From: Rhodospirillales bacterium
GTDB taxonomy: Bacteria; Pseudomonadota; Alphaproteobacteria; Reyranellales; Reyranellaceae
DNA: 64,000 nt
Assembly: GCA_947466085.1 (NCBI GenBank)
Contig: CANIEC010000001.1
Span: 1-64,000, forward strand
Direction of reading: 5' to 3'
The position numbers were made by a program, and so were the translations under genes. Below, one piece after another: positions 1 through 64,000 of the stretch; positions within the stretch are counted from its first letter, which is position 1, and the number at the start of each line of letters is the position of its first letter. The notes beneath the pieces are model-generated. The model was not told where the DNA came from. It saw only the letters and a program-made list of their open reading frames with translations, and did not search any database.

Positions 1-2
1 AC

Positions 3-626
3 CTCGTCGCCTATCACGAGGTGCGCAACCCGGCGAAGAACGAGGTCGCCGCCACCATTCGCCGCCGCATCGTCTGCGACAGGGCCTGGACCGCCGATTT
101 CCGCGCACGGGCCGAAGCGGCCCGCGTCGCCTTGCCCGAGACGGCCCGGCCACGCAGCGTCGGCAAGCTTTCCCTGCCCGACCTGCATCTCTCCCAAGCG
201 GCGTCGGTCGGCCTGATCGAAGTCGGCCGCACGCAGATCACGCCCGACGAATGCGACGAGCGCGGCGACTTCCTGCCGCGCCATCATTTCGGCCGCTATT
301 CCGACGGCGCGCCGGTCCTGTGGAACCATCTCGGCTTCGACCGCGCCGCGATGCAGGAACGGCAGGAAGGGTCTGTCGTGGTCGAGATGCTGAACCACTA
401 TCGCCGCCCGCTGCAGGCCGGCGACCTCGCCGTGGTGATGAGCGGGCTCGCCACCTTTACCGACAAGACCATCACCTTCACGCATTTCCTGTTCGAGGCG
501 GAGACCGGCACGCTTGCTGCTTGCGCCGAGGCTGTCGGCATGAAGTTCGATCAGAAGGTCCGCAAGATCATGACGTTCCCGCCCGAGGATCGTGCGCGCA
601 TGGAGGCGCGGCGGCTCCGGCTCTGA
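3..626 (+). CDS. Hotdog-fold thioesterase-like protein, 5' end cut off by the window
   Basis: The reading frame is open to the first base of the window, so the N-terminus is missing; 207 residues are visible. The C-terminal part (YRRPLQAGDLAVVMSGL, TITFTHFLFE) reads like the second strand-rich half of an acyl-CoA thioesterase hotdog domain of the 4-hydroxybenzoyl-CoA thioesterase type. A GTG at 21 could be mistaken for the start, but the residues before it (LVAYHE) look like normal coding. It lies 10 bp upstream of the AtzG-like gene and probably shares an operon with the amidase. The acyl substrate is unknown. The fold assignment is by pattern memory only. Confidence 0.6.
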   Translation, partial: LVAYHEVRNPAKNEVAATIRRRIVCDRAWTADFRARAEAARVALPETARPRSVGKLSLPDLHLSQAASVGLIEVGRTQITPDECDERGDFLPRHHFGRYSDGAPVLWNHLGFDRAAMQERQEGSVVVEMLNHYRRPLQAGDLAVVMSGLATFTDKTITFTHFLFEAETGTLAACAEAVGMKFDQKVRKIMTFPPEDRARMEARRLRL

Positions 627-636
627 GGAGTAGGCA

Positions 637-837
637 ATGGACGAGAAGACGAAGACGGCCGCCGGCATCGCCGCGGGGCTGCAGGGCATGAAGTACGACG
701 AGAAGCGACTGGCCGAGCTGGCGGCCGAGGTCGAGATCCTGAACGAGGCCGTGCGCAAGGCGGCCGCCCAGCGGCTCACCTTCGACGACGATCCGGCGGC
801 CTTCGCCAGCATCATGGCGAAGGAAGCCCGCTCGTGA
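637..837 (+). CDS. AtzG-like / DUF4089 small amidase partner
   Basis: A 66-aa acidic helical protein with a GAGGAG ribosome site just before its ATG. The pattern (helix, LAELAAEVEILNEAV, then FDDDPAAFASIM near the C-terminus) fits the GatC-like AtzG/DUF4089 family, whose members pair with amidase-signature enzymes such as AtzE. Its stop overlaps the GTG start of the amidase by 4 bp, which suggests translational coupling and a 1:1 complex. The role as an amidase subunit is inferred from family and context. Confidence 0.7.
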   Translation: MDEKTKTAAGIAAGLQGMKYDEKRLAELAAEVEILNEAVRKAAAQRLTFDDDPAAFASIMAKEARS

Positions 838-2255
838 AGAACGAAGATCTCGCGCTCTATGATCTAACGGCGATCGCCGACGCGATTGCGGCGCGGCGCA
901 TCACCTCGGTTGAAGCGACCGAAGCCTGCCTGGCCCGCATCGAAGCCTGGCAACCGCGCACCAACGCCTTCCTGCGCGTCTACCGGGAAAAGGCACTGGC
1001 GCAGGCGAAGGCGATGGATGCCGAACTCGCCGCCGGCAGGCGTCGCGGTCCGCTGCATGGCGTGCCGATGGCGCACAAGGACATGTACTACCGCAAGGGC
1101 GAGGTCTCGACCGGCGGCAGTGAGATCCGCCGCGACTGGGTGGCGCCGGTGACGGCGACGGTGCTGGACAAGCTCGATGCCGCGGGCGTGGTCGAGCTGG
1201 GCTTCCTCAACATGGCGGAGTTTGCCGCCGGCCCGACGGGCCACAACGTGCATCACGGCCATTGCCGCAATCCGTGGGACCAGGACCGCGTCACCGGCGG
1301 CAGCTCGAGCGGCTCGGGCGCCTCGGTGGCTGCGCGCATGGTCTATGGCGCGCTGGGCTCGGACACCGGGGGCTCGATCCGCCTTCCCGCCGCAGCCTGC
1401 GGCGTGGTCGGCATGAAGGCGACCTACGGCCGCGTCAGCCGCGCCGGCGCCGTCGCACGCTCCTGGAGCCTCGACCATGTCGGCCCGCTGACCCGCACCG
1501 TGCGCGACAATGCCCGCATGCTCTCGGTGATCGCCGGCCACGATCCCGACGATTCCACGACCAGCGACAAACCCGTGCCCGACTACGAAGCGCTGCTCGA
1601 CGGCGGCGTCGCGGGCCTGCACATCGGCCTTGCTTTGCCGATGGATGGACCGGCGCCGCTGGATGCGCAGATCGGCGCCGCCGTGCAGGCGGCCGCCGAC
1701 GCGCTCGGCCGTCTCGGCGCGAAGGTCTCGACTGTCACCCTGCCCGACTTCACGGCGCTCTATCGCGCCGCCGAGGTGATGGTGAAATGCGAGGCCGCCG
1801 CCATGCACCGGCCATGGATGGAGAAGACGCCCGAACTCTATGCCAACCAGGTGCGCACGCGCATGGAGGCGGGCTTCTTCATCCCGGCCACCCAGTACAT
1901 CGACGCACTGCGGCTGCGCGCCCACTTCGTGAAGGAGTTCCTGGCGACGGCAATGGAAGGCGTCGATGCCGTATTGCTGCCGGCGATCCCCTTCCCGCTG
2001 CCCACCATCGAGGAGACGGACACCGAGACCAAGGGCGGTCCGGCGGTGCTGAAGATGGTGGCGGGCTTCACCGGCCTCACCCGGCCGTTCAATACGCTGG
2101 GCATCCCTGCGCTGTCGGTGCCGTGCGGCTTCGACACGAACGGCGCGCCGATCGGCCTGCAGCTGGTCGGCCGGCCGTTCGACGAAGCGATGCTCTACCG
2201 GATCGGTCACGCCTATCAGGGCGCGACCGACTTTCACATGCGCGTGCCCACATAA
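834..2255 (+). CDS. Amidase-signature family amidohydrolase
   Basis: A 473-aa cytoplasmic enzyme that should hydrolyse a C-N amide bond. The Lys-cisSer-Ser triad is visible: K82 in MAHKD, S157 in the Gly/Ser-rich GGSSSGSG loop and S181 in DTGGSIRLP. The spacing of 24 between the two serines matches FAAH-type amidases. The GTG start is chosen because it makes a GTGA overlap with the small AtzG-like gene; this pairing is typical of AtzE/AtzG-type or carboxyamide hydrolases acting on carbamoyl or N-heterocycle breakdown products. The substrate cannot be read from the sequence. It ends in a palindromic repeat shared with the convergent aldehyde dehydrogenase. Confidence 0.88.
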   Translation: MKNEDLALYDLTAIADAIAARRITSVEATEACLARIEAWQPRTNAFLRVYREKALAQAKAMDAELAAGRRRGPLHGVPMAHKDMYYRKGEVSTGGSEIRRDWVAPVTATVLDKLDAAGVVELGFLNMAEFAAGPTGHNVHHGHCRNPWDQDRVTGGSSSGSGASVAARMVYGALGSDTGGSIRLPAAACGVVGMKATYGRVSRAGAVARSWSLDHVGPLTRTVRDNARMLSVIAGHDPDDSTTSDKPVPDYEALLDGGVAGLHIGLALPMDGPAPLDAQIGAAVQAAADALGRLGAKVSTVTLPDFTALYRAAEVMVKCEAAAMHRPWMEKTPELYANQVRTRMEAGFFIPATQYIDALRLRAHFVKEFLATAMEGVDAVLLPAIPFPLPTIEETDTETKGGPAVLKMVAGFTGLTRPFNTLGIPALSVPCGFDTNGAPIGLQLVGRPFDEAMLYRIGHAYQGATDFHMRVPT

Positions 2256-2257
2256 GA

Positions 2258-2357
2258 GAAAGGTCCCTCGCTAACGCTCGGGATGACAACGTTGGAGGAA
2301 TTGGCGCGGTGCGCCAATCACAACAAAATTGTCATCCCGAGCGCAGCAAGGGACCTT
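2258..2357. repeat. Imperfect palindromic intergenic repeat between convergent genes
   Basis: Outer arms at about 2258-2289 and 2329-2357 are inverted copies sharing the core CGCTCGGGATGACAA plus AAGGTCCCT, with a few mismatches. Inside them lies a perfect 8-bp hairpin, ATTGGCGC/GCGCCAAT, at 2300-2318. The element fills the gap between the amidase stop and the aldehyde dehydrogenase stop. It can fold on either strand and probably serves as a bidirectional terminator or is a REP-like repeat. There is no U-tract. Confidence 0.75.
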
Positions 2358-2368
2358 TACTCAAACCC

Positions 2369-3865
2369 TCAGACCGCGAGGTTCACCGTCACGCTCTTGC
2401 GCTGCGTGAAGCTGTCGAGCATGCCCTCGAGCGAGAATTCGCGGCCGAGACCGCTCTGCTTGTAGCCGCCGTACGACATGCCGGGCGTCTGGCCGCCGCC
2501 CTGGTTGACCTGCACCCAGCCCGATTCGATCGCATGCGCGGCGCGCAGGCCCTTGCCGATATCGTGCGTCCAGACATAGGCCGCGAGGCCGTAGTGACTC
2601 TCGTTGGCCATGCGGATCGCTTCGGCCTCGTCGCTCCAGCGGATCGCCACCAGCACCGGCCCGAAGATCTCCTCACGCGCCAAGCGCCAATCATTGGAGC
2701 GGTCGGCGAACACGGTCGGCATGGTGAAGTAGCCCTCGCTCAACGGGCCGGTCTTGGGTGGCAGGCCACCGAACACCAGCTTGGCGTCGGAGCGGTCGAG
2801 CCCGTCCTGCACGTACTTGCAGACCTTGGTGTACTGCTTGTTGTTGATGATCGAGCCGATGTCGCTCGCCTCGTCGAGCGGATCGCCGATCTTGAGCGCC
2901 GTGACCTTCTTCTCGAGCTTCGCGAGGAAGCTGTCGAAGATGTCTTCATGCAGGAACATGCGCGAGCCGGCGGTACAGCTCTGGCTCTGGCGCGTGAAGC
3001 GCATGGCATTGATGATGCCGTCGACCGCCCAATCCTCGTCGGCATCAGGGTAGACGATCGAGGGGCTCTTGCCACCCAGTTCGAGCGACACCGGCACGAT
3101 GCGCTCGGCGGCGGCGCGCATGATCACCTTGCCGACCTCGGTCGAGCCGGTGAAGGAGAGCTTGCGGATCTTCGGATGGTTGGCGAGCGCGCCGCCGCAT
3201 TCCTCCCCGTAGCCGGTAATCACGTTCAGCACGCCGGGCGGCACGAACTCGTTCGTGATGTCCGCCATCATCAGCACCGCGAGCGGCGCGTCCTCGGCCG
3301 CCTTCATCACCAGCACGTTGCCGGCGCAGAGCGCGGGCGCGATCTTGAGGGCACCCAGCATGACCGGCGCGTTCCACGGGATGATGGCCCCCACGATACC
3401 GAGCGGCTCGCGGCGCGTGTAGGACAGCACGCTCTCGCCCAGCGGCACGGTCTCGCCCTTCAGCTCCGACGCGAGGCCACCGAAATAGCGGAAGATGTCG
3501 GCAGCCAGCTTGGCCTCGCCCCGCGCCTGGGTGCGCAGCGCGTTACCGGTCTCCATGGCGATCGTGCGCGCCATCTCCTCGACGCGCGCTTCCATCGCCT
3601 CGGCGATCTTGAGCAGGAGCTTGCCGCGCTCGCGCGGTACGACGTTCTTCCAGGACGGAAACGCCTTCTCGGCGGCGGTCACGGCCAGCTCGACGTCCGC
3701 GGCGCCGGCGTGCGGCACCTGGGCGATCGACGTCTTCTTGCCGGGGTTCTCGATCGTGATGACCTTGCCGGACACGCTGCCGATCCACTTGCCGCCGATC
3801 AGCTGGCCCTTGGGCTGGTAGGTGCCCGATGCGGGCGACAGCTTGGTGGGGGTCACGGTATCCAT
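2369..3865 (-). CDS. NAD(P)+-dependent aldehyde dehydrogenase
   Basis: A 498-aa ALDH-superfamily enzyme oxidising an aldehyde to an acid. The catalytic Cys297 (RQSQSCTAGSR) and general base Glu262 (SLELGGKS) are present with the usual spacing of 35, and the NAD loop FTGSTEVGK is intact. Full family length with the GYKQSGLGRE C-terminal motif. It starts at an ATG about 70 bp downstream of the glyoxalase-family gene on the same strand; the two may be co-transcribed. The substrate is not predictable; betaine-aldehyde-like or aryl-aldehyde members look similar. Confidence 0.92.
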   Translation of the reverse strand: MDTVTPTKLSPASGTYQPKGQLIGGKWIGSVSGKVITIENPGKKTSIAQVPHAGAADVELAVTAAEKAFPSWKNVVPRERGKLLLKIAEAMEARVEEMARTIAMETGNALRTQARGEAKLAADIFRYFGGLASELKGETVPLGESVLSYTRREPLGIVGAIIPWNAPVMLGALKIAPALCAGNVLVMKAAEDAPLAVLMMADITNEFVPPGVLNVITGYGEECGGALANHPKIRKLSFTGSTEVGKVIMRAAAERIVPVSLELGGKSPSIVYPDADEDWAVDGIINAMRFTRQSQSCTAGSRMFLHEDIFDSFLAKLEKKVTALKIGDPLDEASDIGSIINNKQYTKVCKYVQDGLDRSDAKLVFGGLPPKTGPLSEGYFTMPTVFADRSNDWRLAREEIFGPVLVAIRWSDEAEAIRMANESHYGLAAYVWTHDIGKGLRAAHAIESGWVQVNQGGGQTPGMSYGGYKQSGLGREFSLEGMLDSFTQRKSVTVNLAV

Positions 3866-3937
3866 GGGCTTTCTCCGGATTTTGAGGGCGGGAGTTTGGC
3901 CCGCAGGACGCGGCGCTACAAGCAGAACGACCCGCTC

Positions 3938-4393
3938 CTAGCCCTTCTTCTTGGAGGGTTTGCGCTTTCGCTTCGCGGTCAGCTCGCCGTACTTCATTCC
4001 TTCGAGCTTCAGTCCGTCCGGATCGAGGAAGAAGACGGCGTAGTAATCCTCGTAGTACTCGGCCGCCGCATCAACGATGCGCACACCCTGCTCTTCCAGG
4101 TAGCCCTGCAGCGCGTCGACGTCGCGCCGGCTGCGCAGCTGGAATGCATAATGATGGAAGCCGACATCGCCGATGCGATAGGTCTTTCGCCCCTCGGCCG
4201 ACGCAATCCAGTAGCGCGTCTTGCCATTGGTCCAACCGATGGTCGACGGATACTCGTCCGAGATTTCGAAGCCCAGGAACGCGAACAGCCCACCATAGAA
4301 GGCCTTCGATTTCTCATAGTCCCTGACCCGGATGGAGATGTGGTCGATACCCACGACACGGGAGACAGGAGCAGACATCTTGGAACGGGCCAT
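3938..4393 (-). CDS. VOC / glyoxalase-family protein
   Basis: A 151-aa protein with the glyoxalase-bleomycin-resistance-dioxygenase fold: IDHISIRVRDYEKSKAFY at the N-terminus, GFHHYAFQ in the middle and FLDPDGLKLEGM near the end supply the His and Glu metal positions. The tail is very basic (KRKRKPSKKKG), unusual for lyases of this fold and possibly for nucleic acid or membrane contact. An alternative ATG at 4378 would remove five residues. The specific reaction is unknown. It points away from the binding protein at 4475. Confidence 0.8.
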   Translation of the reverse strand: MARSKMSAPVSRVVGIDHISIRVRDYEKSKAFYGGLFAFLGFEISDEYPSTIGWTNGKTRYWIASAEGRKTYRIGDVGFHHYAFQLRSRRDVDALQGYLEEQGVRIVDAAAEYYEDYYAVFFLDPDGLKLEGMKYGELTAKRKRKPSKKKG

Positions 4394-4474
4394 TGCGTCG
4401 GCATCCTCTGGATTTCCAGTGGCCACAACGTGCCGAATATCGGATTGTTTCGCCGTCATTCGAAGAGGGACGAG

Positions 4475-5326
4475 ATGAAGCGATTCCTGAAGGGTCTTGC
4501 ACCGTTGACCCTGAGCCTCCTGGCCGCCGGTGGCGCCTGGGCGGGTACGCTGGACGATGTCGCCAAGAACGGCGTGATCCGCGGCGGCTTCCGCGAGAAC
4601 GCCCCTCCCTTCGCCTACAAGGGACCGAACGGCCAGCCTGCCGGGTTCATGGTCCAGCTCTGCGAGGCCGTGGCCAGCGACATTGCGCGGCAACTCAAGC
4701 TGCCTGGCCTCAAGGTCGAGTTCGTGCCGGTCACCACCGAAAACCGGCTCGACATGATCAAGCAGGGCAAGATCGACCTGCTCTGCGATTCGCTCACCGA
4801 GACGCTCGACCGCCGCGCCGTGGTCGACTTCTCCATCACAACCTTCGTCGACGGTACGAGCTTCGCCATCCGCAACGATGGCCCGCGCGACCTGCAGGAA
4901 CTCGCCGGCAAGAAGGTCGGCGCGGTTGCCGGCACGCTGACCGAGGAGGAGCTGCGCAAGGCGTTGGCCTCCATTCACGTCAACGCCACCATCGTCCCCT
5001 TCACCGAATTCAGCGCGGGTATGACGGCGCTGGAGAAGGGCGAGATCTCCGCCTACTTCGCCGGCGGCGCGATGCTCACGGCGATGATCAAGGACCACAA
5101 GGATGCCGCCCGGATCCTGCTGGCCAACACCTATCTCAGCCTCGAGCCCTTCGCGCTGGCCATCAAGCTCGGCGAAGGCCCGTTCCGGCTCGCGGTCGAC
5201 CGGGCGCTCAGCCACATCTACCGGTCGGGACAGATCGCCACGATCTTCGGCGACGTGTTCGGCAAGAACGCGCGGCCGACGCAGCAACTGCAGACGCTCT
5301 ATATGATCGCGACCTTGCCGGAGTGA
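4475..5326 (+). CDS. Amino-acid-type ABC transporter substrate-binding protein
   Basis: A 283-aa periplasmic protein of the SBP_bac_3 family. It has a signal peptide (MKRFLKGLAPLTLSLLAAGG, cleavage near GAWAG), then lobe motifs such as GFRENAPPFAY, GFMVQLCEAVA, RLDMIKQGKIDLLCDS and VGAVAGTLTEE. An AGAGGGA ribosome site precedes the ATG. No permease or ATPase gene is adjacent, so it is an orphan receptor or works with a transporter elsewhere. Polar amino acids or related small organic ions are the likely ligands by family. Confidence 0.88.
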   Translation: MKRFLKGLAPLTLSLLAAGGAWAGTLDDVAKNGVIRGGFRENAPPFAYKGPNGQPAGFMVQLCEAVASDIARQLKLPGLKVEFVPVTTENRLDMIKQGKIDLLCDSLTETLDRRAVVDFSITTFVDGTSFAIRNDGPRDLQELAGKKVGAVAGTLTEEELRKALASIHVNATIVPFTEFSAGMTALEKGEISAYFAGGAMLTAMIKDHKDAARILLANTYLSLEPFALAIKLGEGPFRLAVDRALSHIYRSGQIATIFGDVFGKNARPTQQLQTLYMIATLPE

Positions 5327-5349
5327 CCCAAAGGGCCCATCTCACTCCC

Positions 5350-6405
5350 ATGTCGCGTCCCTTCCGCCTTTCCGTCCTCGACCAGTCGATCGCCGTCTCC
5401 GGTCGGCCGCAGGACCAGTCCATCCGAAACACCGTGTCGCTCGCCAAGCACTGCGAGGCGCTGGGCTACGAGCGCTTCTGGGTGTCGGAGCACCACAATC
5501 ACCCGACCATCGTCGGGACCGCGCCCGAGATCGTGATGGCGGCGATCGCCGCCACGACGGAGCGCATCCGCATCGGCAGCGCCGGCATCATGCTGCCGCA
5601 TTATTCGCCGTTCAAAGTCGCCGAGGTCTTCCGCGTGCTCGAGGCACTGGCGCCGGGGCGCATCGACATGGGCCTCGGCCGTGCGCCGGGATCCGACGGC
5701 CGCACCGCCTTCGCGCTCAATCCCGCGGCCAACGAACGGCCCGAGCACTTCCCCGCCGATGTGCGCGACCTGATCGCCTGGGTGAACAACGAACCGTTGA
5801 TCGAGCGCCATCCCTTCGGAACGGTGAAGGCCTTTCCCCAGAGCCCGACCGCGCCCGAGGTCTGGATCCTCGGCAGCTCCGATTACGGCGCGCAGGTCGC
5901 GGCGCTGTTCGGCCTGCCCTATTGCTACGCTTGGTTCTTCAGCGACGGCGCCGGCGGCGAGCGCGCCATCGACCTCTACAAGCGGACCTATCGTCCGAGC
6001 GCGCGCCATCCCGAGCCGCATTCCGCCCTCTGCGTCTGGGCGCTGGCCGCCGAGACGATGGAGAAGGCGCAATATCACTTCACGTCGCGGGCACTGAGCC
6101 GCATCAACCGCGACAAGAACATCCTGGGGCCGCTGCTGCCGCCTGACGAGGCCGCTCAGGCGCCGCTCACCGCCTATGAAGCGGCGAAGATGGAACAGTT
6201 CCGCAAGGACTCCTTCGTCGGCACCGGCCCCGAGGTTGCGGCCCGCATCACCGAATTGAAGGACCGTGTCGGCGTCGACGAGATGGCCGTCGTCACCTGG
6301 ACCCACGACGAGCAGGTCCGCCGCGACAGCTACACCGAACTCGCCAAGGCCTACGGCTTCGCGCCGGAGGCGTTAGTTCTTTCAGACCACAAGACCTCAT
6401 CCTGA
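5350..6405 (+). CDS. LLM-class (luciferase-like) flavin-dependent oxidoreductase
   Basis: A 351-aa TIM-barrel protein of the bacterial luciferase superfamily, single-subunit MsnO8/alkanal-monooxygenase-like type. Diagnostic stretches are WVSEHHNHPTIVGTAPE, RIRIGSAGIMLPHYSPFKVAE and RIDMGLGRAPGSDG. It should use reduced FMN supplied by a partner reductase. The ATG at 5350 is chosen because the family N-terminus starts there; the ribosome site is weak. The final codons (HKTSS and stop) lie inside the palindromic repeat at 6395-6502, so the natural C-terminus may have been replaced by repeat sequence. Confidence 0.88.
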   Translation: MSRPFRLSVLDQSIAVSGRPQDQSIRNTVSLAKHCEALGYERFWVSEHHNHPTIVGTAPEIVMAAIAATTERIRIGSAGIMLPHYSPFKVAEVFRVLEALAPGRIDMGLGRAPGSDGRTAFALNPAANERPEHFPADVRDLIAWVNNEPLIERHPFGTVKAFPQSPTAPEVWILGSSDYGAQVAALFGLPYCYAWFFSDGAGGERAIDLYKRTYRPSARHPEPHSALCVWALAAETMEKAQYHFTSRALSRINRDKNILGPLLPPDEAAQAPLTAYEAAKMEQFRKDSFVGTGPEVAARITELKDRVGVDEMAVVTWTHDEQVRRDSYTELAKAYGFAPEALVLSDHKTSS

Positions 6406-6502
6406 GGAGGCCCGAAGGGCCGTCTCGAAGGATGGGCAACAGGCGTGGTGCTCGTGCCCATGCTTCGAGACGCGCTCCTGCGGAGCGCTCCTCAGCATGA
6501 GG
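6395..6502. repeat. Long palindromic REP-like element overlapping a stop codon
   Basis: The left arm 6395-6438 and right arm 6455-6502 are inverted copies built from the blocks CCTCATCCTGAGGAG, CGTCTCGAAGGATG and GGGCA with small differences. Each arm also contains self-complementary blocks. The blocks resemble the dispersed palindromes known from Bradyrhizobium-type genomes (from memory). It lies between convergent genes and could terminate both transcripts. Confidence 0.8.
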
Positions 6503-6536
6503 TTGATACTGGAAGGAGGAACGTCCTTGAAGGACT

Positions 6537-7118
6537 CTACCGCTGTTCCGTCCAGCTTTCGGAGAACGCCAGGGCCGAGGTGCTGAAGGGGCGGCCTTCG
6601 CGTTCGCGCGGCCACGGCTTGCCGCGGGCCTGCTGGCCGTTCAGCGTCAGGCGGCCGGAGAGCGCCGGGACCAGCACGGTGCAGACACCGTAGGGGCGCG
6701 GGTTCGGCTCCTTGTTGGGCTCGGTGTGAATCAGGAGCGGATCGCCGATATCGTGCCAGGTGAGCGCGATCTCCGCCTCGGGCGACGACACATATTCGGT
6801 CCAGAAGTAGCGCGGGTCGCCGGACTTGCTGAAGTCGGCGTCGATGACAGGAATCGACAGATCCTTCAGCTCGGGATTGAGCATCCCCTGGACGGTCTGC
6901 TGCAGCCAGCGCGCCATCGCGATGTTGTCGGAGTAAATCCGCCAGTGGCCGTGCGTCAGCTCGCTCTTCAGGTAGAGCACGTGCCCCGGGCCGGCCGGGC
7001 AGAACAGGATCCGCCAGTAGCTGGCATCGGTCGAATTGGGATCGCCGTCCTTTTCGCTGAGGCGAAGGAACGGGTTCTCGCCGGTCAGGACGACGCGGTG
7101 CGGGTCGGCGACGCTCAT
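6537..7118 (-). CDS. Protein of unknown function, about 190 aa
   Basis: I do not recognise this 193-aa protein. It is soluble, with no signal peptide or membrane segment, and rich in Trp and Pro (SYWRILFCPAGPGHVLYL, THGHWRIYSDNIAMARWLQ, PRYFWTEYVSSPEAEIALTW). Codon use and GC match its neighbours, and a GGGGAGA-like ribosome site precedes the ATG, so it is very likely a real gene. The second half resembles a beta-rich lyase or lipocalin-like sheet, but no motif supports a function. It is divergent from the FecR-domain gene and convergent to the LLM gene. Confidence 0.7.
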   Translation of the reverse strand: MSVADPHRVVLTGENPFLRLSEKDGDPNSTDASYWRILFCPAGPGHVLYLKSELTHGHWRIYSDNIAMARWLQQTVQGMLNPELKDLSIPVIDADFSKSGDPRYFWTEYVSSPEAEIALTWHDIGDPLLIHTEPNKEPNPRPYGVCTVLVPALSGRLTLNGQQARGKPWPREREGRPFSTSALAFSESWTEQR

Positions 7119-7204
7119 CTTCTCTCCCCCAGTGTTTCTGTCGAGGCGCGCAACCGGGATATCGGCTGGGCGTTCACGAGACCCAACCTAGCAGGAGGTC
7201 TCGT

Positions 7205-9412
7205 ATGGGCGAAGTGTTTGGACGCACGACGAAGAAGCTTCTGGCAGGTTTCGTCGGGGCTTCCCTGGTCACCTGCACCGTCTTCGCACAGACGCAGAAC
7301 GACCCGCCGGGCCGCGTGGGCCGTCTTGCCTTCGTGGAGGGCACCGTCTCCTTCCACGATGACGAGGACAACGGCTGGACGAAGGCCGTCGTCAACACGC
7401 CCCTGACGACCGGCGACGCGCTCTGGACTGAGCCCAATTCACGCAGCGAAGTGTCGCTTGCCGGCACGCGCATCCGCATGGACGGCTCGACCGAACTCGA
7501 TATGTCGCAGATCGACGACACTGAGGTGCGTCTGAAGCTGGCGCAAGGCCGGGTCGACGTGAAGACGAACACCCAGATGGACGCCACGCAGCCCTACGAG
7601 ATCGTGACCCCGCGAGGCACGATCACACTCCAGCAGCGGGGCGACTATTATGTCGAGGCCGGCTCACAGCAGGATCCGACGCGCCTCGGCGTGCGTGCCG
7701 GCGCGGCGCAGATCCAGGGCCTGGACGGCCAGACGCTGGCCGTGCGGCCCGGTGAAGTCGGCGAAGTCTACGGCGACGGCACTTCGATGCAGCTCAAGAC
7801 CGTGCGCGCCGCCCCACCGGCCCCTGCCGCCTCCTGGGCTGCCCGCGACCGGCAGGTCGTCTACGATCGGCAGCCTGAGTATCTGCCCGTCGGCATGACC
7901 GGCTACGAGGACCTCAACGGCTACGGCAACTGGATAAATGACGGCAGCTACGGCCAGGTCTGGGTGCCTCGTTCGACGCCCGCCGGCTGGGCCCCGTATC
8001 GCACCGGCCACTGGTCCTATGTGAAGCCGTGGGGCTGGACGTGGATCGACGAGCAGCCCTGGGGTTTCGCGCCCTATCACTACGGGCGCTGGGCCAACAG
8101 CAACAACCGCTGGGTCTGGGTCCCGCCGCAGCGCGAGCAACGGCCGGTCTATGCGCCGGCGCTGGTCGCCTTCGTGGGCGGCCTCGAGCTGGCGGCGCAG
8201 CTCGGCAACCAGGGCCGCGATAGCGGGCCGGTCGGATGGTTCCCGCTGGGACCGCGCGAAGCCTATGTCCCGCCCTATTCCACCAATCGCGACTATTATC
8301 AGCGCATCAACCGCGCGGCGCGTATTCAGGACCGCGATCTGGAGGATCGCTGGCAGCGCGCCCAACGCCGCGAGGTCTTCGTGGCGGGCCAGAACTCCGT
8401 CCTGGCCAACCAGCGTTTCGCAACCGTCGTGCCCTCGCAGGCCTTCGTGCGATCGCAGCCGGTCCAGCGCGCCGCCCTGAAGGTCACGGCCGACCAGATG
8501 GCGAAGGCCGCCGTAGCGCCCGTATCCGCGCCACCCTCCCCGACCGCGTCCATCGCCGCCGTGGCCGATGCCAAGACAGCCGCGAAGCCGGCGGACGACA
8601 AGTTGTCGCCCGACGCGAAGGGCCAGGCACAAGCAAGGGCCAAGGCAGGAGACGTCGCGGACTCCAAGACCGCCGTGGGGGACATGCAGACCCTCGCCAG
8701 GCCCAAGGCTGCCGAAAACGACAGGAAGAAGGCCGCCGCGCCGGGCCCCAAGACCGCCTCTACCGACAGCAAGGCCACGGCGACGACCGGCGACAAGGCT
8801 GGCCCCAGGACCGCCAAGCCCGCCACGCCGCCTCTGCAGCCGCGTCAGGGGGCGGCTCCGCCGGCACTCAAGGAGACGGATAAGGCGGCGCCAGAACAGG
8901 CCAAGCAGGAACCTGGAAAGCCGGAGCCGGCCTCGCCGGAATCCGGCAAGTCGGCCGCTCCGCCGCAGAAGGAGGCCGCGCCCGCGTCCCCCAAGTCCGC
9001 CATTGCCTCTCCCGACCCATCGCCGGCGAAGCGCGATGACACGAAGCGGGACGAGCCGAAGCAGGTGGCCCCTTCCTCGGAGAAACCGGCCGAGCCGCAA
9101 TCGCGTCAGGACGAGCGCAAGCAGGCTACTCCGGATCAGCAGAAGCCGAACGCCGCGCCGCAGCCGAAGCGGGACGAGCCAAAACAGGCGAAGCCTGCTC
9201 AGCAGCAGCCGCCTGCCTCAACTCCGCAGCCGCGCCAGGAGGAGCCCCGCCATGCTGCTCCGCAGCCTGCGCCGAAGCCTGAGGCGGCGCCCAGCCAGGA
9301 AGCGCCGCGTCAGGCAGCCCCCGCTCCGGCACCCCAGCCGCGCGCCGAGCCGCAACAGCAGCCTCAGCGCAACGACAACGACAACGACACCAAGAAGGAC
9401 GACAAGAAGTAG
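7205..9412 (+). CDS. Exported FecR-domain protein with long Pro/Ala/Lys/Gln-rich tail
   Basis: A 735-aa protein with a signal peptide (cleavage near VFAQ, residues 1-29) and an AGGAGG ribosome site. Residues about 40-200 form a FecR-type domain (RVGRLAFVEGTVSF, GDALWTEPNSRSEVSL, YEIVTPRGTITLQQRGDYYV). Residues about 230-400 form a Trp-rich module (YGNWINDGSYGQVWVP, GHWSYVKPWGWTWID) of the DUF6600 kind. The last 300 residues are low-complexity with recurring KRDEPKQ, QPRQE and AAPQPAP units and end in a lysine/aspartate run. It is probably a periplasmic or envelope scaffold; no sigma/anti-sigma pair is adjacent, so an iron-signalling role is not supported. Confidence 0.82.
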   Translation: MGEVFGRTTKKLLAGFVGASLVTCTVFAQTQNDPPGRVGRLAFVEGTVSFHDDEDNGWTKAVVNTPLTTGDALWTEPNSRSEVSLAGTRIRMDGSTELDMSQIDDTEVRLKLAQGRVDVKTNTQMDATQPYEIVTPRGTITLQQRGDYYVEAGSQQDPTRLGVRAGAAQIQGLDGQTLAVRPGEVGEVYGDGTSMQLKTVRAAPPAPAASWAARDRQVVYDRQPEYLPVGMTGYEDLNGYGNWINDGSYGQVWVPRSTPAGWAPYRTGHWSYVKPWGWTWIDEQPWGFAPYHYGRWANSNNRWVWVPPQREQRPVYAPALVAFVGGLELAAQLGNQGRDSGPVGWFPLGPREAYVPPYSTNRDYYQRINRAARIQDRDLEDRWQRAQRREVFVAGQNSVLANQRFATVVPSQAFVRSQPVQRAALKVTADQMAKAAVAPVSAPPSPTASIAAVADAKTAAKPADDKLSPDAKGQAQARAKAGDVADSKTAVGDMQTLARPKAAENDRKKAAAPGPKTASTDSKATATTGDKAGPRTAKPATPPLQPRQGAAPPALKETDKAAPEQAKQEPGKPEPASPESGKSAAPPQKEAAPASPKSAIASPDPSPAKRDDTKRDEPKQVAPSSEKPAEPQSRQDERKQATPDQQKPNAAPQPKRDEPKQAKPAQQQPPASTPQPRQEEPRHAAPQPAPKPEAAPSQEAPRQAAPAPAPQPRAEPQQQPQRNDNDNDTKKDDKK

Positions 9413-9420
9413 TCGTCCTT
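9395..9420 (+). terminator. Hairpin across the FecR-gene stop codon
   Basis: AAGGACGAC and GTCGTCCTT form a perfect 9-bp stem with an 8-nt loop that contains most of the stop codon. A 12-bp palindrome AGGCCGCGGCCT follows at 9424-9435 and runs into the stop of the convergent dehydrogenase. It looks like a compact two-way terminator. There is no T-run. Confidence 0.5.
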
Positions 9421-9433
9421 CAGAGGCCGCGGC

Positions 9434-10402
9434 CTAGAGAACCTGGTTGCGGAGCGTCGCCTCGCCCCGCCACAGGCGGTCGAGGTTCTCGATCAGGATG
9501 TCGATGACGTTGTCTTCGTAGGCGCGTGTCTCGCCTGCCGTGTGCGGGGTGACGAAGACATTGGGCAACGTCCACAGTGGCGATGCCGCCGGCAGCGGTT
9601 CCTCCGCGGTGACGTCGAGCGCCGCCGCCCAGATCTTGTTGCCTTCCATCGTGGCGATGAGCGCCGCTTCGTCGGCGACCTTGCCGCGCGCGACGTTCAC
9701 GAAGACCGACGAGGGCTTCATCGCGGCGAAGGCCGCCGCGCTCATCAGGCCGGTCGTCTCGGGTGTCAGCGCGCAGGTCAGCGCCACGATGTCGGCCTGC
9801 GGGATCAGCTTCACCAGATCGTCCATGCCATGGATCTCGTCGGCGCCGTTGGCGCCCGCCTTCGGGTCGCGCCGGATGCCGATCACCTTCATGTCGAAGG
9901 CCTTGGCGAGCTTGGCGAGATGGCTGCCGATGCGGCCCATGCCGACGACCAGCAGCGTCTTGCCGCCCAGCTCGTCCTCGCGCTGGGTGAGATCGCCCAG
10001 CATGCCGCGCCAGACCTTCTTGTGCTGGTTGTCGCGCGCCTCCGGAATCCGCCGGAAGACGGCGAGGATCAGCGCAAGCGCATGTTCGGCCACGGCGCGG
10101 GCATTGACGCCGGCCGCACTCGCCAGGCGGATGCCCTTGGCGCCCAGCAATTCCTTGGAATACTGGTCCATGCCGGAGCTGATGGACTGGACGAACTTGA
10201 GCTTCGTGGCGTGGGGAATGATGTCGTTCTTCCACATGCCGGAGACCGAGACGACATCGGCCTCGCCGACCCGCTGCACGAACTCGTCGTAGCTGCGGAC
10301 CTGAAAGCTGTTGATGCCCGTATTCCGGGCGTCGAACCGGGCCTTCATCTGGTATGCCGCATGCGCGAAGCAGATTGTCAGTCTATCTCGTGTCGGAAAC
10401 AT
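9434..10402 (-). CDS. D-2-hydroxyacid dehydrogenase
   Basis: A 322-aa NAD(P)-dependent 2-hydroxyacid dehydrogenase. It shows the nucleotide-binding GMGRIGSHLAKLAKAF, the Arg of NVARGKVADEAAL, the Glu of TAEEPLP and the catalytic His in VTPHTAGETRAYEDN. It should interconvert a 2-keto acid and a D-2-hydroxy acid. The ATG at 10402 is preferred over an upstream one at 10420 because GGGGGAG lies just before it. It is divergent from the HpcH/HpaI aldolase by 58 bp, which suggests joint regulation and a hydroxyacid/aldol pathway. Confidence 0.88.
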   Translation of the reverse strand: MFPTRDRLTICFAHAAYQMKARFDARNTGINSFQVRSYDEFVQRVGEADVVSVSGMWKNDIIPHATKLKFVQSISSGMDQYSKELLGAKGIRLASAAGVNARAVAEHALALILAVFRRIPEARDNQHKKVWRGMLGDLTQREDELGGKTLLVVGMGRIGSHLAKLAKAFDMKVIGIRRDPKAGANGADEIHGMDDLVKLIPQADIVALTCALTPETTGLMSAAAFAAMKPSSVFVNVARGKVADEAALIATMEGNKIWAAALDVTAEEPLPAASPLWTLPNVFVTPHTAGETRAYEDNVIDILIENLDRLWRGEATLRNQVL

Positions 10403-10460
10403 GGAACTCCCCCTGCACAAGGTGCCACACTAGCCCGAACGACGACCCTGGGGGAACAAG

Positions 10461-11309
10461 ATGAGCCGCAATCCGCTTCGCGAACGCCTGAACGAAGGCA
10501 AGCCGACACTCGGCACGCACATCCTGTCGGCCTGGCCGACGCTGGTCGAGCTCATCGGCCATTCCAAGCAGTACGACTATGTGGAATTCACCGCCGAGTA
10601 CGCGCCCTTCACCATGCACGACCTCGACAATCTCGGCCGCTCGTTCGAGCTGATGGGCATGTCGGGCATGATCAAGATCGAGCAGACCCAGTATACGCAC
10701 CAGGCCATGCGGGCGATCGGCTCGGGCTTCCAGAGCGTTCTGTTCGCTGACATCCGCTCGGTCGAGGACGCCAAGGCCGCGGTCGACGCGGTCCGCGCCG
10801 AAACGACGATGGCCCAGGGCGCGCGCGGCCGCGGGCGCCTCGGCGTCGGGATGCGGCGCGACGTCGGCACGGTCCGCACCGGCGGCTCGCCCGCCTATGT
10901 CGATGCGCTGAACGAAGTCGTGATCGCCATCATGGTGGAGAAGAAGTCCTGCGTGGACGATCTCGACGCCATCCTCGACGTACCGGGCCTCGACATGGTG
11001 CAGTTCGGCGCCTCGGACTTTTCCATGAGCATCGGCCTGACCGGCCAGGCGAACCACCCCGACGTGGTGGCGGCCGAGAAGAAGACGATCGAGACGGCGC
11101 TGAAGAAGGGCCTGCATCCCCGCGTCGAGCTGCGCGATCCCAGCCAGGCCGCCAAGTATCTCGACATGGGCGTGAAGCATTTCTGCATCGGCTGGGACGT
11201 CCGCATCCTCGCCGACTGGTGGGACACCAAGGGCGCCGAGATGCGCGGCCTGCTGGGCGACAAGCCCGCGGCGCCGGCCAAGGCGCCTGCGAAGGCCGGC
11301 AACTACTAA
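10461..11309 (+). CDS. HpcH/HpaI aldolase/citrate lyase family protein
   Basis: A 282-aa class II aldolase-fold protein that by family cleaves or forms C-C bonds with pyruvate or a keto acid and a divalent metal. Features include THILSAWPTLVELIG, YDYVEFTAEYAPF, the metal and substrate loop DMVQFGASDFSMSIG and VKHFCIGWDV. A GGGGGAAC ribosome site precedes the ATG. The C-terminus carries an Ala/Pro/Lys tail. It heads a likely operon with the S9 peptidase (16 bp gap). The substrate is unknown. Confidence 0.82.
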   Translation: MSRNPLRERLNEGKPTLGTHILSAWPTLVELIGHSKQYDYVEFTAEYAPFTMHDLDNLGRSFELMGMSGMIKIEQTQYTHQAMRAIGSGFQSVLFADIRSVEDAKAAVDAVRAETTMAQGARGRGRLGVGMRRDVGTVRTGGSPAYVDALNEVVIAIMVEKKSCVDDLDAILDVPGLDMVQFGASDFSMSIGLTGQANHPDVVAAEKKTIETALKKGLHPRVELRDPSQAAKYLDMGVKHFCIGWDVRILADWWDTKGAEMRGLLGDKPAAPAKAPAKAGNY

Positions 11310-11325
11310 CTTCTGCGAGCTCCTC

Positions 11326-13410
11326 ATGAAGCCACCGATCGCGCCGCGACACCCGTCGCGGCGCACCCTGCACCGCGTCACGATCGCCGACGACTATGCG
11401 TGGCTGAAGGACGAGAAGTGGCAGGAGGTGCTGCGCGATCCGTCCCTGCTCGATCCCGAGATCCGCGCCTATGTCGAGGCCGAGAACGCCTATGCCGAGG
11501 AGAAGCTCGGGCCGACGCAGGCGCTGCAGAAGGCGCTGGTCGCGGAGATGCGCGGTCGCATCAAGGAAGACGATTCGGGCGTGCCGACGCCGGATGGGCC
11601 CTTCGCCTATCTCTGGAAGTTCCGCGAAGGCGGACAGCACCAGCAGATCGGCCGCACGCCGCGCGACGGCGGCGAGATGCAGACGATCCTCGACGGTGAC
11701 GCGCTGGCCAAGTCATCGGACTATTTCAAGTTCGGCGGCACAAGGCATTCGCCCGACCACCGGCTTGAGGCGTGGAGCGCCGACCTGCGCGGCTCGGAAT
11801 ACTTCACCCTGCGCGTCCGGCGCTGGGACACGGGAGAGGACCTGCCCGATATCCTGACGGAGACGAGCGGCAGTGTCGTCTGGGGCCGCGACTCCTCGTT
11901 CTTCTTCTACGTCCGCATTGACGAGAATCATCGTCCGCTGAAGGTCTACCGGCACAGGCTGGGCACGGCGCAGGCCAACGACGTCCTCGTCTACGAGGAG
12001 CAGGACATCGGCTGGTTCACCCGCATCGGCGAAAGCGACAGTGGCCGTTTCTGCGTCATCTCGGGTGGCGACCACGACACGACCGAGGAACGGCTGATCG
12101 ACCTCTCCTCGCCTGATGCCGAACCGCGGCTGATCGCGACGCGTGAGAAGGGCGCGCGCTACAGCGTGGCCGATCGCGGTGACGAGCTGTTCATCCTCAC
12201 CAACGAGGGCGGCGCCATCGATTTCCGGATCGCGACCGCGCCACTCGCCGCCCCGCAGCGCGCCAACTGGCGCGAGCTGGTGCCGCACCGGCCGGGCACC
12301 TACATCCTGGGCATCGATCTTTATGCCAGCCATCTCGTGCGGCTGGAGCGTACCAACGCCCTGCCCTCGATCGTGATCCGCGATCTGGTGACTGGGGCCG
12401 AACATACGATCTCCTTCGACGAGACCGCCTATTCGCTCGACATGATCGGCGGGTACGAGTTCGACACGACGACCCTGCGCTTTGCCTACTCGTCGATGAC
12501 GACGCCGAGCGAAGTCTATGACTACGACATGGCGACGCAGCGGCGGACCTTGCGCAAACGCCAGGAGATTCCGTCGGGTCACGATCCCGCCGCCTATGTC
12601 ACGACGCGCATCATCGCCGTCGCTCGCGACGGCGCCGAGGTGCCGGTGTCGATCCTGCATCGTCGCGACCTGGTGCACGACGGCCGCGCACCGCTCCTGC
12701 TCTACGGCTACGGCTCCTACGGCATGGCAATGCCGGCGTCCTTCTCGGCCAACCGCCTGTCGCTGGTCGATCGCGGCTTCGTCTATGCCATCGCCCATAT
12801 CCGCGGCGGCTCCGACAAGGGCTGGTCGTGGTATCTCGAGGGCAAACGCGAGAAGAAGACCAACACGTTCGACGATTTCGTCGCGGCCGGGCACGCCTTG
12901 ATCCAGGCCAAGTACACGTCGGCCGGACGCATCGTGGGCCATGGCGGCAGCGCCGGCGGCATGCTGATGGGCGCAGTCGCCAACCGGGCGCCCGACCTGT
13001 TTGCCGGCATCCTCGCCGAGGTGCCGTTCGTCGACGTGCTGGCGACCATGCTCGACGACAAGCTGCCGCTCACCCCGCCGGAATGGCCCGAATGGGGCAA
13101 TCCGATCACCGACGCGGCGGCGTTCAACTACATCCGCTCCTACTCGCCCTACGACAACGTAACGGCGCAACATTATCCGGCCATCCTGGCGATGGCGGGC
13201 CTGACCGACCCGCGCGTGACTTATTGGGAGCCCGCCAAATGGGTGGCCCGGCTGCGCGCGACCATGACGGGCGGCGGGCCGGTCATCCTGCACACCAATA
13301 TGGGTGCGGGTCATGGTGGCGCATCGGGCCGGTTCTCCCGCCTCGACGAGGTGGCGATCGGCTACGCCTTCGCACTCGACACGGTTGGCCTTGCAGGAGC
13401 GAAAACATGA
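11326..13410 (+). CDS. S9 prolyl oligopeptidase / oligopeptidase B family
   Basis: A 694-aa soluble serine peptidase with an N-terminal seven-blade beta-propeller (about residues 80-410) and a C-terminal alpha/beta-hydrolase domain. Ser542 sits in GHGGSAGGMLMG, Asp628 in TDPRVTYWEP and His663 in GAGHGGASGR. The start motif APRHPSRRTLHRVTIADDYAWLKD is the typical PtrB beginning apart from small changes. It should cut short peptides after basic residues if it is PtrB-like. There is no signal peptide. It overlaps the following serine hydrolase by ATGA. Confidence 0.92.
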   Translation: MKPPIAPRHPSRRTLHRVTIADDYAWLKDEKWQEVLRDPSLLDPEIRAYVEAENAYAEEKLGPTQALQKALVAEMRGRIKEDDSGVPTPDGPFAYLWKFREGGQHQQIGRTPRDGGEMQTILDGDALAKSSDYFKFGGTRHSPDHRLEAWSADLRGSEYFTLRVRRWDTGEDLPDILTETSGSVVWGRDSSFFFYVRIDENHRPLKVYRHRLGTAQANDVLVYEEQDIGWFTRIGESDSGRFCVISGGDHDTTEERLIDLSSPDAEPRLIATREKGARYSVADRGDELFILTNEGGAIDFRIATAPLAAPQRANWRELVPHRPGTYILGIDLYASHLVRLERTNALPSIVIRDLVTGAEHTISFDETAYSLDMIGGYEFDTTTLRFAYSSMTTPSEVYDYDMATQRRTLRKRQEIPSGHDPAAYVTTRIIAVARDGAEVPVSILHRRDLVHDGRAPLLLYGYGSYGMAMPASFSANRLSLVDRGFVYAIAHIRGGSDKGWSWYLEGKREKKTNTFDDFVAAGHALIQAKYTSAGRIVGHGGSAGGMLMGAVANRAPDLFAGILAEVPFVDVLATMLDDKLPLTPPEWPEWGNPITDAAAFNYIRSYSPYDNVTAQHYPAILAMAGLTDPRVTYWEPAKWVARLRATMTGGGPVILHTNMGAGHGGASGRFSRLDEVAIGYAFALDTVGLAGAKT

Positions 13411-14570
13411 AGGCGCGCATCGATGCGATCCTGAGCGAAGCCGTGCAGCGTGGCGACGTGCCCGGCGTCGCCGCCGTCGCGACCGACGGAAACGGCACGA
13501 TCTACGAGGGCGGCTTCGGCAAGGCGGTGCTGGGCCAGGATGCCGGAATGACACCCGACACCGTCGTGTGGATCGCCTCCATGACCAAGGCCATCACCGG
13601 CGCCGTTGCGATGCAGCAGGTCGAGCGCGGCACGCTGAAGCTCGATGCGCCGGCCCGGGATGTGATCCCGTATCTCGGCGAAGTGCAGGTGCTGGAAGGC
13701 TTCGATGCGGAAGGCAAGCCGCGCTTGCGCAAGCCCGTGCGCGACATCACCCTGCGTCATCTGCTGACGCACACCGCAGGCTTCGGCTACGACATCTGGA
13801 ATCCGGAAATCCTGCGGTATCGCGAGGTCATGGATGTGCCGACCATCGGCACCGGCCTCGACAAATCGCTGACGACACCCCTGCTGTTCGATCCCGGCGC
13901 CCGCTGGCAATACGGAATCGGCATCGATTGGGCCGGCAAGATGGTCGAGGCGGTGACGGGCCGAAAGCTCGGCCAGGTGATGCACGACGATCTGTTCGGA
14001 CCGCTCGGCATGGACAGCACCGGCTTCCGCCTCACGCCGGCGATGCGCGCCCGCATGGCCCGCGTCCATCACCGCAAGGCCGACGGAAGCCTCGTCGCCG
14101 ACCTCAAGCGCGAGGTCCCGCAGGATCCCGAGTTCGAGGCGGGCGGCGGCGGTCTCTACTCGACGGCCAACGACTACCTGAAGTTCGTCCGCATGGTGCT
14201 GGACGACGGCAGGTCGGCGCGCGGCGAGGCGGTCATGAAGCCCGAAACGGTCGATGCGATGGCGGGCAACGCGATGGGCGATTCGACGGTGTGCCTGCTC
14301 AAGACCGTGATGCCGGCTTTGTCCAACGATGCCGAATTCTTCCCCGGCGTCACGAAGAAGTGGGGCCTCAGCTTCATGATCAACGACGAAGAGGCGCCGA
14401 CCGGCCGCTCGCCCGGCAGCCTCTCCTGGGCCGGCCTGCCGAACACCTACTACTGGATCGACCGCAGGAAACGACTGGGCGGCGTCTACATGAGCCAGGT
14501 CCTGCCCTTCGCCGACGTGAAGGCGCTGCCGCTCTTCTACGCCTTCGAGAGCGCGGTTTACGGGCGTTAA
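13407..14570 (+). CDS. Class C beta-lactamase-like serine hydrolase
   Basis: A 387-aa protein of the beta-lactamase/esterase EstB family. Ser58 and Lys61 lie in the SMTK motif, the LRHLLTHTAGFGYDI loop follows, and a YGI replaces the usual YxN around residue 170; this favours an esterase or peptidase over a true beta-lactamase. No signal peptide is evident, again unlike a lactamase. The ATG overlaps the stop of the upstream peptidase, so the two are translationally coupled, possibly for stepwise degradation of a peptide or ester. Confidence 0.88.
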   Translation: MKARIDAILSEAVQRGDVPGVAAVATDGNGTIYEGGFGKAVLGQDAGMTPDTVVWIASMTKAITGAVAMQQVERGTLKLDAPARDVIPYLGEVQVLEGFDAEGKPRLRKPVRDITLRHLLTHTAGFGYDIWNPEILRYREVMDVPTIGTGLDKSLTTPLLFDPGARWQYGIGIDWAGKMVEAVTGRKLGQVMHDDLFGPLGMDSTGFRLTPAMRARMARVHHRKADGSLVADLKREVPQDPEFEAGGGGLYSTANDYLKFVRMVLDDGRSARGEAVMKPETVDAMAGNAMGDSTVCLLKTVMPALSNDAEFFPGVTKKWGLSFMINDEEAPTGRSPGSLSWAGLPNTYYWIDRRKRLGGVYMSQVLPFADVKALPLFYAFESAVYGR

Positions 14571-14636
14571 AAAGGCTCGTCGTCTCGACCGTAGCCTCGC
14601 TGCGCGAGGCTACGGTCGAGACGACGAAACCTTTAA
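14571..14636. repeat. Perfect 23-bp inverted repeat with 3-nt loop
   Basis: Positions 14578-14600 and 14604-14626 are exact inverse complements around TGC, and AAAGG/CCTTT flank them in the same symmetry. The hairpin begins 8 bp after the serine hydrolase stop. The right arm encodes the last codons and stop of the convergent cyclase. It is a very strong two-way terminator candidate and a likely member of a dispersed palindrome family. Confidence 0.85.
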
Positions 14637-15844
14637 ACCAAACAGCTCCGTGTCCTCGCGGACGCCCCGCAGGCGATGGCGGCCGAGTGAGACCAGCCGG
14701 TCGCGGCTTGCGGTCGCCGCTTCGGCGAAGGCCTGCGACATCAGCAGCGCCTGGCCGAGCGGCTCGCAAAGTGCCTCGATGCGCGAGGCCTCGTTGACCG
14801 CGGGACCGATCACGGTGAAATCGAGCCGCGTATCGGAGCCGACATTGCCGTACAGGACACGGCCGGTATGCAGGGAGATGTCGAGCGACGTTGCGGGTTG
14901 TCCGGCGTCTCGCCACTCCCCGTTCAGCGCATCGACGCGGGCCAGCACTTCCTCTGCGGCCGCCAGCGCAGCGGCGCAGACCTCGGCCCGGTCGTCGAGG
15001 ATCACCGCGAAGGCCGCCAGCATGCCGTCGCCCATGAACTTCAGCACCTCGCCGCCGTGCGCGACGATCGGCTGGACCATGCAGTTGAAGTAATCGTCGA
15101 GCAGCGCGATCAGCTCGCGCCCGGGCATCGTATCGGCGAGCGCCGTGAAGCCCCGAAGGTCGGTGAAGAGCACCACGGCCTCGACACTCTGCACTTCGCC
15201 GCGCAGTACGGTGCCGGCCAGAACGCGACTCGCGGGGTCGTTGCCGAGATAGGCCGCAAGCAATCCGTGGCCGATGCCGCGCAGGCTGGTAGCCTTCACG
15301 GCAAGAGCGAAGACCGGCAGCACCTCACGCAGGAGCGCGACGTCCTCGTCGGAAAAGCCGCCCGGACGGTCGGTCGCGGCCGAAACGGCGAGCCACAGCC
15401 GCTCGGCATGATCCGCTTCGGTCGGGCTGCCGACCTGCGGCGTCAGCTCGCCGAAGGGCTGCACCCAGCCCATCCACTCGGTCATGCCCGCGCCGCGCAG
15501 CTCGTCGAACACGGGGATGTCGGGCAGATCATCGGCGGCGTCGAGATGCTGTCGCAGCTCGGCGATGCCATCGCGCAGCATCGCGGCAAAAGGGCTCTGC
15601 TGGTCAGCGCCGTATCGACATCGGCGTGGCCGAACTCGAAATGCCGTGCGACACCCTCGCCCGAATTCCAGATCAGGCTGCGCGCCCGCACCATGGGATG
15701 CAGCGTGTTCATGCCGACGAACATGCGTTCGACGCGCAATCCGGCGTCATTGAGTCGCCTGCCAAAGCCGTCGACCAGCTCCCCCAGCGACATGTTGCGC
15801 AGGCCGGCCTGCGCCAGCCAGCCGGCCATCGCGACGGCCGTCAT
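14610..15844 (-). pseudogene. Class III adenylate cyclase interrupted by one frameshift
   Basis: The N-terminal part begins MTAVAMAGWLAQAGL at 15844 and reads well to about 15595. The catalytic part continues in another frame to 14610. Restoring one base in the AAAAGGG run (plus strand 15588-15594) joins them as TSRAPFAAMLRDG, giving about 411 residues, the usual length. The cyclase domain keeps its residues: metal Asp in LFTDLRGFTAL, Lys and second Asp in VLKFMGDGMLAAF, and Asp/Asn in LDFTVIGPAVNEASR. It is the last gene of a minus-strand operon, 7 bp after the deacetylase. Whether the shift is real or a sequencing error cannot be decided here. Confidence 0.8.
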
Positions 15845-15851
15845 CGCGCGC

Positions 15852-16766
15852 TCACAAGGGCGGTGGCGTCATCGTCCCAGCCGGCAGCGCGGCGCAGTGA
15901 TCGTAGATGTCGCTGGGCCGCGTGAACCAGACCTTGTCCTTCTGCGGATGGTTTACGATATGCTGCAGCGCCTCGCGCAGCGCCCGCAGCCGGTAGGGCT
16001 GGCCCACGATCATCGTGTGGAGCGCGATGCCGCAGACCAGCGGCTGCTTCGCAGACTGGCGCAGCAGCTCCTCGAACTGGCCGATGATCATGTCGCGGAA
16101 CTCCTCGCCGCTGTGATGGCGCACCAGCACCTGCGGGCTGTCGTTGACCTCGATCGGATAGGGCACGCTCATCAGCGGGCCGGAGCGGGTCTTCATCCAG
16201 ATCGGCTGGTCGTCGTTGGGCCAGTCCATCAGGAAGTCGTAGCCGGTCTCCTTGAGCAGATCGGGCGTAACCCGGGTCGAGGCCATCCACGGCGCCATCC
16301 AGCCGCGCGGCCGCTTGCCCGAAGCCTTCTCGATCGAATCGCTGATCTCCTGCAAGAAGCGCTTCTCGTCGGCCTCCCACATGCCGCCATGGCGCTCGGC
16401 ATTGGTGCGGCCATGGCCGATGAACTCGTCGCCGCGCGCCTTCAGCGCGTCGACGATCTGCGGCGCATAGTCGAACACCGTCGTGTTGATCAGGTGCGCG
16501 GCGGGCAGGTTGAGCTCGTCGAACATCTCCAGCAGACGCCACACGCCAACCCGATTTCCGTAATCGCGCCACGCAAAGGTGCGCGGATCGGGCGGCGGGT
16601 TGGCGACGGTGAGGAGATGCCCCTCGCCCGCACCGAAGGCGAAATGCTCGATGTTGAGGCCGAGATAGACCGCAAGCCGCTTGCCCTCGGGCCACGAATA
16701 GTCCTTGCGCTCGGTGATCGGCGAATAGGGATAGCGGTCGTGGTACGGCAGCCTGATCGTGTGCAT
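15852..16766 (-). CDS. Polysaccharide deacetylase family (NodB-like) hydrolase
   Basis: A 304-aa cytoplasmic protein of the carbohydrate esterase 4 fold, in the subgroup close to PuuE/allantoinase-like deacetylases. Stretches such as VYLGLNIEHFAFG, GDEFIGHGRTNAERHGGM, RGWMAPWMASTRVTPDLL and LALHTMI-like GIALHTMIVGQPYR supply the usual His and Arg positions. It has no signal peptide, so an intracellular amide or N-acetyl substrate is more likely than cell-wall glycan. It sits 2 bp after the PhyH gene in the SDR-PhyH-deacetylase-cyclase operon. Confidence 0.82.
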   Translation of the reverse strand: MHTIRLPYHDRYPYSPITERKDYSWPEGKRLAVYLGLNIEHFAFGAGEGHLLTVANPPPDPRTFAWRDYGNRVGVWRLLEMFDELNLPAAHLINTTVFDYAPQIVDALKARGDEFIGHGRTNAERHGGMWEADEKRFLQEISDSIEKASGKRPRGWMAPWMASTRVTPDLLKETGYDFLMDWPNDDQPIWMKTRSGPLMSVPYPIEVNDSPQVLVRHHSGEEFRDMIIGQFEELLRQSAKQPLVCGIALHTMIVGQPYRLRALREALQHIVNHPQKDKVWFTRPSDIYDHCAALPAGTMTPPPL

Positions 16767-16768
16767 TC

Positions 16769-17611
16769 CTACCTCTTGACGACCGCAACCTTGTTGTCGG
16801 TCTGCTCGGTGTTCATTCGTCGGAACCTGTCGACCGCCTCGGCGTGGAAGGCGCGTTCCTCGGGTCCTGCGTCCTGCAGCGGCCGGCGCTCGTCGTCGAA
16901 GTGGCCGTATCTGTCCTCGCCGCGCACCAGCATGGCGCTGACCCGCGTCGAGGAGGTGCAACGTGCCGAGGTCGGGATGTAGCTGATTCCCAACCCGATG
17001 CGCCGGTCGTTCGAGCGGTTGGGCCGCGAATTGTGCACGAGATGGGTATGGTGCAGCGAGAACTGGCCCGCCTTCACCGGCATGAAGGCCGTCCGGCTGC
17101 GATCGAAGTCACCCGCCAGCTCCTGGCCGCGCGACAGAAGGTTCTCCGGGTCCTGCATCTCCGCGTGCGGCAGCTGGCCGAGCTTGTGCGAACCCGGCAC
17201 GACCTCCATGCAGCCCGCCTCGACCGGCGCGTCCGAGAGGGCAACCCAGGCCGTGACATGGCAGGCGGGTTCCAGCCCGAAGTAGGTCGCATCCTGGTGC
17301 CAGCTCACATAGGTGCCGGAGCCTGCGTCCTTGGGCCAGACGCTGAGATGGAACAGCCGGATGTCGGGCCCGATCAGATCCTCGACGGCATCGAGCACCT
17401 CGGGCGAATGCACGATTTCATCGACCCAGGGAAACAGCAGGTGCGGCTTGAAGTTATGGCCGCGCGTCAGCTTCTGGCCCTGGGCGCGCTCGAAGGCCTC
17501 GAGCCTGTCGCGCCAGGCCCGCGTGCGCTCGGTCGAGAAAGCGTCTACCGGGCAGACATAGCCATCGCGCGCATAGCCTTCGACCTGCGCCGGTGTGAGC
17601 TTCCTGGTCAT
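16769..17611 (-). CDS. Phytanoyl-CoA dioxygenase (PhyH) family Fe(II)/2-oxoglutarate oxygenase
   Basis: A 280-aa double-stranded beta-helix oxygenase. The iron ligands are visible as HxD in YVSWHQDATYFG and a distal His in THLVHNSRPNRSNDRR, whose Arg would bind 2-oxoglutarate. It should hydroxylate a small organic substrate. The ATG at 17611 follows the SDR stop by 2 bp. The SDR next door could oxidise the alcohol product; that link is inferred from adjacency only. Confidence 0.88.
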   Translation of the reverse strand: MTRKLTPAQVEGYARDGYVCPVDAFSTERTRAWRDRLEAFERAQGQKLTRGHNFKPHLLFPWVDEIVHSPEVLDAVEDLIGPDIRLFHLSVWPKDAGSGTYVSWHQDATYFGLEPACHVTAWVALSDAPVEAGCMEVVPGSHKLGQLPHAEMQDPENLLSRGQELAGDFDRSRTAFMPVKAGQFSLHHTHLVHNSRPNRSNDRRIGLGISYIPTSARCTSSTRVSAMLVRGEDRYGHFDDERRPLQDAGPEERAFHAEAVDRFRRMNTEQTDNKVAVVKR

Positions 17612-17613
17612 GG

Positions 17614-18366
17614 TCAGTGCGCCGTCCAGCCGCCGTCGACGAACAGCAGCGATCCCGTGGTGAAAGAAGAATCGGAAGAGGCGAGGAAGAGCGCCGCCTT
17701 GGCAACCTCTTCCGGCTGGCCGATGCGGCCCATCGGATGGCGCACCTTCCAGAAGGCGCGCGCCGCTTCCGGGTCGGGCTGCCGCTTCAGCGAGCGGGCC
17801 GGCATCGGCGTGTCGATGACGCCGGGCATCAGCGCATTGATGCGGATGCCCTGGGCGGCATGGTCGACGGCGACGGTCTTGGTGAAGGAGACGATCGCGC
17901 CCTTGGAGGCGATGTAGGCCACGTTGGTGCCGAGGCTCGACTGCGCGAGCTGCGAGCCCAGGGTGACGATGGCGCCGGATTTGGCGGCGATCATCGGCTG
18001 GATGGCGTGATGGACCCACAGGAAGGTGCCCTTCACATTGATTGCGAAGGTGCGGTCCCAGGTCGCCTCGTCGATCTTGTCGACGGTGCCGCCGAACGAG
18101 GCGCCGGCCGCCGTCACCAGCACGTCGAGGCGGCCCCATTTCTCGAGGACCTTTGCCACGCCGGCGCGCGCCTGGTCGTTGCTGCTGACGTCGGCCGGGA
18201 TGACGAGAGTCTGGCCGCCGATCTCGGCGGCGACTTTCGCCAACCCCGCCTCGTCGAGATCGACCAGCGCGACCTTTGCGCCTTCGGTTGCGAACAGCCT
18301 GGCGGTCGCGGCGCCTATTCCGGAGGCCGCACCGGTGACGATGGCTACCTGATCCTTGAGCTTCAT
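17614..18366 (-). CDS. Short-chain dehydrogenase/reductase
   Basis: A 250-aa classical SDR. It has the NAD(P) site TGAASGIGAATARLF, Asp42-type acidic residue in VDLDEAG (favouring NAD), the NAG-equivalent TAAGASFGG and the catalytic triad in GSQLAQSSLGTNVAYIASKGA (Ser, Tyr, Lys). It ends in SLLFVDGGWTAH. It is the first gene of the four-gene minus-strand operon and starts 40 bp from the TerC gene end. The substrate is unknown. Confidence 0.9.
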   Translation of the reverse strand: MKLKDQVAIVTGAASGIGAATARLFATEGAKVALVDLDEAGLAKVAAEIGGQTLVIPADVSSNDQARAGVAKVLEKWGRLDVLVTAAGASFGGTVDKIDEATWDRTFAINVKGTFLWVHHAIQPMIAAKSGAIVTLGSQLAQSSLGTNVAYIASKGAIVSFTKTVAVDHAAQGIRINALMPGVIDTPMPARSLKRQPDPEAARAFWKVRHPMGRIGQPEEVAKAALFLASSDSSFTTGSLLFVDGGWTAH

Positions 18367-18407
18367 GGCGGGAAGCTTAACCCTTCCCGCCGTCCCTTGT
18401 CAGCGCG

Positions 18408-19169
18408 TCAGCGCGGTCGCTTGCGCAACGGACGTCTGCTTTGCGCGCGACGCGCCAGCATGTTCAGCCCCTCGACCAGCCCCGAGAAGGCCATCGCAGC
18501 GTAGATGTAGCCCTTGGGCACGTGCATACCCATGCCGTCGGCGATCAGGGTCATGCCGATCATCAGCAGGAAGCCCAGCGCCAGCATGACGATGGTCGGG
18601 TTGTTGCCTATGAATTTCGCCAAACCGTCGGCTGCGGCCAGCATCAGGACGACCGCCACGACGACGGCGATCACCATGATCGGGATATGGTCGGTCATGC
18701 CGACGGCGGTGATGATGCTGTCGAGCGAGAAGACCAGGTCAAGGATCAGGATCTGGCCGATCACGCCTGCGACCGTGACGCGCGCGGCGCTGCCGACCGA
18801 CACTTCCTTCTCCTCATGGTCGGCTGCGACATGGTCATGAATCTCGCTGGTCGCCTTGTAGATCAGGAAGAGGCCGCCGCCGATCAGGATGAGGTCGCGC
18901 CAGGAAAATCCATACCCGAATAGTGAAAAGAGCGGCGAGGTGAGCTGGACGATGAAGGCGACGCTGCCCAGCAGGGCAAGCCGCAGGAACACCGCCAGCC
19001 CGATGCCGATGCGCCGGGCGCCGGACCGCTTCTCCTCCGGCAGCTTGTTGGTCAGGATGGAGATGAAGATCAGGTTGTCGATGCCGAGCACGACTTCCAT
19101 GACCACGAGGGTCGCGAGCGCGGCCCAGGCTTGCGGGTCGCGGGCGAGCGCGAGGAGTTCTTCCGTCAT
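18408..19169 (-). CDS. TerC-family integral membrane protein
   Basis: A 253-aa protein with about seven membrane segments and the two TerC signature blocks with Asp in a membrane helix: LEIVLGIDN-like [18 protein letters not shown] near the N-terminus and [19 protein letters not shown] in the middle. Family members act in metal (Mn) export or exoenzyme metalation. The start at 19169 fits the family N-terminus; an ATG at 19187 would add six residues. It is divergent from the MFS gene, with about 80 bp between starts. Confidence 0.9.
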
Positions 19170-19246
19170 CCCACCACCATAGGTCATTGCTGGGTCCCGC
19201 CGAGAGACCTTTCTTTTGCAGGTCCGAGCCGGTAAGCCCCCAGCCG

Positions 19247-20473
19247 ATGCCTTCCCCCGCCGCCCCGCCGCGGTCCGCCTCCGGTTCTGCTCCCACGATC
19301 GCCATCGTGCTCCTGTCGGTCGCAGCCTTCGCGTCGGCGGCCAACATGCGCGTCATCGACCCGCTGCTGGTCCAGCTCTCCGCCGCCTTCGGGGTCACCG
19401 TCGGCGCGGCCTCGATCGCCGCCACCGCCTTCCTGTTCGCCAACGGCGTCTTCGTGCTGGTCCATGGCCCGTTCGGCGACCGCTACGGCAAGATGCCCGT
19501 CGTCGCCATCGCCTGCATCGGGGCCGCCCTCTGCTGCATGCTGAGCGCCGTGTCGGCGTCGCTGGGCATGCTCACCCTGGCGCGCTTCCTGACGGGCGTT
19601 ACCGGCTCGGCGATCATCCCGCTCGCCATCGCCTGGGTCGGCGACAATGTGAGCTACGAGAAGCGGCAGGCGACGCTGGCCCGTTTCCTCACCGGCCAGA
19701 CACTCGGCCTGATGACAGGATCGGCGCTGGGCGGGGCCCTCGGCGACTGGCTGGGCTGGCGCTCGGTCTTCTGGGTGCTGGCCGCGATCTACATCCTGGC
19801 CGGCGGCGCCCTGTTCGCGGTCATGCGCGCCCGGCCCGACATCGCCCGTCCGGGTGAGCGCGCGGCAGGCTCGATGATCGGCCAGATGGTCCGCGTTGTA
19901 CGGCGGCCTTGGGCGCTCACGGTGATCCTGGTCGTGGCGTTGGAGGGCGGCGCCTTCTGGGGCGCCTTCACCTTCGTCGGGGCCGACCTGCACCAGCGCT
20001 TCGGCCTGGGCTTCGCGGCCATTGGGCTCGCGGTTGCGGCCTTCGGCGCCGGCGGCTTCCTCTATGTGATGGTGGCGCACCATCTCGTGCGCATCCTGGG
20101 CGAGCGCGGCCTCTGCACCTGGGGCGGCACGGGGCTGGGCATCGCCTTCGCGGCCATGGCGCTGGCGCCGACCGCCGAGGTCGAGTTCGCCGCCATCGTC
20201 CTGTCGGGCGTGTCGTTCTACATGTTCCACAACACGCTGCAGACCAACGGCACACAGATGGCGCCGGAAGCCCGCGGCGCCGGCATGGCGTTGTTCGCAC
20301 TCTGCCTGTTCCTGGGGCAGGCGATCGGCGTGCCCATCGCGGCGCCGATCGTCGATCGCTGGGGCGCGCCGCCCGTCTTCTGGGCGGCCGCCATCGTGCT
20401 GCCGCTGCTGGCCTTCTGGTTCTCCGCCGCGATCGGCCGGCGCGCTCAGTTGACCGGCGAAACCCGGAACTGA
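19247..20473 (+). CDS. MFS transporter, probable drug/small-molecule exporter
   Basis: A 408-aa protein with about 12 hydrophobic segments. The loop [11 protein letters not shown] after helix 2 is the MFS motif A, and [19 protein letters not shown] resembles motif C of proton antiporters. This places it with 12-TM efflux carriers (DHA1). The ATG at 19247 is selected because the preceding in-frame codons are not hydrophobic or conserved. The last 28 bp overlap, tail to tail, with the aldo/keto reductase gene. Confidence 0.87.
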
Positions 20474-21426
20474 TAGGGCGCCTCGAGCTCCTTGCACTCC
20501 TCAGGCGTGAGCGAGATCTCGGTCGACTTGGCGGCTGAAGTCAGCTGGTCGAGATCGGTGGCGCCGATGATCGGCGAGCCCATGTAGGGCTTGTGCAGCA
20601 GCCAGGCGAGCGCCGCCTGGGCCGGCGTGCAGCCCTTCTCCCGGGCAATCCTCTTCAGCCGCTCGACGATCTCCCAGTCGCAATCGCGATAGGTGCCGTC
20701 CTTGACGACCGTATCGTTCTTCGCCCGCTCTGTGGTGCCGCCGCCGTCCTTGTTGCGGTTGCCGGCGAGGAAGCCGCGCGCCAGCGGCGAATAGGGGATG
20801 AGACCGACGCCCTGCTCATGGCAGAGCCGGTTCATCTCATGCTCTTCCTCGCGCTGGATCAGGTTGTAGAGGTTCTGCATCGCAATGGGCCGTGCGTAAC
20901 CCTTCCAGTCGGCCATCATGACCATCTGCGCGAACTTGTAGGCCGGCATGGTCGAGCCGCCGATGTAGCGCACCTTGCCCGAGCGCACGATCTGGTCGAG
21001 CGAATACATCGTCTCCTCGATCGGCGTGTGCGGATCGAGCCGATGGACCTGGTAGAGGTCGATATAGTCGGTCTGCAGGCGCTTGAGCTGGGCGTCGACC
21101 GAGGCCATCAGATGCTTGCGGCCGGTGCCGACATCGTTCTGGTTCTCGCTCATGCGGATGCCGACCTTGGTCGACAGCACAAAGTCCTCGCGCTTCGCCA
21201 TCTTCATGAGCGTGGCGCCCATGATCTCCTCGGAGCGGCCGAAATTATAGGTGTCGGCGGTATCGAAGAAGGTGATGCCGACGTCGAGCGCCCGCTTGAA
21301 ATAGGCCGGTGCTTCCGACTCGTCGAACTTGCCCCAGCCGCGCCGGCCCTTGGCGCCCCACGAATTCCCGCCGAGACAGATCCGGCTCACAATCAGGCCC
21401 GAGCGGCCAAGCGGTCCATACTTCAT
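20446..21426 (-). CDS. Aldo/keto reductase
   Basis: A 326-aa TIM-barrel NADPH oxidoreductase. The catalytic tetrad can be placed in FFDTADTYNFG (Asp, Tyr), LSTKVGI (Lys) and YQVHRLD (His). A GAGGGG ribosome site precedes the ATG. It reads KYGPLGRSGLIVSRICLGG at the start, like YajO/IolS-type AKRs. Its 3' end overlaps the convergent MFS gene by 28 bp, so both proteins use the same DNA for their C-termini. Substrate: a small aldehyde or ketone, not specified. Confidence 0.9.
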   Translation of the reverse strand: MKYGPLGRSGLIVSRICLGGNSWGAKGRRGWGKFDESEAPAYFKRALDVGITFFDTADTYNFGRSEEIMGATLMKMAKREDFVLSTKVGIRMSENQNDVGTGRKHLMASVDAQLKRLQTDYIDLYQVHRLDPHTPIEETMYSLDQIVRSGKVRYIGGSTMPAYKFAQMVMMADWKGYARPIAMQNLYNLIQREEEHEMNRLCHEQGVGLIPYSPLARGFLAGNRNKDGGGTTERAKNDTVVKDGTYRDCDWEIVERLKRIAREKGCTPAQAALAWLLHKPYMGSPIIGATDLDQLTSAAKSTEISLTPEECKELEAPYQFRVSPVN

Positions 21427-21505
21427 CGATATCCCCTCAAAAAGCTGCGGCACCGGTCGCTTCCGACCGATGCCGCATATCCACACTCCGCCTTTGTGCG
21501 GGCTC

Positions 21506-22501
21506 CTAGCCCAGCACTTCCTTGTTCACGCAGTTCGCCGCGTTGGGCTTTCCGTCGAACACGCTCAGGATGTTCTCGATGGCGGTGACGGCCATGCGGT
21601 CGCTCGCCTCCTTGGTGACACCCGCCATGTGCGGGCTGAAGATCACGTTCTCCAGGGTGAACAGCTTGTTCGCCGGATCCGGCGGCTCCTTGTCGAGCAC
21701 GTCGAGACCCGCGCCGCGCAGCTTGCCGGTGCTCAGCGCCTCGTACAGCGCATCCTCGTTGACGATGCCGCCGCGCGCGGTGTTCACCAGGAAGGCGCCG
21801 GGCTTCATGAGGCCCAGCGTCTCCTTGTTGAACATGTTGATCGTCTCGGGGGCCTTGGGGCAGTGCACCGACACGAAATCGACCTTGGGCAGGATCGCCT
21901 TGAGGTCGGTCACCTTGGTGGCGCCGGCCTTCTGGATGTCGGCCTCGGAGATGTTCGGATCGAGCACGAAGACTTCCATGTCGAAGGCGACGCAGCGCTT
22001 CACCGTGCGCGAGCCGATGCGGCCCATGCCGACGACCAGGATGGTCTTGCCCGAGAGATCGGCCGGCAGGTCGGAGAGGCGCTGGCCCCAGCCCTTCTCA
22101 CGCACGAACCGGTCGTACTTCTTCACCAGCCGCGCCGAGGCGAGCAGCATGTACATCGCGTGCTCAGCCACGGAGACCGAATTGGCGATGCCGGTCGTCA
22201 TGAGCGGGATCTTGCGCTTGTTCAGCGCCGGGATCTCGACCGCATCGAAGCCGACGCCGAGACGGGCCACCACCATCATGCCGGGTGCCACGTCGAGTTC
22301 GGCCTGGCGGAAGGGCGTGGCGCCGAGGGTCACGGCATTCGCGTCCGCGAGCTTCGGGTGCAGCGACGGCACCGTGTCGTCGGTCAGGATCTCGTAGTCG
22401 ACGTCGTCGCGCGCCTTGAGAACGTCGATTCCCGCCTCCGGCATGCGGCCGACGATCAGCACCTTCTTGCGGTTCTTGCCTGTATTCGGGCCCGTATTCA
22501 T
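21506..22501 (-). CDS. Phosphoglycerate-dehydrogenase-like 2-hydroxyacid dehydrogenase
   Basis: A 331-aa NAD-dependent dehydrogenase of the SerA/LdhA fold: GMGRIGSRTVKRCVAF for nucleotide binding, NTARGGIVNEDALYEAL for the Arg, DVLDKEPP for the Glu and FSPHMAGVTKEASDRM for the catalytic His. It lacks the ACT regulatory domain of full SerA, so it is a short form. The ATG at 22501 is preferred because AGGGGAAA precedes it; an in-frame ATG at 22528 lacks this. It lies 75 bp downstream of the Lrp-type regulator on the same strand. Confidence 0.88.
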   Translation of the reverse strand: MNTGPNTGKNRKKVLIVGRMPEAGIDVLKARDDVDYEILTDDTVPSLHPKLADANAVTLGATPFRQAELDVAPGMMVVARLGVGFDAVEIPALNKRKIPLMTTGIANSVSVAEHAMYMLLASARLVKKYDRFVREKGWGQRLSDLPADLSGKTILVVGMGRIGSRTVKRCVAFDMEVFVLDPNISEADIQKAGATKVTDLKAILPKVDFVSVHCPKAPETINMFNKETLGLMKPGAFLVNTARGGIVNEDALYEALSTGKLRGAGLDVLDKEPPDPANKLFTLENVIFSPHMAGVTKEASDRMAVTAIENILSVFDGKPNAANCVNKEVLG

Positions 22502-22576
22502 CGTTTCCCCTGCGATCTTGTCATTCAAACGGGCGCGATCCTAAGGCCCGCCGGCGCGGGAGGCCAGAGCCCGCAA

Positions 22577-23056
22577 CTAGGGCAGGTAGTTCAACGGCAG
22601 CCGCGTGGTGGACTTTATTTCCTCCATGGCGAACATCGAGGTCACGTCGGACAGCTCGATCTTGGCGATCAGGCGCTTGTAGAAGGCGTCGTAGGCCTCG
22701 ATGTCGGGCAGTGCGAGCCGGATCAGATAGTCGATTTCACCACTCATGCGATAGCAGTCCATGACCTCGGGGAACGAGGCGATGGCCTTGGCGAAACGGG
22801 TCAGCCACTGGGCACTGTGCTGTGCGGTGCGCACCGCCACGAAGACGGTGACGCCGGCATTGACCGCCTTGCGGTCGAGCAGCGCCACCCGCGACCGCAC
22901 GATGCCCTCCTCCTGCAGCCGGTTGATGCGTCGCCAGCACGGCGTCGTCGACAGGCCGACTCGCTTGGCGACCTCGGCCAGTGGCATGTCGGCGCTGTCC
23001 TGCAGGCAATCCAGAATCTTCTTGTCGAAGGAATCCAGTATGAATTTTCCGGCCAT
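22577..23056 (-). CDS. Lrp/AsnC-family transcriptional regulator
   Basis: A 159-aa regulator with an N-terminal winged helix-turn-helix (LDSFDKKILDCLQDSADMP, VAKRVGLSTTPCWRRINRL) and a C-terminal RAM/ACT-like ligand domain (GVTVFVAVRT, VMDCYRMSGEIDYLI). These sense amino acids or related acids. It is divergent from the DUF6356 gene and upstream of the hydroxyacid dehydrogenase, which may be its target; the genes could form one transcript. Confidence 0.93.
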   Translation of the reverse strand: MAGKFILDSFDKKILDCLQDSADMPLAEVAKRVGLSTTPCWRRINRLQEEGIVRSRVALLDRKAVNAGVTVFVAVRTAQHSAQWLTRFAKAIASFPEVMDCYRMSGEIDYLIRLALPDIEAYDAFYKRLIAKIELSDVTSMFAMEEIKSTTRLPLNYLP

Positions 23057-23147
23057 AGACCTTTCCGAGGAATGAGATGCTCAACTTTGGCGGCACTGGC
23101 GCAAAGGTAGCAAGCTGTTTCCGGCCCCGCTCGGTACAATTCCCTTC

Positions 23148-23396
23148 ATGATCCGCCGCTTCACCGAACATCCCGCCTCGGTCAACGAGACCTACTTCCA
23201 GCATATGGGCATGGCCTTCGGGTTCGGCGCCAGAATGCTGATCGGCTCGCTCGCCTGTTTCGTGCACGGTATCCTCCCATGGGTATGCCTGACCCGCGGC
23301 AGCGACACGGTCCGCACGCTTCATCACCGCATGGTGAGCCATCGCGTGGTGCGTCCGGCAAAGGACGACGCCACGGCCGTCGCGGCGGGCGACTAG
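23148..23396 (+). CDS. DUF6356 family small membrane protein
   Basis: An 82-aa protein with the DUF6356 pattern RRFTEHPASVNETYFQHM, a hydrophobic segment (FGARMLIGSLACFVHGILPW) and a TLHHRMVSHR end, all typical of this uncharacterised alphaproteobacterial family. It probably crosses the inner membrane once and has no known function. It starts 92 bp from the divergent Lrp-type gene. Confidence 0.85.
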   Translation: MIRRFTEHPASVNETYFQHMGMAFGFGARMLIGSLACFVHGILPWVCLTRGSDTVRTLHHRMVSHRVVRPAKDDATAVAAGD

Positions 23397-23680
23397 CCCC
23401 GCTCTCCAGCTTCGCTGGTTTGCCCGTCGCGACGTTTTCCTCTTACGTTTACCCTCTTTGCGCTTCCGGCCGGCCAAGCATATGGCCGTCCGTGAACCTT
23501 CGCCCCCGCTCCGCCAGACCAGGCCTCGAATAAATTCTGCCGCGCCCCCCCTGTGGTGCGCGGCAATGGAGCCCTATGTCTTGGAATGACGGCGGCCGGG
23601 ACGCCCTCGATAGAAGCCGCAACCCCTTCCCGATGTGTTACGTTTGATGTGCGGGGGAGCGAACAGAAGCGGAGGCTGAA

Positions 23681-24064
23681 ATGGAAACACCGGTACGGAT
23701 CAGCTACCAGGGCGGCACGCCGAGCGAAGCGTTGAACACGCTCATCTCCGAACATATCGACACGCTCGAGAAGCTTCATGGCCGGCTGACCTCCTGCCAG
23801 GTGGTCGTGCGGGTTCCCGATCGCCATCACCGCACCAGCAACCTTTTCAGCGTCAACATCCATATCGCGCTGCCGGGGCACATCGACGTGAACATCGACC
23901 ACATGTCGCACGACGATGAGCGATTCGCCGATCCGACCTTCGCGGTGAACGATGCGTTCCGGCGCGCCAAGCGCCAGATCAAGGAACGGGCGCGCAAGCA
24001 GCGAGGCGAGGTGAAGAACCTGCACGAGCGGGTCGAACGCACGCTCGACCGCGCGGAAGGCTAG
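23681..24064 (+). CDS. HPF/RaiA-family ribosome-associated protein
   Basis: A 127-aa basic protein with the ribosome hibernation factor fold: VRISYQGG, HIDTLEKLHGRLTSCQVVVR, FSVNIHIALPGHIDVNI, FRRAKRQIKERARKQRGEV. It is shorter than long-form HPF and has no C-terminal dimerisation domain. Likely binds the 30S subunit in stress or stationary phase. A GGAGG site precedes the ATG. Its TAG stop shares the tetramer CTAG with the stop of the convergent gene. Confidence 0.85.
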   Translation: METPVRISYQGGTPSEALNTLISEHIDTLEKLHGRLTSCQVVVRVPDRHHRTSNLFSVNIHIALPGHIDVNIDHMSHDDERFADPTFAVNDAFRRAKRQIKERARKQRGEVKNLHERVERTLDRAEG

Positions 24065-24669
24065 CGCCGGCGCAGCACGCCTTTTTCGTCGAGTCTTTCG
24101 CGCAGAAGAAAGACTCGATCGCCACCCCAGAAAATCTCGCCATCGAGGACGAAGCTCGGCACGCCGAAAATGCCCGAGGCCTCGGCCTCGGCGCGGAGCG
24201 CGTCGTGCCGGGCTCCCCCTTCGCCTTCGAGAAAGGCGGCGAAGCCGGGCGGCGCGCCGGCCTGTTCGAGCGCCGCACTGACGGCCTCGATACTTTCCGG
24301 ATCGAGATCCCGTCGCCAGAAGCGGTCGAAGGCAAGATCGTTATAGGCGCGGAAGACGCCGTGCTGCTGGGCGTAGAGCATGCCGGCGTTGATCGCCCGT
24401 GCGTCGTAGATCTTCTTCGGTCCCATCAGGGTCAGGCCCTGCTTGTTGGCGAAGCGGCGCGCATCCATGTAGGCATAGCGCACGCGGCGCCAGTGATGCG
24501 GATCGCGTTGCTCTACCGAGCCTTGGAACGAGGCGATGTCGAGCGTATAGGGCCGCCATTCGAAATCGATCTCGTAGTCCACCTCGAGCTGGTAGGCCCA
24601 CGCCTTGGCGACGAAGGCGTAGGGGCTCACATAGTCGCTCCAGAGGACGACCTTGGCGCGATCCGTCAC
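24061..24669 (-). CDS. DsbA-family 2-hydroxychromene-2-carboxylate isomerase-like protein
   Basis: A 202-aa thioredoxin-fold protein of the HCCA isomerase/GST-kappa group: LWSDYVSPYAFVAKAW holds the catalytic Ser in place of the DsbA cysteines, and GIFGVPSFVLDGEIFWGGDR is the cis-Pro loop and C-terminal signature. By family it uses glutathione to isomerise an aromatic ring-cleavage product or acts as a thiol transferase. The start is a GTG at 24669 that overlaps the preceding gene as GTGA. Confidence 0.87.
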   Translation of the reverse strand: MTDRAKVVLWSDYVSPYAFVAKAWAYQLEVDYEIDFEWRPYTLDIASFQGSVEQRDPHHWRRVRYAYMDARRFANKQGLTLMGPKKIYDARAINAGMLYAQQHGVFRAYNDLAFDRFWRRDLDPESIEAVSAALEQAGAPPGFAAFLEGEGGARHDALRAEAEASGIFGVPSFVLDGEIFWGGDRVFLLRERLDEKGVLRRR

Positions 24670-25199
24670 GATGCGCGCCTCTCCCGCCGCCACAGCCACC
24701 AGAAGGCGCCGCCGACCGCGACGACCAGTAACGAGCCGACCAGCAGCAGCATGGCCGAATCCTGGATCCACGCCACCGCCGGCACCGACAAAGCGAGGAA
24801 CAGGCCGACCAGGCAGATGCGCCAGACCCGCGCGTGAACGCCCGCCACGAAAGTGCCGAGCGCCAGCAGGATCAGCAGCGCGAGGCTGGTCGCATTGTCG
24901 TTCACCACGCCGCGCACCTCGGGCAGGAACATCAGCCACATCGCCGCCAGGAAGGCGAGCCAGTGGAGTGACTGTGTCACGATGAGCCGCAGGTGATCGG
25001 CCGTCTTGTCGACTTCCCGCCATCCCGACATCACGCAGGCCAGACCATAGATCGGCGCCAGGACCATCCAGTAGGCATAGGTCGTGGGACCGCGGAATCC
25101 CGTCAGGATGACGCCGCCGACGGCCAGCGCCAGCATCGCCACATAGGGCAGTTCCCGCAGGAGCCAGTGCCGGCTGGTGCCGTCGCCGGCGGTGCTCAC
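24666..25199 (-). CDS. Small multi-pass inner-membrane protein of unknown function
   Basis: A 177-aa protein with five or so hydrophobic segments (PYVAMLALAVGGVILTGF, YWMVLAPIYGLACVM, LHWLAFLAAMWLMFLP, LALLILLALGTFVAGVHA, SAMLLLVGSLLVVAVGGAF) and a basic cytosolic end WRRERRAS. I do not recognise a family. The GTG start at 25199 overlaps the M20 hydrolase stop, and its own stop overlaps the isomerase start, so it is part of a tight three-gene operon. Confidence 0.75.
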   Translation of the reverse strand: MSTAGDGTSRHWLLRELPYVAMLALAVGGVILTGFRGPTTYAYWMVLAPIYGLACVMSGWREVDKTADHLRLIVTQSLHWLAFLAAMWLMFLPEVRGVVNDNATSLALLILLALGTFVAGVHARVWRICLVGLFLALSVPAVAWIQDSAMLLLVGSLLVVAVGGAFWWLWRRERRAS

Positions 25200-26371
25200 C
25201 GCGGATCCTTCGCCAGCCGCGTCTCGACCACGCGCGCCCACAGGGTCGAGCCCAGGGTGAGCGCCTCGTCGTTGAAGTCGTAGCTGGGATTGTGGACCTC
25301 GCAGCCGCCCTCGCCGCCGCCATTGCCGATGTTGATGAAGGCGCCCGGCACCTGCTCGAGCATGTAGGAGAAGTCCTCGGAAGCCATCACGAACGGACCT
25401 TCGCGGTTCATGTTCTCCGGGCCCACGATCTCGGCCGCCACGTCGGCGATGAACTTCACGGCATCCTTGTCGTTCACCAGCGGCGGGAAGGCGATGCGCA
25501 CATCGGCCTTGGCGCTGCCGCCCAACGTCTGCGCGATACCGCTGGAGATGGTTTCGATTCGCTCCTTGATCAGCGCCATCGTCTCCTTGCGGAAGGCGCG
25601 GATCGTGCCGCGCAGGACGGCCTCCTGCGGGATCACGTTGTAGGCGTCGCCCGAGTGCATCTGGGTGACCGAGATCACCGCCGAATCGAGCGGCGCCACG
25701 TTGCGCGACACGACGCTCTGCAGCGCCGAGATGATCTGCGTGGCGATGATGACCGGATCGATGCCGGTTTCGGGGCGCGCGCCATGCGCTCCCTTGCCGG
25801 TGATGTGGATGTCGAACAGGCCGCCGCCCGCCATCTGCGGGCCCGAGCGGATGGCGAACTTGCCGACATCGAGCTTCGGCCTGTTGTGCATGCCGAAGAT
25901 GATCTCGCAGGGGAACTTCTGGAACAGCCCGTCCTTGACCATCGCCTCGGCGCCGCCGCGGCCCTCCTCGGCCGGCTGGAAGATCAGGTGCACGGTGCCG
26001 TCGAAGTTGCGGGTCGCCGCGAGATACTTCGCGGCGCCCAGCAGCATCGCGGTGTGTCCGTCATGACCGCAGGCATGCATGCGGCCCTTGTGCTGGCTGC
26101 GATGGTCGAACGTGTTCAGTTCGTCCATCGGCAGCGCGTCCATGTCGGCGCGCAAGCCGATGGCACGCGGATTGTTGCCGACGCGGATGGTGCCGACGAC
26201 GCCGGTCTTGCCGATGCCGGTCGTGACCTCGCAGCCCCACTCCTTCAGCTTCTGGGCCACGATGGTGCTGGTCCGCTCCTCCTCGAAACCAAGCTCGGGG
26301 TGCGCATGGATGTCGCGCCGGAGGGCGGTCAACTCGGCGGCGGCGGCGGCGATCAGCGGTTCGATTTTCAT
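25196..26371 (-). CDS. M20-family amidohydrolase (hippurate hydrolase-like)
   Basis: A 391-aa di-metal hydrolase: HAHPELGFEE at the start, metal site HACGHDGHTAMLLGA, the Glu pair in FQPAEEGRGG, and the dimerisation domain with GKGAHGARPETGIDP. These enzymes hydrolyse N-acyl amino acids or related amides in the cytoplasm. Full family length. It overlaps the next gene by GTGA and is 5 bp downstream of the alpha/beta hydrolase gene. Confidence 0.92.
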   Translation of the reverse strand: MKIEPLIAAAAAELTALRRDIHAHPELGFEEERTSTIVAQKLKEWGCEVTTGIGKTGVVGTIRVGNNPRAIGLRADMDALPMDELNTFDHRSQHKGRMHACGHDGHTAMLLGAAKYLAATRNFDGTVHLIFQPAEEGRGGAEAMVKDGLFQKFPCEIIFGMHNRPKLDVGKFAIRSGPQMAGGGLFDIHITGKGAHGARPETGIDPVIIATQIISALQSVVSRNVAPLDSAVISVTQMHSGDAYNVIPQEAVLRGTIRAFRKETMALIKERIETISSGIAQTLGGSAKADVRIAFPPLVNDKDAVKFIADVAAEIVGPENMNREGPFVMASEDFSYMLEQVPGAFINIGNGGGEGGCEVHNPSYDFNDEALTLGSTLWARVVETRLAKDPR

Positions 26372-26376
26372 GGCGG

Positions 26377-27171
26377 TCAGGACTCCAGCAGGAAGGCGGT
26401 CATTACACGACGAAACTCCGCGCCGTGCACGTTCGGATATGCATGGCCGCCGTCCGGCAGCACATAGGCGCGAGCGCCCGGAATCAGGCGCACCAGTTCC
26501 TCGGTGAAATAGAGCGGCGTCACCGTGTCGTCGCGGGCGCAGACGGCCAGGGTGCGTGCCGTCACCTGCTGCAACTGCTCGCGCCGGTCATGGGCCACGA
26601 TGGCGGCGATGCGCGACAGGACGATCTCGGGAACGGGAATGGTCTCCAGCGCCTTCGCCTCGGCGGCCACGAGGGTGGCATCGTGATCGCGCACCCAGGC
26701 GGGCGAATTGAGCGCCAGTGCGCTCGACTTCAGGTACGCCGCCGGCCCCAGTTCGCGCAGCATCAGCGAGCGCATCTCGAACAGCCGGCGGAAGAAGACG
26801 TCCGTCTTCGCCCACGTGGCGCTCAGCACCAGCCGATCGATCCGTCCGGGATGGTCGATCGCCAGGATCTGGCCCATCGCCCCACCGGTCGAGTGTCCGC
26901 ACCAGTGGACCTTGTCGTACCCCAGCCCCTCGATGAGCTGCAGCGCGTCGTCGGCCATCTGCTCGACGCTGTAGTCGATCCTCGACAGGCTGCTGCGCGC
27001 GGTGCCGCGGTGATCGTGCACGACGACGGTGAAATTCTTCGCCAGCTCGGACACGTTGTCGCCCCACCAGCGGCCATCGCCGCCCAGTCCAGCGACGAGA
27101 AACAGCGCAGGGCCGGTACCATGAACCTCGTAGTAGAGTTCGGCGCCGTCGCGCAGCTTGAACAGGGCCAT
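26377..27171 (-). CDS. Alpha/beta-fold hydrolase
   Basis: A 264-aa hydrolase. The oxyanion strand reads LFLVAGLGGDGRWW, the nucleophile elbow GHSTGGAMGQ (Ser about 95), the acid in CARDDTVTPLYF and the His in LPDGGHAYPN. It resembles 3-oxoadipate enol-lactonase and RutD. The ATG at 27171 has a GAGGAG site. It starts the M20 operon and is divergent from the MliC-like lipoprotein gene. Confidence 0.88.
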   Translation of the reverse strand: MALFKLRDGAELYYEVHGTGPALFLVAGLGGDGRWWGDNVSELAKNFTVVVHDHRGTARSSLSRIDYSVEQMADDALQLIEGLGYDKVHWCGHSTGGAMGQILAIDHPGRIDRLVLSATWAKTDVFFRRLFEMRSLMLRELGPAAYLKSSALALNSPAWVRDHDATLVAAEAKALETIPVPEIVLSRIAAIVAHDRREQLQQVTARTLAVCARDDTVTPLYFTEELVRLIPGARAYVLPDGGHAYPNVHGAEFRRVMTAFLLES

Positions 27172-27220
27172 TCCGTCTCCTCGGCGATTTGCTATGGTCA
27201 GCCCAGGAGGAAAGCGCACC

Positions 27221-27568
27221 ATGAAGCGCCTGTCGATTCTCGCGTTGATCCTGATTGGCGGCTGCGCCCCGAGGGACCAGCCGTTGACCAGCACGATTCC
27301 GCGGCCGTCACCCGACGAAGCGACGCCGACGGGCATTGCCTACCTGTGCGATGGCCGCAAGGAAGTGTCGGTGGTCTATGCCAAGAACCGCGCCTCGGTG
27401 ACGCTCGGCGATCGGACGTGGCGCCTCGAATACCAGGGCAACGCGCCGGGCTTCCGCTATGCCAGTACGAGCACCGAATGGGCCGGCCGCGACGATCTCG
27501 CCACTCTGCGGGAAACCGCCGGCAATCCCCTCGCCTTCAACTGTCGTCCCACCCGCCGCACGACGTGA
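27221..27568 (+). CDS. MliC/C-type lysozyme inhibitor-like lipoprotein
   Basis: A 115-aa protein with a lipoprotein signal peptide (lipobox region ALILIGGC, Cys about 15). The mature part matches the MliC pattern: AYLCDGRKEVSVVYAKN, VTLGDRTWRLEYQ, GFRYASTSTEWAGRDD and a second Cys in AFNCRP for the disulfide. Family members bind C-type lysozyme at the envelope. An AGGAGG site precedes the ATG. It ends 6 bp from the convergent DUF2474 gene. Confidence 0.8.
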   Translation: MKRLSILALILIGGCAPRDQPLTSTIPRPSPDEATPTGIAYLCDGRKEVSVVYAKNRASVTLGDRTWRLEYQGNAPGFRYASTSTEWAGRDDLATLRETAGNPLAFNCRPTRRTT

Positions 27569-27574
27569 GGCGGT

Positions 27575-27676
27575 TTATCTCAGCCAGAGCTTGATGGCGT
27601 AGCCGACCAGAGCCGTGACGCCGACGCCGGCAGCCCACAGGCCGACAAACCACAGCCACTGACGTGGCCCGGGCAT
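27575..27676 (-). CDS. DUF2474 family mini-protein of the cyd operon
   Basis: A 33-aa membrane peptide beginning MPGPRQWLWFVGLWAAG, with one hydrophobic helix and the ending AIKLWLR. The helix pattern and place immediately after cydB (13 bp gap) match DUF2474, a CydX-like small subunit found with CIO-type bd oxidases. It is too short for ordinary gene calling. A role as an oxidase accessory subunit is inferred. Confidence 0.75.
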   Translation of the reverse strand: MPGPRQWLWFVGLWAAGVGVTALVGYAIKLWLR

Positions 27677-27689
27677 CACTGACAGCCCA

Positions 27690-28691
27690 TCAGTGATAGC
27701 CCTCGTGGCCGGTCTTGCCTCGGAACACCCAGTAGGAATAGCCGGTGTAGGCGAGGATGATCGGCACCATGATCAGCACGCCGGGCAGCATGAACTTCAG
27801 GCTGTCATCCGGCGCGGCGGCATCCCAGATCGAAACCGACGGCGGCACAACGAAGGGATAGAGGCTGATCCCGAGGCCCGCCAAGCCCAGGCCGAACAGC
27901 GCAAGCGCCATCAGGAACGGCGTGTAGTGGTGCCCGCGACGCAGGCTCCAGAACAGCACGAAGGTGACGATCGCCACCAGGACCGGCACCTGGGCGGTGA
28001 ACAGAACCTGCGGCCAGGCGAACCAGCGCATCCAGTAGGCGTCGCGCAGGAAGGGCGTGGCGGCACTCACCGCCGCCATTGCCACGATCGTCGCGATCCC
28101 CAGGCGAAAAGCCATCCGATGGCAACGCTCCTGAAGCGAGCCCTCGCTCTTCATCACGAGCCAGGTCGAGCCCAGCAGCGCATAGCCGCAGACAAGGCTC
28201 ACGCCCACCAGCAGGCTGAACGGTGTCAGCCAGTCGAACCAGCCGCCGGCATAGGTACGGTTCTGGACGGCAATTCCCTGCAGCAGCGCGCCCAGGGTGA
28301 TGCCCTGCGCCAGCGCCGCCACGATCGAGCCGCCGGTGAAGGCCACGTCCCACAGCGGGCGATGACGCGGGTCGCGCCAGCGGAACTCGAAGGCCACGCC
28401 GCGAAAGACCAGCGCCAGCAGCATGGCGATGATGGGCGCATAGAGCGCCGAGAGGATCATGCCGTAGGCCAGCGGGAAGGCCGCCAGCAGGCCGCCTCCG
28501 CCCATCACCAGCCAGGTCTCGTTTCCGTCCCAGACCGGCGCCACAGAGTTGATCGCGCTGTCGCGCTCGCGGCCGACCGGCAGGAACGGGAACAGGATGC
28601 CGACACCGAGGTCGAACCCGTCCATGACGACATAGGCCAGGATGGCGAAGGCGATGATGAAGGCGAAGAACATCGGCAGGTCGAACGGCAT
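27690..28691 (-). CDS. cydB: Cytochrome bd-type quinol oxidase subunit II
   Basis: A 333-aa inner-membrane protein with about eight helices. The N-terminal YVVMDGFDLGVGILFPF and VWDGNETWLVMGGGGLLAAFP are the CydB signatures, and YPFVVPPSVSIWDAAAPDDS is the conserved periplasmic stretch. With CydA it forms the bd oxidase that reduces O2 with quinol electrons. It starts 2 bp after the cydA stop. The set belongs to the CIO (cyanide-insensitive) branch judging by CydA. Confidence 0.95.
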   Translation of the reverse strand: MPFDLPMFFAFIIAFAILAYVVMDGFDLGVGILFPFLPVGRERDSAINSVAPVWDGNETWLVMGGGGLLAAFPLAYGMILSALYAPIIAMLLALVFRGVAFEFRWRDPRHRPLWDVAFTGGSIVAALAQGITLGALLQGIAVQNRTYAGGWFDWLTPFSLLVGVSLVCGYALLGSTWLVMKSEGSLQERCHRMAFRLGIATIVAMAAVSAATPFLRDAYWMRWFAWPQVLFTAQVPVLVAIVTFVLFWSLRRGHHYTPFLMALALFGLGLAGLGISLYPFVVPPSVSIWDAAAPDDSLKFMLPGVLIMVPIILAYTGYSYWVFRGKTGHEGYH

Positions 28692-28693
28692 GA

Positions 28694-30127
28694 TCAGGCC
28701 TCCTTGCCGGTCGCGAGCGACTCGGCCACCGCCGGGGCAGGCGTGATGCCCGCGGCCCGCACCGGCTGGTCGCGCCGCGGCCCCTCCTCGCCGCGATGCG
28801 GCGGATGGGACATGAGCTTCAGGATGTAATAGGTGCCCGCGCCGAAGGCGAAGAAGTAGACGACGACGAAGGCGAGCAGCGACGCCCCCACTGCCGGCGC
28901 ATCGAGCGCCGACGCCGAATCGACCGTTCGCAGCAGGCCGTACACCGTATAGGGCTGACGCCCGACTTCCGTCGTCACCCACCCCGCGATGACGGCGACG
29001 AAGCCCGCCGGACCCATCACCAATGCGAAGCGATGCAGCAGCGGCCAGTCGTAAAGGCGCCTGCGCACGCGCGCGAGCAGGCTGAACGCTGCCAGCAACA
29101 GCATCAACATGCCCATGCCGACCATGATGCGGAAGGCCCAGAACACGACGGGCACCGGCGGCCAGTCCTTGCGGTCGACCGTGTCGAGCCCCTTCAGCGG
29201 CGCGTCCCACGAATGCTTCAGGATCAGCGACGAGGCCTTGGGAATCTCGACGGCGAACAGGTTCTTGCCCGTGGCCTCGTCCGGCCAGCCGAACAGCACC
29301 AGCGGCGCGCCGTCGGGGTAGCTCTTGAAGTGGCCTTCCATGGCCATGACCTTGACGGGCTGGTGCTCCAGCGTGTTCAGCCCGTGCTGGTCGCCGGCAA
29401 GGATCTGCAGCGGCGCCACGACGGTGATCATGCCCATCGCCATCGAGAACATGACGCGCGCGCCCTCGTTCGCCCCTCCTTCAGAAGATCTGGTACGCAG
29501 CAGATGCCACGCGCCGACGGCACCCACGACAAGTGCCGTCGTCAGATAGGCGCCGAACACCGTATGCACGAGGCGGTACGGAAAGGACGGGTTGAAGATG
29601 ATCGCCCACCAGTCGGCCGGCACGAACTGGCCGCCCGCATTGATCGCGTATCCGGCCGGCGTCTGCATCCAGCTGTTGGCCGAGAGGATCCAGAAGGCCG
29701 AGAAGAAGGTCCCGACCGCGACGGCGAGGGTCGCCGCGAAATGCAGCCCTTTGCCCACACGGTTCATGCCGAACAGCATGACGCCGAGGAAGCCCGCCTC
29801 GAGGAAGAAGGCCGTCAGTACCTCATAGGCCATCAGCGGGCCGATCACCGGCCCTGCCTTGTCGGAGAACACCGACCAGTTGGTGCCGAACTGGTAGGAC
29901 ATTACGATGCCCGACACGACACCCATGCCGAAGGCGAGCGCGAAGATCTTCAGCCAGTACTTGAAGAGGTCGAGATAGACCTGTCGTCCGGTCCACAGCC
30001 ACAGCCCCTCGAGCACGGCGAGGAAGCTCGCCAGGCCGATCGAGAAGGATGGGAAGATGAAGTGGAACGAGACGGTGAAAGCGAATTGCAGTCTCGCGAG
30101 GAAGATGGCGTCCAGTCCCTCGAACAT
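28694..30127 (-). CDS. cydA: Cytochrome bd-type quinol oxidase subunit I, CIO-like
   Basis: A 477-aa membrane subunit with about nine helices. The heme-b595 ligand His22 (TVSFHFIFPS), the second His in RLVHTVFGAYL and the GWPD...WDAPLKGLD Q-loop region are visible. The Q-loop is short, as in CioA oxidases, which stay active with cyanide and sulfide. The ATG at 30127 or a GTG three bases earlier may start it. It follows the MocR gene by only 10 bp on the same strand, which is unusual for a cyd operon. Confidence 0.95.
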   Translation of the reverse strand: MFEGLDAIFLARLQFAFTVSFHFIFPSFSIGLASFLAVLEGLWLWTGRQVYLDLFKYWLKIFALAFGMGVVSGIVMSYQFGTNWSVFSDKAGPVIGPLMAYEVLTAFFLEAGFLGVMLFGMNRVGKGLHFAATLAVAVGTFFSAFWILSANSWMQTPAGYAINAGGQFVPADWWAIIFNPSFPYRLVHTVFGAYLTTALVVGAVGAWHLLRTRSSEGGANEGARVMFSMAMGMITVVAPLQILAGDQHGLNTLEHQPVKVMAMEGHFKSYPDGAPLVLFGWPDEATGKNLFAVEIPKASSLILKHSWDAPLKGLDTVDRKDWPPVPVVFWAFRIMVGMGMLMLLLAAFSLLARVRRRLYDWPLLHRFALVMGPAGFVAVIAGWVTTEVGRQPYTVYGLLRTVDSASALDAPAVGASLLAFVVVYFFAFGAGTYYILKLMSHPPHRGEEGPRRDQPVRAAGITPAPAVAESLATGKEA

Positions 30128-30137
30128 CACGTTCTCC

Positions 30138-31511
30138 CTAGACGATGCGCGACGCGTAAGCGGGCGACTTCAATGCGACGACCAGTACATCCAGCGCCGC
30201 CACGAGGTCCGCGCGGCTGCGCGCCGCACCCAGCGCGATGCGAATCGCGTGCTCCGGCTCGCCATCGACGCTGAAACTGTCGCTCGTGACCACGGCAAGC
30301 CCCTGTCGCTGAACGTGCGCCGCAAATTCCGCGCGGGTCCACGTGGCCGGCAGTTTCAGCCACACGTGAAGCCCCTTGGAGTGAGCGGCGTAGTTGTGAC
30401 CCGATAGCGCCTTGATCGCCAGCCCCTGTCTTGCCGCAGCCTCCGTCGCGACGGCCGACACGATGGCGTCGGCGCTGCCATCGGCAAACCAGCGCGAGAC
30501 CAGTGCAACCATCAGCGGCGCCGGCATCTGCGACACCGTGCGCAAGGCATTGGCAATCCCCGATGCGGCCGTGCGATCGGGCGCCAGCACATGGGCGACG
30601 CGCAAACCCGGGGCCATGCATTTCGACAGCGTCATCGCGAGATAACTGCGCTCGGGGATGAGCGTCGAAATCGGCAGGGCCTTCGGTTCGAAACTTCCAT
30701 ACGCGTCGTCCTCGATCAGCATCAGATCGTGACGGCGAATGACCGCCGCAAGCTCCCCGCGACGTTCTGGACCGATCGTCGTGGTCGTCGGATTGTGAAT
30801 CGTCGGCAGGAGATAGACCGCCTTGGGGGCGTGCAGGCGGCAGGCCTCGCCGAGCGCCTGCGGGTTCATGCCCTCGACGTCCGAAGCCACACCGACAAGG
30901 CGAACGCCCAGCGATGCGGCGGCCGACCTGAACCCGGGATAGGTGAGCCGGTCGGTGAGCACGACGTCGCCCGGCCGCGTCACCGCGAGCAGCACTGCCA
31001 GCAGTGCGCTCTGGGTGCCGGGAGAGATGACGAGCCGTTCCGCTTCGATCGTGGGAACGCGCCGCCGCAGCCAGTCGGCCGCAATGCCTCGGTCGACCGT
31101 GCTGCCACCCGCCTGCTGGTAACTCAGGAGATCGGAGAAGCCGTGGTCACGCTGCAGGGCCGCCAGCCCCCGCATGATGCGACCTTCGAGATCGGCCTCG
31201 ATGGGCGACGGCGGCAGGTTCATCGACAGGTCGACGTCGATGCCGGCGGCGGCGCGGCTGGCCGGCCGGGTACGGTTTTCCGCAACGAAGGTGCCCTGCC
31301 CGACCTTTGCATCCGTCAGGCCCCGGCGGCGCGCCTCGTTGTAGGCGCGCGTCACCGTCGTCAGGTCCACGTCCAGTAAAGCCGCAAGGGCGCGATGGGT
31401 CGGCAGGCGTTGCCCGCGATGGAGACGACCCGAGGCGATGTCGCGCTCAAGCGCCTGCACGATCCCCTCGTAGACCGGCCCGCTGGCATCAAGCGTAGGG
31501 TTCCAATCCAT
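30138..31511 (-). CDS. MocR-type (GntR/aminotransferase) transcriptional regulator
   Basis: A 457-aa fusion regulator. Residues 10-75 form a GntR winged helix (YEGIVQALERDIASGRL, THRALAALLDVDLTTVTRAY). Residues about 90-450 form a PLP-dependent fold type I domain: ISPGTQSALLAVLLAVT, IHNPTTTT, IEDDAYGSF and the Schiff-base Lys in MTLSKCMAPGLR. It should bind PLP or a PLP-amino adduct as signal. It is co-oriented with and 10 bp upstream of cydA, and divergent from the DUF983 gene; the intergenic repeats suggest autoregulation. Confidence 0.9.
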   Translation of the reverse strand: MDWNPTLDASGPVYEGIVQALERDIASGRLHRGQRLPTHRALAALLDVDLTTVTRAYNEARRRGLTDAKVGQGTFVAENRTRPASRAAAGIDVDLSMNLPPSPIEADLEGRIMRGLAALQRDHGFSDLLSYQQAGGSTVDRGIAADWLRRRVPTIEAERLVISPGTQSALLAVLLAVTRPGDVVLTDRLTYPGFRSAAASLGVRLVGVASDVEGMNPQALGEACRLHAPKAVYLLPTIHNPTTTTIGPERRGELAAVIRRHDLMLIEDDAYGSFEPKALPISTLIPERSYLAMTLSKCMAPGLRVAHVLAPDRTAASGIANALRTVSQMPAPLMVALVSRWFADGSADAIVSAVATEAAARQGLAIKALSGHNYAAHSKGLHVWLKLPATWTRAEFAAHVQRQGLAVVTSDSFSVDGEPEHAIRIALGAARSRADLVAALDVLVVALKSPAYASRIV

Positions 31512-31560
31512 ACAATATCACTCCGCGTCCTTGAATGTATGGCTCACCGTATGGATATAC
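31508..31560. promoter_or_regulatory. Candidate MocR operator in the MocR/DUF983 divergent region
   Basis: GTATGG occurs twice as a direct repeat (31537-31542 and 31549-31554, 12-bp period), and CCATACA at 31508-31514 is the inverse of TGTATGG at 31536-31542. The inverse copy covers the MocR start codon. Spaced direct plus inverted half-sites are how several MocR regulators bind DNA. Operator status is inferred from position and symmetry. Confidence 0.5.
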
Positions 31561-31585
31561 AAGCCGACAATCGATGGAGGACGTG

Positions 31586-31972
31586 ATGGCTGAAAAGGGC
31601 GGTCTTTATCTCCTGCGGGGCATGCTCGGACGCTGCCCGGCCTGTGGCGAGGGCAAGCTGTTTCGCGCCTTCGTAAAGGTCGCCGATCGTTGTCCGGCCT
31701 GCGGCGAGGATCTGCACCATCATCGCGCCGACGATTTCCCGGCCTATCTGACGATCTTCCTGGTCGGGCATCTGGTCGTGCCGCTGGCGATGTATGTCGA
31801 GATCGCCCACCAGCCGTCCTACTGGTTCCACGCCGCCGTCTGGGGGCCGCTGGTGATCATCCTGTCGATCGGCCTGCTTCAGCCGATCAAGGGCATGATC
31901 GTCGCGCTGCAGTGGCACATGGGCATGCACGGGTTCGCCGCAGCGAAGCAGGCCCGCGCCGAATACTGTTAG
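31586..31972 (+). CDS. DUF983 family zinc-ribbon membrane protein
   Basis: A 128-aa protein with two CPAC motifs (GRCPACGEGKLF and DRCPACGEDLHHH) making a zinc ribbon, followed by two hydrophobic segments (PAYLTIFLVGHLVVPLAMYV and VWGPLVIILSIGLLQPIKG). The family is widespread in alphaproteobacteria, without a settled function, and is often near respiratory genes. The ATG at 31586 has GGAGG before it; an in-frame ATG at 31535 lies inside the operator region and is less likely. Confidence 0.88.
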   Translation: MAEKGGLYLLRGMLGRCPACGEGKLFRAFVKVADRCPACGEDLHHHRADDFPAYLTIFLVGHLVVPLAMYVEIAHQPSYWFHAAVWGPLVIILSIGLLQPIKGMIVALQWHMGMHGFAAAKQARAEYC

Positions 31973-32202
31973 TCGCCCTCTCGACCCGCATTTCCCGGAT
32001 GGACCGTTGAAAGTGGCGGCGCCGAGTCCATTCGAACCGCAGGATCCGGCATCTTGAGTGGGTGAAGCCGATCCAATGCTCAAGCTCGCTCCGCCACGGC
32101 CCTCCAAATCACCCACACGAAACCGGGAAGAGTCCAAACTCAGAACGCGGGCTCCTTGCGCTCTGCGATCGCCGACGTGACAATGGCGTCGAGAGGAAGA
32201 CC

Positions 32203-34140
32203 ATGCCCGATGCCATCGCCGAGACTCTGACGCACGCGGCCCCCGGCCATCCGCTCGATCCATTGACCCCCGACGAGATACGCCAGGCGTCGGCTGCCGT
32301 GCGAGCGGCACACGATCTCGGGCCGGGCATGATGTTCGAAACGGTGAGCCTGCACGAACCCGACAAGAGCGTCGTAAAGGACTTCCGGGCGGGTGCGTCG
32401 TTTCCCCGCGAGGCGTTCGTTTGCGCTTTCGACCGCACCAACGGCCAGGTCTGGGAGGCCCGGGTGGACCTCGTCGCCGACAAGGTCGTCGACTGGCAGC
32501 ACGTTCCCGGCGTCCGGCCGCGCATCCTGCTCGACGACATAACGCTGGTCGGAGAGGTGGCGCGGGCCGATCCCCGCTTCCGCGAGGCCCTGGCCCGGCG
32601 CGGCATAACCGACATCGAAAACGTCCAGGTCGACCCCTGGTCGGCCGGCAACTACGGGCTGCCGGACGAAGAGGGCCGGCGGCTCTCGCATACTTTCTGC
32701 TGGTACCGCAGCGAGAAGAACGACAACGGCTACGCCCACCCCATCGAGGGCCTCTGTGCCGTCGTCGATCTCGACCGTGCCGAGGTGCTGCGCGTCGACG
32801 ATTACGGCGTAGCCGACGTCCCGAGGACCGATCGCAACTATGCCGCCCGCTATCGAAGCGTTTTTCGCGATGACGTGAAGCCGCTGGAAATCGTCCAGCC
32901 GGCCGGCCCGAGCTTCGTCGTCGAGGGCAACGAGGTACGCTGGCAGAAGTGGCGCTTCCGCGTCGGCTTCAATGCCCGTGAAGGGCTGGTACTGCATGCG
33001 ATCGGCTACGAGGACGATGGACGGCTGCGGTCGGTGCTGCACCGGGCCGCGTTGTCCGAGATGGTCGTGCCCTACGGACACCCCGGCGGCGGGCATTTTC
33101 GCAAGAATGCCTTCGATGTCGGCGAGTACGGCATCGGCGTGCTCGCCAATTCCCTGACCCTGGGCTGCGACTGTCTCGGCGCCATCCGCTACTTCGACGC
33201 CTGGCTGGCCGACAGCAAGGGCGATCCCTACTGCATCGAGAGCGCGGTCTGCCTGCACGAGGAGGATTTCGGCATCCTGTGGAAGCATACCGACCTGTTC
33301 ACGGGCGAGGTCGACGTGAGGCGCGCGCGGCGGCTGGTCGTATCGTCGATCTCGACCATCGGCAACTATGAGTACGGCTCGTTCTGGTATTTCCACCAGG
33401 ACGGCTCGATCCACTTCGAGATGAAGGCGACCGGTATCATGAACACCGCCGGCCTGCGGCCCGGCGAAGCGCCGGATTATGGGACGATCGTGTCGCCGGG
33501 CGTCTATGCCCACTACCATCAGCACGTCTTCAACATGCGCCTCGACGTGGCGGTTGACGGCGAGCGCAACCGTGTCGTCGAGGTCGACACCGTGGCGTTG
33601 CCCATGGGCGCCGACAATCCGTACGGCAATGCCTTCACCACGCGCCAGACGGTCCTGGCAACCGAACTGGGCGCGCAGCGCAACGTCGACTTCAACGCCG
33701 CGCGCTTCTGGAAGATCGAGAGTGCCGAGGCTCGCAACGGGCTGGGCCAGCCCACCGCCTACAAGTTGCTGCCGTTGAGCCCGATCCCCACCTTCTCACA
33801 TCCCCAGTCGATGGTGACCCGGCGCGCGGCCTTCATGACCCGGCAGCTCTGGGTCACCGCCTACCATCCCGACGAGATCTACGCGGCCGGCCGGTACCCC
33901 AACCAGAGCAGCGGCGGCGACGGATTGCCGGCCTGGACGGCCTCGGACCGCCCGCTGGTCGATACCGATCTCGTGATCTGGCACAGCTTCGGTCTGCACC
34001 ATATTCCGCGCCCTGAGGACTTCCCGGTCCAGCCGGTGATCACCGCCGGTTTCGCCCTTCATCCCACCGGATTCTTCACGGAAAACCCGGCGCTCGATGT
34101 CCCGCCCTCCGCAAGCAGCATGAGCTGCTGCGTCGACTGA
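32203..34140 (+). CDS. Copper-containing primary amine oxidase
   Basis: A 645-aa enzyme oxidising primary amines to aldehydes with H2O2 and ammonia. Tyr389 in TIGNYEYGSFWY is the topaquinone precursor, Asp305 in AFDVGEYGIG the catalytic base, and the copper ligands are His439, His441 (HQHVFNMRLD) and His620 (FALHPTGFF). There is no signal peptide, so it is cytosolic as in tyramine/histamine oxidases. GAGGAAG precedes the ATG. The preceding 230 bp hold no gene. No aldehyde dehydrogenase or amine transporter is next to it. Confidence 0.93.
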   Translation: MPDAIAETLTHAAPGHPLDPLTPDEIRQASAAVRAAHDLGPGMMFETVSLHEPDKSVVKDFRAGASFPREAFVCAFDRTNGQVWEARVDLVADKVVDWQHVPGVRPRILLDDITLVGEVARADPRFREALARRGITDIENVQVDPWSAGNYGLPDEEGRRLSHTFCWYRSEKNDNGYAHPIEGLCAVVDLDRAEVLRVDDYGVADVPRTDRNYAARYRSVFRDDVKPLEIVQPAGPSFVVEGNEVRWQKWRFRVGFNAREGLVLHAIGYEDDGRLRSVLHRAALSEMVVPYGHPGGGHFRKNAFDVGEYGIGVLANSLTLGCDCLGAIRYFDAWLADSKGDPYCIESAVCLHEEDFGILWKHTDLFTGEVDVRRARRLVVSSISTIGNYEYGSFWYFHQDGSIHFEMKATGIMNTAGLRPGEAPDYGTIVSPGVYAHYHQHVFNMRLDVAVDGERNRVVEVDTVALPMGADNPYGNAFTTRQTVLATELGAQRNVDFNAARFWKIESAEARNGLGQPTAYKLLPLSPIPTFSHPQSMVTRRAAFMTRQLWVTAYHPDEIYAAGRYPNQSSGGDGLPAWTASDRPLVDTDLVIWHSFGLHHIPRPEDFPVQPVITAGFALHPTGFFTENPALDVPPSASSMSCCVD

Positions 34141-34203
34141 CGCGGCCTCGATGGAAGGCCCGGAAGAAGACGCGTAAACGGCTCCAAGCAGGATCGACCT
34201 GCG

Positions 34204-34219
34204 TCCGGGCGCCCCCGGA
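34204..34219. terminator. Small GC hairpin between amine oxidase and asparaginase genes
   Basis: TCCGGG and CCCGGA form a 6-bp stem around CGCC in the 93-bp gap between two convergent genes. It is the only obvious fold there. No T-run follows on either strand, so termination is a weak inference. Confidence 0.35.
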
Positions 34220-34233
34220 TGGGAGAGGCCCGC

Positions 34234-35253
34234 CTAACCGAAAGCCTCGAAGACTTCGGCAATCGCCGATCGATCGAGACCGGCGCGCAGGCAGGTCTGG
34301 AGCAGGACGCGCGCCTTCAGCGGATTGAGGCGACCACCCCAGATGAGGCCGGCCTTGCGCAGGGCGATCTCCGAACTCGGACCACCATAGGTCTGCCGCA
34401 GCAGCGGTCCGCCGCCGGCGCGCGGCGACACGACGGTGGGAATGATCTCGGCCAGTTGTCCCACCAGCGAGGCGACCCGTTCGGGAACATGACCGCCGCC
34501 CATCGCGCCGACGACGACACCGCGATAGCCGAGTTGGTCGCGATGATCGACCATCGCCTCGAGAATGTACCCCGGCTCGTCGAGCCCGAACCACAGAAGC
34601 GCCACCGGCTGCTCCCGCCCCTCAAGCGCTCCGCCCAACCGCTTGCGGGCGGCTTCGACCGGAGCGCGCACCGGCAGCGACAGTGGCACGACCCTGTCCT
34701 CGACCAGCGCCGCCAGCGGGCCGGTCTGAGGCGAGGCGAAAGCGTTGAGCCGCGTCGGATGGATCTTCAGCACATCGGACGCCGCGTAGATTTCGTCCAG
34801 CATCACCGCAACGACGCCCAGCGCCTTTGCGTGCGCCTTCACCCACGGATCGCAGGCCACGCGCACGGCGGCGAGCAGGTTGCCCGGACCGTCCGGCGAG
34901 GTGAGCGCGGGATTGCGCATCGCGGCCGTCACGATGACTGGAATGTCGCGCTCGACCAGCAGGTCGAGCAGGAAGCTCGTCTCCTCCAGCGTGTCGGTGC
35001 CCTGCGTCACCACCACGCCATCGACGTCGAGCCCCATGATCCTGTTCGCGAGCGCATGGATCTGGTCGAAGGACAGCGAATGGCTGCCGACCCTCGACAC
35101 CGTCTCCGCGCGAATGTCGGCGAGCCCGGCCAGCAGCGGAACGGCCGCGACGAGATCGTCGGCGCCCAATCCCATCTGCATCGCGCCGGAAGCATCCGGT
35201 GCCGTCGCGATGGTGCCACCGAGGGCCAGGATCTGGATGCGCGGAAGGGTCAT
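34234..35253 (-). CDS. L-asparaginase/glutaminase-type amidohydrolase
   Basis: A 339-aa enzyme of the bacterial type II/type I asparaginase family. The first Thr is in LALGGTIAT and the second Thr-Asp in VVTQGTDTLEET, with SPDGPGNLLAA following. The C-terminal domain has the usual GVVVGAMGGGHVP. It should release ammonia from asparagine or a related amide. No signal peptide, so it is cytosolic. The ATG overlaps the stop of the exported protein gene by ATGA, tying it to the hydantoinase operon. Confidence 0.88.
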   Translation of the reverse strand: MTLPRIQILALGGTIATAPDASGAMQMGLGADDLVAAVPLLAGLADIRAETVSRVGSHSLSFDQIHALANRIMGLDVDGVVVTQGTDTLEETSFLLDLLVERDIPVIVTAAMRNPALTSPDGPGNLLAAVRVACDPWVKAHAKALGVVAVMLDEIYAASDVLKIHPTRLNAFASPQTGPLAALVEDRVVPLSLPVRAPVEAARKRLGGALEGREQPVALLWFGLDEPGYILEAMVDHRDQLGYRGVVVGAMGGGHVPERVASLVGQLAEIIPTVVSPRAGGGPLLRQTYGGPSSEIALRKAGLIWGGRLNPLKARVLLQTCLRAGLDRSAIAEVFEAFG

Positions 35254-35777
35254 GACAAAAGCCTCAGGGAACGGAAGAAGCGCTCGGCTTCGGGCGCGCG
35301 CATCGCATCGGCCGGCGCGAGATAGCCGAGCGAGACATAGCGGCGCCCCTTCAGAAGAACGAGCTGGCGCAGCGCGTTGCCGCCCGCGAGCGGCCCGATC
35401 GATTCGACCGCCGGCGCGCCCTGCACCGTCTTCCAGTCGACGCTGGTCCACTTGGCCCCGGCCAGGCGCAGCGCCCGATCGTCGAGGGCGGACTGCAGGT
35501 TGAGCCCGGGTTGGCGCACGTCGACGTCGGCGGGATAGAGCGCGCTCTGCGCCACGAACGAGAGGCGGCGATATTCGAGACTGTAGGAGTGATAGACGAA
35601 CGGCGTGCCACCAGCAGACACCGTGTCGAGCACCTTGTAGACCGGCGCGCCCGGCATCTCGACGAAGAACGACTTGTCGGCCCCTTCGACCGGAAACCAG
35701 GAAGCCGACTGCGCCGCGGCATCGGCCACGAGCAGAACCACAGGCAAGGCCAGGAACGAGCGTCGATAGGCGCTCAT
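35250..35777 (-). CDS. Small exported protein of unknown function
   Basis: A 175-aa protein with a signal peptide (SFLALPVVLLVADAAAQS, residues 1-23). The mature part reads WFPVEGADKSFFVEMPGAP and LRQLVLLKGRRYVSLGYLAP and looks like a single alpha/beta domain. I cannot name a family. It overlaps the hydantoinase B gene and the asparaginase gene by ATGA at each end, so it is translationally coupled to both. Confidence 0.75.
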   Translation of the reverse strand: MSAYRRSFLALPVVLLVADAAAQSASWFPVEGADKSFFVEMPGAPVYKVLDTVSAGGTPFVYHSYSLEYRRLSFVAQSALYPADVDVRQPGLNLQSALDDRALRLAGAKWTSVDWKTVQGAPAVESIGPLAGGNALRQLVLLKGRRYVSLGYLAPADAMRAPEAERFFRSLRLLS

Positions 35778-37471
35778 TCGGCAGCCAGCGCCGGGCCGAA
35801 CTTCTCGCGCGCTTCCGCCGCGCTGTAGTAGCCGCGCGCCACGTCGCGGGCGACTGCCTCGGCGCTGCGCTTCGCGGGATCGCCGAAGCCGCCGCCGCCC
35901 GGAGTGGAGACGCGCACCACGTCGCCGACGCCGATCTCGATATCTTGGTCCTTGGAGAGATGCGGCGGACGATAGGTCTTGCCGCCCCGGTCGACCTGTA
36001 CCGTGTTGGTGCCGCCGGCGCTGCCGCCCAGCGCGCCCTGCGGACCGGTGCGGCCATGGTCCATCACCATCGAGACGCGAGCCTCGCCGCGCCGCAGCTT
36101 GATGGCGTAATTGATGCCGAAGCCGCCGCGGAACTCGCCGGCGCCGCCGGAGCCCTCGCGCAGGGAGAACTCCTCGAACAGCACGGGGTAGAACTGCTCC
36201 AGCACCTCGACCGGCGGCATCTTGGAAATGCCGATGGTCGAGCAGCCGTTGCTCAAGCCGTCGCCGCCCTGGAAGCCGCCATAGCCGCCGCCGGTGAACA
36301 GATACATGATGTAGTTGCGCTTGCGCTCCGGATCGTAGCCGCCGACGCCCAGGTTGCCGGAGGTTCCGGCGGGCGCGGCAAACAGCAGGTCGGGAATGGC
36401 TTTGGTGAGCGCCGCGAACACCGCCTCGGCGATGCGCTGGCTCACCTCGGCCGCACAGCCCGATACCGGACGCGGATACTTCGCATACAGGAAGGTTCCC
36501 TCGGGCTCGACGATGCGCAGCGGCTCGAAGGTGCCGGCATTGATCGGCACGTCGGGAAAGACGTGCTTCACCGCGAGATAGATCGCCGACTTCGTCGTGG
36601 CGATCACGCTGTTCATGGGACCGCGGCAGGGCGGGCTCGATCCTGTCATGTCGAAGGTGAGCTCATCGCCCTTCTTCGTGATCTTCATCCTGATCGTGAG
36701 CGGCTCGTCGACGACGCCGTCGCTGTCGACCTGCGAGGTGCCTTCATAGACGCCGTCGGGAATGTCGACGATCTTGGCGCGCATCTGCCGTTCGGCGCGG
36801 TGCCGCATCTCCGCGATCGCCGCCCGCACCACGTCGGCGCCATAGCGGTCGATCAGCTCGGTGAGCCGCACTTCGCCCGTCGTCAGCGCGGCGGCCTGCG
36901 CCTTGATGTCACCAATGCGCTGATCGGCGATGCGGATGTTGGACATGATGATGGACAGGATCTCCTGGTCCATCTCGCCCTTCTTGAAGAATTTCACGGG
37001 CGGCAGGCGCAGGCCCTCCTGCTCGACCTCGGTGGCGCTGGCGGAGAAACCGCCCGGCACCATGCCGCCGACATCGGGCCAGTGACCGGTATTGGCCAGC
37101 CAGGCGAACAGCTCGCCCTTGTAGAAGAACGGCTTCACGAAGCGCACGTCCATCAGATGGGTGCCGCCGAGATAGGGGTCGTTGACGATGAACACATCGC
37201 CCGGATCGACCCTGCCGGCATAATGCGTCTTCACCCGCTCGATCACGGCACGGGTGGAAAACTGCATGGTGCCGACGAAAACCGGCAGGCCGAGCTCGCC
37301 CTGGGCGATCAGCGAGCCGTCGACGGTGTCGTAGATGCCGTCGGAGCGGTCCATACCCTCCGAGATCACCGGCGAGAAGGCCGCGCGTACGAAGGCCAGG
37401 TCCATCTCGTTGCAGACCTGGACCAGGCCGTTCTGGATGACTGTCAATGTGACGGGATCGAGGTTCGACAT
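35774..37471 (-). CDS. Hydantoinase B / oxoprolinase beta family protein
   Basis: A 565-aa protein of the HyuB family (DPVTLTVIQNGLVQVCNEMD, VFIVNDPYLGGTHLMDV, GGGYGGFQGGDGLSNG, TPGGGGFGDP). Partners HyuA and HyuB hydrolyse hydantoins or 5-oxoproline with ATP. Here only B is present: no HyuA-like gene lies within several kb on either side. A start at 37471 matches the family N-terminus; a longer frame to 37495 is less likely. It leads an operon with an exported protein and an asparaginase. Confidence 0.9.
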   Translation of the reverse strand: MSNLDPVTLTVIQNGLVQVCNEMDLAFVRAAFSPVISEGMDRSDGIYDTVDGSLIAQGELGLPVFVGTMQFSTRAVIERVKTHYAGRVDPGDVFIVNDPYLGGTHLMDVRFVKPFFYKGELFAWLANTGHWPDVGGMVPGGFSASATEVEQEGLRLPPVKFFKKGEMDQEILSIIMSNIRIADQRIGDIKAQAAALTTGEVRLTELIDRYGADVVRAAIAEMRHRAERQMRAKIVDIPDGVYEGTSQVDSDGVVDEPLTIRMKITKKGDELTFDMTGSSPPCRGPMNSVIATTKSAIYLAVKHVFPDVPINAGTFEPLRIVEPEGTFLYAKYPRPVSGCAAEVSQRIAEAVFAALTKAIPDLLFAAPAGTSGNLGVGGYDPERKRNYIMYLFTGGGYGGFQGGDGLSNGCSTIGISKMPPVEVLEQFYPVLFEEFSLREGSGGAGEFRGGFGINYAIKLRRGEARVSMVMDHGRTGPQGALGGSAGGTNTVQVDRGGKTYRPPHLSKDQDIEIGVGDVVRVSTPGGGGFGDPAKRSAEAVARDVARGYYSAAEAREKFGPALAAE

Positions 37472-37550
37472 GTGCGAATCACTAGCACAGCCCATGCCTC
37501 ACTGCGCTATGATGGCCGTCAAATCCCCCACTTTTTGAAGCGGAATTCCC

Positions 37551-39887
37551 ATGAACGCGCCCCTCGATGCGGACAACCTCGATTTGATGAAATTCGGCGT
37601 AGGCCAGCCGGTGCCGCGCCAGGAGGACCCGACCCTGCTGCAAGGTCAGGGCCGCTACACCGACGATCTCAACCTCCCCGGCCAGGCCTATGCGGTGATG
37701 GTCCGCAGCCAGGTGGCGCACGGTCTCCTGAAGGGCATCGACGCCGAGGAAGCGCGCTCCATGCCGGGCGTGCTTGGGATCTGGACTGGGGCCGATCTCA
37801 ACGCCGCCGGTTACGGCGCGCTGAAGACGGTGATGATGGTGCCCAACCGCGACGGCTCGCAGATGAAGACGCCGACGCGCTATTCGCTGGCCACCGACAA
37901 GGTGCGCTTCGTTGGCGATCCGGTGGCCTTCGTCGTCGCCGAGACCCAGGCGCAGGCCCGGGATGCGGCCGAAGCGGTCGTGCTCGACATCGAAGCCCTG
38001 CCCGCCGTGACCGAGGCGCGCGCCGCCGCCCAGCCCGGCGCGCCGACCGTGTTCGACGACGTGCCGGACAATGTCTGCGCCGACTTCCAGTTCGGCGACA
38101 GCGCGAAAGTAGCCGAAGCCTTCGCCAGGGCCGCGCACGTGACGAAGCTGCACATCGTCAGCAACCGCATCGTCGTCTGCGCCATGGAGCCGCGCACGGC
38201 GATCGGCCACTACGACAAGGAGACTGATCGCTCGACGCTCTATGCCGGCTGCCAGGGCGTGTTTGGCTTGAAGAACCAGATGGCCGCGCTGCTGGGCATC
38301 AAGCCCGCGCAGATGCGCGTCGTCACCGGCAATGTCGGTGGCTCGTTCGGCATGAAGGGCTCGCCCTATCCCGAATATGCCGGCCTCTTCCATGCCTCGA
38401 AGATCCTCGACCGTCCGGTGAAGTGGACCGACGACCGCTCGGGCAGCTTTCTCAGCGACCAGCACGGGCGTGACCACGATTTCGACGCCGAGTTGGCCCT
38501 CGACAAGGACGGCACCTTCCTCGCCGTGCGGCTCAAGGGCTACGCCAACCTCGGCGCCTATCTCTCCAACGTCGGCGCGGCCATGGGCGCGCTCGGCGTC
38601 TCGCGCAATCTCGCCGCGGTCTACCGCACGCCGCTGATCGAGGTGCAGACCAAGGTGGCCTTCACCCACACCTCGCCGATCGGCGCCTATCGCGGCGCCG
38701 GCCGGCCCGAGGCCAACTATTTCATGGAGCGCCTGATCACCACCGCCGCCCGCGAAATGGGGCTCGACCAGATGGAGATGCGCCGGCGCAATCACATCAA
38801 GCCCGAGGAGATGCCCTACAAGACCGCGTCGGGCACGACCTACGACAGCGGCGAGTTCACCGTGCTGCTCGACAAGGCGCTGGAGCTGGCGGACGTGTCG
38901 GGCTTCGCCGCTCGCAAGCAGGAGAGCGCCAGCCGCGGCAAGCTGCGCGGGCTCGGCATCGGCGACTATCTCGAAGTGACGGCGCCGCCCACGAACGAGA
39001 TGGGCGGTCTCCGCTTCGAGGAGAACGGCGACGTCACGATCATCACCGGCACGCTGGACTACGGTCAGGGCCACTGGTCGGCGTTCGCACAGGTGCTCAC
39101 GACCAAGCTCGGCATTCCGTTCCACCGGATCAAGCTGAAGCAGGGCGACAGCGACCTGCTGATCGCCGGCGGCGGCACCGGCGGCTCCAAGTCGATCATG
39201 GCCTCGGGCGCGGCGATCGTCGAAGCGTCGGACAAGGTGATCGAAAAGGGCAAGGAGATCGCAGGTGTCGCGCTCGAAGCCTCGGCCGCCGACATCGAGT
39301 TCAAGCTCGGCCGCTTCGAGATCGTCGGCACCGACCGCGGCATCGGCATCCTGGAACTGGCGAGTAAATTGCGCAGCGGCATGAAGCTGCCCGAGGGCGT
39401 GCCCACCACACTCAACGTCAGCCACGTCCACGAGGCGGCGCCGTCGGCCTATCCCAACGGCACCCATGTGGCGGAGGTCGAGATCGATCCCGACACCGGC
39501 CATGTCGAGGTCGTGAAGTACACGATGGTCGGCGACTTCGGCACGGTCATCAATCCGCTTCTGGTCGAGGGCCAGAGCCATGGCGGCGTGGTCCAGGGCA
39601 TCAGCCAGGCGATCTTCGAGCATGTCGTCTACAGCGAGGAAGGCCAGCCGCTGACCGGCAGCTTCACCGACTATGCGATCCCGCGAGCGGGCGATGCCCC
39701 ATCCTTCAAGATCGACTACCATTCGGTGCCGGCCAAGACGAACGTGCTGGGCGCCAAGGGCTGCGGCGAGGCCGGCTGCGCGGGCTCCCTGCCCTCGGTG
39801 ATGAACGCCATCTCCGACGCGCTGGGCGGCAAGCACATCAACATGCCGGCGACGCCCGAGCGCGTGTGGGAGGCGCTGAACGGCTGA
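37551..39887 (+). CDS. Molybdenum hydroxylase (xanthine dehydrogenase family) large subunit
   Basis: A 778-aa molybdopterin-binding subunit. It has PVPRQEDPTLLQGQGRYTDD at the start, the cofactor loops GGSFGMKG and GGGTGGSKS, the active loop GAYRGAGRPEA near residue 380, and catalytic Glu740 in GCGEAGCAG. The AYRGAGR loop marks the form II CoxL group, which lacks the Cys of true CO dehydrogenase, so another aldehyde or heterocycle is the likely substrate. The FeS and FAD subunits are not adjacent, and none is seen in the window. Confidence 0.9.
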   Translation: MNAPLDADNLDLMKFGVGQPVPRQEDPTLLQGQGRYTDDLNLPGQAYAVMVRSQVAHGLLKGIDAEEARSMPGVLGIWTGADLNAAGYGALKTVMMVPNRDGSQMKTPTRYSLATDKVRFVGDPVAFVVAETQAQARDAAEAVVLDIEALPAVTEARAAAQPGAPTVFDDVPDNVCADFQFGDSAKVAEAFARAAHVTKLHIVSNRIVVCAMEPRTAIGHYDKETDRSTLYAGCQGVFGLKNQMAALLGIKPAQMRVVTGNVGGSFGMKGSPYPEYAGLFHASKILDRPVKWTDDRSGSFLSDQHGRDHDFDAELALDKDGTFLAVRLKGYANLGAYLSNVGAAMGALGVSRNLAAVYRTPLIEVQTKVAFTHTSPIGAYRGAGRPEANYFMERLITTAAREMGLDQMEMRRRNHIKPEEMPYKTASGTTYDSGEFTVLLDKALELADVSGFAARKQESASRGKLRGLGIGDYLEVTAPPTNEMGGLRFEENGDVTIITGTLDYGQGHWSAFAQVLTTKLGIPFHRIKLKQGDSDLLIAGGGTGGSKSIMASGAAIVEASDKVIEKGKEIAGVALEASAADIEFKLGRFEIVGTDRGIGILELASKLRSGMKLPEGVPTTLNVSHVHEAAPSAYPNGTHVAEVEIDPDTGHVEVVKYTMVGDFGTVINPLLVEGQSHGGVVQGISQAIFEHVVYSEEGQPLTGSFTDYAIPRAGDAPSFKIDYHSVPAKTNVLGAKGCGEAGCAGSLPSVMNAISDALGGKHINMPATPERVWEALNG

Positions 39888-39950
39888 GCGGCGCCAGCGA
39901 TAATTGCGTCCCGTTGGAGAGACGCCGCTGATCGGCTATGAGCAGGCTCG

Positions 39951-41204
39951 ATGAAGCACAAGCGTCTCTGGTTCTCGGGCATCTTCGTGGCCCTGCTCGT
40001 GGCGGTCACGGTGGCCGGGCTCGAACTGCTCAGCTCCCTCGTCGTGCCGCCCTGGCCGTCGCGTGAGCTGCGGCCGATCGAGGTCTCCAACGCGTCAGTC
40101 GCGAGCACGCTGACCGGCACGCAGCCGGTGCCGACCTACAACAGCTGGGGCATGCGCGACCGCGAGCATCCGCTGCAGAAGTCGGCCGGGACCTTCCGCA
40201 CGGTCCTGGTGGGCGACAGTTTCCTCGAAGGCGCCTTCGTCGAGGAATCGGTCGGCATGAAGCTCGAGGCGCTGTGGCGGTCGGAAGGCCACCGCGACTG
40301 GGAGGTGACTACGCTGGGCATCTCCGCGACGGGTCCCCCTCAATACTACTACCGCATCCGCAACATCGCCCTGTCGCTGCAGCCGGATGCGCTGGTCCTC
40401 ATGTTCTTCTCGGGCAACGACTTCGTGTCCGACGCGCTCTCACCGTGGCGCATCCCGCCGCCCATCGCCGAACGTCCGCAGCCGTCTTGGCTCGGGGCGG
40501 TGGCGCCCCGCCTCACCTGGCTGCTGGTCAACCGGCTCGGCCTGTCGGAGTTCGGTCGCGGCAACAAGGCTCCGCCGGACGAGGCGCAGAAGATCATCAA
40601 GCTGCCGCGTGCCGATCGCCTCGATGCCATGGTCCGGCTGGTCAAGACCTACTATTACCCGGACAAGGACGAGAAGGTCATTCGCGAGATCCTGTCGCGC
40701 GGCGGCGACACGTTCTGGGACCGGCTCGAACCGCGTGACCGCGACGAGGAATACATCCAGGCCTGGTGGCTCGCCAGCATGGTCGACTGGGAGACCGCCA
40801 CCTGGACGATCCCGCTGACCCCGGCGGAGCTCGAACAATCCGTGGACAGAAAGGCGATCGCCGCGACCATGACCTGGTTGCTGGGCGCCCGCGACCTGGC
40901 GCGGGAACGCGGCATCGAGTTCGTGGTCGCCCTGGCCCCGGTGGGCATCGTCGATCCCAGCTACGCCGAGTTCTGGGCGCCCTGGCCGAAGTACATGAGC
41001 TACCCGAAGCAGCGAGCCCTCATGCACCGCATCCTGCGCAAGGAGCTGGAAGCGCAGGGGATCAAGGTCGTCGACCTCGAGGATGATTTCAAAGGCGTGT
41101 CGAACACCTACCGGGTGTCCGACGGTCACTGGACCGAGCTCGGCACCGTGATCGCCGCCAAGCGCCTTGCGGCGGCGCTCGGGAAGATGCGGGAGGCTCG
41201 CTAG
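39951..41204 (+). CDS. SGNH/GDSL-type hydrolase with N-terminal membrane anchor
   Basis: A 417-aa protein with one N-terminal hydrophobic segment (FSGIFVALLVAVTVAGLELL) and an SGNH domain: block I GDSFLEGAF with the Ser, FFSGNDFVSD with the Asn of block III and VSDGHWTELG with the Asp-His pair. By family an esterase or carbohydrate O-acyl esterase facing the periplasm. Its 3' end is copied at 42814, and a short cousin of its 5' end lies at 42724, so this locus has been duplicated. Confidence 0.82.
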   Translation: MKHKRLWFSGIFVALLVAVTVAGLELLSSLVVPPWPSRELRPIEVSNASVASTLTGTQPVPTYNSWGMRDREHPLQKSAGTFRTVLVGDSFLEGAFVEESVGMKLEALWRSEGHRDWEVTTLGISATGPPQYYYRIRNIALSLQPDALVLMFFSGNDFVSDALSPWRIPPPIAERPQPSWLGAVAPRLTWLLVNRLGLSEFGRGNKAPPDEAQKIIKLPRADRLDAMVRLVKTYYYPDKDEKVIREILSRGGDTFWDRLEPRDRDEEYIQAWWLASMVDWETATWTIPLTPAELEQSVDRKAIAATMTWLLGARDLARERGIEFVVALAPVGIVDPSYAEFWAPWPKYMSYPKQRALMHRILRKELEAQGIKVVDLEDDFKGVSNTYRVSDGHWTELGTVIAAKRLAAALGKMREAR

Positions 41205-41256
41205 AGCCACCCGCCCCCGAACGTCAGGCCGGCGTGAATATCGGCAGCGGCGGGCC
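41186..41256 (+). repeat. Left copy of a 71-bp direct duplication
   Basis: This stretch contains the final codons and stop of the SGNH gene followed by a fragment of the 3' end of the DUF35 gene; on the minus strand it would read GPPLPIFTPA then stop. It matches 42814-42884 at 66 of 71 positions. It is not followed by the rest of the DUF35 gene, so it is a truncated copy. Confidence 0.85.
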
Positions 41257-41326
41257 AAAGCAGGACCGGGCCCTATGCCTCGACAGGCTGAAGTCGCTGC
41301 GCTAACCCGGCGCGGTGACTTCCGCG

Positions 41327-42727
41327 ATGTCTCCCGACGTCGCCATCCTGGGCTACGGCCCGGTTGGCGCGCTGCTGGCAAACCTGCTGGGCCAGGCTGG
41401 GCTGTCGGTCGCCGTGCACGAGCGCTGCACGGCGATCTATCCGCTGCCGCGCGCGGTGCATTTCGACGGCGAGGTGATGCGGATCTTCCAGTCGGTCGGG
41501 CTGGCGGAGAAGATCGCCGCGATGGCGCGGCCCTCGTCGAAGGGTATGCATTTCGTCAATGCCGACGGCCAAACCTTGATGGTTCGGCGCGGCATCGACG
41601 GACCCGGGCCGCACGGCTGGGCCGGCAATTGGTATTTTCACCAACCGGAGCTCGAGGAAATCCTGCGCGCCGGAGTCGCGCGCTTCCCGAACGTGACGGT
41701 CCATCTCGGTCGCGAGATCGCCGACGTAGGCGAGCTCGACGCCCGCTACATCGTCGGATGCGACGGCGCGCGCTCGCTGGTGCGCCGCGCGATCGGCAGC
41801 CGTCAGGGCGACCTCGGCCTGCACCAGCCGTGGCTGGTGGTCGACCTGCTGTGCAATCCCGACTCGCCGCGGGTGAAGGCGCTGCCCGACCATACCGTCC
41901 AGCTCTGCGATCCGGCGCGGCCGATGACGGTCGTGCATGTCGGCGGCGCGCGGCACCGCTGGGAGATCATGCTGATGCCGGGCGACGATCCGGAGCGACT
42001 GGCCGACCCTGACATATTCTGGCCGATGATGGCGCGCTGGGTCGGGCCCGACGACGCGCAGATCGAGCGCGCCGCCGTCTACACTTTCCATTCGGTCATG
42101 CAGGAGGGCTGGCGCCGGGGAAAGCTGCTGCTTGCGGGGGATGCCTGTCACCAGACGCCGCCCTTCCTCGGCCAGGGGATGTGCGCGGGGATGCGCGACG
42201 CCAGCAACCTCGCCTGGAAGCTCGCCGCCGTGCTGCGCGAGGGCGCGCCCGAGTCGCTGCTCGACACCTACGAGAGCGAGCGCCTGCCGCATGTCCGCGC
42301 CTTCATCGAGCTCGCGGTGAAGCTCGGCGCCGTGCTGCAGGAGACCGATCCCCCCGCCGCCGCGGCGCGTGACGCGCGCTTCGCTGCCGGTGCGCAGATG
42401 TTCGACTTCCCGCAGCCGCAACTCGGGCCGGGCTGCCGCACCGACGCGCCGCCGCCTGTCGGCACGATTTTCCCGCAGCCGCGTCTCGCCGACGGACGGC
42501 TGATGGACGAGGTCATTGGCCAGCGCTTCGCAATCGTCGGCGACGCCGAGATGCTCGCGGGCCTTGAAACCTCAGCCGTCCTGCTGCCGGGCGTTGCAGC
42601 CGACTGGCTGGCGCGTCACGGTTCGCGCGCTGCGATTCTGCGCCCGGATCGCTACGTTTTCGCTCTCGCCGATGACCGCGCGGCGTTGGAAAAACACCAT
42701 CGATCCGCCATGCATTGGAAAGGATGA
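41327..42727 (+). CDS. FAD-dependent aromatic monooxygenase (MhpA-like)
   Basis: A 466-aa class A flavoprotein hydroxylase. FAD is held by GYGPVGALLANLLGQAG and by DACHQTPPFLGQGMCAGMRDA, with the middle VGCDGARSLVRRAI motif. The closest group is 3-(3-hydroxyphenyl)propionate hydroxylase MhpA and related phenol hydroxylases. The start is ATG 41327 or GTG 41315; no clear ribosome site is seen. It lies between the two copies of a 71-bp duplication, and its stop overlaps the ATG of a broken SGNH gene. No ring-cleavage dioxygenase is beside it. Confidence 0.88.
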   Translation: MSPDVAILGYGPVGALLANLLGQAGLSVAVHERCTAIYPLPRAVHFDGEVMRIFQSVGLAEKIAAMARPSSKGMHFVNADGQTLMVRRGIDGPGPHGWAGNWYFHQPELEEILRAGVARFPNVTVHLGREIADVGELDARYIVGCDGARSLVRRAIGSRQGDLGLHQPWLVVDLLCNPDSPRVKALPDHTVQLCDPARPMTVVHVGGARHRWEIMLMPGDDPERLADPDIFWPMMARWVGPDDAQIERAAVYTFHSVMQEGWRRGKLLLAGDACHQTPPFLGQGMCAGMRDASNLAWKLAAVLREGAPESLLDTYESERLPHVRAFIELAVKLGAVLQETDPPAAAARDARFAAGAQMFDFPQPQLGPGCRTDAPPPVGTIFPQPRLADGRLMDEVIGQRFAIVGDAEMLAGLETSAVLLPGVAADWLARHGSRAAILRPDRYVFALADDRAALEKHHRSAMHWKG

Positions 42728-42813
42728 TCCGTCGACGGTTGTGGCTTTGGGGCGCGTATGACGTCCTGCTGACGGCGGTCACCATCGCCGGTCTCGACTT
42801 CATGAACTCCTTC
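42724..42813 (+). pseudogene. 5' remnant of an SGNH hydrolase paralog
   Basis: The 30 codons from the ATG at 42724 read MIRRRLWLWGAYDVLLTAV and a membrane helix like that of the gene at 39951 (shared RLW, LL, AVT, AGL). They then jump directly to the last 18 bp of the SGNH gene, so the whole catalytic part is gone. The frame runs on antisense into the DUF35 gene and is not a sensible protein. The ATG overlaps the monooxygenase stop. Confidence 0.7.
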
Positions 42814-42884
42814 GATGCGGGAGGCTCGCTGGAGCCTCCCGCCACCGAGCGTCAGGCCGGCGTGAACATCGGCAGCGGCGGGCC
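42814..42884 (+). repeat. Right copy of the 71-bp direct duplication
   Basis: It pairs with 41186-41256 (66 of 71 identical). Here the DUF35 side continues into a full gene, while the SGNH side is only the last few codons, with its stop changed (CTAG to CTGG). The two copies therefore each keep a different neighbour intact. Confidence 0.85.
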
Positions 42885-43247
42885 GCCGTCGGTCGGCTTG
42901 AAGACCAGCTTCACCGCCTGCTCGCACTTCAGCGCGTCGAAATCGCAGTCGACGATGTTGGTCAGCATGCGCGGACCTTCGGCCAGGGTAACGTAGCCGA
43001 TCGCGTAGGGCACCGGCGCGCGGCGCATCACGCTGTAGGAATAGATCGTGCCCTTGCCCGACGCCTCGACCCACTCGGTCTTGTCGCTGAAGCAGAACGG
43101 GCAGATCGTGCGCGGATAGTGGTGCGCCTGGCCGCAGCTCGTGCACTTGCGCACCAGCAGCTTGCCCTTGCCGGCGGCGTCCCAGTAGGCCTGCGTCTCT
43201 TCGCTGATGGCGGGAGGCGGCAGCTTGCGTTCCTTGGTCTCGGCCAT
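42852..43247 (-). CDS. DUF35 / Zn-ribbon OB-fold protein, partner of a thiolase-like enzyme
   Basis: A 131-aa protein with a rubredoxin-like zinc ribbon (KCTSCGQAHHYPRTICPFC) followed by an OB fold (GKGTIYSYSVMRR, YAIGYVTLAEGPRMLTNIVD). Such proteins bind acyl-CoA and form complexes with thiolase-fold enzymes, as ChsH2 does with the aldolase Ltp2. It starts 3 bp after the thiolase-like gene stop on the same strand, so the two are almost surely co-expressed subunits. Confidence 0.9.
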   Translation of the reverse strand: MAETKERKLPPPAISEETQAYWDAAGKGKLLVRKCTSCGQAHHYPRTICPFCFSDKTEWVEASGKGTIYSYSVMRRAPVPYAIGYVTLAEGPRMLTNIVDCDFDALKCEQAVKLVFKPTDGGPPLPMFTPA

Positions 43248-43250
43248 GGT

Positions 43251-44423
43251 CTACTCTCTCTCCAGAATGACGGTCGCGCTGCCGTGGCGAAGGCCGAGCG
43301 AGCCGCCCGTGCCGTGCGCGATGGCCAGATCGCAGTTCTTCACCTGCACCTTCGGGTGCGCCTCTCCGCGCAACTGACGCACGGCCTCCAGCACCTTGGT
43401 GAGTCCGCCACGATTGGCGGGATGGTTGTTGCACAGGCCGCCGCCGTCGGTGTTGAACGGCAGCTTGCCAGTGCCCGAGATCAGGTTGCCGTCGGCCACG
43501 AACGCGCCGCCCTTGCCCTTCTCGCAGAAGCCGAGATCCTCGAGCTGCATCAGCACCGTGATGGTGAAGCTGTCGTAGATCGAGGCGTACTTCATGTCGG
43601 AGGGCTTCACGCCCGCCTCGGCGAAGGCCGCCGCGCCGGTGAAGCGCGCGCCCGAGTAGGTGAGATCGACCTTGCCGCCCATCTGCGTCTTGATGAACTC
43701 CGACGACCCGAGCAGCTTGACCTTCGGCCGCTTGAGCTTGGCCGCGATCTCCGGCGCCACGACGACGATGGCGCCGCCGCCGTCAGTGATGACGCAGCAG
43801 TCGAGGCGATGCAGCGGATCGGAGATCATCGGCGAGTTCACGACCTCCTCGACCGTGACCACGTCCTTCAGCAGCGCATGCGGATTGTATTGAGCGTGAT
43901 GCGAGGCTGCGACCTTGATCCAGGCGAGCTGCTCGGAGGTCGTGCCGAACTCGTACATGTGACGCATGGCGCAGTTGGCGTACATGTTCACGACCGTCGG
44001 GCCGTAGGGGAATTCGAACGGATCGTCGGGAGTCGGCGTGCCTCCGCGGCTGCGCGGCACCGTGCCGGTCGCCATGCCCTCGGCGCGCGGCCGGCCGGCC
44101 AGGGTGATCAGGGCCACCTTGCACTTGCCCGAGGCGATCGCTTCGGCAGCATGGCCAACATGCAGGACGTAGGACGATCCGCCGGTGTCGGTCGAATCGA
44201 CGTGACGGACCTTGAGCCCCATGTACTCGACCATCGACATCGGGCCGAGGCCCGGCGCATCGCCGGCGCAGAAATAGCCGTCGACATCGTCCTTCGTGAG
44301 GCCTGCATCCTCCAGCGCGCCCTTGGCGCACTGCGCATGTATCTGGGCCAGCGAGATATCCTTCGCGAGCCGCGTCGGATGCTCATAGATTCCCGCGATA
44401 TAGGCCTTGCCCTTGATGCTCAT
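43251..44423 (-). CDS. Thiolase-like protein (SCP-x / acetyl-CoA acetyltransferase-like) lacking the usual Cys
   Basis: A 390-aa thiolase-fold protein. Where active thiolases carry a Cys, the sequence reads TDTGGSSYVLHVGHAAEAI, with no Cys. NNHPANRGG (His) and IAHGTGGSLG remain near the C-terminus. Together with the adjacent DUF35 gene this fits the Ltp2-ChsH2 type of thiolase-fold aldolase acting on a CoA thioester side chain rather than a Claisen thiolase. This is an inference from motif loss and pairing. A 128-bp region with two palindromes separates it from the divergent MBL gene. Confidence 0.87.
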   Translation of the reverse strand: MSIKGKAYIAGIYEHPTRLAKDISLAQIHAQCAKGALEDAGLTKDDVDGYFCAGDAPGLGPMSMVEYMGLKVRHVDSTDTGGSSYVLHVGHAAEAIASGKCKVALITLAGRPRAEGMATGTVPRSRGGTPTPDDPFEFPYGPTVVNMYANCAMRHMYEFGTTSEQLAWIKVAASHHAQYNPHALLKDVVTVEEVVNSPMISDPLHRLDCCVITDGGGAIVVVAPEIAAKLKRPKVKLLGSSEFIKTQMGGKVDLTYSGARFTGAAAFAEAGVKPSDMKYASIYDSFTITVLMQLEDLGFCEKGKGGAFVADGNLISGTGKLPFNTDGGGLCNNHPANRGGLTKVLEAVRQLRGEAHPKVQVKNCDLAIAHGTGGSLGLRHGSATVILERE

Positions 44424-44447
44424 CGGCGAGCCATCCCCCTTGTCGAT

Positions 44448-44500
44448 TGTGCAGCGCACATGGTGGGGGATCGGAGCCTCACAGGAAAGTGCGCACTTTC
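44448..44500. promoter_or_regulatory. Two palindromic operator candidates between divergent genes
   Basis: GAAAGTGCGCACTTTC at 44485-44500 is a perfect 16-bp palindrome. TGTGCAGCGCACA at 44448-44460 is a second 5-bp inverted repeat with a 3-bp centre sharing the GTGC/GCAC core. They sit 25 to 77 bp upstream of the thiolase-like start and 52 to 104 bp upstream of the MBL start. The spacing fits a dimeric repressor controlling both; no regulator gene is adjacent. Confidence 0.55.
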
Positions 44501-44551
44501 GCAGCGAAGAACGATGCTAGGCTCTGCGAAACGAACGGGGAGCCACGCCAC

Positions 44552-45364
44552 ATGATCTTTCGTCTTCTTTCCGTCATCGCCGCGGCGTGCCTGGCCTTCA
44601 CCGGCGCGGCCAGTGCGCAAGGCAAGGCCGAGCTTCTCTGGTACAGCCAGGCCGCCTTCAAGCTCACGACCCAGAGCGGCAAGGTCATCATGATCGACCC
44701 CTGGATCATGGGCGCCACGAAGATCCCGCCGGAGCTGAAGGACCTCGACAAGATCGGCAAGGTCGACCTAATCTTGGTCACGCACGGGCACGGCGACCAT
44801 CTCGGCGACGCGATGGAGATCTCGAAACGGAACAACGCGCCGATCTGGGCGCCGGCCGGCCTCAACCAGACACTTGCGACGCTCGGGCTGATGCCCGCCA
44901 ACCTCGTGCCGCGCATGAGCAAGGGCGGCACCATCGAGCCCTTCCCCGGCATGAAGATCACCATGGTCCATGCCGACCATTCCTCGGAGATGATCCTGAA
45001 GGACCCGGTCACCGGCAAGGACACGAGCTTCGCCGCCGGTGAGCCCTGCGGTTTCATCATCGAGCTCGAGAATGGCTTCAAGATCTATCACATGGGCGAC
45101 ACCGGCCTGTTCGGCGACATGAAGCTGATCGGCGAATACTACAAGCCCGACCTGGTGCTGATTCCGATCGGCGGCCACTATGTGATGGACCCGAAAGCCG
45201 CCGCCTACGCCACCAAGGAGCTGATCAAGCCCAAGATGGCTTGGCCCATGCACTATGCCAGCAACCCGTTCCTCCGCGGCACACCCTCCGAATACAAGGC
45301 GGCGCTGGGACAGACCTCAATCGAAGTGATCGACGCCGAGCCGGGCACGAAGAAGCAGTTCTAG
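44552..45364 (+). CDS. Exported MBL-fold metal-dependent hydrolase (UPF0173-like)
   Basis: A 270-aa metallo-beta-lactamase-fold protein with a signal peptide (SVIAAACLAFTGAASAQ, residues 1-23). Metal ligands: THGHGDHLGD, a His in VHADHSSEM and the Asp in YHMGDTGLFGD, plus MHYASNP. The arrangement is that of the UPF0173/UlaG group, but family members are usually cytosolic, so export is a difference. GGGGAG precedes the ATG. Natural substrate unknown. Confidence 0.87.
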   Translation: MIFRLLSVIAAACLAFTGAASAQGKAELLWYSQAAFKLTTQSGKVIMIDPWIMGATKIPPELKDLDKIGKVDLILVTHGHGDHLGDAMEISKRNNAPIWAPAGLNQTLATLGLMPANLVPRMSKGGTIEPFPGMKITMVHADHSSEMILKDPVTGKDTSFAAGEPCGFIIELENGFKIYHMGDTGLFGDMKLIGEYYKPDLVLIPIGGHYVMDPKAAAYATKELIKPKMAWPMHYASNPFLRGTPSEYKAALGQTSIEVIDAEPGTKKQF

Positions 45365-45441
45365 TGCTGGGGGCGTGCCACTTCAGTGGCGCGATCTTCA
45401 GGCAAAAGAAAGACGCGCCACTGGAGTGGCGCGCCCCAGCA
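45365..45441. repeat. Palindromic repeat filling the gap between convergent genes
   Basis: Arms 45365-45397 and 45411-45441 are inverse copies with about four differences (blocks TGCTGGGG, GTGGCGCG, TCT). Each arm contains a small hairpin of GCCAC/GTGGC type. It begins directly after the MBL stop and ends 5 bp before the LLM stop. Likely a two-way terminator or a dispersed repeat. Confidence 0.75.
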
Positions 45442-45445
45442 ATGA

Positions 45446-46660
45446 CTAGTCGCCCGCGACGTCGCGTGCGCCGGGCGTGCGTGCCCGGAACTCCTCGGGC
45501 GCTTCGCGGCCGGCATCGGTGAAGGCCTTCTTCACGGCCGCCACGTTGGGTCCGAAGATGCCCTTGCGATTGTCCTTGGCCCACTGGTTCGAGTTGACGA
45601 TCGTGTCGAGCGAGCCCTGGAAACGCGGCATCACATAGCGCGCGAACAGCTCGTAGGAGCGCATCGTCTGCTCGCGCGTCGCCCATTCGTGGGCGCGGAA
45701 CAGGACGCCGCCGAAGCCGCCGTTAGAGAAACCGAGCAGCCGCTCGATACCCTTGGCGACGGTGTCCGGGCTACCGACCAGGGTCGTGCCCATCTTCACG
45801 CCGTCGCGCAGCGGATCGTCGGCGCGGCCCGGCGGGCGGCCCAGCGTGTCCTCGAAGTAGGTCACGGTCTCGCGACGCTCGCCGGCATGGACTTCGCGCA
45901 ACGCCTGCTCGTCATCCTCGGTCACGTGGCAGTTCACCACCACGCGCCACTTGCTGCGGTCCGCCGTCTTGCCGTACTTGGCCGCCGTCTCCTCGTAGAT
46001 GCCCCACTGCTTGCCGAGCATCTCCGGCCCGCCGGGGATGCCGGCGCCGATCGACAGGACGCCCAGCCCGTGCTTGCCGGCGGCAATCATGCCCGAGGGC
46101 GTGATGGTGCTGGCGCAGGCGATCGGGAAATGCGGATAGCTGTAGGGCGCGAGGTGCAGCCGCGCCTCCTTGAGCTCGAACCAGTCGGTTTTCATGGTGA
46201 CCGGCTCCTTGCATTCCAGCAGGCGCATGATCGCCTCCAGCGCCTCCTCCATGCGCGGCCGCTGGGTCGAGGGATCGATGCCCATCATGTAGGCGTCCGA
46301 CGGCAGCGCGCCGGGGCCGCAGCCCAGCATCGTGCGGCCGCGCGACATGTGGTCGAGCTGCACGAAGCGGTTCGCGACCATCAGCGGATGGTGATAGGGC
46401 AGGCTGGTCACGCCGGAGCCGAGGCGGATGTAGCGCGTGCGCTCGATGGCGGCGCCGATGAAGACTTCCGGAGACGCGATGGTCTCCCAGCCGGCGGAAT
46501 GATGCTCGCCGATCCAGGCTTCGTCGTAGCCCAGCTCGTCGATCCACTCGATCAGCTCCATGTCGCGCGCCATCGAGAGAGTCGGGTTCTCGCCGACGCG
46601 ATGGAACGGCGCCAGGAAGATGCCGAACGTAAGTCCCTTGTGATTACCGGTCTGTGCCAT
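45446..46660 (-). CDS. LLM-class flavin-dependent monooxygenase (LimB-like)
   Basis: A 404-aa luciferase-superfamily protein, longer than the LLM enzyme at 5350. Features: DELGYDEAWIGEHHSAGWE, YIRLGSGVTSLPYHHP, GRTMLGCGPGALPSDAYMMG and GSPDTVAKGIERLL. It resembles limonene 1,2-monooxygenase and related FMNH2-dependent enzymes of terpenoid or alicyclic compound breakdown. A reductase partner is not adjacent. It is divergent from the CoA transferase gene. Confidence 0.87.
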   Translation of the reverse strand: MAQTGNHKGLTFGIFLAPFHRVGENPTLSMARDMELIEWIDELGYDEAWIGEHHSAGWETIASPEVFIGAAIERTRYIRLGSGVTSLPYHHPLMVANRFVQLDHMSRGRTMLGCGPGALPSDAYMMGIDPSTQRPRMEEALEAIMRLLECKEPVTMKTDWFELKEARLHLAPYSYPHFPIACASTITPSGMIAAGKHGLGVLSIGAGIPGGPEMLGKQWGIYEETAAKYGKTADRSKWRVVVNCHVTEDDEQALREVHAGERRETVTYFEDTLGRPPGRADDPLRDGVKMGTTLVGSPDTVAKGIERLLGFSNGGFGGVLFRAHEWATREQTMRSYELFARYVMPRFQGSLDTIVNSNQWAKDNRKGIFGPNVAAVKKAFTDAGREAPEEFRARTPGARDVAGD

Positions 46661-46737
46661 TGAAGTCCTCCATCACGCGCGACGGTAGCATGCGCGCGAC
46701 GTTGACCGCAGCACCGGCTTGCGCAGATCATCGCTCA

Positions 46738-49077
46738 ATGTCCGAGGCTTCTTCCCTACCGCTCGCGCGCTTCACGATCGTCGAGGTGAACGACGCAAAA
46801 GTGCCGCTTTGCCTGCGTCTTGCGACGTCGCTTGCTGCGAAGATCGCAGCCGATCTCGGCGCCGACGTGCTCAAGATCGAGCCGCCGGGCGGCGATCCTG
46901 TGCGTCGGGCGCCGCCCCTGCTGCCGCAGGGCGGAAGCGCGCTGTTCCAGTTTCTCAACACGTCGAAGCGCTCGCTGGTGCTTGATCTTGCAAGCGAGTC
47001 GGGCCGCGCCGTGCTCGCAGGTCTGGTCGACAAGGCCGATGTCGTGCTGTTCGAAGAGCCGGCGTCCGTCGCGTCGACGCTGCGCGCGGGCAAGGCGACG
47101 CCGGTCGAGATCGCGGCCTTTCCGCTCGAGATGAACGCAGCGCAGCGTCCCGTCAGCGAACTGGTGATCCAGGCGCTGGGTGGGCTGATGCACATGGTCG
47201 GCGAGCCGGCACGCAAGCCGCTGAAGCTGGGCGGCCATCAGGCGTCGTATGCCGCAGGCCTCACCGCCTTCACCGGACTCATGGCGGCGCTCGCCGCGCG
47301 TGATACGGGCCGGTCGGCGCCTTCCGTGCGTGTGTCGCTCGCCGAGGTGATGCAATGGGTGAACTGGAAGGCGGCCTCCGGGGCCGCAGCCTCAGGAATC
47401 TCGCCTGGCCGCGAGGGCAGGAACTCTGAATTCCAGGTCCTGCCCTGCCGCGACGGGCATGTCGCCGTCGTCTACACGGTGACACAGTGGCCTGCGACGC
47501 GTGCCCTGATCGGCGATTCCCGACTCGACGATCCGAAGTTCGGCACTCGAGCCGGCCGTCGCCAGAACATCGCCGAGCTCTATGCCGCGCTCGCGCCGTG
47601 GTTCGCCGACAGGACGCGCGACGAGATCCAGAAGACCGCACAGGCCAGGGGCGTCCCGTTCGGCCCGATCTTCTCACCCGCCGAGCTGCTGCAGACGGAG
47701 CAGTATGTGGCGCGCGGCTTCCTGGCCGACATGGCGCATCCGACGCGGGGCCGGCTGCGCCTGCCGCAACTTCCCGTGCAATGGAACGGCCGCTCTTTCG
47801 CGCCACGGCCCGCGCCTGATCTTCCTCCTCCCCATTCAAATGGGGAGGTGTCCTCGTCACACGAGGGCGGAGGGGGCAGAGGCCAACCCGCGAAAGATAT
47901 GACCCCTCCGTCGCGGATGACCGCGATACCTCCCCATTTGAATGGGGAGGTTGGCGAGCGTCCTCTCGCCGGCATCCGCGTGCTCGATTTCGGTCTCCTG
48001 ACCGCCGGCGCGAACACCTCGGCCATGCTGGCCGATCTCGGCGCCGACGTGATCAAGATCGAGTCCGGCGCCTATCTCGATCCCTTCCGCGTCGTCGGCA
48101 AGATCGACAGCGACGAGGGCTGGTGGAACCGCTCACCGCAGTTCCTCTTCACCAACCGCAACAAGCGCGGGCTGGCGCTCAACCTGAAGGACCCCGAGGG
48201 CCAGCGCGTGATCCGCGAACTCGCCGCGCATTGCGACGTCGTGGTCGAGAATTTCCGCCGCGGCGTGCTCGACCGGGCGGGCCTGGGCTACAAGGATCTG
48301 AGCGCGATCAACCCCCGCCTGGTGTTCGCCGCCATCTCCAGCCAGGGCGACACGGGCCCCGAGCGCATGAACGTGTCGTTCGGCAGCACGCTCGACGCCA
48401 CCTCGGGCATCGCCTCGCTCACCGGCTACGAGGCCGAGGAGCCGCGCATCTCCGGCATGGACGTGAACTATCCCGACCAGATCGTCTCGCTGTTCGCCAC
48501 CGGCATCGTCATCGCGGCCGTCACGGAAGCGCGCCGCACCGGACAGGGTGCGTTTCTCGATTTTTCCCAGCGCGAGGTCGCGTCGTTCACGCTCGGCGAG
48601 GAGATCCTTACGGCGTCAGCCGATCCGAACCATCGGCTGGCGCCACGCGGCAACAGCGAAGCGGGCGTGGCGCAGCAGGACTCCCATCAATGTGCAGACG
48701 GCAAATGGCTGGCCGTGACCCTCGACACACCCGATCCGTCGATGGCGACCTTCTGCGCCGGCAAGGACCGTGACGCTGCACTGAACGCGCTGCTGGGCAA
48801 AGGCATTGCCGCAGCGCCCTGCCTCGACGGCAACGACCTGCTGCGCGACACCGCGCTCCAAGGCGTCACGCTGGTGCGCGACGAGAAGGGTGGCCTCGTG
48901 AAAGGACTGCCCTACCGACTCGACGGCAAGGGTCTCGCCATCGAGCGGCCCGCCCCCGATCTCGGCCAGCACACCGAGGAGGTGCTGCGCGAGCTGTTGG
49001 GCTACGACGATGCCCGCCTGAAGCAGTTGAACGACAGCGGCGTGACCTCGACCACGCCCACCATAGGAGACGTTTGA
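46738..49077 (+). CDS. Tandem-domain CaiB/BaiF (family III) CoA transferase
   Basis: A 779-aa fusion of two family III CoA-transferase domains (residues about 10-360 and 405-770) moving CoA between carboxylic acids. Domain 2 keeps the catalytic Asp (D580 in MDVNYPDQIVS). In domain 1 the equivalent place reads HQASYAAG, with Ser170, so that half is probably not catalytic. The linker, residues 364-404, is encoded by a palindromic repeat and reads PPPHSNGEV and PPHLNGEV at its ends. The ATG at 46738 fits best. It leads the long plus-strand catabolic run. Confidence 0.88.
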   Translation: MSEASSLPLARFTIVEVNDAKVPLCLRLATSLAAKIAADLGADVLKIEPPGGDPVRRAPPLLPQGGSALFQFLNTSKRSLVLDLASESGRAVLAGLVDKADVVLFEEPASVASTLRAGKATPVEIAAFPLEMNAAQRPVSELVIQALGGLMHMVGEPARKPLKLGGHQASYAAGLTAFTGLMAALAARDTGRSAPSVRVSLAEVMQWVNWKAASGAAASGISPGREGRNSEFQVLPCRDGHVAVVYTVTQWPATRALIGDSRLDDPKFGTRAGRRQNIAELYAALAPWFADRTRDEIQKTAQARGVPFGPIFSPAELLQTEQYVARGFLADMAHPTRGRLRLPQLPVQWNGRSFAPRPAPDLPPPHSNGEVSSSHEGGGGRGQPAKDMTPPSRMTAIPPHLNGEVGERPLAGIRVLDFGLLTAGANTSAMLADLGADVIKIESGAYLDPFRVVGKIDSDEGWWNRSPQFLFTNRNKRGLALNLKDPEGQRVIRELAAHCDVVVENFRRGVLDRAGLGYKDLSAINPRLVFAAISSQGDTGPERMNVSFGSTLDATSGIASLTGYEAEEPRISGMDVNYPDQIVSLFATGIVIAAVTEARRTGQGAFLDFSQREVASFTLGEEILTASADPNHRLAPRGNSEAGVAQQDSHQCADGKWLAVTLDTPDPSMATFCAGKDRDAALNALLGKGIAAAPCLDGNDLLRDTALQGVTLVRDEKGGLVKGLPYRLDGKGLAIERPAPDLGQHTEEVLRELLGYDDARLKQLNDSGVTSTTPTIGDV
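47827..47950. repeat. Palindromic element inside the CoA transferase coding region
   Basis: A 22-bp arm at 47827-47848 and its exact inverse at 47929-47950 each form a hairpin (CCTCCCCAT/ATGGGGAGG with a 4-nt loop). Inside them CGGAGGGG and CCCCTCCG pair again. The 124-bp unit looks like the dispersed intergenic palindromes of alphaproteobacteria but here stays in frame and is translated. The rest of the gene is intact on both sides. Confidence 0.85.
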
Positions 49078-49080
49078 TCC

Positions 49081-50061
49081 ATGCCGCGCGCGGAAGTGCA
49101 CAAGTTGATGGAGCGCATGGCGATCCCCGCCATCGCCGCCCCCATGTTCCTGGTCTCCAATCCCGCGTTGACGCTGGCCTGCTGCGGCGAGGGGCTGATG
49201 GGCAGCTTCCCCGCCCATGGCACGCGCAGCCGCGAGGAATTCCAGGCCTGGCTCGACGAAATGGTCGAGGGCATGAAGCGCCTCGAGGATGCCGGCAAGA
49301 ACCCCGCGCCCTGGGCCGTGAACCTCGTCGTCCATGCCTCTAACCCGCGCTATCAGGGCGATCTCGAACTGGCCGAGAAGTACAAGGTGCCGGTCGTGCT
49401 CACCTCCAAGGGCGCGCCGGGCGACGCCATCAAGCGCATCCATGGCTGGGGCGCCGTCGCCCTCCACGACATCGCCAACCGGCGTCATGCCGAAAAGGCG
49501 CTGGAAGCCGGCGTCGATGGCGTGATCGCGGTGGCGGGCGGTGCCGGCGGCCATACCGGCACCATCAACCCCTTTGCGCTGATGAACGAGGTGCGCCAGC
49601 TGGGCGACAGCTTCGCGATCGTGCTGGCCGGCGGCCAGACGACGGGCCGCGACGTGCTCGCGGCCGAGGCCATGGGCGCGGACCTCGCCTATATCGGCAC
49701 GCGCTTCATCGCGACCCAGGAGGCGATGGCGGCGCAGGCGCACAAGGACATGATCCTCGCCACGCGTGCGACGGACGTGTTCCTCACCGCCTCGGTCGAC
49801 GGCGCACCGGCCAACTGGCTGACGCCGAGCCTGCTGGCCGCCGGTATCGATCTCGACGTGCTGCGCACGACTCTTCCCGGCAAGATCGTCGGCGCGCAGG
49901 AGAACAAGAAGCGCTGGAAGGACATCTACACGGCCGGCCACGGCGTCGGGAACATCGACGACGTCCCGGCCGCCGCCGACCTCGTCCGGCGCCTCGTCAG
50001 CCAATACCGCGAGGCGAAGTCTGAAATGGCGCGCGCGCTCACCGGTCGCGTCGCAGCGTAG
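49081..50061 (+). CDS. Nitronate monooxygenase family FMN enzyme
   Basis: A 326-aa TIM-barrel FMN protein: PAIAAPMFLVSNPALTLACC, VPVVLTSKGAPGD, IAVAGGAGGHTGTINPFAL (with the His used as base) and LAGGQTTGRDVLAAEAMGAD. In the family are nitronate monooxygenases and enoyl reductases such as FabK; which applies here is open. It starts 3 bp after the CoA transferase stop, so the two are co-expressed. Confidence 0.87.
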   Translation: MPRAEVHKLMERMAIPAIAAPMFLVSNPALTLACCGEGLMGSFPAHGTRSREEFQAWLDEMVEGMKRLEDAGKNPAPWAVNLVVHASNPRYQGDLELAEKYKVPVVLTSKGAPGDAIKRIHGWGAVALHDIANRRHAEKALEAGVDGVIAVAGGAGGHTGTINPFALMNEVRQLGDSFAIVLAGGQTTGRDVLAAEAMGADLAYIGTRFIATQEAMAAQAHKDMILATRATDVFLTASVDGAPANWLTPSLLAAGIDLDVLRTTLPGKIVGAQENKKRWKDIYTAGHGVGNIDDVPAAADLVRRLVSQYREAKSEMARALTGRVAA

Positions 50062-50118
50062 ACGGTGGGCGGCCCCCTGCTCTAGGTTTCGGCTCCAGAG
50101 TTTCGAGGGGGTATCCGC

Positions 50119-51231
<1,113 letters not shown>

Positions 51232-51272
51232 CGGCCGAGCGCTCGCCGTCTCATTCCGGAGGAAGCCACGCT

Positions 51273-52154
51273 ATGACCGTGCGAAAGCTGGGCGGAGCCA
51301 CCATCGAGAAGGTCGAGGAGATCTGCGGCCCGGGATTCAAGCCCGGCCGCATGTTTCCCAGGTTCGACCAGGAAGCCTTCGACGCCCAGAAGGGCTGGAT
51401 GGTGCCGGAGCACGTACAGGAGGGCAGCGACCGGCTGATCGGGTCGGTCCACACCTGGATCGTGAAGACACCCAGGCACACGATCCTGATCGATACCTGC
51501 CTCGGCAATCACAAGCAGCGCCACAATCCCGGCTGGAGCGGCCTCAACACTCCGTTCCTCGATCGGCTCAAGGCCTGTGACTGTCCCGCGGAGTCCGTCG
51601 ACTTCGTGATGTGCACGCACCTGCATGTCGACCATGTCGGCTGGAACACGAAACTCGAGAATGGTCGCTGGGTGCCGACTTTCCCCAACGCGAAGTATCT
51701 CTTCGCCAAGCGCGAGTACGCGCACTGGGAGAGCGAGCGCAAAGCGCAAGGTGAAGGCAAGGTGAACGACGGCTCGTTCGACGATTCGGTGCTGCCGGTC
51801 GTCGAGGCCGGCAAGGCGGTGATGATCGAGAGCGACCACCAGCCCGATCCGCTGCTCACCATCAGGGACTATCCCGGCCACACGCCGGGCTCGATCGCGA
51901 TCAACCTGAAGGACCAGGGCAAGCAGGCCTGCTTCTCGGGTGACATCATGCATCACCCGATCCAGGTCTATCACCCCGACTGGTCGAGCCAGTTTTGCTG
52001 GGACCAGGCCATGTCGGCGGTCTCGCGCCGCAAGCTTCTCGAGGATTGCGTCGAGAGCAACGCACTGCTCTGCCCCGCCCATTTTCCCGGCGCCAATGCG
52101 GGCTACGTCAAACCCGAGGGCAGTTCTTTCCGCATCGAGTGGGACCGGCCATGA
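51273..52154 (+). CDS. MBL-fold metallo-hydrolase
   Basis: A 293-aa cytosolic hydrolase with the metal motif THLHVDHVGW, then PGHTPGSIAINL and CFSGDIMHHPIQVYHP. The N-terminal IVKTPRHTILIDTCLGNHK is typical of lactonase-like MBL proteins. CCGGAGGAAG precedes the ATG, and its stop overlaps the SMP-30 start by ATGA. It could act on a lactone or a thioester made by the preceding dehydrogenase; this is inference. Confidence 0.88.
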   Translation: MTVRKLGGATIEKVEEICGPGFKPGRMFPRFDQEAFDAQKGWMVPEHVQEGSDRLIGSVHTWIVKTPRHTILIDTCLGNHKQRHNPGWSGLNTPFLDRLKACDCPAESVDFVMCTHLHVDHVGWNTKLENGRWVPTFPNAKYLFAKREYAHWESERKAQGEGKVNDGSFDDSVLPVVEAGKAVMIESDHQPDPLLTIRDYPGHTPGSIAINLKDQGKQACFSGDIMHHPIQVYHPDWSSQFCWDQAMSAVSRRKLLEDCVESNALLCPAHFPGANAGYVKPEGSSFRIEWDRP

Positions 52155-52990
52155 AACTCGAACCGCTGCTCGCCGGCCTCTCGTTCGGCGAAGGTCCGCG
52201 CTGGCGGGACGACCGGCTCTATTTCTCGGACTTCTATGTCCACCAGGTGCGGACCGTCGACGAGAGCGGCAAGACCGAAACGATCGTCGAAGTGCCGGGC
52301 CAACCCTCCGGACTGGGCTGGCGTCCGGACGGCACGATGCTGATCGTCAGCATGACCGACCGCCGTCTGATGCGATTCGCGGGCGGCAAGCTCACCGTCG
52401 AGGCCGAGCTGGGTGCGATCGCGACCGGTCTGTGCAACGACATGATCGTCGATGCCAGGGGCCGCGCCTATGTCGGCAATTTCGGCTTCGACCGTCACGC
52501 CGGTGAGAAGCTGCGTCCCGCCGTGCTGGCCCGGGTCGATCCCGACGGCTCGGTTCATGCCGCCGCCGACGAGTTGATGTTCCCGAACGGGACCGTCATC
52601 ACGCCCGACGGCAGGACGATGATCATCGGCGAAACCTTCGCCAAGCGACTCACGGCCTTCGACATCGCCCCTGACGGCACCCTGTCCAACCGGCGCATCT
52701 GGGCGGAGACGCCGACCTGCAATCCCGACGGCATCTGCCTTGATGCCGAGGGCGGCATCTGGGTCACCGGCGCCTTCACCCACCACATGGTCCGCGTGCT
52801 CGAAGGCGGCAAGGTCACGCATGATCTCGATCTCGGCGAACGCGCGGCCTATGCCTGCATGCTGGGCGGCAAGGACCGACGCACGCTTTTTGTCATCACG
52901 AACAGCGGCAGCGGCCCGGCCATTGCCGCCAAGAAGGACGGCCGCATCGAGACGATGCGCGTCGACGTGCCCGGCGCCGGCCTGCCCTAG
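52151..52990 (+). CDS. SMP-30/gluconolactonase family protein
   Basis: A 279-aa six-blade propeller: LSFGEGPRWRDDRLYFSD at the start (metal Glu), PNGTVITPDG in the middle (Asn) and NPDGICLDAEGGIWV (Asp). By family a calcium- or zinc-dependent lactone hydrolase. It overlaps the MBL gene by ATGA, so two hydrolases of possible lactone type are coupled. It probably opens a lactone in the pathway of the cluster. Confidence 0.9.
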   Translation: MKLEPLLAGLSFGEGPRWRDDRLYFSDFYVHQVRTVDESGKTETIVEVPGQPSGLGWRPDGTMLIVSMTDRRLMRFAGGKLTVEAELGAIATGLCNDMIVDARGRAYVGNFGFDRHAGEKLRPAVLARVDPDGSVHAAADELMFPNGTVITPDGRTMIIGETFAKRLTAFDIAPDGTLSNRRIWAETPTCNPDGICLDAEGGIWVTGAFTHHMVRVLEGGKVTHDLDLGERAAYACMLGGKDRRTLFVITNSGSGPAIAAKKDGRIETMRVDVPGAGLP

Positions 52991-52999
52991 GAGGAAACT

Positions 53000-53821
53000 G
53001 TGAAAGGTCCAGAGGACGATGCCGGCCTGGCCGGCAAGGTAGCGATCATTTCCGGCGGTGGCGCCGTCGGCGACGGGATCGGCAACGGTCGCGCCGCGGC
53101 GATCCTGCTGGCCCGCGCCGGCACCCGCGTGCTGGTGGCCGACCGCGACCTGAAGCTCGCGCAACGCACCGTCGAAATGATCCAGGCCGAGGGTGGCCAG
53201 CATGCCGCGGCCCATGCCGGCGACATGACGCAGGAGGCCGAGTGCAAGAGGCTGGTCGATGCCGCGGTCGACCGCTGGGGACGGCTCGACTTTCTCGACA
53301 ACAATATCGGCATCGGCAGTCGCGGCTCGGTCGTCGACGAGAAGCCCGAGGAGTTTCGTCGCGTGATGCAGGTCAACGTCGAGACGATGTTCCTGCTCTC
53401 CAAGCACGCGATCCCGGCCATGATCAAGACCGCCAAGGGCGGCTCGATCGTGAACATTTCGTCGATCTCGGCGCTGCGGCCGCGCGGCCTCACGACCTAT
53501 ACGACCTCCAAGGCCGCCGTGATCGGCCTCAGCCAGGCGATGGCGGTCGACCATGGCCGCGACAATATCCGCGTGAACTGCATCTGCCCCGGCCCGGTGT
53601 ACACGCCGATGGTCTATGCTCGCGGCAACGGCATGAGCGAGGCCGCGCGCGCCCAGCGTGCCAGAGCCTCCGTCCTCAAGACAGAGGGCACGGGCTGGGA
53701 CATCGGCCACGCGGTGCGCTTCCTGCTGAGCAACCATGCCCGCTACATCACCGGCCAGGTCCTCGTCGTCGACGGCGGTGTGACCCTGCAGGGTCCGGAA
53801 CGCGATTCGCAAGATCACTGA
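53000..53821 (+). CDS. Short-chain dehydrogenase/reductase
   Basis: A 273-aa SDR with an unusual glycine loop (SGGGAVGDGIGNGRA instead of TGxxxGIG) and active-site residues NISSISALRPRGLTTYTTSKAA (Ser, Tyr, Lys). It contains the GTGWDIGHAVRFL stretch also found in the SDR at 54400, so they belong to one subfamily. The GTG start has TAGGAGG in front. Ketone or alcohol substrate unknown. Confidence 0.88.
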   Translation: MKGPEDDAGLAGKVAIISGGGAVGDGIGNGRAAAILLARAGTRVLVADRDLKLAQRTVEMIQAEGGQHAAAHAGDMTQEAECKRLVDAAVDRWGRLDFLDNNIGIGSRGSVVDEKPEEFRRVMQVNVETMFLLSKHAIPAMIKTAKGGSIVNISSISALRPRGLTTYTTSKAAVIGLSQAMAVDHGRDNIRVNCICPGPVYTPMVYARGNGMSEAARAQRARASVLKTEGTGWDIGHAVRFLLSNHARYITGQVLVVDGGVTLQGPERDSQDH

Positions 53822-53843
53822 ATAAGAGGGAGAAACAACCAAG

Positions 53844-54398
53844 ATGGCCCGCCTGCCCTATCTCGAGCCCGACCAGGTCGCGCCCGAGTATCGCGACATG
53901 CTCAAGCGCAACACCAACCTGCACAAGCTTCTGGTCAACTCGCCCGACATGGCGCGGGCCTTCAGCGGGCTGGGCGGCTACATCCGCTTCAAGAGCAAGC
54001 TCGATCCCCGCCTGCGCGAACTGGCCATCCTGCAGGTCGGCTGGCTGGAGAAGTCGGAATACGAATTCACCCACCATGTGAAGATCGGCAAGGAATTCGG
54101 CGTTACCGACGAGGACATCCAGGCCCTGATGGCCGAGACCGAGGGCAAGCCCTCGAAACTCGAGCCGCTCGCCAAGGCGATCCTCAGGGGCGCGCGCGAA
54201 ATGGTGAAGAACCTCGCCATGTCCGACGCCACCTTCGCGGAGATCAAGAAAGAACTGTCCGACGAGCACATGACCGACCTCGTGCTCACCATCGCCTTCT
54301 ACTGCGCCGTCGTCCGCGTGCTCGCCACCATGCAGATCGACAACGAGCCGCAGTACAAGGAAGTGCTCAAACAGTACCCGATCCCGGGAGTGAAGTGA
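53844..54398 (+). CDS. Carboxymuconolactone decarboxylase (CMD) family protein
   Basis: A 184-aa helical protein of the CMD/AhpD fold (LPYLEPDQVAPEYRDML, SKLDPRLRELAILQVGWLEKSEYEFTHH is the core). The CxxC pair of AhpD-type peroxidase partners is absent, so a decarboxylase/lactone role is more likely than a thiol one. It lies between two SDRs of one subfamily and 1 bp before the next start; such SDR-CMD groups recur in catabolic loci of environmental bacteria. Confidence 0.88.
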   Translation: MARLPYLEPDQVAPEYRDMLKRNTNLHKLLVNSPDMARAFSGLGGYIRFKSKLDPRLRELAILQVGWLEKSEYEFTHHVKIGKEFGVTDEDIQALMAETEGKPSKLEPLAKAILRGAREMVKNLAMSDATFAEIKKELSDEHMTDLVLTIAFYCAVVRVLATMQIDNEPQYKEVLKQYPIPGVK

Positions 54399-54399
54399 C

Positions 54400-55200
54400 A
54401 TGCGCCTGAAAGATCGCGTCGCCATCGTCGTCGGCGCCGGACAGAGCCCCGGCGAAGGCATGGGCAACGGCCGCGCCACCGCCCTCACCTTCGCGCGCGA
54501 GGGCGCCAAGGTCCTCTGCGTCGATCACAATCTCGAGTCGGCAAAGGAAACCGTCGAGATGATCGGCGCCAACCAGGGCACGGCAGTCGCCTTCAAGGCC
54601 GACGTGACCAGGGGCGCCGACCTCAAGGCCATGGTCGACGAGACGCATGCGCGCTGGGGCCGGGTCGACATCCTGCACAATAATGTCGGCGTCTCGCTGT
54701 CGGGCGGCGATGCCGAACTGCTCGACATTACCGAGGAAGCCTTCGACCGCTGCACCGCGATCAACCTCAAGAGCTGCATCTTCGCCGCCAAGCACGTGCT
54801 CCCGATCATGCGCGAGCAGCAGAGCGGCGTGATCATCAACATCTCGTCGATGGCTGTGATCACCACCTATCCCTACGTCGCCTACAAGGCGACCAAGTCG
54901 GCGATGGTGTCCTTCACCGAGCAGCTCGCCTACCAGAATGCGCAATACGGCATCCGCGCCAACGTGATCCTGCCGGGATTGATGAACACGCCCATGGCCG
55001 TCGACACGCGGGCCCGGACGTTCAAGAAGAGCCGGGCCGAGGTCGAGGCTGAGCGCGATTCCAAGGTGCCGCTGCGCAAGAAGATGGGCACCGGCTGGGA
55101 CGTCGCCAACGCCGCCCTCTTCCTCGCCTCCGACGAGGCGAGCTTCATCACTGGCGTCACCCTGCCGGTCGATGGCGGCGCCAGCGTGCGGCGCGGCTAG
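54400..55200 (+). CDS. Short-chain dehydrogenase/reductase
   Basis: A 266-aa SDR with a long glycine loop (VVGAGQSPGEGMGNGRATAL) and Ser-Tyr-Lys in NISSMAVITTYPYVAYKATKSA. MGTGWDVANAALFLASDEASFITG is typical of the subfamily shared with the gene at 53000. It starts 1 bp after the CMD stop. Likely NAD-linked; substrate unknown. Confidence 0.9.
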   Translation: MRLKDRVAIVVGAGQSPGEGMGNGRATALTFAREGAKVLCVDHNLESAKETVEMIGANQGTAVAFKADVTRGADLKAMVDETHARWGRVDILHNNVGVSLSGGDAELLDITEEAFDRCTAINLKSCIFAAKHVLPIMREQQSGVIINISSMAVITTYPYVAYKATKSAMVSFTEQLAYQNAQYGIRANVILPGLMNTPMAVDTRARTFKKSRAEVEAERDSKVPLRKKMGTGWDVANAALFLASDEASFITGVTLPVDGGASVRRG

Positions 55201-55227
55201 GGCACGATCCTTGCGTCGGTGAACGCC

Positions 55228-55986
55228 ATGAACCGACTTGCCGGCAAGACCGCCCTCATCACCGGTGCCTCCTCAGGCATCGGCCGTGCCATCGCCAAGA
55301 AGTTCCAGGCGGAAGGGGCGACCCTTCTGCTGATGGACATCACGGAGGCCGTGGTCGAAGGCGGCGAGCCGACCCACAGGATACTGAACGTACCCTTCTT
55401 CCAGGGTGACGTATCGAAAGAGGAGGATGTCGAGGAAGCCGTGCGCCGGGCGGCCCTGCCGACCGGCCGGCTCGACATCGTGGTCAACGACGCCGCCATC
55501 CGATCGGCGAAGAAACTCACCGACACGAGCCTGGAGGAATGGAACCGGGTGATGGAGGTGAACGTCACCGGCGTCTTCCTGATGTGCCGCGCTGCCGTGC
55601 GCCGGATGCTGACCCAGGAGATCCGCAACGAGGCGCGCGGGCGCATCGTCAACATCTCCTCGCAGCACGGCATGATTTCCTCGCCGGAGGATTTCTCCTA
55701 CGGCGTCTCGAAGTCGGCGGTGGTCTACATCACGCGCCAGATCGCCTCGGACTACGGCCGCGACAGCATCATCTGCAACGCCGTGGCGCCGGGGAAAATC
55801 CTCACCGGCAAGACGGGGCGCGCGATCGAACCGCGCTGGATCGACTATTCCCATGCCCGCACGCCGCTGCCGCGCCTCGGCCGCTCCGAGGACGTGGCCA
55901 ATGCCGCCCTGTTCCTCGCCTCCGACGAAGCGACGTTCATCACCGGCGAGAATCTGATGGTCGACGGCGGCTGGATGGCGAACTGA
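55228..55986 (+). CDS. Short-chain dehydrogenase/reductase
   Basis: A 252-aa classical SDR with TGASSGIGRAIAKKF, NDAAIRSAKKL in place of NNAG, and NISSQHGMISSPEDFSYGVSKSA carrying the triad. It differs from the two SDRs upstream by having the canonical Gly motif. A GTG nine bases earlier is another possible start. The third dehydrogenase of the cluster; it may act at a separate step. Confidence 0.88.
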   Translation: MNRLAGKTALITGASSGIGRAIAKKFQAEGATLLLMDITEAVVEGGEPTHRILNVPFFQGDVSKEEDVEEAVRRAALPTGRLDIVVNDAAIRSAKKLTDTSLEEWNRVMEVNVTGVFLMCRAAVRRMLTQEIRNEARGRIVNISSQHGMISSPEDFSYGVSKSAVVYITRQIASDYGRDSIICNAVAPGKILTGKTGRAIEPRWIDYSHARTPLPRLGRSEDVANAALFLASDEATFITGENLMVDGGWMAN

Positions 55987-56011
55987 AACAAAGCCGTGGG
56001 AGGAAGGCGCA

Positions 56012-57130
56012 ATGTGGCGCTACCGCAATCCGGTCGACGTGAAGTTCGGCGCCGGCGTCTTCGAGACGCTCGGCACCGTACTGGCGGGCCGGGCCTACTG
56101 TCTCGTGACCTACGACGATGCCAATGGCGGTGGCGTCTTCGCCGACCTGACCCAACGCGTTGTTGCGTTGGCCGGAACTCCAGCGATCATGGTCCGCAAT
56201 ATCGGCCCCAATCCCGATTTCATCGGGCTCGTGGACTCCTGCCGCACCTATGCCACCGCGACGCGGCCCGTCGAGGCCATCGTGGCGCTGGGCGGCGGGT
56301 CGGTCATGGATGCCGCCAAGGTGCTGGCTGCGGCGTCGGGCGACTTCGAGACGGTGCAGCGCCATCTCGAGACCGGCACGGGCGGCGAGTTGCTCGGGCG
56401 CACGCCGATCATCGCCATTCCCACGACGGCGGGCACAGGCAGCGAGGTCACTTCCTGGGCCACGGTCTGGGACACAAGCGCGATGAAGAAGTATTCGCTG
56501 GCCCGCGAGACGCTCTATCCCGAAGCGGCGCTGGTCGATCCGTTGCTGACGCTCGGCCTGCCGCGCGCCATCACGATCAGCACAGGCCTCGATGCGCTCA
56601 GCCACGCGCTGGAAAGCATCTGGAACGTCAACGCCAACCCGGTGTCGAGTTCGCTCGCAGAGGTCGCTGCGCGAGAGGTGATCGAGGCCCTGCCGCTGCT
56701 GGCCGACGATCTCAGGAACGAGGCGCTGCGCACACGGCTGGCGCGCGCCAGCCTGTTCGCGGGCCTCGCCTTCTCCAACACGCGCACCGCGCTCGCCCAC
56801 TCGCTCTCCTACCACCTGACACTGCACCATGGCGTCCCGCACGGCATTGCCTGCTCGTTCAGCCTGCCCATCGTGATGCGCGCCGTCGCGGGCTGCGACG
56901 CGGCCTGCGATGCCTCGCTCCGGCGCATCTTCGGCAACGACATCGTCGCCGGCGCCGCGCGGCTCGAGACCTTCCTGAAGAAACTCGGCATCTCGCCCGA
57001 TGCCACCGCATACGGCATCGCTGCGCGCGACTGGTCGCGTCTCGTCGACGACGCGCTGGCGGGCGACCGCGGACGCAACTTCATCGGGCGCCGGGAGGCT
57101 GCGCTGAACCCGTCCGGGCTCGTGCCATGA
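56012..57130 (+). CDS. Iron-containing alcohol dehydrogenase
   Basis: A 372-aa group III ADH: GGGSVMDAAKVLA binds NAD, PTTAGTGSEVTSWATVWD is the family signature, and the iron site is made by Asp and His in STGLDALSHALES and His residues in RTALAHSLSYHLTLHHGVPHG. The N-terminus MWRYRNPVDVKFGAG resembles phosphonoacetaldehyde-reductase-like members, but that is only a hint. A GGGAGGAAGG site precedes the ATG. It reduces an aldehyde or oxidises an alcohol in the cluster. Confidence 0.88.
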   Translation: MWRYRNPVDVKFGAGVFETLGTVLAGRAYCLVTYDDANGGGVFADLTQRVVALAGTPAIMVRNIGPNPDFIGLVDSCRTYATATRPVEAIVALGGGSVMDAAKVLAAASGDFETVQRHLETGTGGELLGRTPIIAIPTTAGTGSEVTSWATVWDTSAMKKYSLARETLYPEAALVDPLLTLGLPRAITISTGLDALSHALESIWNVNANPVSSSLAEVAAREVIEALPLLADDLRNEALRTRLARASLFAGLAFSNTRTALAHSLSYHLTLHHGVPHGIACSFSLPIVMRAVAGCDAACDASLRRIFGNDIVAGAARLETFLKKLGISPDATAYGIAARDWSRLVDDALAGDRGRNFIGRREAALNPSGLVP

Positions 57131-57224
57131 TCCGATAGGACAATCCGCCAGCCGGACGGGCGCTCTCGACGGGGGCCCCGCACCGCGTCATCCTCTCTGC
57201 GACGGGGTATGGGAGGAAGAAAAC

Positions 57225-58817
57225 ATGCGGCTATCGATCGGACTACTCGGTGTCGTGGCGGCGCTCGGCCTGTCGGCCGGACCGGCGCTCGCGCAGAAGA
57301 GCGGCGGCACCCTCAAGATGTACTTCCCGGACAATCCGCCGAGCACCTCGATTCACGAGGAGGCGACCACCTCGACGGTCGTGCCCTTCATGGGCATCTA
57401 TAACAACCTGGTCCTCTTCGACCAGCAGATCCCGCAGAACAGCCTCGAGACGATCCGTCCGGATCTCGCCGAAAGCTGGGCATGGAGTGAAGACGGCAAG
57501 AAGCTGACCTTCAAGCTGGTCGGCAATGCCAAGTGGCACGACGGCAAGCCCTTCACCTCGGCTGACGTGAAGTGCACCTGGGACATGCTCAGCGGCAAGA
57601 GCGAGACCCACAAGCTGCGCAAGAACCCACGTTCCTCGTGGTACTGGAACCTCCAGGAGGTCACCACGAACGGCGATCGCGAAGTCACCTTCCATCTCGG
57701 ACAGCCGCAGCCCTCGTTCCTGGTGCTGCTCGCCTCGGGCTACAGCCCGGTCTATTCCTGCCATGTCCCGACAGCGCAGATGCGGACCAAACCGATCGGC
57801 ACCGGCCCCTTCAAGCTCGGCGAATTCAAGCCGAAGGAGATCATCAAGCTCGTCCGTAACCCCGACTACTTCAAGAAGGGCAAACCGTACCTCGACGCCA
57901 TCGAGATGCCGATCGTGCCGGCGCGTGGAACGGCCTTGCTGGGCTTCGTGTCGGGCCGCTACGACATGGCACCGCCCTACGCCGTCACCATCCCGTTGCT
58001 CAAGGACATCAAGGCGCAGGCCGCCAGCGCAATCTGCGAGGTCGCACCGATGAACAACAGCACCAACCTGATCGTGAACAGCACAGCGCCGCCGTTCGAC
58101 AATGCCGACATCCGCCGCGCGATGTTGCTCACCATCGACCGCAAGTCGTTCATCGACATCCTCGCCCAGGGTGCCGGCGAAGCCGGCGGCGTCATGGAGC
58201 CGGCGCCCGGCGGCGTCTGGGGCATGCCCAAGGAGATGTTCGACAAGGTCCAGGGTTACGGGCCCGACGTCGCCAAGAACCGCGCCGAAGCGCAGGCCCT
58301 CATGAAGAAGGCGGGCTACGGGCCCGACAACAGGCTGAAGCTCAAGGTCGCGACCCGCAACCATCTGCTCTATCGCGACCCGGCAGTGATCCTGATCGAC
58401 CAGCTCAAGGAGATCTACATCGACGGCGAGCTCGACCTGGTCGACACCGCCCTGTGGTTCAACAAGGTCGCGCGCAAGGATTACTCGGTCGGCCTCAACA
58501 CGACCGGCAACGGCGTCGACGATCCCGATCAGACCTACTTCGAGCACTACGCTTGCAAGTCGGAACGCAACTATGTCGGCTACTGCAATCCCGAGATCGA
58601 GAAGCTCTTCCCGATCCAGTCGGCCGAGCGCGACATCGAGAAGCGCAGGAAGCTCGTCTGGGAGATCGACAAGCAGATCCTCGAAGAAGGCTTCCGGCCG
58701 ATCATCATGTGGAATGCCGCGGGAAGCTGCTGGCATCCCTACGTGAAGGGTTTCCGCCCGATGGTGAACAGCCTCTACAACGGCTCGCGCTTCGAGGACG
58801 TCTGGCTGGACAAGTAG
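57225..58817 (+). CDS. ABC transporter substrate-binding protein, SBP_bac_5 family
   Basis: A 530-aa periplasmic binding protein of the dipeptide/opine/nickel type. Signal peptide RLSIGLLGVVAALGLSAGPAL with cleavage after ALAQ. Typical family blocks: GTLKMYFPDNPPSTS, LAESWAWSEDGKKLTFKL, WHDGKPFTSADVKCTWDML and DIRRAMLLTIDRKSF. No permease or ATPase follows in the window. It closes the catabolic run and may bring in the substrate of the pathway. Confidence 0.9.
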   Translation: MRLSIGLLGVVAALGLSAGPALAQKSGGTLKMYFPDNPPSTSIHEEATTSTVVPFMGIYNNLVLFDQQIPQNSLETIRPDLAESWAWSEDGKKLTFKLVGNAKWHDGKPFTSADVKCTWDMLSGKSETHKLRKNPRSSWYWNLQEVTTNGDREVTFHLGQPQPSFLVLLASGYSPVYSCHVPTAQMRTKPIGTGPFKLGEFKPKEIIKLVRNPDYFKKGKPYLDAIEMPIVPARGTALLGFVSGRYDMAPPYAVTIPLLKDIKAQAASAICEVAPMNNSTNLIVNSTAPPFDNADIRRAMLLTIDRKSFIDILAQGAGEAGGVMEPAPGGVWGMPKEMFDKVQGYGPDVAKNRAEAQALMKKAGYGPDNRLKLKVATRNHLLYRDPAVILIDQLKEIYIDGELDLVDTALWFNKVARKDYSVGLNTTGNGVDDPDQTYFEHYACKSERNYVGYCNPEIEKLFPIQSAERDIEKRRKLVWEIDKQILEEGFRPIIMWNAAGSCWHPYVKGFRPMVNSLYNGSRFEDVWLDK

Positions 58818-58848
58818 CCGACGCAGCGAATGCCTCTGGACTGCCGGA

Positions 58849-58873
58849 AGCCGCGCCCCGTTGCGCGGCTTTC
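58849..58873 (+). terminator. Rho-independent-type hairpin after the SBP gene
   Basis: AGCCGCG (58849-58855) pairs with CGCGGCT (58864-58870), loop of 8 nt, then TTCGT follows the stem. It lies 31 bp after the stop and would end the 12-kb plus-strand run that starts at the CoA transferase. Confidence 0.55.
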
Positions 58874-58976
58874 GTGCGATGGGAACTGACATCGGCGCGG
58901 CCCTGAGAGTAGTGTCGAAGCCAACGGAGGCCGCGAACAACGCCAGCCCCAGACGACTCTTTCGGGAGGAGCCGAC

Positions 58977-59978
58977 ATGAATTCATCACGACAGCTTCTG
59001 ACACGTCGGCATGCCCTGACGGGAGCGCTGCTTCTCGCGTCGCCACTGCTCGCACCGGGTACGGCGCGGGCGGCCGACTGGCCGGAGCGCCCGATCCGCA
59101 TGATCATCCCGTTCGCCGCGGGTGCCGGCGCCGACACGGTCGGCCGCACTTTCGGCGAGCAGCTCACGAAGGCGCTGGGCCAGCCGGTCGTCATCGACAA
59201 CAAGGGCGGCGCCGGCGGCCTGCTGGGCACCGCGGAGGGCGCGCGGGCGCCGGCCGACGGCTACACGCTGCTGCTCACCTCGCAGGGCGCGACGGTCTTC
59301 AACATGGGTCTCTACAAGTCGCCAGGCTACGATCCGCTGAAGGATCTCATTCCGGTGTCGACGACCGGCATCCTCACGAACGTCATGGTCGTCTCGACCG
59401 CCAACCCGGCCAAGACGGTCGCCGACGTGGTCGCCCAGGCGCGCGCCAAACCGGGCGAACTCACCTACGGGTCGAGCGGCGTCGGCAGCAGCCTCCATAT
59501 GTCGGGCGTGATCCTGGAGCAGCGCACCGGCGTCAAGCTGCAGCACGTGCCCTATCGCGGCGCTCCGGCCGCGGTCCTCGCCGTCATCAATGGCGAAGTT
59601 GCCACGGGCTTCTTCAATGCGCCCACGGTGGTGAGCCAGATCAAGGCCGGCAAGCTGAAGGCGCTGGCCGTTACCACAAAAGATCGCTCTGTCATCCTGC
59701 CCGACGTGCCGACCATGATGGAGGCGGGCATCCCGGACTACGTCGTCGCGACCTGGCTGGGCTTTGCCGTGCCGACCGGCACACCCGCGCCGATCGTGGC
59801 CCGCCTCAACGCCGAGATCGGCCGCATCGCCCAGATGCCGGAGGTAAAGGAGAAGCTCCTGGTCCAGGGCTTCGAGGTGCTGCCGCCCGATACGCCGGCC
59901 GCCGCCCGCAAACTGATTCAGGACGACCAGGCGCTATGGCTGCCCATCATCAAGGCGTCGGGCGCGACGGCGGAGTAG
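58977..59978 (+). CDS. Bug/TctC-family tripartite tricarboxylate receptor
   Basis: A 333-aa periplasmic receptor. N-terminus MNSSRQLLTRRHALTGALLL has a twin-Arg-like RRHAL before a hydrophobic stretch, cleavage near ARAADW. Family motifs: RPIRMIIPFAAGAGADTVGR, VVIDNKGGAGGLLGT, YGSSGVGSSLHMSG. The membrane partners TctA/TctB are not present, as is common for the expanded Bug family. GGGAGGAG precedes the ATG. It ends in direct contact with the convergent DUF1194 gene. Confidence 0.92.
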   Translation: MNSSRQLLTRRHALTGALLLASPLLAPGTARAADWPERPIRMIIPFAAGAGADTVGRTFGEQLTKALGQPVVIDNKGGAGGLLGTAEGARAPADGYTLLLTSQGATVFNMGLYKSPGYDPLKDLIPVSTTGILTNVMVVSTANPAKTVADVVAQARAKPGELTYGSSGVGSSLHMSGVILEQRTGVKLQHVPYRGAPAAVLAVINGEVATGFFNAPTVVSQIKAGKLKALAVTTKDRSVILPDVPTMMEAGIPDYVVATWLGFAVPTGTPAPIVARLNAEIGRIAQMPEVKEKLLVQGFEVLPPDTPAAARKLIQDDQALWLPIIKASGATAE

Positions 59979-60713
59979 TCAGTCCCCCGCCGCCAACTCG
60001 TTGCGCGGGAAGCCCGCGATTTCCTGGATCAGCTTCTTCGTCATCGAGCGGCCGAACGCTTGGTGATTCTCGGCGACGATCGTGAAGGCGCCCGGGCCGC
60101 CGATAACGTTTTCCTGGAAGTACTTTTCCAGTCCGCCCGGTGGATTCGTGTGCTCGGGACGGAACGCTTCCTCGATCGGCGTCAGGATCACCAGTGCGTT
60201 GATCGTGATGTTCTTGGCCACGGCATCGTCGCGCGCGTCGGTGATCGGGCGGCCGCCGATGTTGTTGCCGTCACCCGACACGTCGATGACCCGCCGGTCC
60301 GAGACGAACGGCGCGCGGTCGAACTGTCCCACGGCGAAGTCGATCGCGGCGCTGATCGAGGTGCTGCCGGCAAAAGAGCGGGGCGTCTCGATCAGCCGGT
60401 CGCCGAAGCGGCGCGCCGAGTCGCCATCGCCGATCACCATCCAGTCGATGACGATCTTCTGCATGTTGGCCGACGCCCATTCGACGAAGCACACGGCGAT
60501 ACGTCGATGGGGGCCCGACGTGATGGCCCGTACCACATCGGGGTGGGTGATGGCGGCGGCCGCGCCTTCGCGCTGAAGCCTGAACTTGGGATCGGTGACG
60601 CTGCGCGAGACGTCGGCGGCCAGCACCAGCAGCATGTCGACAGGCTCCGCTGCCCGCGCCGCCGGGGAGACGAACGCCAAGGCCAGCCCCAACAGCGCGA
60701 CAAGCATCTTCAT
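59979..60713 (-). CDS. DUF1194 (von Willebrand-like) exported protein
   Basis: A 244-aa protein with a signal peptide (LVALLGLALAFVSPAARA, residues 1-21). The mature part is a vWA-like domain: LVLAADVSRSVTDPKF with a MIDAS-like DxSxS, GSTSISAAIDFA and VIDVSGDGNNIGG. DUF1194 proteins are conserved in alphaproteobacteria without known function. It ends head-on with the Bug gene (no base between the stops). Confidence 0.87.
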   Translation of the reverse strand: MKMLVALLGLALAFVSPAARAAEPVDMLLVLAADVSRSVTDPKFRLQREGAAAAITHPDVVRAITSGPHRRIAVCFVEWASANMQKIVIDWMVIGDGDSARRFGDRLIETPRSFAGSTSISAAIDFAVGQFDRAPFVSDRRVIDVSGDGNNIGGRPITDARDDAVAKNITINALVILTPIEEAFRPEHTNPPGGLEKYFQENVIGGPGAFTIVAENHQAFGRSMTKKLIQEIAGFPRNELAAGD

Positions 60714-60880
60714 TGCACGCGACCTCTCTCGACGGTTCGACCGAGTATAGATGCCCTCAATCGTGAGCGCGCGGGCGGGCCGTCGGCAAAAGCTCCGCGA
60801 TGACAGCAGTTGCGCAGAAAATCCTGCCCGCCCACGTGACCTACACGCGACACAATTACTATTGCGAATTACTCGCGCAT

Positions 60881-60912
60881 CTGGATATTTTGCTGCACTG
60901 CACTATATCCAG
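60881..60912. promoter_or_regulatory. Inverted repeat in the AT-rich promoter of the ferredoxin reductase gene
   Basis: CTGGATAT (60881-60888) and ATATCCAG (60905-60912) are perfect inverses spaced by 16 bp, 43 bp before the GTG start. Just upstream AATTACT occurs twice with a 13-bp period (60854, 60867). The region is AT-richer than anything near it, as expected for a promoter and operator. No named factor can be assigned. Confidence 0.45.
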
Positions 60913-60955
60913 TCGCTGCCGGCAATAGGCCGGCTCGTTGCGTAGGAGCGTTTGC

Positions 60956-61726
60956 GTGAGTGCGTTGAGAAACGAGACCGTTTTGTCGGTGCATCACTGG
61001 ACCGACGAGTTGTTCAGCTTCCGGACCACCCGCGACAAGGGGTTCCGCTTCGCCAGCGGTCAGTTCACGATGATCGGCCTCAAGGTCGAGGGAAAGCCAG
61101 TGCTCCGGGCCTACTCGATCGCCAGCCCCCATTACGTGGACGAGCTGGAGTTCTTCTCGATCAAGGTGCCCGACGGCAAGCTCACCTCGCACCTCAAGAA
61201 CCTGGTGCCGGGCGATCCCGTGCTGGTCGGCGCCAAGGCCGTCGGCACGCTGCTGCTCGACAGCTTGACCCCCGGCCGCAATCTCTACCTGCTGGGCACC
61301 GGCACCGGCCTCGCCCCCTTCCTGTCGATCGTGCGCGATCCGGAAGTCTACGAGCATTACGAGAAGGTCATCTTGGTCCATGGCTGCCGCCACGTCCGCG
61401 ACCTCGCCTACCGCTCGGCGCTGGCTGACGAACTGCCGGCCGACGAGATCCTGGGCGACATGGTGCGCGACAAGCTCGTCTACTATCCGACCGTGACCCG
61501 CGAGCCCTTCAAGTATCGCGGCCGCATCTCCCACCTGATCGAGAACGGCACCCTGGCGAAGGACGTGGGCCTGCCGCCGATGTCGCGCGAGAACGACAGG
61601 TTCATGCTGTGCGGCAGCGTCCAGATGCTGGCCGACATCCGCGCCCTGCTCGAGGGCATGGGCCTCAGGGAGGGCAGCACCACCACCCCGGGCGAGTTCG
61701 TCGTCGAAAAGGCCTTCGTCGAGTAA
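60956..61726 (+). CDS. fpr: Ferredoxin/flavodoxin-NADP+ reductase
   Basis: A 256-aa FAD/NADPH oxidoreductase of the bacterial FPR subclass. FAD: VLRAYSIASPHY; NADP: LLGTGTGLAPFLSIV; C-terminus EFVVEKAFVE typical of subclass I alphaproteobacterial FPR. It passes electrons between NADPH and ferredoxin or flavodoxin and is often induced by oxidative stress. The GTG at 60956 is preferred because TAGGAGCG precedes it by 7 bp. It is divergent from the DUF1194 gene across 242 bp. Confidence 0.92.
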   Translation: MSALRNETVLSVHHWTDELFSFRTTRDKGFRFASGQFTMIGLKVEGKPVLRAYSIASPHYVDELEFFSIKVPDGKLTSHLKNLVPGDPVLVGAKAVGTLLLDSLTPGRNLYLLGTGTGLAPFLSIVRDPEVYEHYEKVILVHGCRHVRDLAYRSALADELPADEILGDMVRDKLVYYPTVTREPFKYRGRISHLIENGTLAKDVGLPPMSRENDRFMLCGSVQMLADIRALLEGMGLREGSTTTPGEFVVEKAFVE

Positions 61727-61752
61727 ACGCCCCCCCGATTGGGAACCTCTTG

Positions 61753-62736
61753 CTAGGCTCTTTGCTCTGGCGCCAGCACCTCGCCTGCCTTCACGACCTG
61801 GCGGTCGTCGAGCCAGACCGTGGCGTCGCGCAGCGGGATATCGAGATGCAGCGGTGCGCGGCGCGTGCCGCCTCCCGAGAGGTTGGGTCCGGTCGAGAAA
61901 AGGAAGTTGCCGTAGTGTCCGCGGCCGTCCTGCCCCTCGATATCTTTCTTGTCATAGAAGCCCAGTGCATCCCATCGCGAGTTGCGGCTGAGACCCCAGC
62001 CAAGGTGTGAGACAGCGAACACCTCGGGGTTGGCGTAGGAATCGAGCGTCGCTTTGAGCAGCATGGCGTCGACACCGCCCTCGATCGCACGGATATACCC
62101 GCCTTCGATCCGGAGCGTGATGGAAGTGCGGACATATTCCTTCTGAGGGAAGATCATATCGCCCTCGGCGATCACGACGGTGCCGTTGGCCGAGCCCTCG
62201 TTACCGTAAGTCGTCACGAAGGCACCTGGCCACTGGTCCCAATGGCCGGGTTCGTCCGAGAACCCGTACTGGCAGTTGCCCGACAGTTCGCCGAGCCGCA
62301 CCTCGAAGTCCGTGCCCGCTGCAGTGGACACACGCATGCTCTTCGAGGCCCTGATACAGGCCTGGGCATGCTCGACGCGGCCCTTGTCGGCTTCGCAGGG
62401 CAGCATGCGCTCCAGAATCTCCGGCGGCTCGAGCACGACCAGCGTGCGTGTACCGTACGGTGCGAGACGCCGGATCTCCGGATCGTGGCTGTGCGAGAGG
62501 TCGACCACGAAGTCGGCGTCGCGAAGCGCCGCGAGCGCGGTCGACGGCAGGCGGTTGGCGTTCTCGACCTCGAGATAGGCCGCGGCTGCACCGCGCTCGC
62601 GCGCTACCTGCAGGGCGATGGCGCGGTAGCGCGTGTCGACGCCCTGGGCGCCCAGCACGATGGCCGTCTCACCTTCTTGCAGCTTGCAGAGGCCCAATAC
62701 ATGGTGCCACGCGGCATGCTGGCCGTTGGTGAACAT
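61753..62736 (-). CDS. NicX-like 2,5-dihydroxypyridine 5,6-dioxygenase family (M29-like fold)
   Basis: A 327-aa protein that aligns by eye with Pseudomonas NicX: DEPGHWDQWPGAFV, GNFLFSTGPN and LHLDIPLRDATVWLDD. NicX iron ligands His265, His318 and Asp320 correspond to His244 (SHLGWG), His297 and Asp299 (LHLDIP); the 53-residue spacing is identical. NicX opens the ring of 2,5-dihydroxypyridine in nicotinate breakdown. Here the other nic genes are missing and a cytosine-deaminase-like gene lies 11 bp upstream, so the true substrate may be another N-heterocycle. Annotation as leucyl aminopeptidase would be the common mistake. Confidence 0.8.
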   Translation of the reverse strand: MFTNGQHAAWHHVLGLCKLQEGETAIVLGAQGVDTRYRAIALQVARERGAAAAYLEVENANRLPSTALAALRDADFVVDLSHSHDPEIRRLAPYGTRTLVVLEPPEILERMLPCEADKGRVEHAQACIRASKSMRVSTAAGTDFEVRLGELSGNCQYGFSDEPGHWDQWPGAFVTTYGNEGSANGTVVIAEGDMIFPQKEYVRTSITLRIEGGYIRAIEGGVDAMLLKATLDSYANPEVFAVSHLGWGLSRNSRWDALGFYDKKDIEGQDGRGHYGNFLFSTGPNLSGGGTRRAPLHLDIPLRDATVWLDDRQVVKAGEVLAPEQRA

Positions 62737-62747
62737 GTCGCTTCTCC

Positions 62748-63989
62748 TCACTGAATGGCGATGACCTTGCTGCGCGCGACGACACGGTCGAGCTTGCGGT
62801 AGTCGGGCAGCACAGCATCGACGCGCTTTCCGCCGCGGATTACCAGCCGGTCGGGCTGGCGCCGCGCCAGAAGCTCGCTGTAGTCGCGTGCACCGAACAG
62901 CTGGAAGTCGGCCGGGCCGCCGGGCCGGATGCGCCCGCCCTCGGGCACACCCAGCACCGCGGCCGGCACCGTCGTCACCGAGGAGGGCCAGCGATCGAGC
63001 TCGGCCTCGAGATGCCCGATGCGCACACCCGCGCCGAACACCTCGATCATGTCGTGGTCTCCGAACGCATGATACGGGTCGCGACAATTGTCGCTGGCCA
63101 GCGCCACGTTCACACCGGCCGCCTTCAGTTCGCGCAACAGCGGGATGCCCCGCCAGCGCGGCGTACCGCCGCCATCGATTCGGCCCTGCAGGAACTGATT
63201 GACCATCGGCAGGCTGACGATGGTGAGACCCGCATCGCGCGCGAGTCCGATGGTGCGCCTGTAGGTCGGCTCGTCCTGCATCGACATGCTGCAGCAGTGA
63301 CCGCACACGACATGGCCCTCATAGGCATTTCGCATCACCGCCTCGGCGACCTGGGCGAGCGTCGTCGAGGACGGCGCGCCGTTCTCGTCGACATGCAGAT
63401 CGACATCGAGCCGGCGCGATTTTGCCAGCGCCAGCAGCCGGTCGAGCCGCCGGTCGAGGAGGACCGGGTCTTCGCCAGGCTCCAGCCGGTAGGTGATGCC
63501 GCCCAGCCGCGCACCCGACTCCGCGATGAGATCGACCAGCGCGCCGTTCTCCGGCGTGTCGTAGAGATCGGTGCTGACCAGCGCCGCCGCCTCGACGACC
63601 ATGCGCCCGGCCCACCGCTCGCGCAGCCGGCGGAACACCGCGAAGCTCACTTCGGCCTGGCCCGGCACGAAACAGTCGATGTGCGTGCGGACCGCGCCGG
63701 TACCATGGGCATAGGCGCATTCCAGCGCGAACTCGAAACGCGCCTCCACATCCTCCTCGCGCCAATGTCGCTCGGTATCGGCACGTGTCGCGGCGCGGGC
63801 ACCGGCCAGCGTGCCCTCGGGATTGCGCGCCCGCGGGAAGATGTGGCCCTTGTCGAGATGCGCGTGAAGGTCGGCGAAGGGCGGCAGCAGCATGCCGCCA
63901 TCGGCATCGCAGCCAGCACCGTCCACGAGCGACCCGGCAGGCAACAGCGCGCCGACGTGGCCACGCTCGATCACCAGGTCGAGCGTCAC
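62748..63989 (-). CDS. Cytosine deaminase-like amidohydrolase
   Basis: A 413-aa metal-dependent amidohydrolase: the first metal pair in LHAHLDKGHIF, LHVDENG, VVCGHCCSMS and the Asp in ASDNCRDPYHAFG. The arrangement is that of CodA and related deaminases of pyrimidines and other N-heterocycles. A GTG at 63989 starts it, with AGGA at the very edge of the window; a more upstream start cannot be ruled out. It directly precedes the NicX-like gene in an operon. Confidence 0.85.
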   Translation of the reverse strand: MTLDLVIERGHVGALLPAGSLVDGAGCDADGGMLLPPFADLHAHLDKGHIFPRARNPEGTLAGARAATRADTERHWREEDVEARFEFALECAYAHGTGAVRTHIDCFVPGQAEVSFAVFRRLRERWAGRMVVEAAALVSTDLYDTPENGALVDLIAESGARLGGITYRLEPGEDPVLLDRRLDRLLALAKSRRLDVDLHVDENGAPSSTTLAQVAEAVMRNAYEGHVVCGHCCSMSMQDEPTYRRTIGLARDAGLTIVSLPMVNQFLQGRIDGGGTPRWRGIPLLRELKAAGVNVALASDNCRDPYHAFGDHDMIEVFGAGVRIGHLEAELDRWPSSVTTVPAAVLGVPEGGRIRPGGPADFQLFGARDYSELLARRQPDRLVIRGGKRVDAVLPDYRKLDRVVARSKVIAIQ

Positions 63990-64000
63990 AAGCCCGTCCT

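Follow-up and report, generated by a model that had tools for sequence, protein, structure and literature searches.

Protein-coding palindromes are known to lengthen single proteins, and the question raised by the locus analysed here is how such a repeat came to lie, in frame, between two complete enzyme domains of one gene. In the window (the whole 64,000-nt stretch of DNA that was analysed) a plus-strand gene at 46738-49077 encodes 779 amino acids and stays open through a palindromic repeat with a core of 124 bp (47827-47950; the covariance model spans 47821-47956). According to the initial annotation, two CoA-transferase domains are joined here by the in-frame translation of a nested palindrome, and our analysis bears it out: the arms are exact, the frame is open and the Pfam family CoA_transf_3 is matched on both sides (E 3.7e-140), which identifies both domains as class III (CaiB/BaiF) CoA-transferase domains. 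Domain 1 occupies 46738-47823 and domain 2, with the stop codon, 47959-49077; the linker of 135 nt between them (47824-47958, residues 363-407) consists of the repeat and its edges.

The 22-bp left arm (CCTCCCCATTCAAATGGGGAGG, 47827-47848) and right arm (CCTCCCCATTTGAATGGGGAGG, 47929-47950) are exact reverse complements, each also nearly palindromic by itself, and shuffled windows indicate that no such arm matches are expected by chance. Between the arms lie inner stem-loop A (CCTCG/CGAGG, 47852-47866), a central hairpin whose loop is variable (GGAGGGG...CCCCTCC, 47868-47911), recognised from folding and from the alignment of copies, and inner stem-loop B (CGCGG/CCGCG, 47912-47925). As RNA, the segment has a predicted folding energy of -84.5 kcal/mol, whereas shuffled versions reach -45.4 +/- 3.8; the corresponding z is -10.4, and that of the opposite strand -8.5.

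Similar elements had been said to occur elsewhere in the window, and this part of the initial annotation did not survive: a covariance-model search of the window returned 47827-47950 as the sole copy, and the remaining palindromes differ from it in sequence. At gathering thresholds, Rfam has no match in the window. Among these other palindromes, a distinct repeat at 6395-6503 (CCTCATCCTGAGGAG...CTCCTCAGCATGAGG) lies close to a gene end and is of the type that is inserted at the hyuA/hyuB junction of four relatives; one at 2275-2343 has 33-nt arms ending in TGTCATCCCGAGCG, fills a short gap between convergent genes and may be a REP-type dimer. A near-perfect 35-nt inverted repeat at 14566-14638 sits where two convergent reading frames meet and is possibly a bidirectional terminator, and a 24-nt inverted repeat at 45370-45437 separates a convergent gene pair just upstream of the CoA-transferase locus.

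Outside the window the repeat is abundant. Relatives and named genomes place the window in Reyranella, a genus of soil and water bacteria, and sequence comparison establishes a dispersed repeat family there. In the window's own genome, blastn gave 80 hits in about 40 places and the covariance model R1, which scores the window element at 118.3 bits (E 5.7e-30) as a member of the family, brings the total obtained by these searches to about 50. Each of the 37 Reyranella genomes searched yielded matches; beyond the genus, R1 found matches in 3 of about 238 genomes in an even draw of the Alphaproteobacteria (E <= 1e-8), these matches being diverged relatives that share the layout. Copies are about 120-145 bp long, single half elements occur (L067, L070, L071), and 37 aligned copies share a mean column identity of 78%, with the sequences of both inner stems differing among copies through compensatory changes. 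Fifty copies in the genome were examined for placement, two of which lay at contig ends and could not be classified; by a simple codon-usage score, used in place of curated annotation, 30 of the other 48 have convergent neighbours, 16 have neighbours in tandem, none has divergent neighbours and 2 lie within genes. The initial annotation had proposed counting copies of the arm between genes, with the absence of any other copy from the genome speaking against its reading; the roughly 50 further copies remove that objection.

The median distance from stop codon to element is 13 nt. The lengths of 37 ordinary copies show no preference for multiples of three (15/11/11 for the three residues modulo 3), and only 8-14 of the 37 (22-38%) are open in a given frame. 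Many copies end in GGGGAGG, a strong Shine-Dalgarno match, often placed a few bases before the ATG in tandem pairs, so that the repeat terminus might provide a ribosome-binding site there. In alignment A1, columns 8 and 137 pair a U in the left arm with a G in the right arm in most copies; only one of the two strands can pair in this way, as RNA or as single-stranded DNA, which hints at a preferred strand.

Is the fusion older than the repeat, or is it a product of the repeat? The initial annotation had left both options open and had suggested a comparison of orthologs, in which a conserved linker in other genera would speak against its view. In 44 orthologous loci, outgroup genera included, the two domains are separate genes whose frames differ by 2, and no insert is found. 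Reyranella soli NBRC 108950 is an unfused example. The relatives in other genera are thus unfused and carry no such linker. Most unfused junctions are of the ATGA type, in which the stop codon of gene 1 overlaps the start codon of gene 2; some have GTGA or a short gap. Another 15 loci, namely that of the window and 14 others including the isolate Reyranella aquatilis KCTC 52223, are fused, and nearly all of their linkers contain a whole or partial recognisable repeat; many of the loci come from metagenome-assembled genomes (MAGs). The comparison establishes the unfused arrangement as ancestral, as far as sequence can. Since all insert-free loci are unfused and out of frame, the comparison settles the choice between the two options in favour of the creation of the fusion by repeat insertion and against insertion into a gene already fused.

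The fused linkers measure 63, 66, 75, 81, 114, 132, 135 or 141 nt, all multiples of three and free of stops, which establishes at the sequence level that the frame has been maintained. If indels were free, the probability that seven length changes would all preserve the frame is roughly (1/3)^7 = 0.0005, an approximate figure because the events are deduced from lengths. No target-site duplication is seen when filled and empty CoA-transferase junctions are compared. Two assemblies deserve mention: in G034 (loci L088 and L096) the assembly breaks within the palindrome and the linker carries an in-frame TGA, and the MAG G013, in which a fused ortholog occurs together with an unfused one (L080 and L126), is probably a mixed bin (6% contamination).

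How often the repeat was inserted can be approached through the phylogeny. In a tree of both domains the fused loci fall in three places: the window clade, where they are intermixed with the unfused L089, L090, L091 and L126; L081, a lone fused locus within an unfused clade; and a five-member clade (L082-L085 and L087). The AU test rejects a single clade of all fused loci (p 0.0003), as well as the fused loci of the window clade grouped alone (p 0.0002) or together with L081 (p 1e-8). Two flanking-gene trees place L081 with its unfused neighbours, and they place L089 with the window's group. The L081 linker (141 nt) has a different right edge and seems to retain target bases (CTGAGC), and the arms and stems of the five-member clade are different ones; these differences in edges, arms or stems favour two or three separate insertions. 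Within the window clade, nearly full-length linkers of 135 nt share similar stems A and B, and their common length suggests that the repeat entered this clade once and that species later exchanged alleles of the fused and the unfused kind.

A single insertion for all fused loci, with the scattered states produced by recombination between species, including transfer of short junction segments, is the most serious competitor, and although we consider it the less probable history it keeps a substantial share of our credence. The likeness of the window-clade linkers is in its favour, as is the mixture of fused and unfused alleles in species that the flanking-gene trees nevertheless group together. 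The AU rejections exclude simple vertical descent but are compatible with transfer; what weighs against a single insertion is the distinct edge and length of the linker of L081 in its otherwise unfused clade, together with the divergent arms and stems of the clade of five.

With two or three insertions as the favoured reading, we turn to what the fused gene would encode. Foldseek matches to SUGCT, BbsEF and Frc agree with a class III fold, and for domain 2 the PDB relatives are SUGCT, formyl-CoA transferase and BbsEF. All 41 domain-2 sequences have the catalytic aspartate (Asp580 in the window). At the equivalent position of domain 1, where the window has Ser170, the 41 sequences have S (37), A (2), P (1) or C (1), never Asp. 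With the aspartate in domain 2 only, the domains resemble two different subunits of a single enzyme, that is, one catalytic and one noncatalytic subunit of a class III CoA-transferase heteromer. BbsEF is likewise a class III CoA-transferase of two unlike subunits, and its solved chains match both Reyranella domains; the BbsEF subunits, however, are separate chains. For both domains, dN/dS between fused pairs is 0.08-0.17, the same as between unfused pairs, establishing from codon changes that both are under purifying selection, and the linker, with mean dN 0.21 and dS 0.27, appears to evolve nearly neutrally. The predicted model of the full chain (pTM 0.86) has two folded domains, and residues 365-406 are disordered (pLDDT below 50). 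Since class III enzymes are described as interlocked dimers (PMC9196870), a covalent tether between partners that already interlock would be expected to be harmless or mildly helpful.

Both subunits could still be made as separate proteins if domain 2 were translated from an ATG within the repeat (47899-47901 in the window) or by reinitiation. Such an in-frame ATG occurs in the linker of 13 of the 15 fused loci, and in the MAG G034 (L088) the linker TGA precedes the ATG, at a contig break; if this TGA is real, the fusion is non-obligatory in G034. We nonetheless regard separate translation as unlikely. In L085 and L087, the two fused relatives that lack the ATG, no ATG, GTG or TTG occurs anywhere from the end of the domain-1 core to the first strand of domain 2, and domain 2 could therefore hardly be produced on its own there. 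Elsewhere the linker ATG mostly falls in a strongly conserved block of the repeat (ATGACCCCTCC), where its retention requires no selection, and no consistent Shine-Dalgarno sequence lies upstream; moreover, all eight linker lengths keep domain 2 in frame with domain 1. The fused product, we infer, is synthesised as a single chain that would fold into a covalent heterodimer.

Entry of the repeat into a gene that was already fused is, in our judgement, very improbable. Apart from L085, which is fused and has only a poorly recognisable repeat remnant, nothing positive speaks for it, and the clade within which L085 is nested has the repeat in its other members. No fused gene free of insert-derived sequence was seen among the orthologous loci, and the insert-free junctions are out of frame in 44 cases out of 44. 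That the locus is a pseudogene or an assembly artefact, as the many MAGs and the tendency of palindromes to break assemblies (G034) might suggest, is scarcely credible given 15 assemblies, one of them from a cultured strain, and a dN/dS of about 0.1 in both domains.

The account that emerges, in which a mobile (or formerly mobile) Reyranella repeat was inserted at a gene overlap and made one fused gene, we hold to be highly probable. The family would consist of mobile or formerly mobile palindromes that normally lie a few bases behind the stop codons of genes. The ancestor would have had two overlapping (ATGA) and probably translationally coupled genes for unlike subunits, one with the catalytic aspartate and one without it. 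Insertion of the repeat at the overlap would have deleted the stop codon of gene 1 and the start codon of gene 2, and a frame open by chance would have joined both. Later changes in the linker would have been tolerated only when they kept the frame, because gene 2 had lost its own start. The predicted product is one 779-residue chain of about 83 kDa, with a disordered linker of about 42 residues holding the two subunits together.

The CoA-transferase locus is not the only gene entered by the repeat in this genome. A copy at C42:24565-24696 lies in frame within a UPF0280-like gene (L009 / G000:C42:24140-25120, minus strand), which scores above cut-off for the NCBIfam family NF003322; Pfam has no family for the interrupted protein. 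The gene is uninterrupted in 23 other Reyranella loci, and comparison of filled and empty sites reveals 144 nt in place of 6 nt, in frame, with no flanking direct repeat or target-site duplication. Judged by this comparison, the copy is a classical protein-coding palindrome, independent of the CoA-transferase case. Long open frames also run across further copies in this genome (L005, L018, L025, L028, L073 and others), but these were discarded, as the coding signal on the two flanks is not in that frame.

A further gene overlap has been hit with a different outcome. In most relatives the genes hyuA (caprolactamase-alpha-like) and hyuB share an ATGA overlap. Their junction in the window's genome holds a copy of the repeat (L002 / G000:C1:76544-76676), within which hyuA ends; elsewhere (loci L217-L234), G005 has a half copy and G008, G015, G017 and G021 have an unrelated palindrome. 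Three different palindromic inserts thus occupy this site, where the genes are separated and not fused, which points to the stop/start overlap as a type of site that is hit repeatedly and with differing outcomes. Overlaps may be preferred, or they may merely be seen because repeats land at the 3' ends of genes. Tentatively, and with more doubt than confidence, we suggest that operon stop/start overlaps are recurrent landing sites of palindromes and that they provide a repeated, selectively kept route of bacterial gene fusion in which unlike subunits are joined by repeat-encoded linkers.

How does the element compare with known repeat classes? The Rickettsia palindromic elements (RPE), as recounted from Ogata et al. 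2000 in PMC10969869 and PMC2229807, are alphaproteobacterial palindromes of about 100-150 bp that lie between genes and also, in frame, within genes of unrelated function, to which they add about 40 residues. The Reyranella repeat is likewise palindromic, alphaproteobacterial, and located both between genes and in frame inside genes, the latter at the 15 CoA-transferase loci and in the UPF0280-like gene, with translation judged from frame and selection. The resemblance to RPE drawn in the initial annotation is thereby sustained for behaviour: in two genes the repeat works like an RPE, and the likeness is one of conduct. The organism differs, however, the Reyranella copies are mostly at gene ends with only 2 of about 50 in frame in genes, and in Reyranella a pair of complete genes is joined by the element.

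MITEs, examples of which are ERIC/RU-1 and the Coxiella QMITEs that form in-frame ORF fusions, are short non-autonomous inverted-repeat elements, mostly intergenic and sometimes translated with a neighbouring gene (PMC2759123, PMC5896051, PMC10969869); in the cases reported there, one ORF is extended or interrupted and two overlapping genes are not merged. The Reyranella repeat shares with them its short length, multiple copies, terminal inverted repeats and lack of coding capacity of its own, but differs in that neither the UPF0280-like nor the CoA-transferase site has a target-site duplication. With REP/BIME elements, including the CGTC-tagged REP dimers of alphaproteobacteria, which are head-to-head palindromes at gene ends with known intragenic members (PMC3733652), it has in common gene-end placement, a head-to-head build and the occurrence of single halves, whereas its half is a two-hairpin unit longer than the 20-40-bp REP. 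A search covering the Y1 transposase only (PF01797) gave no match in the repeat-bearing genomes G002, G004, G006, G008, G010, G015 and G018, and a Y1/RAYT transposase was rejected as the mobiliser for want of association with repeat-bearing genomes. The open-access literature that we searched yielded no report in which two overlapping genes were merged by a palindromic repeat; the new part is the fusion of a gene pair by a repeat.

For this repeat-made gene fusion, the states before and after the event are both preserved in living relatives, and more than once. This allows direct tests of how a selfish repeat joins subunits, of the fate of translational coupling, and of whether a tethered enzyme is better or merely tolerated. 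If the overlap-landing reading is true, the fusion of unlike enzyme subunits by repeat-encoded linkers would be something that happens again and again in bacteria.
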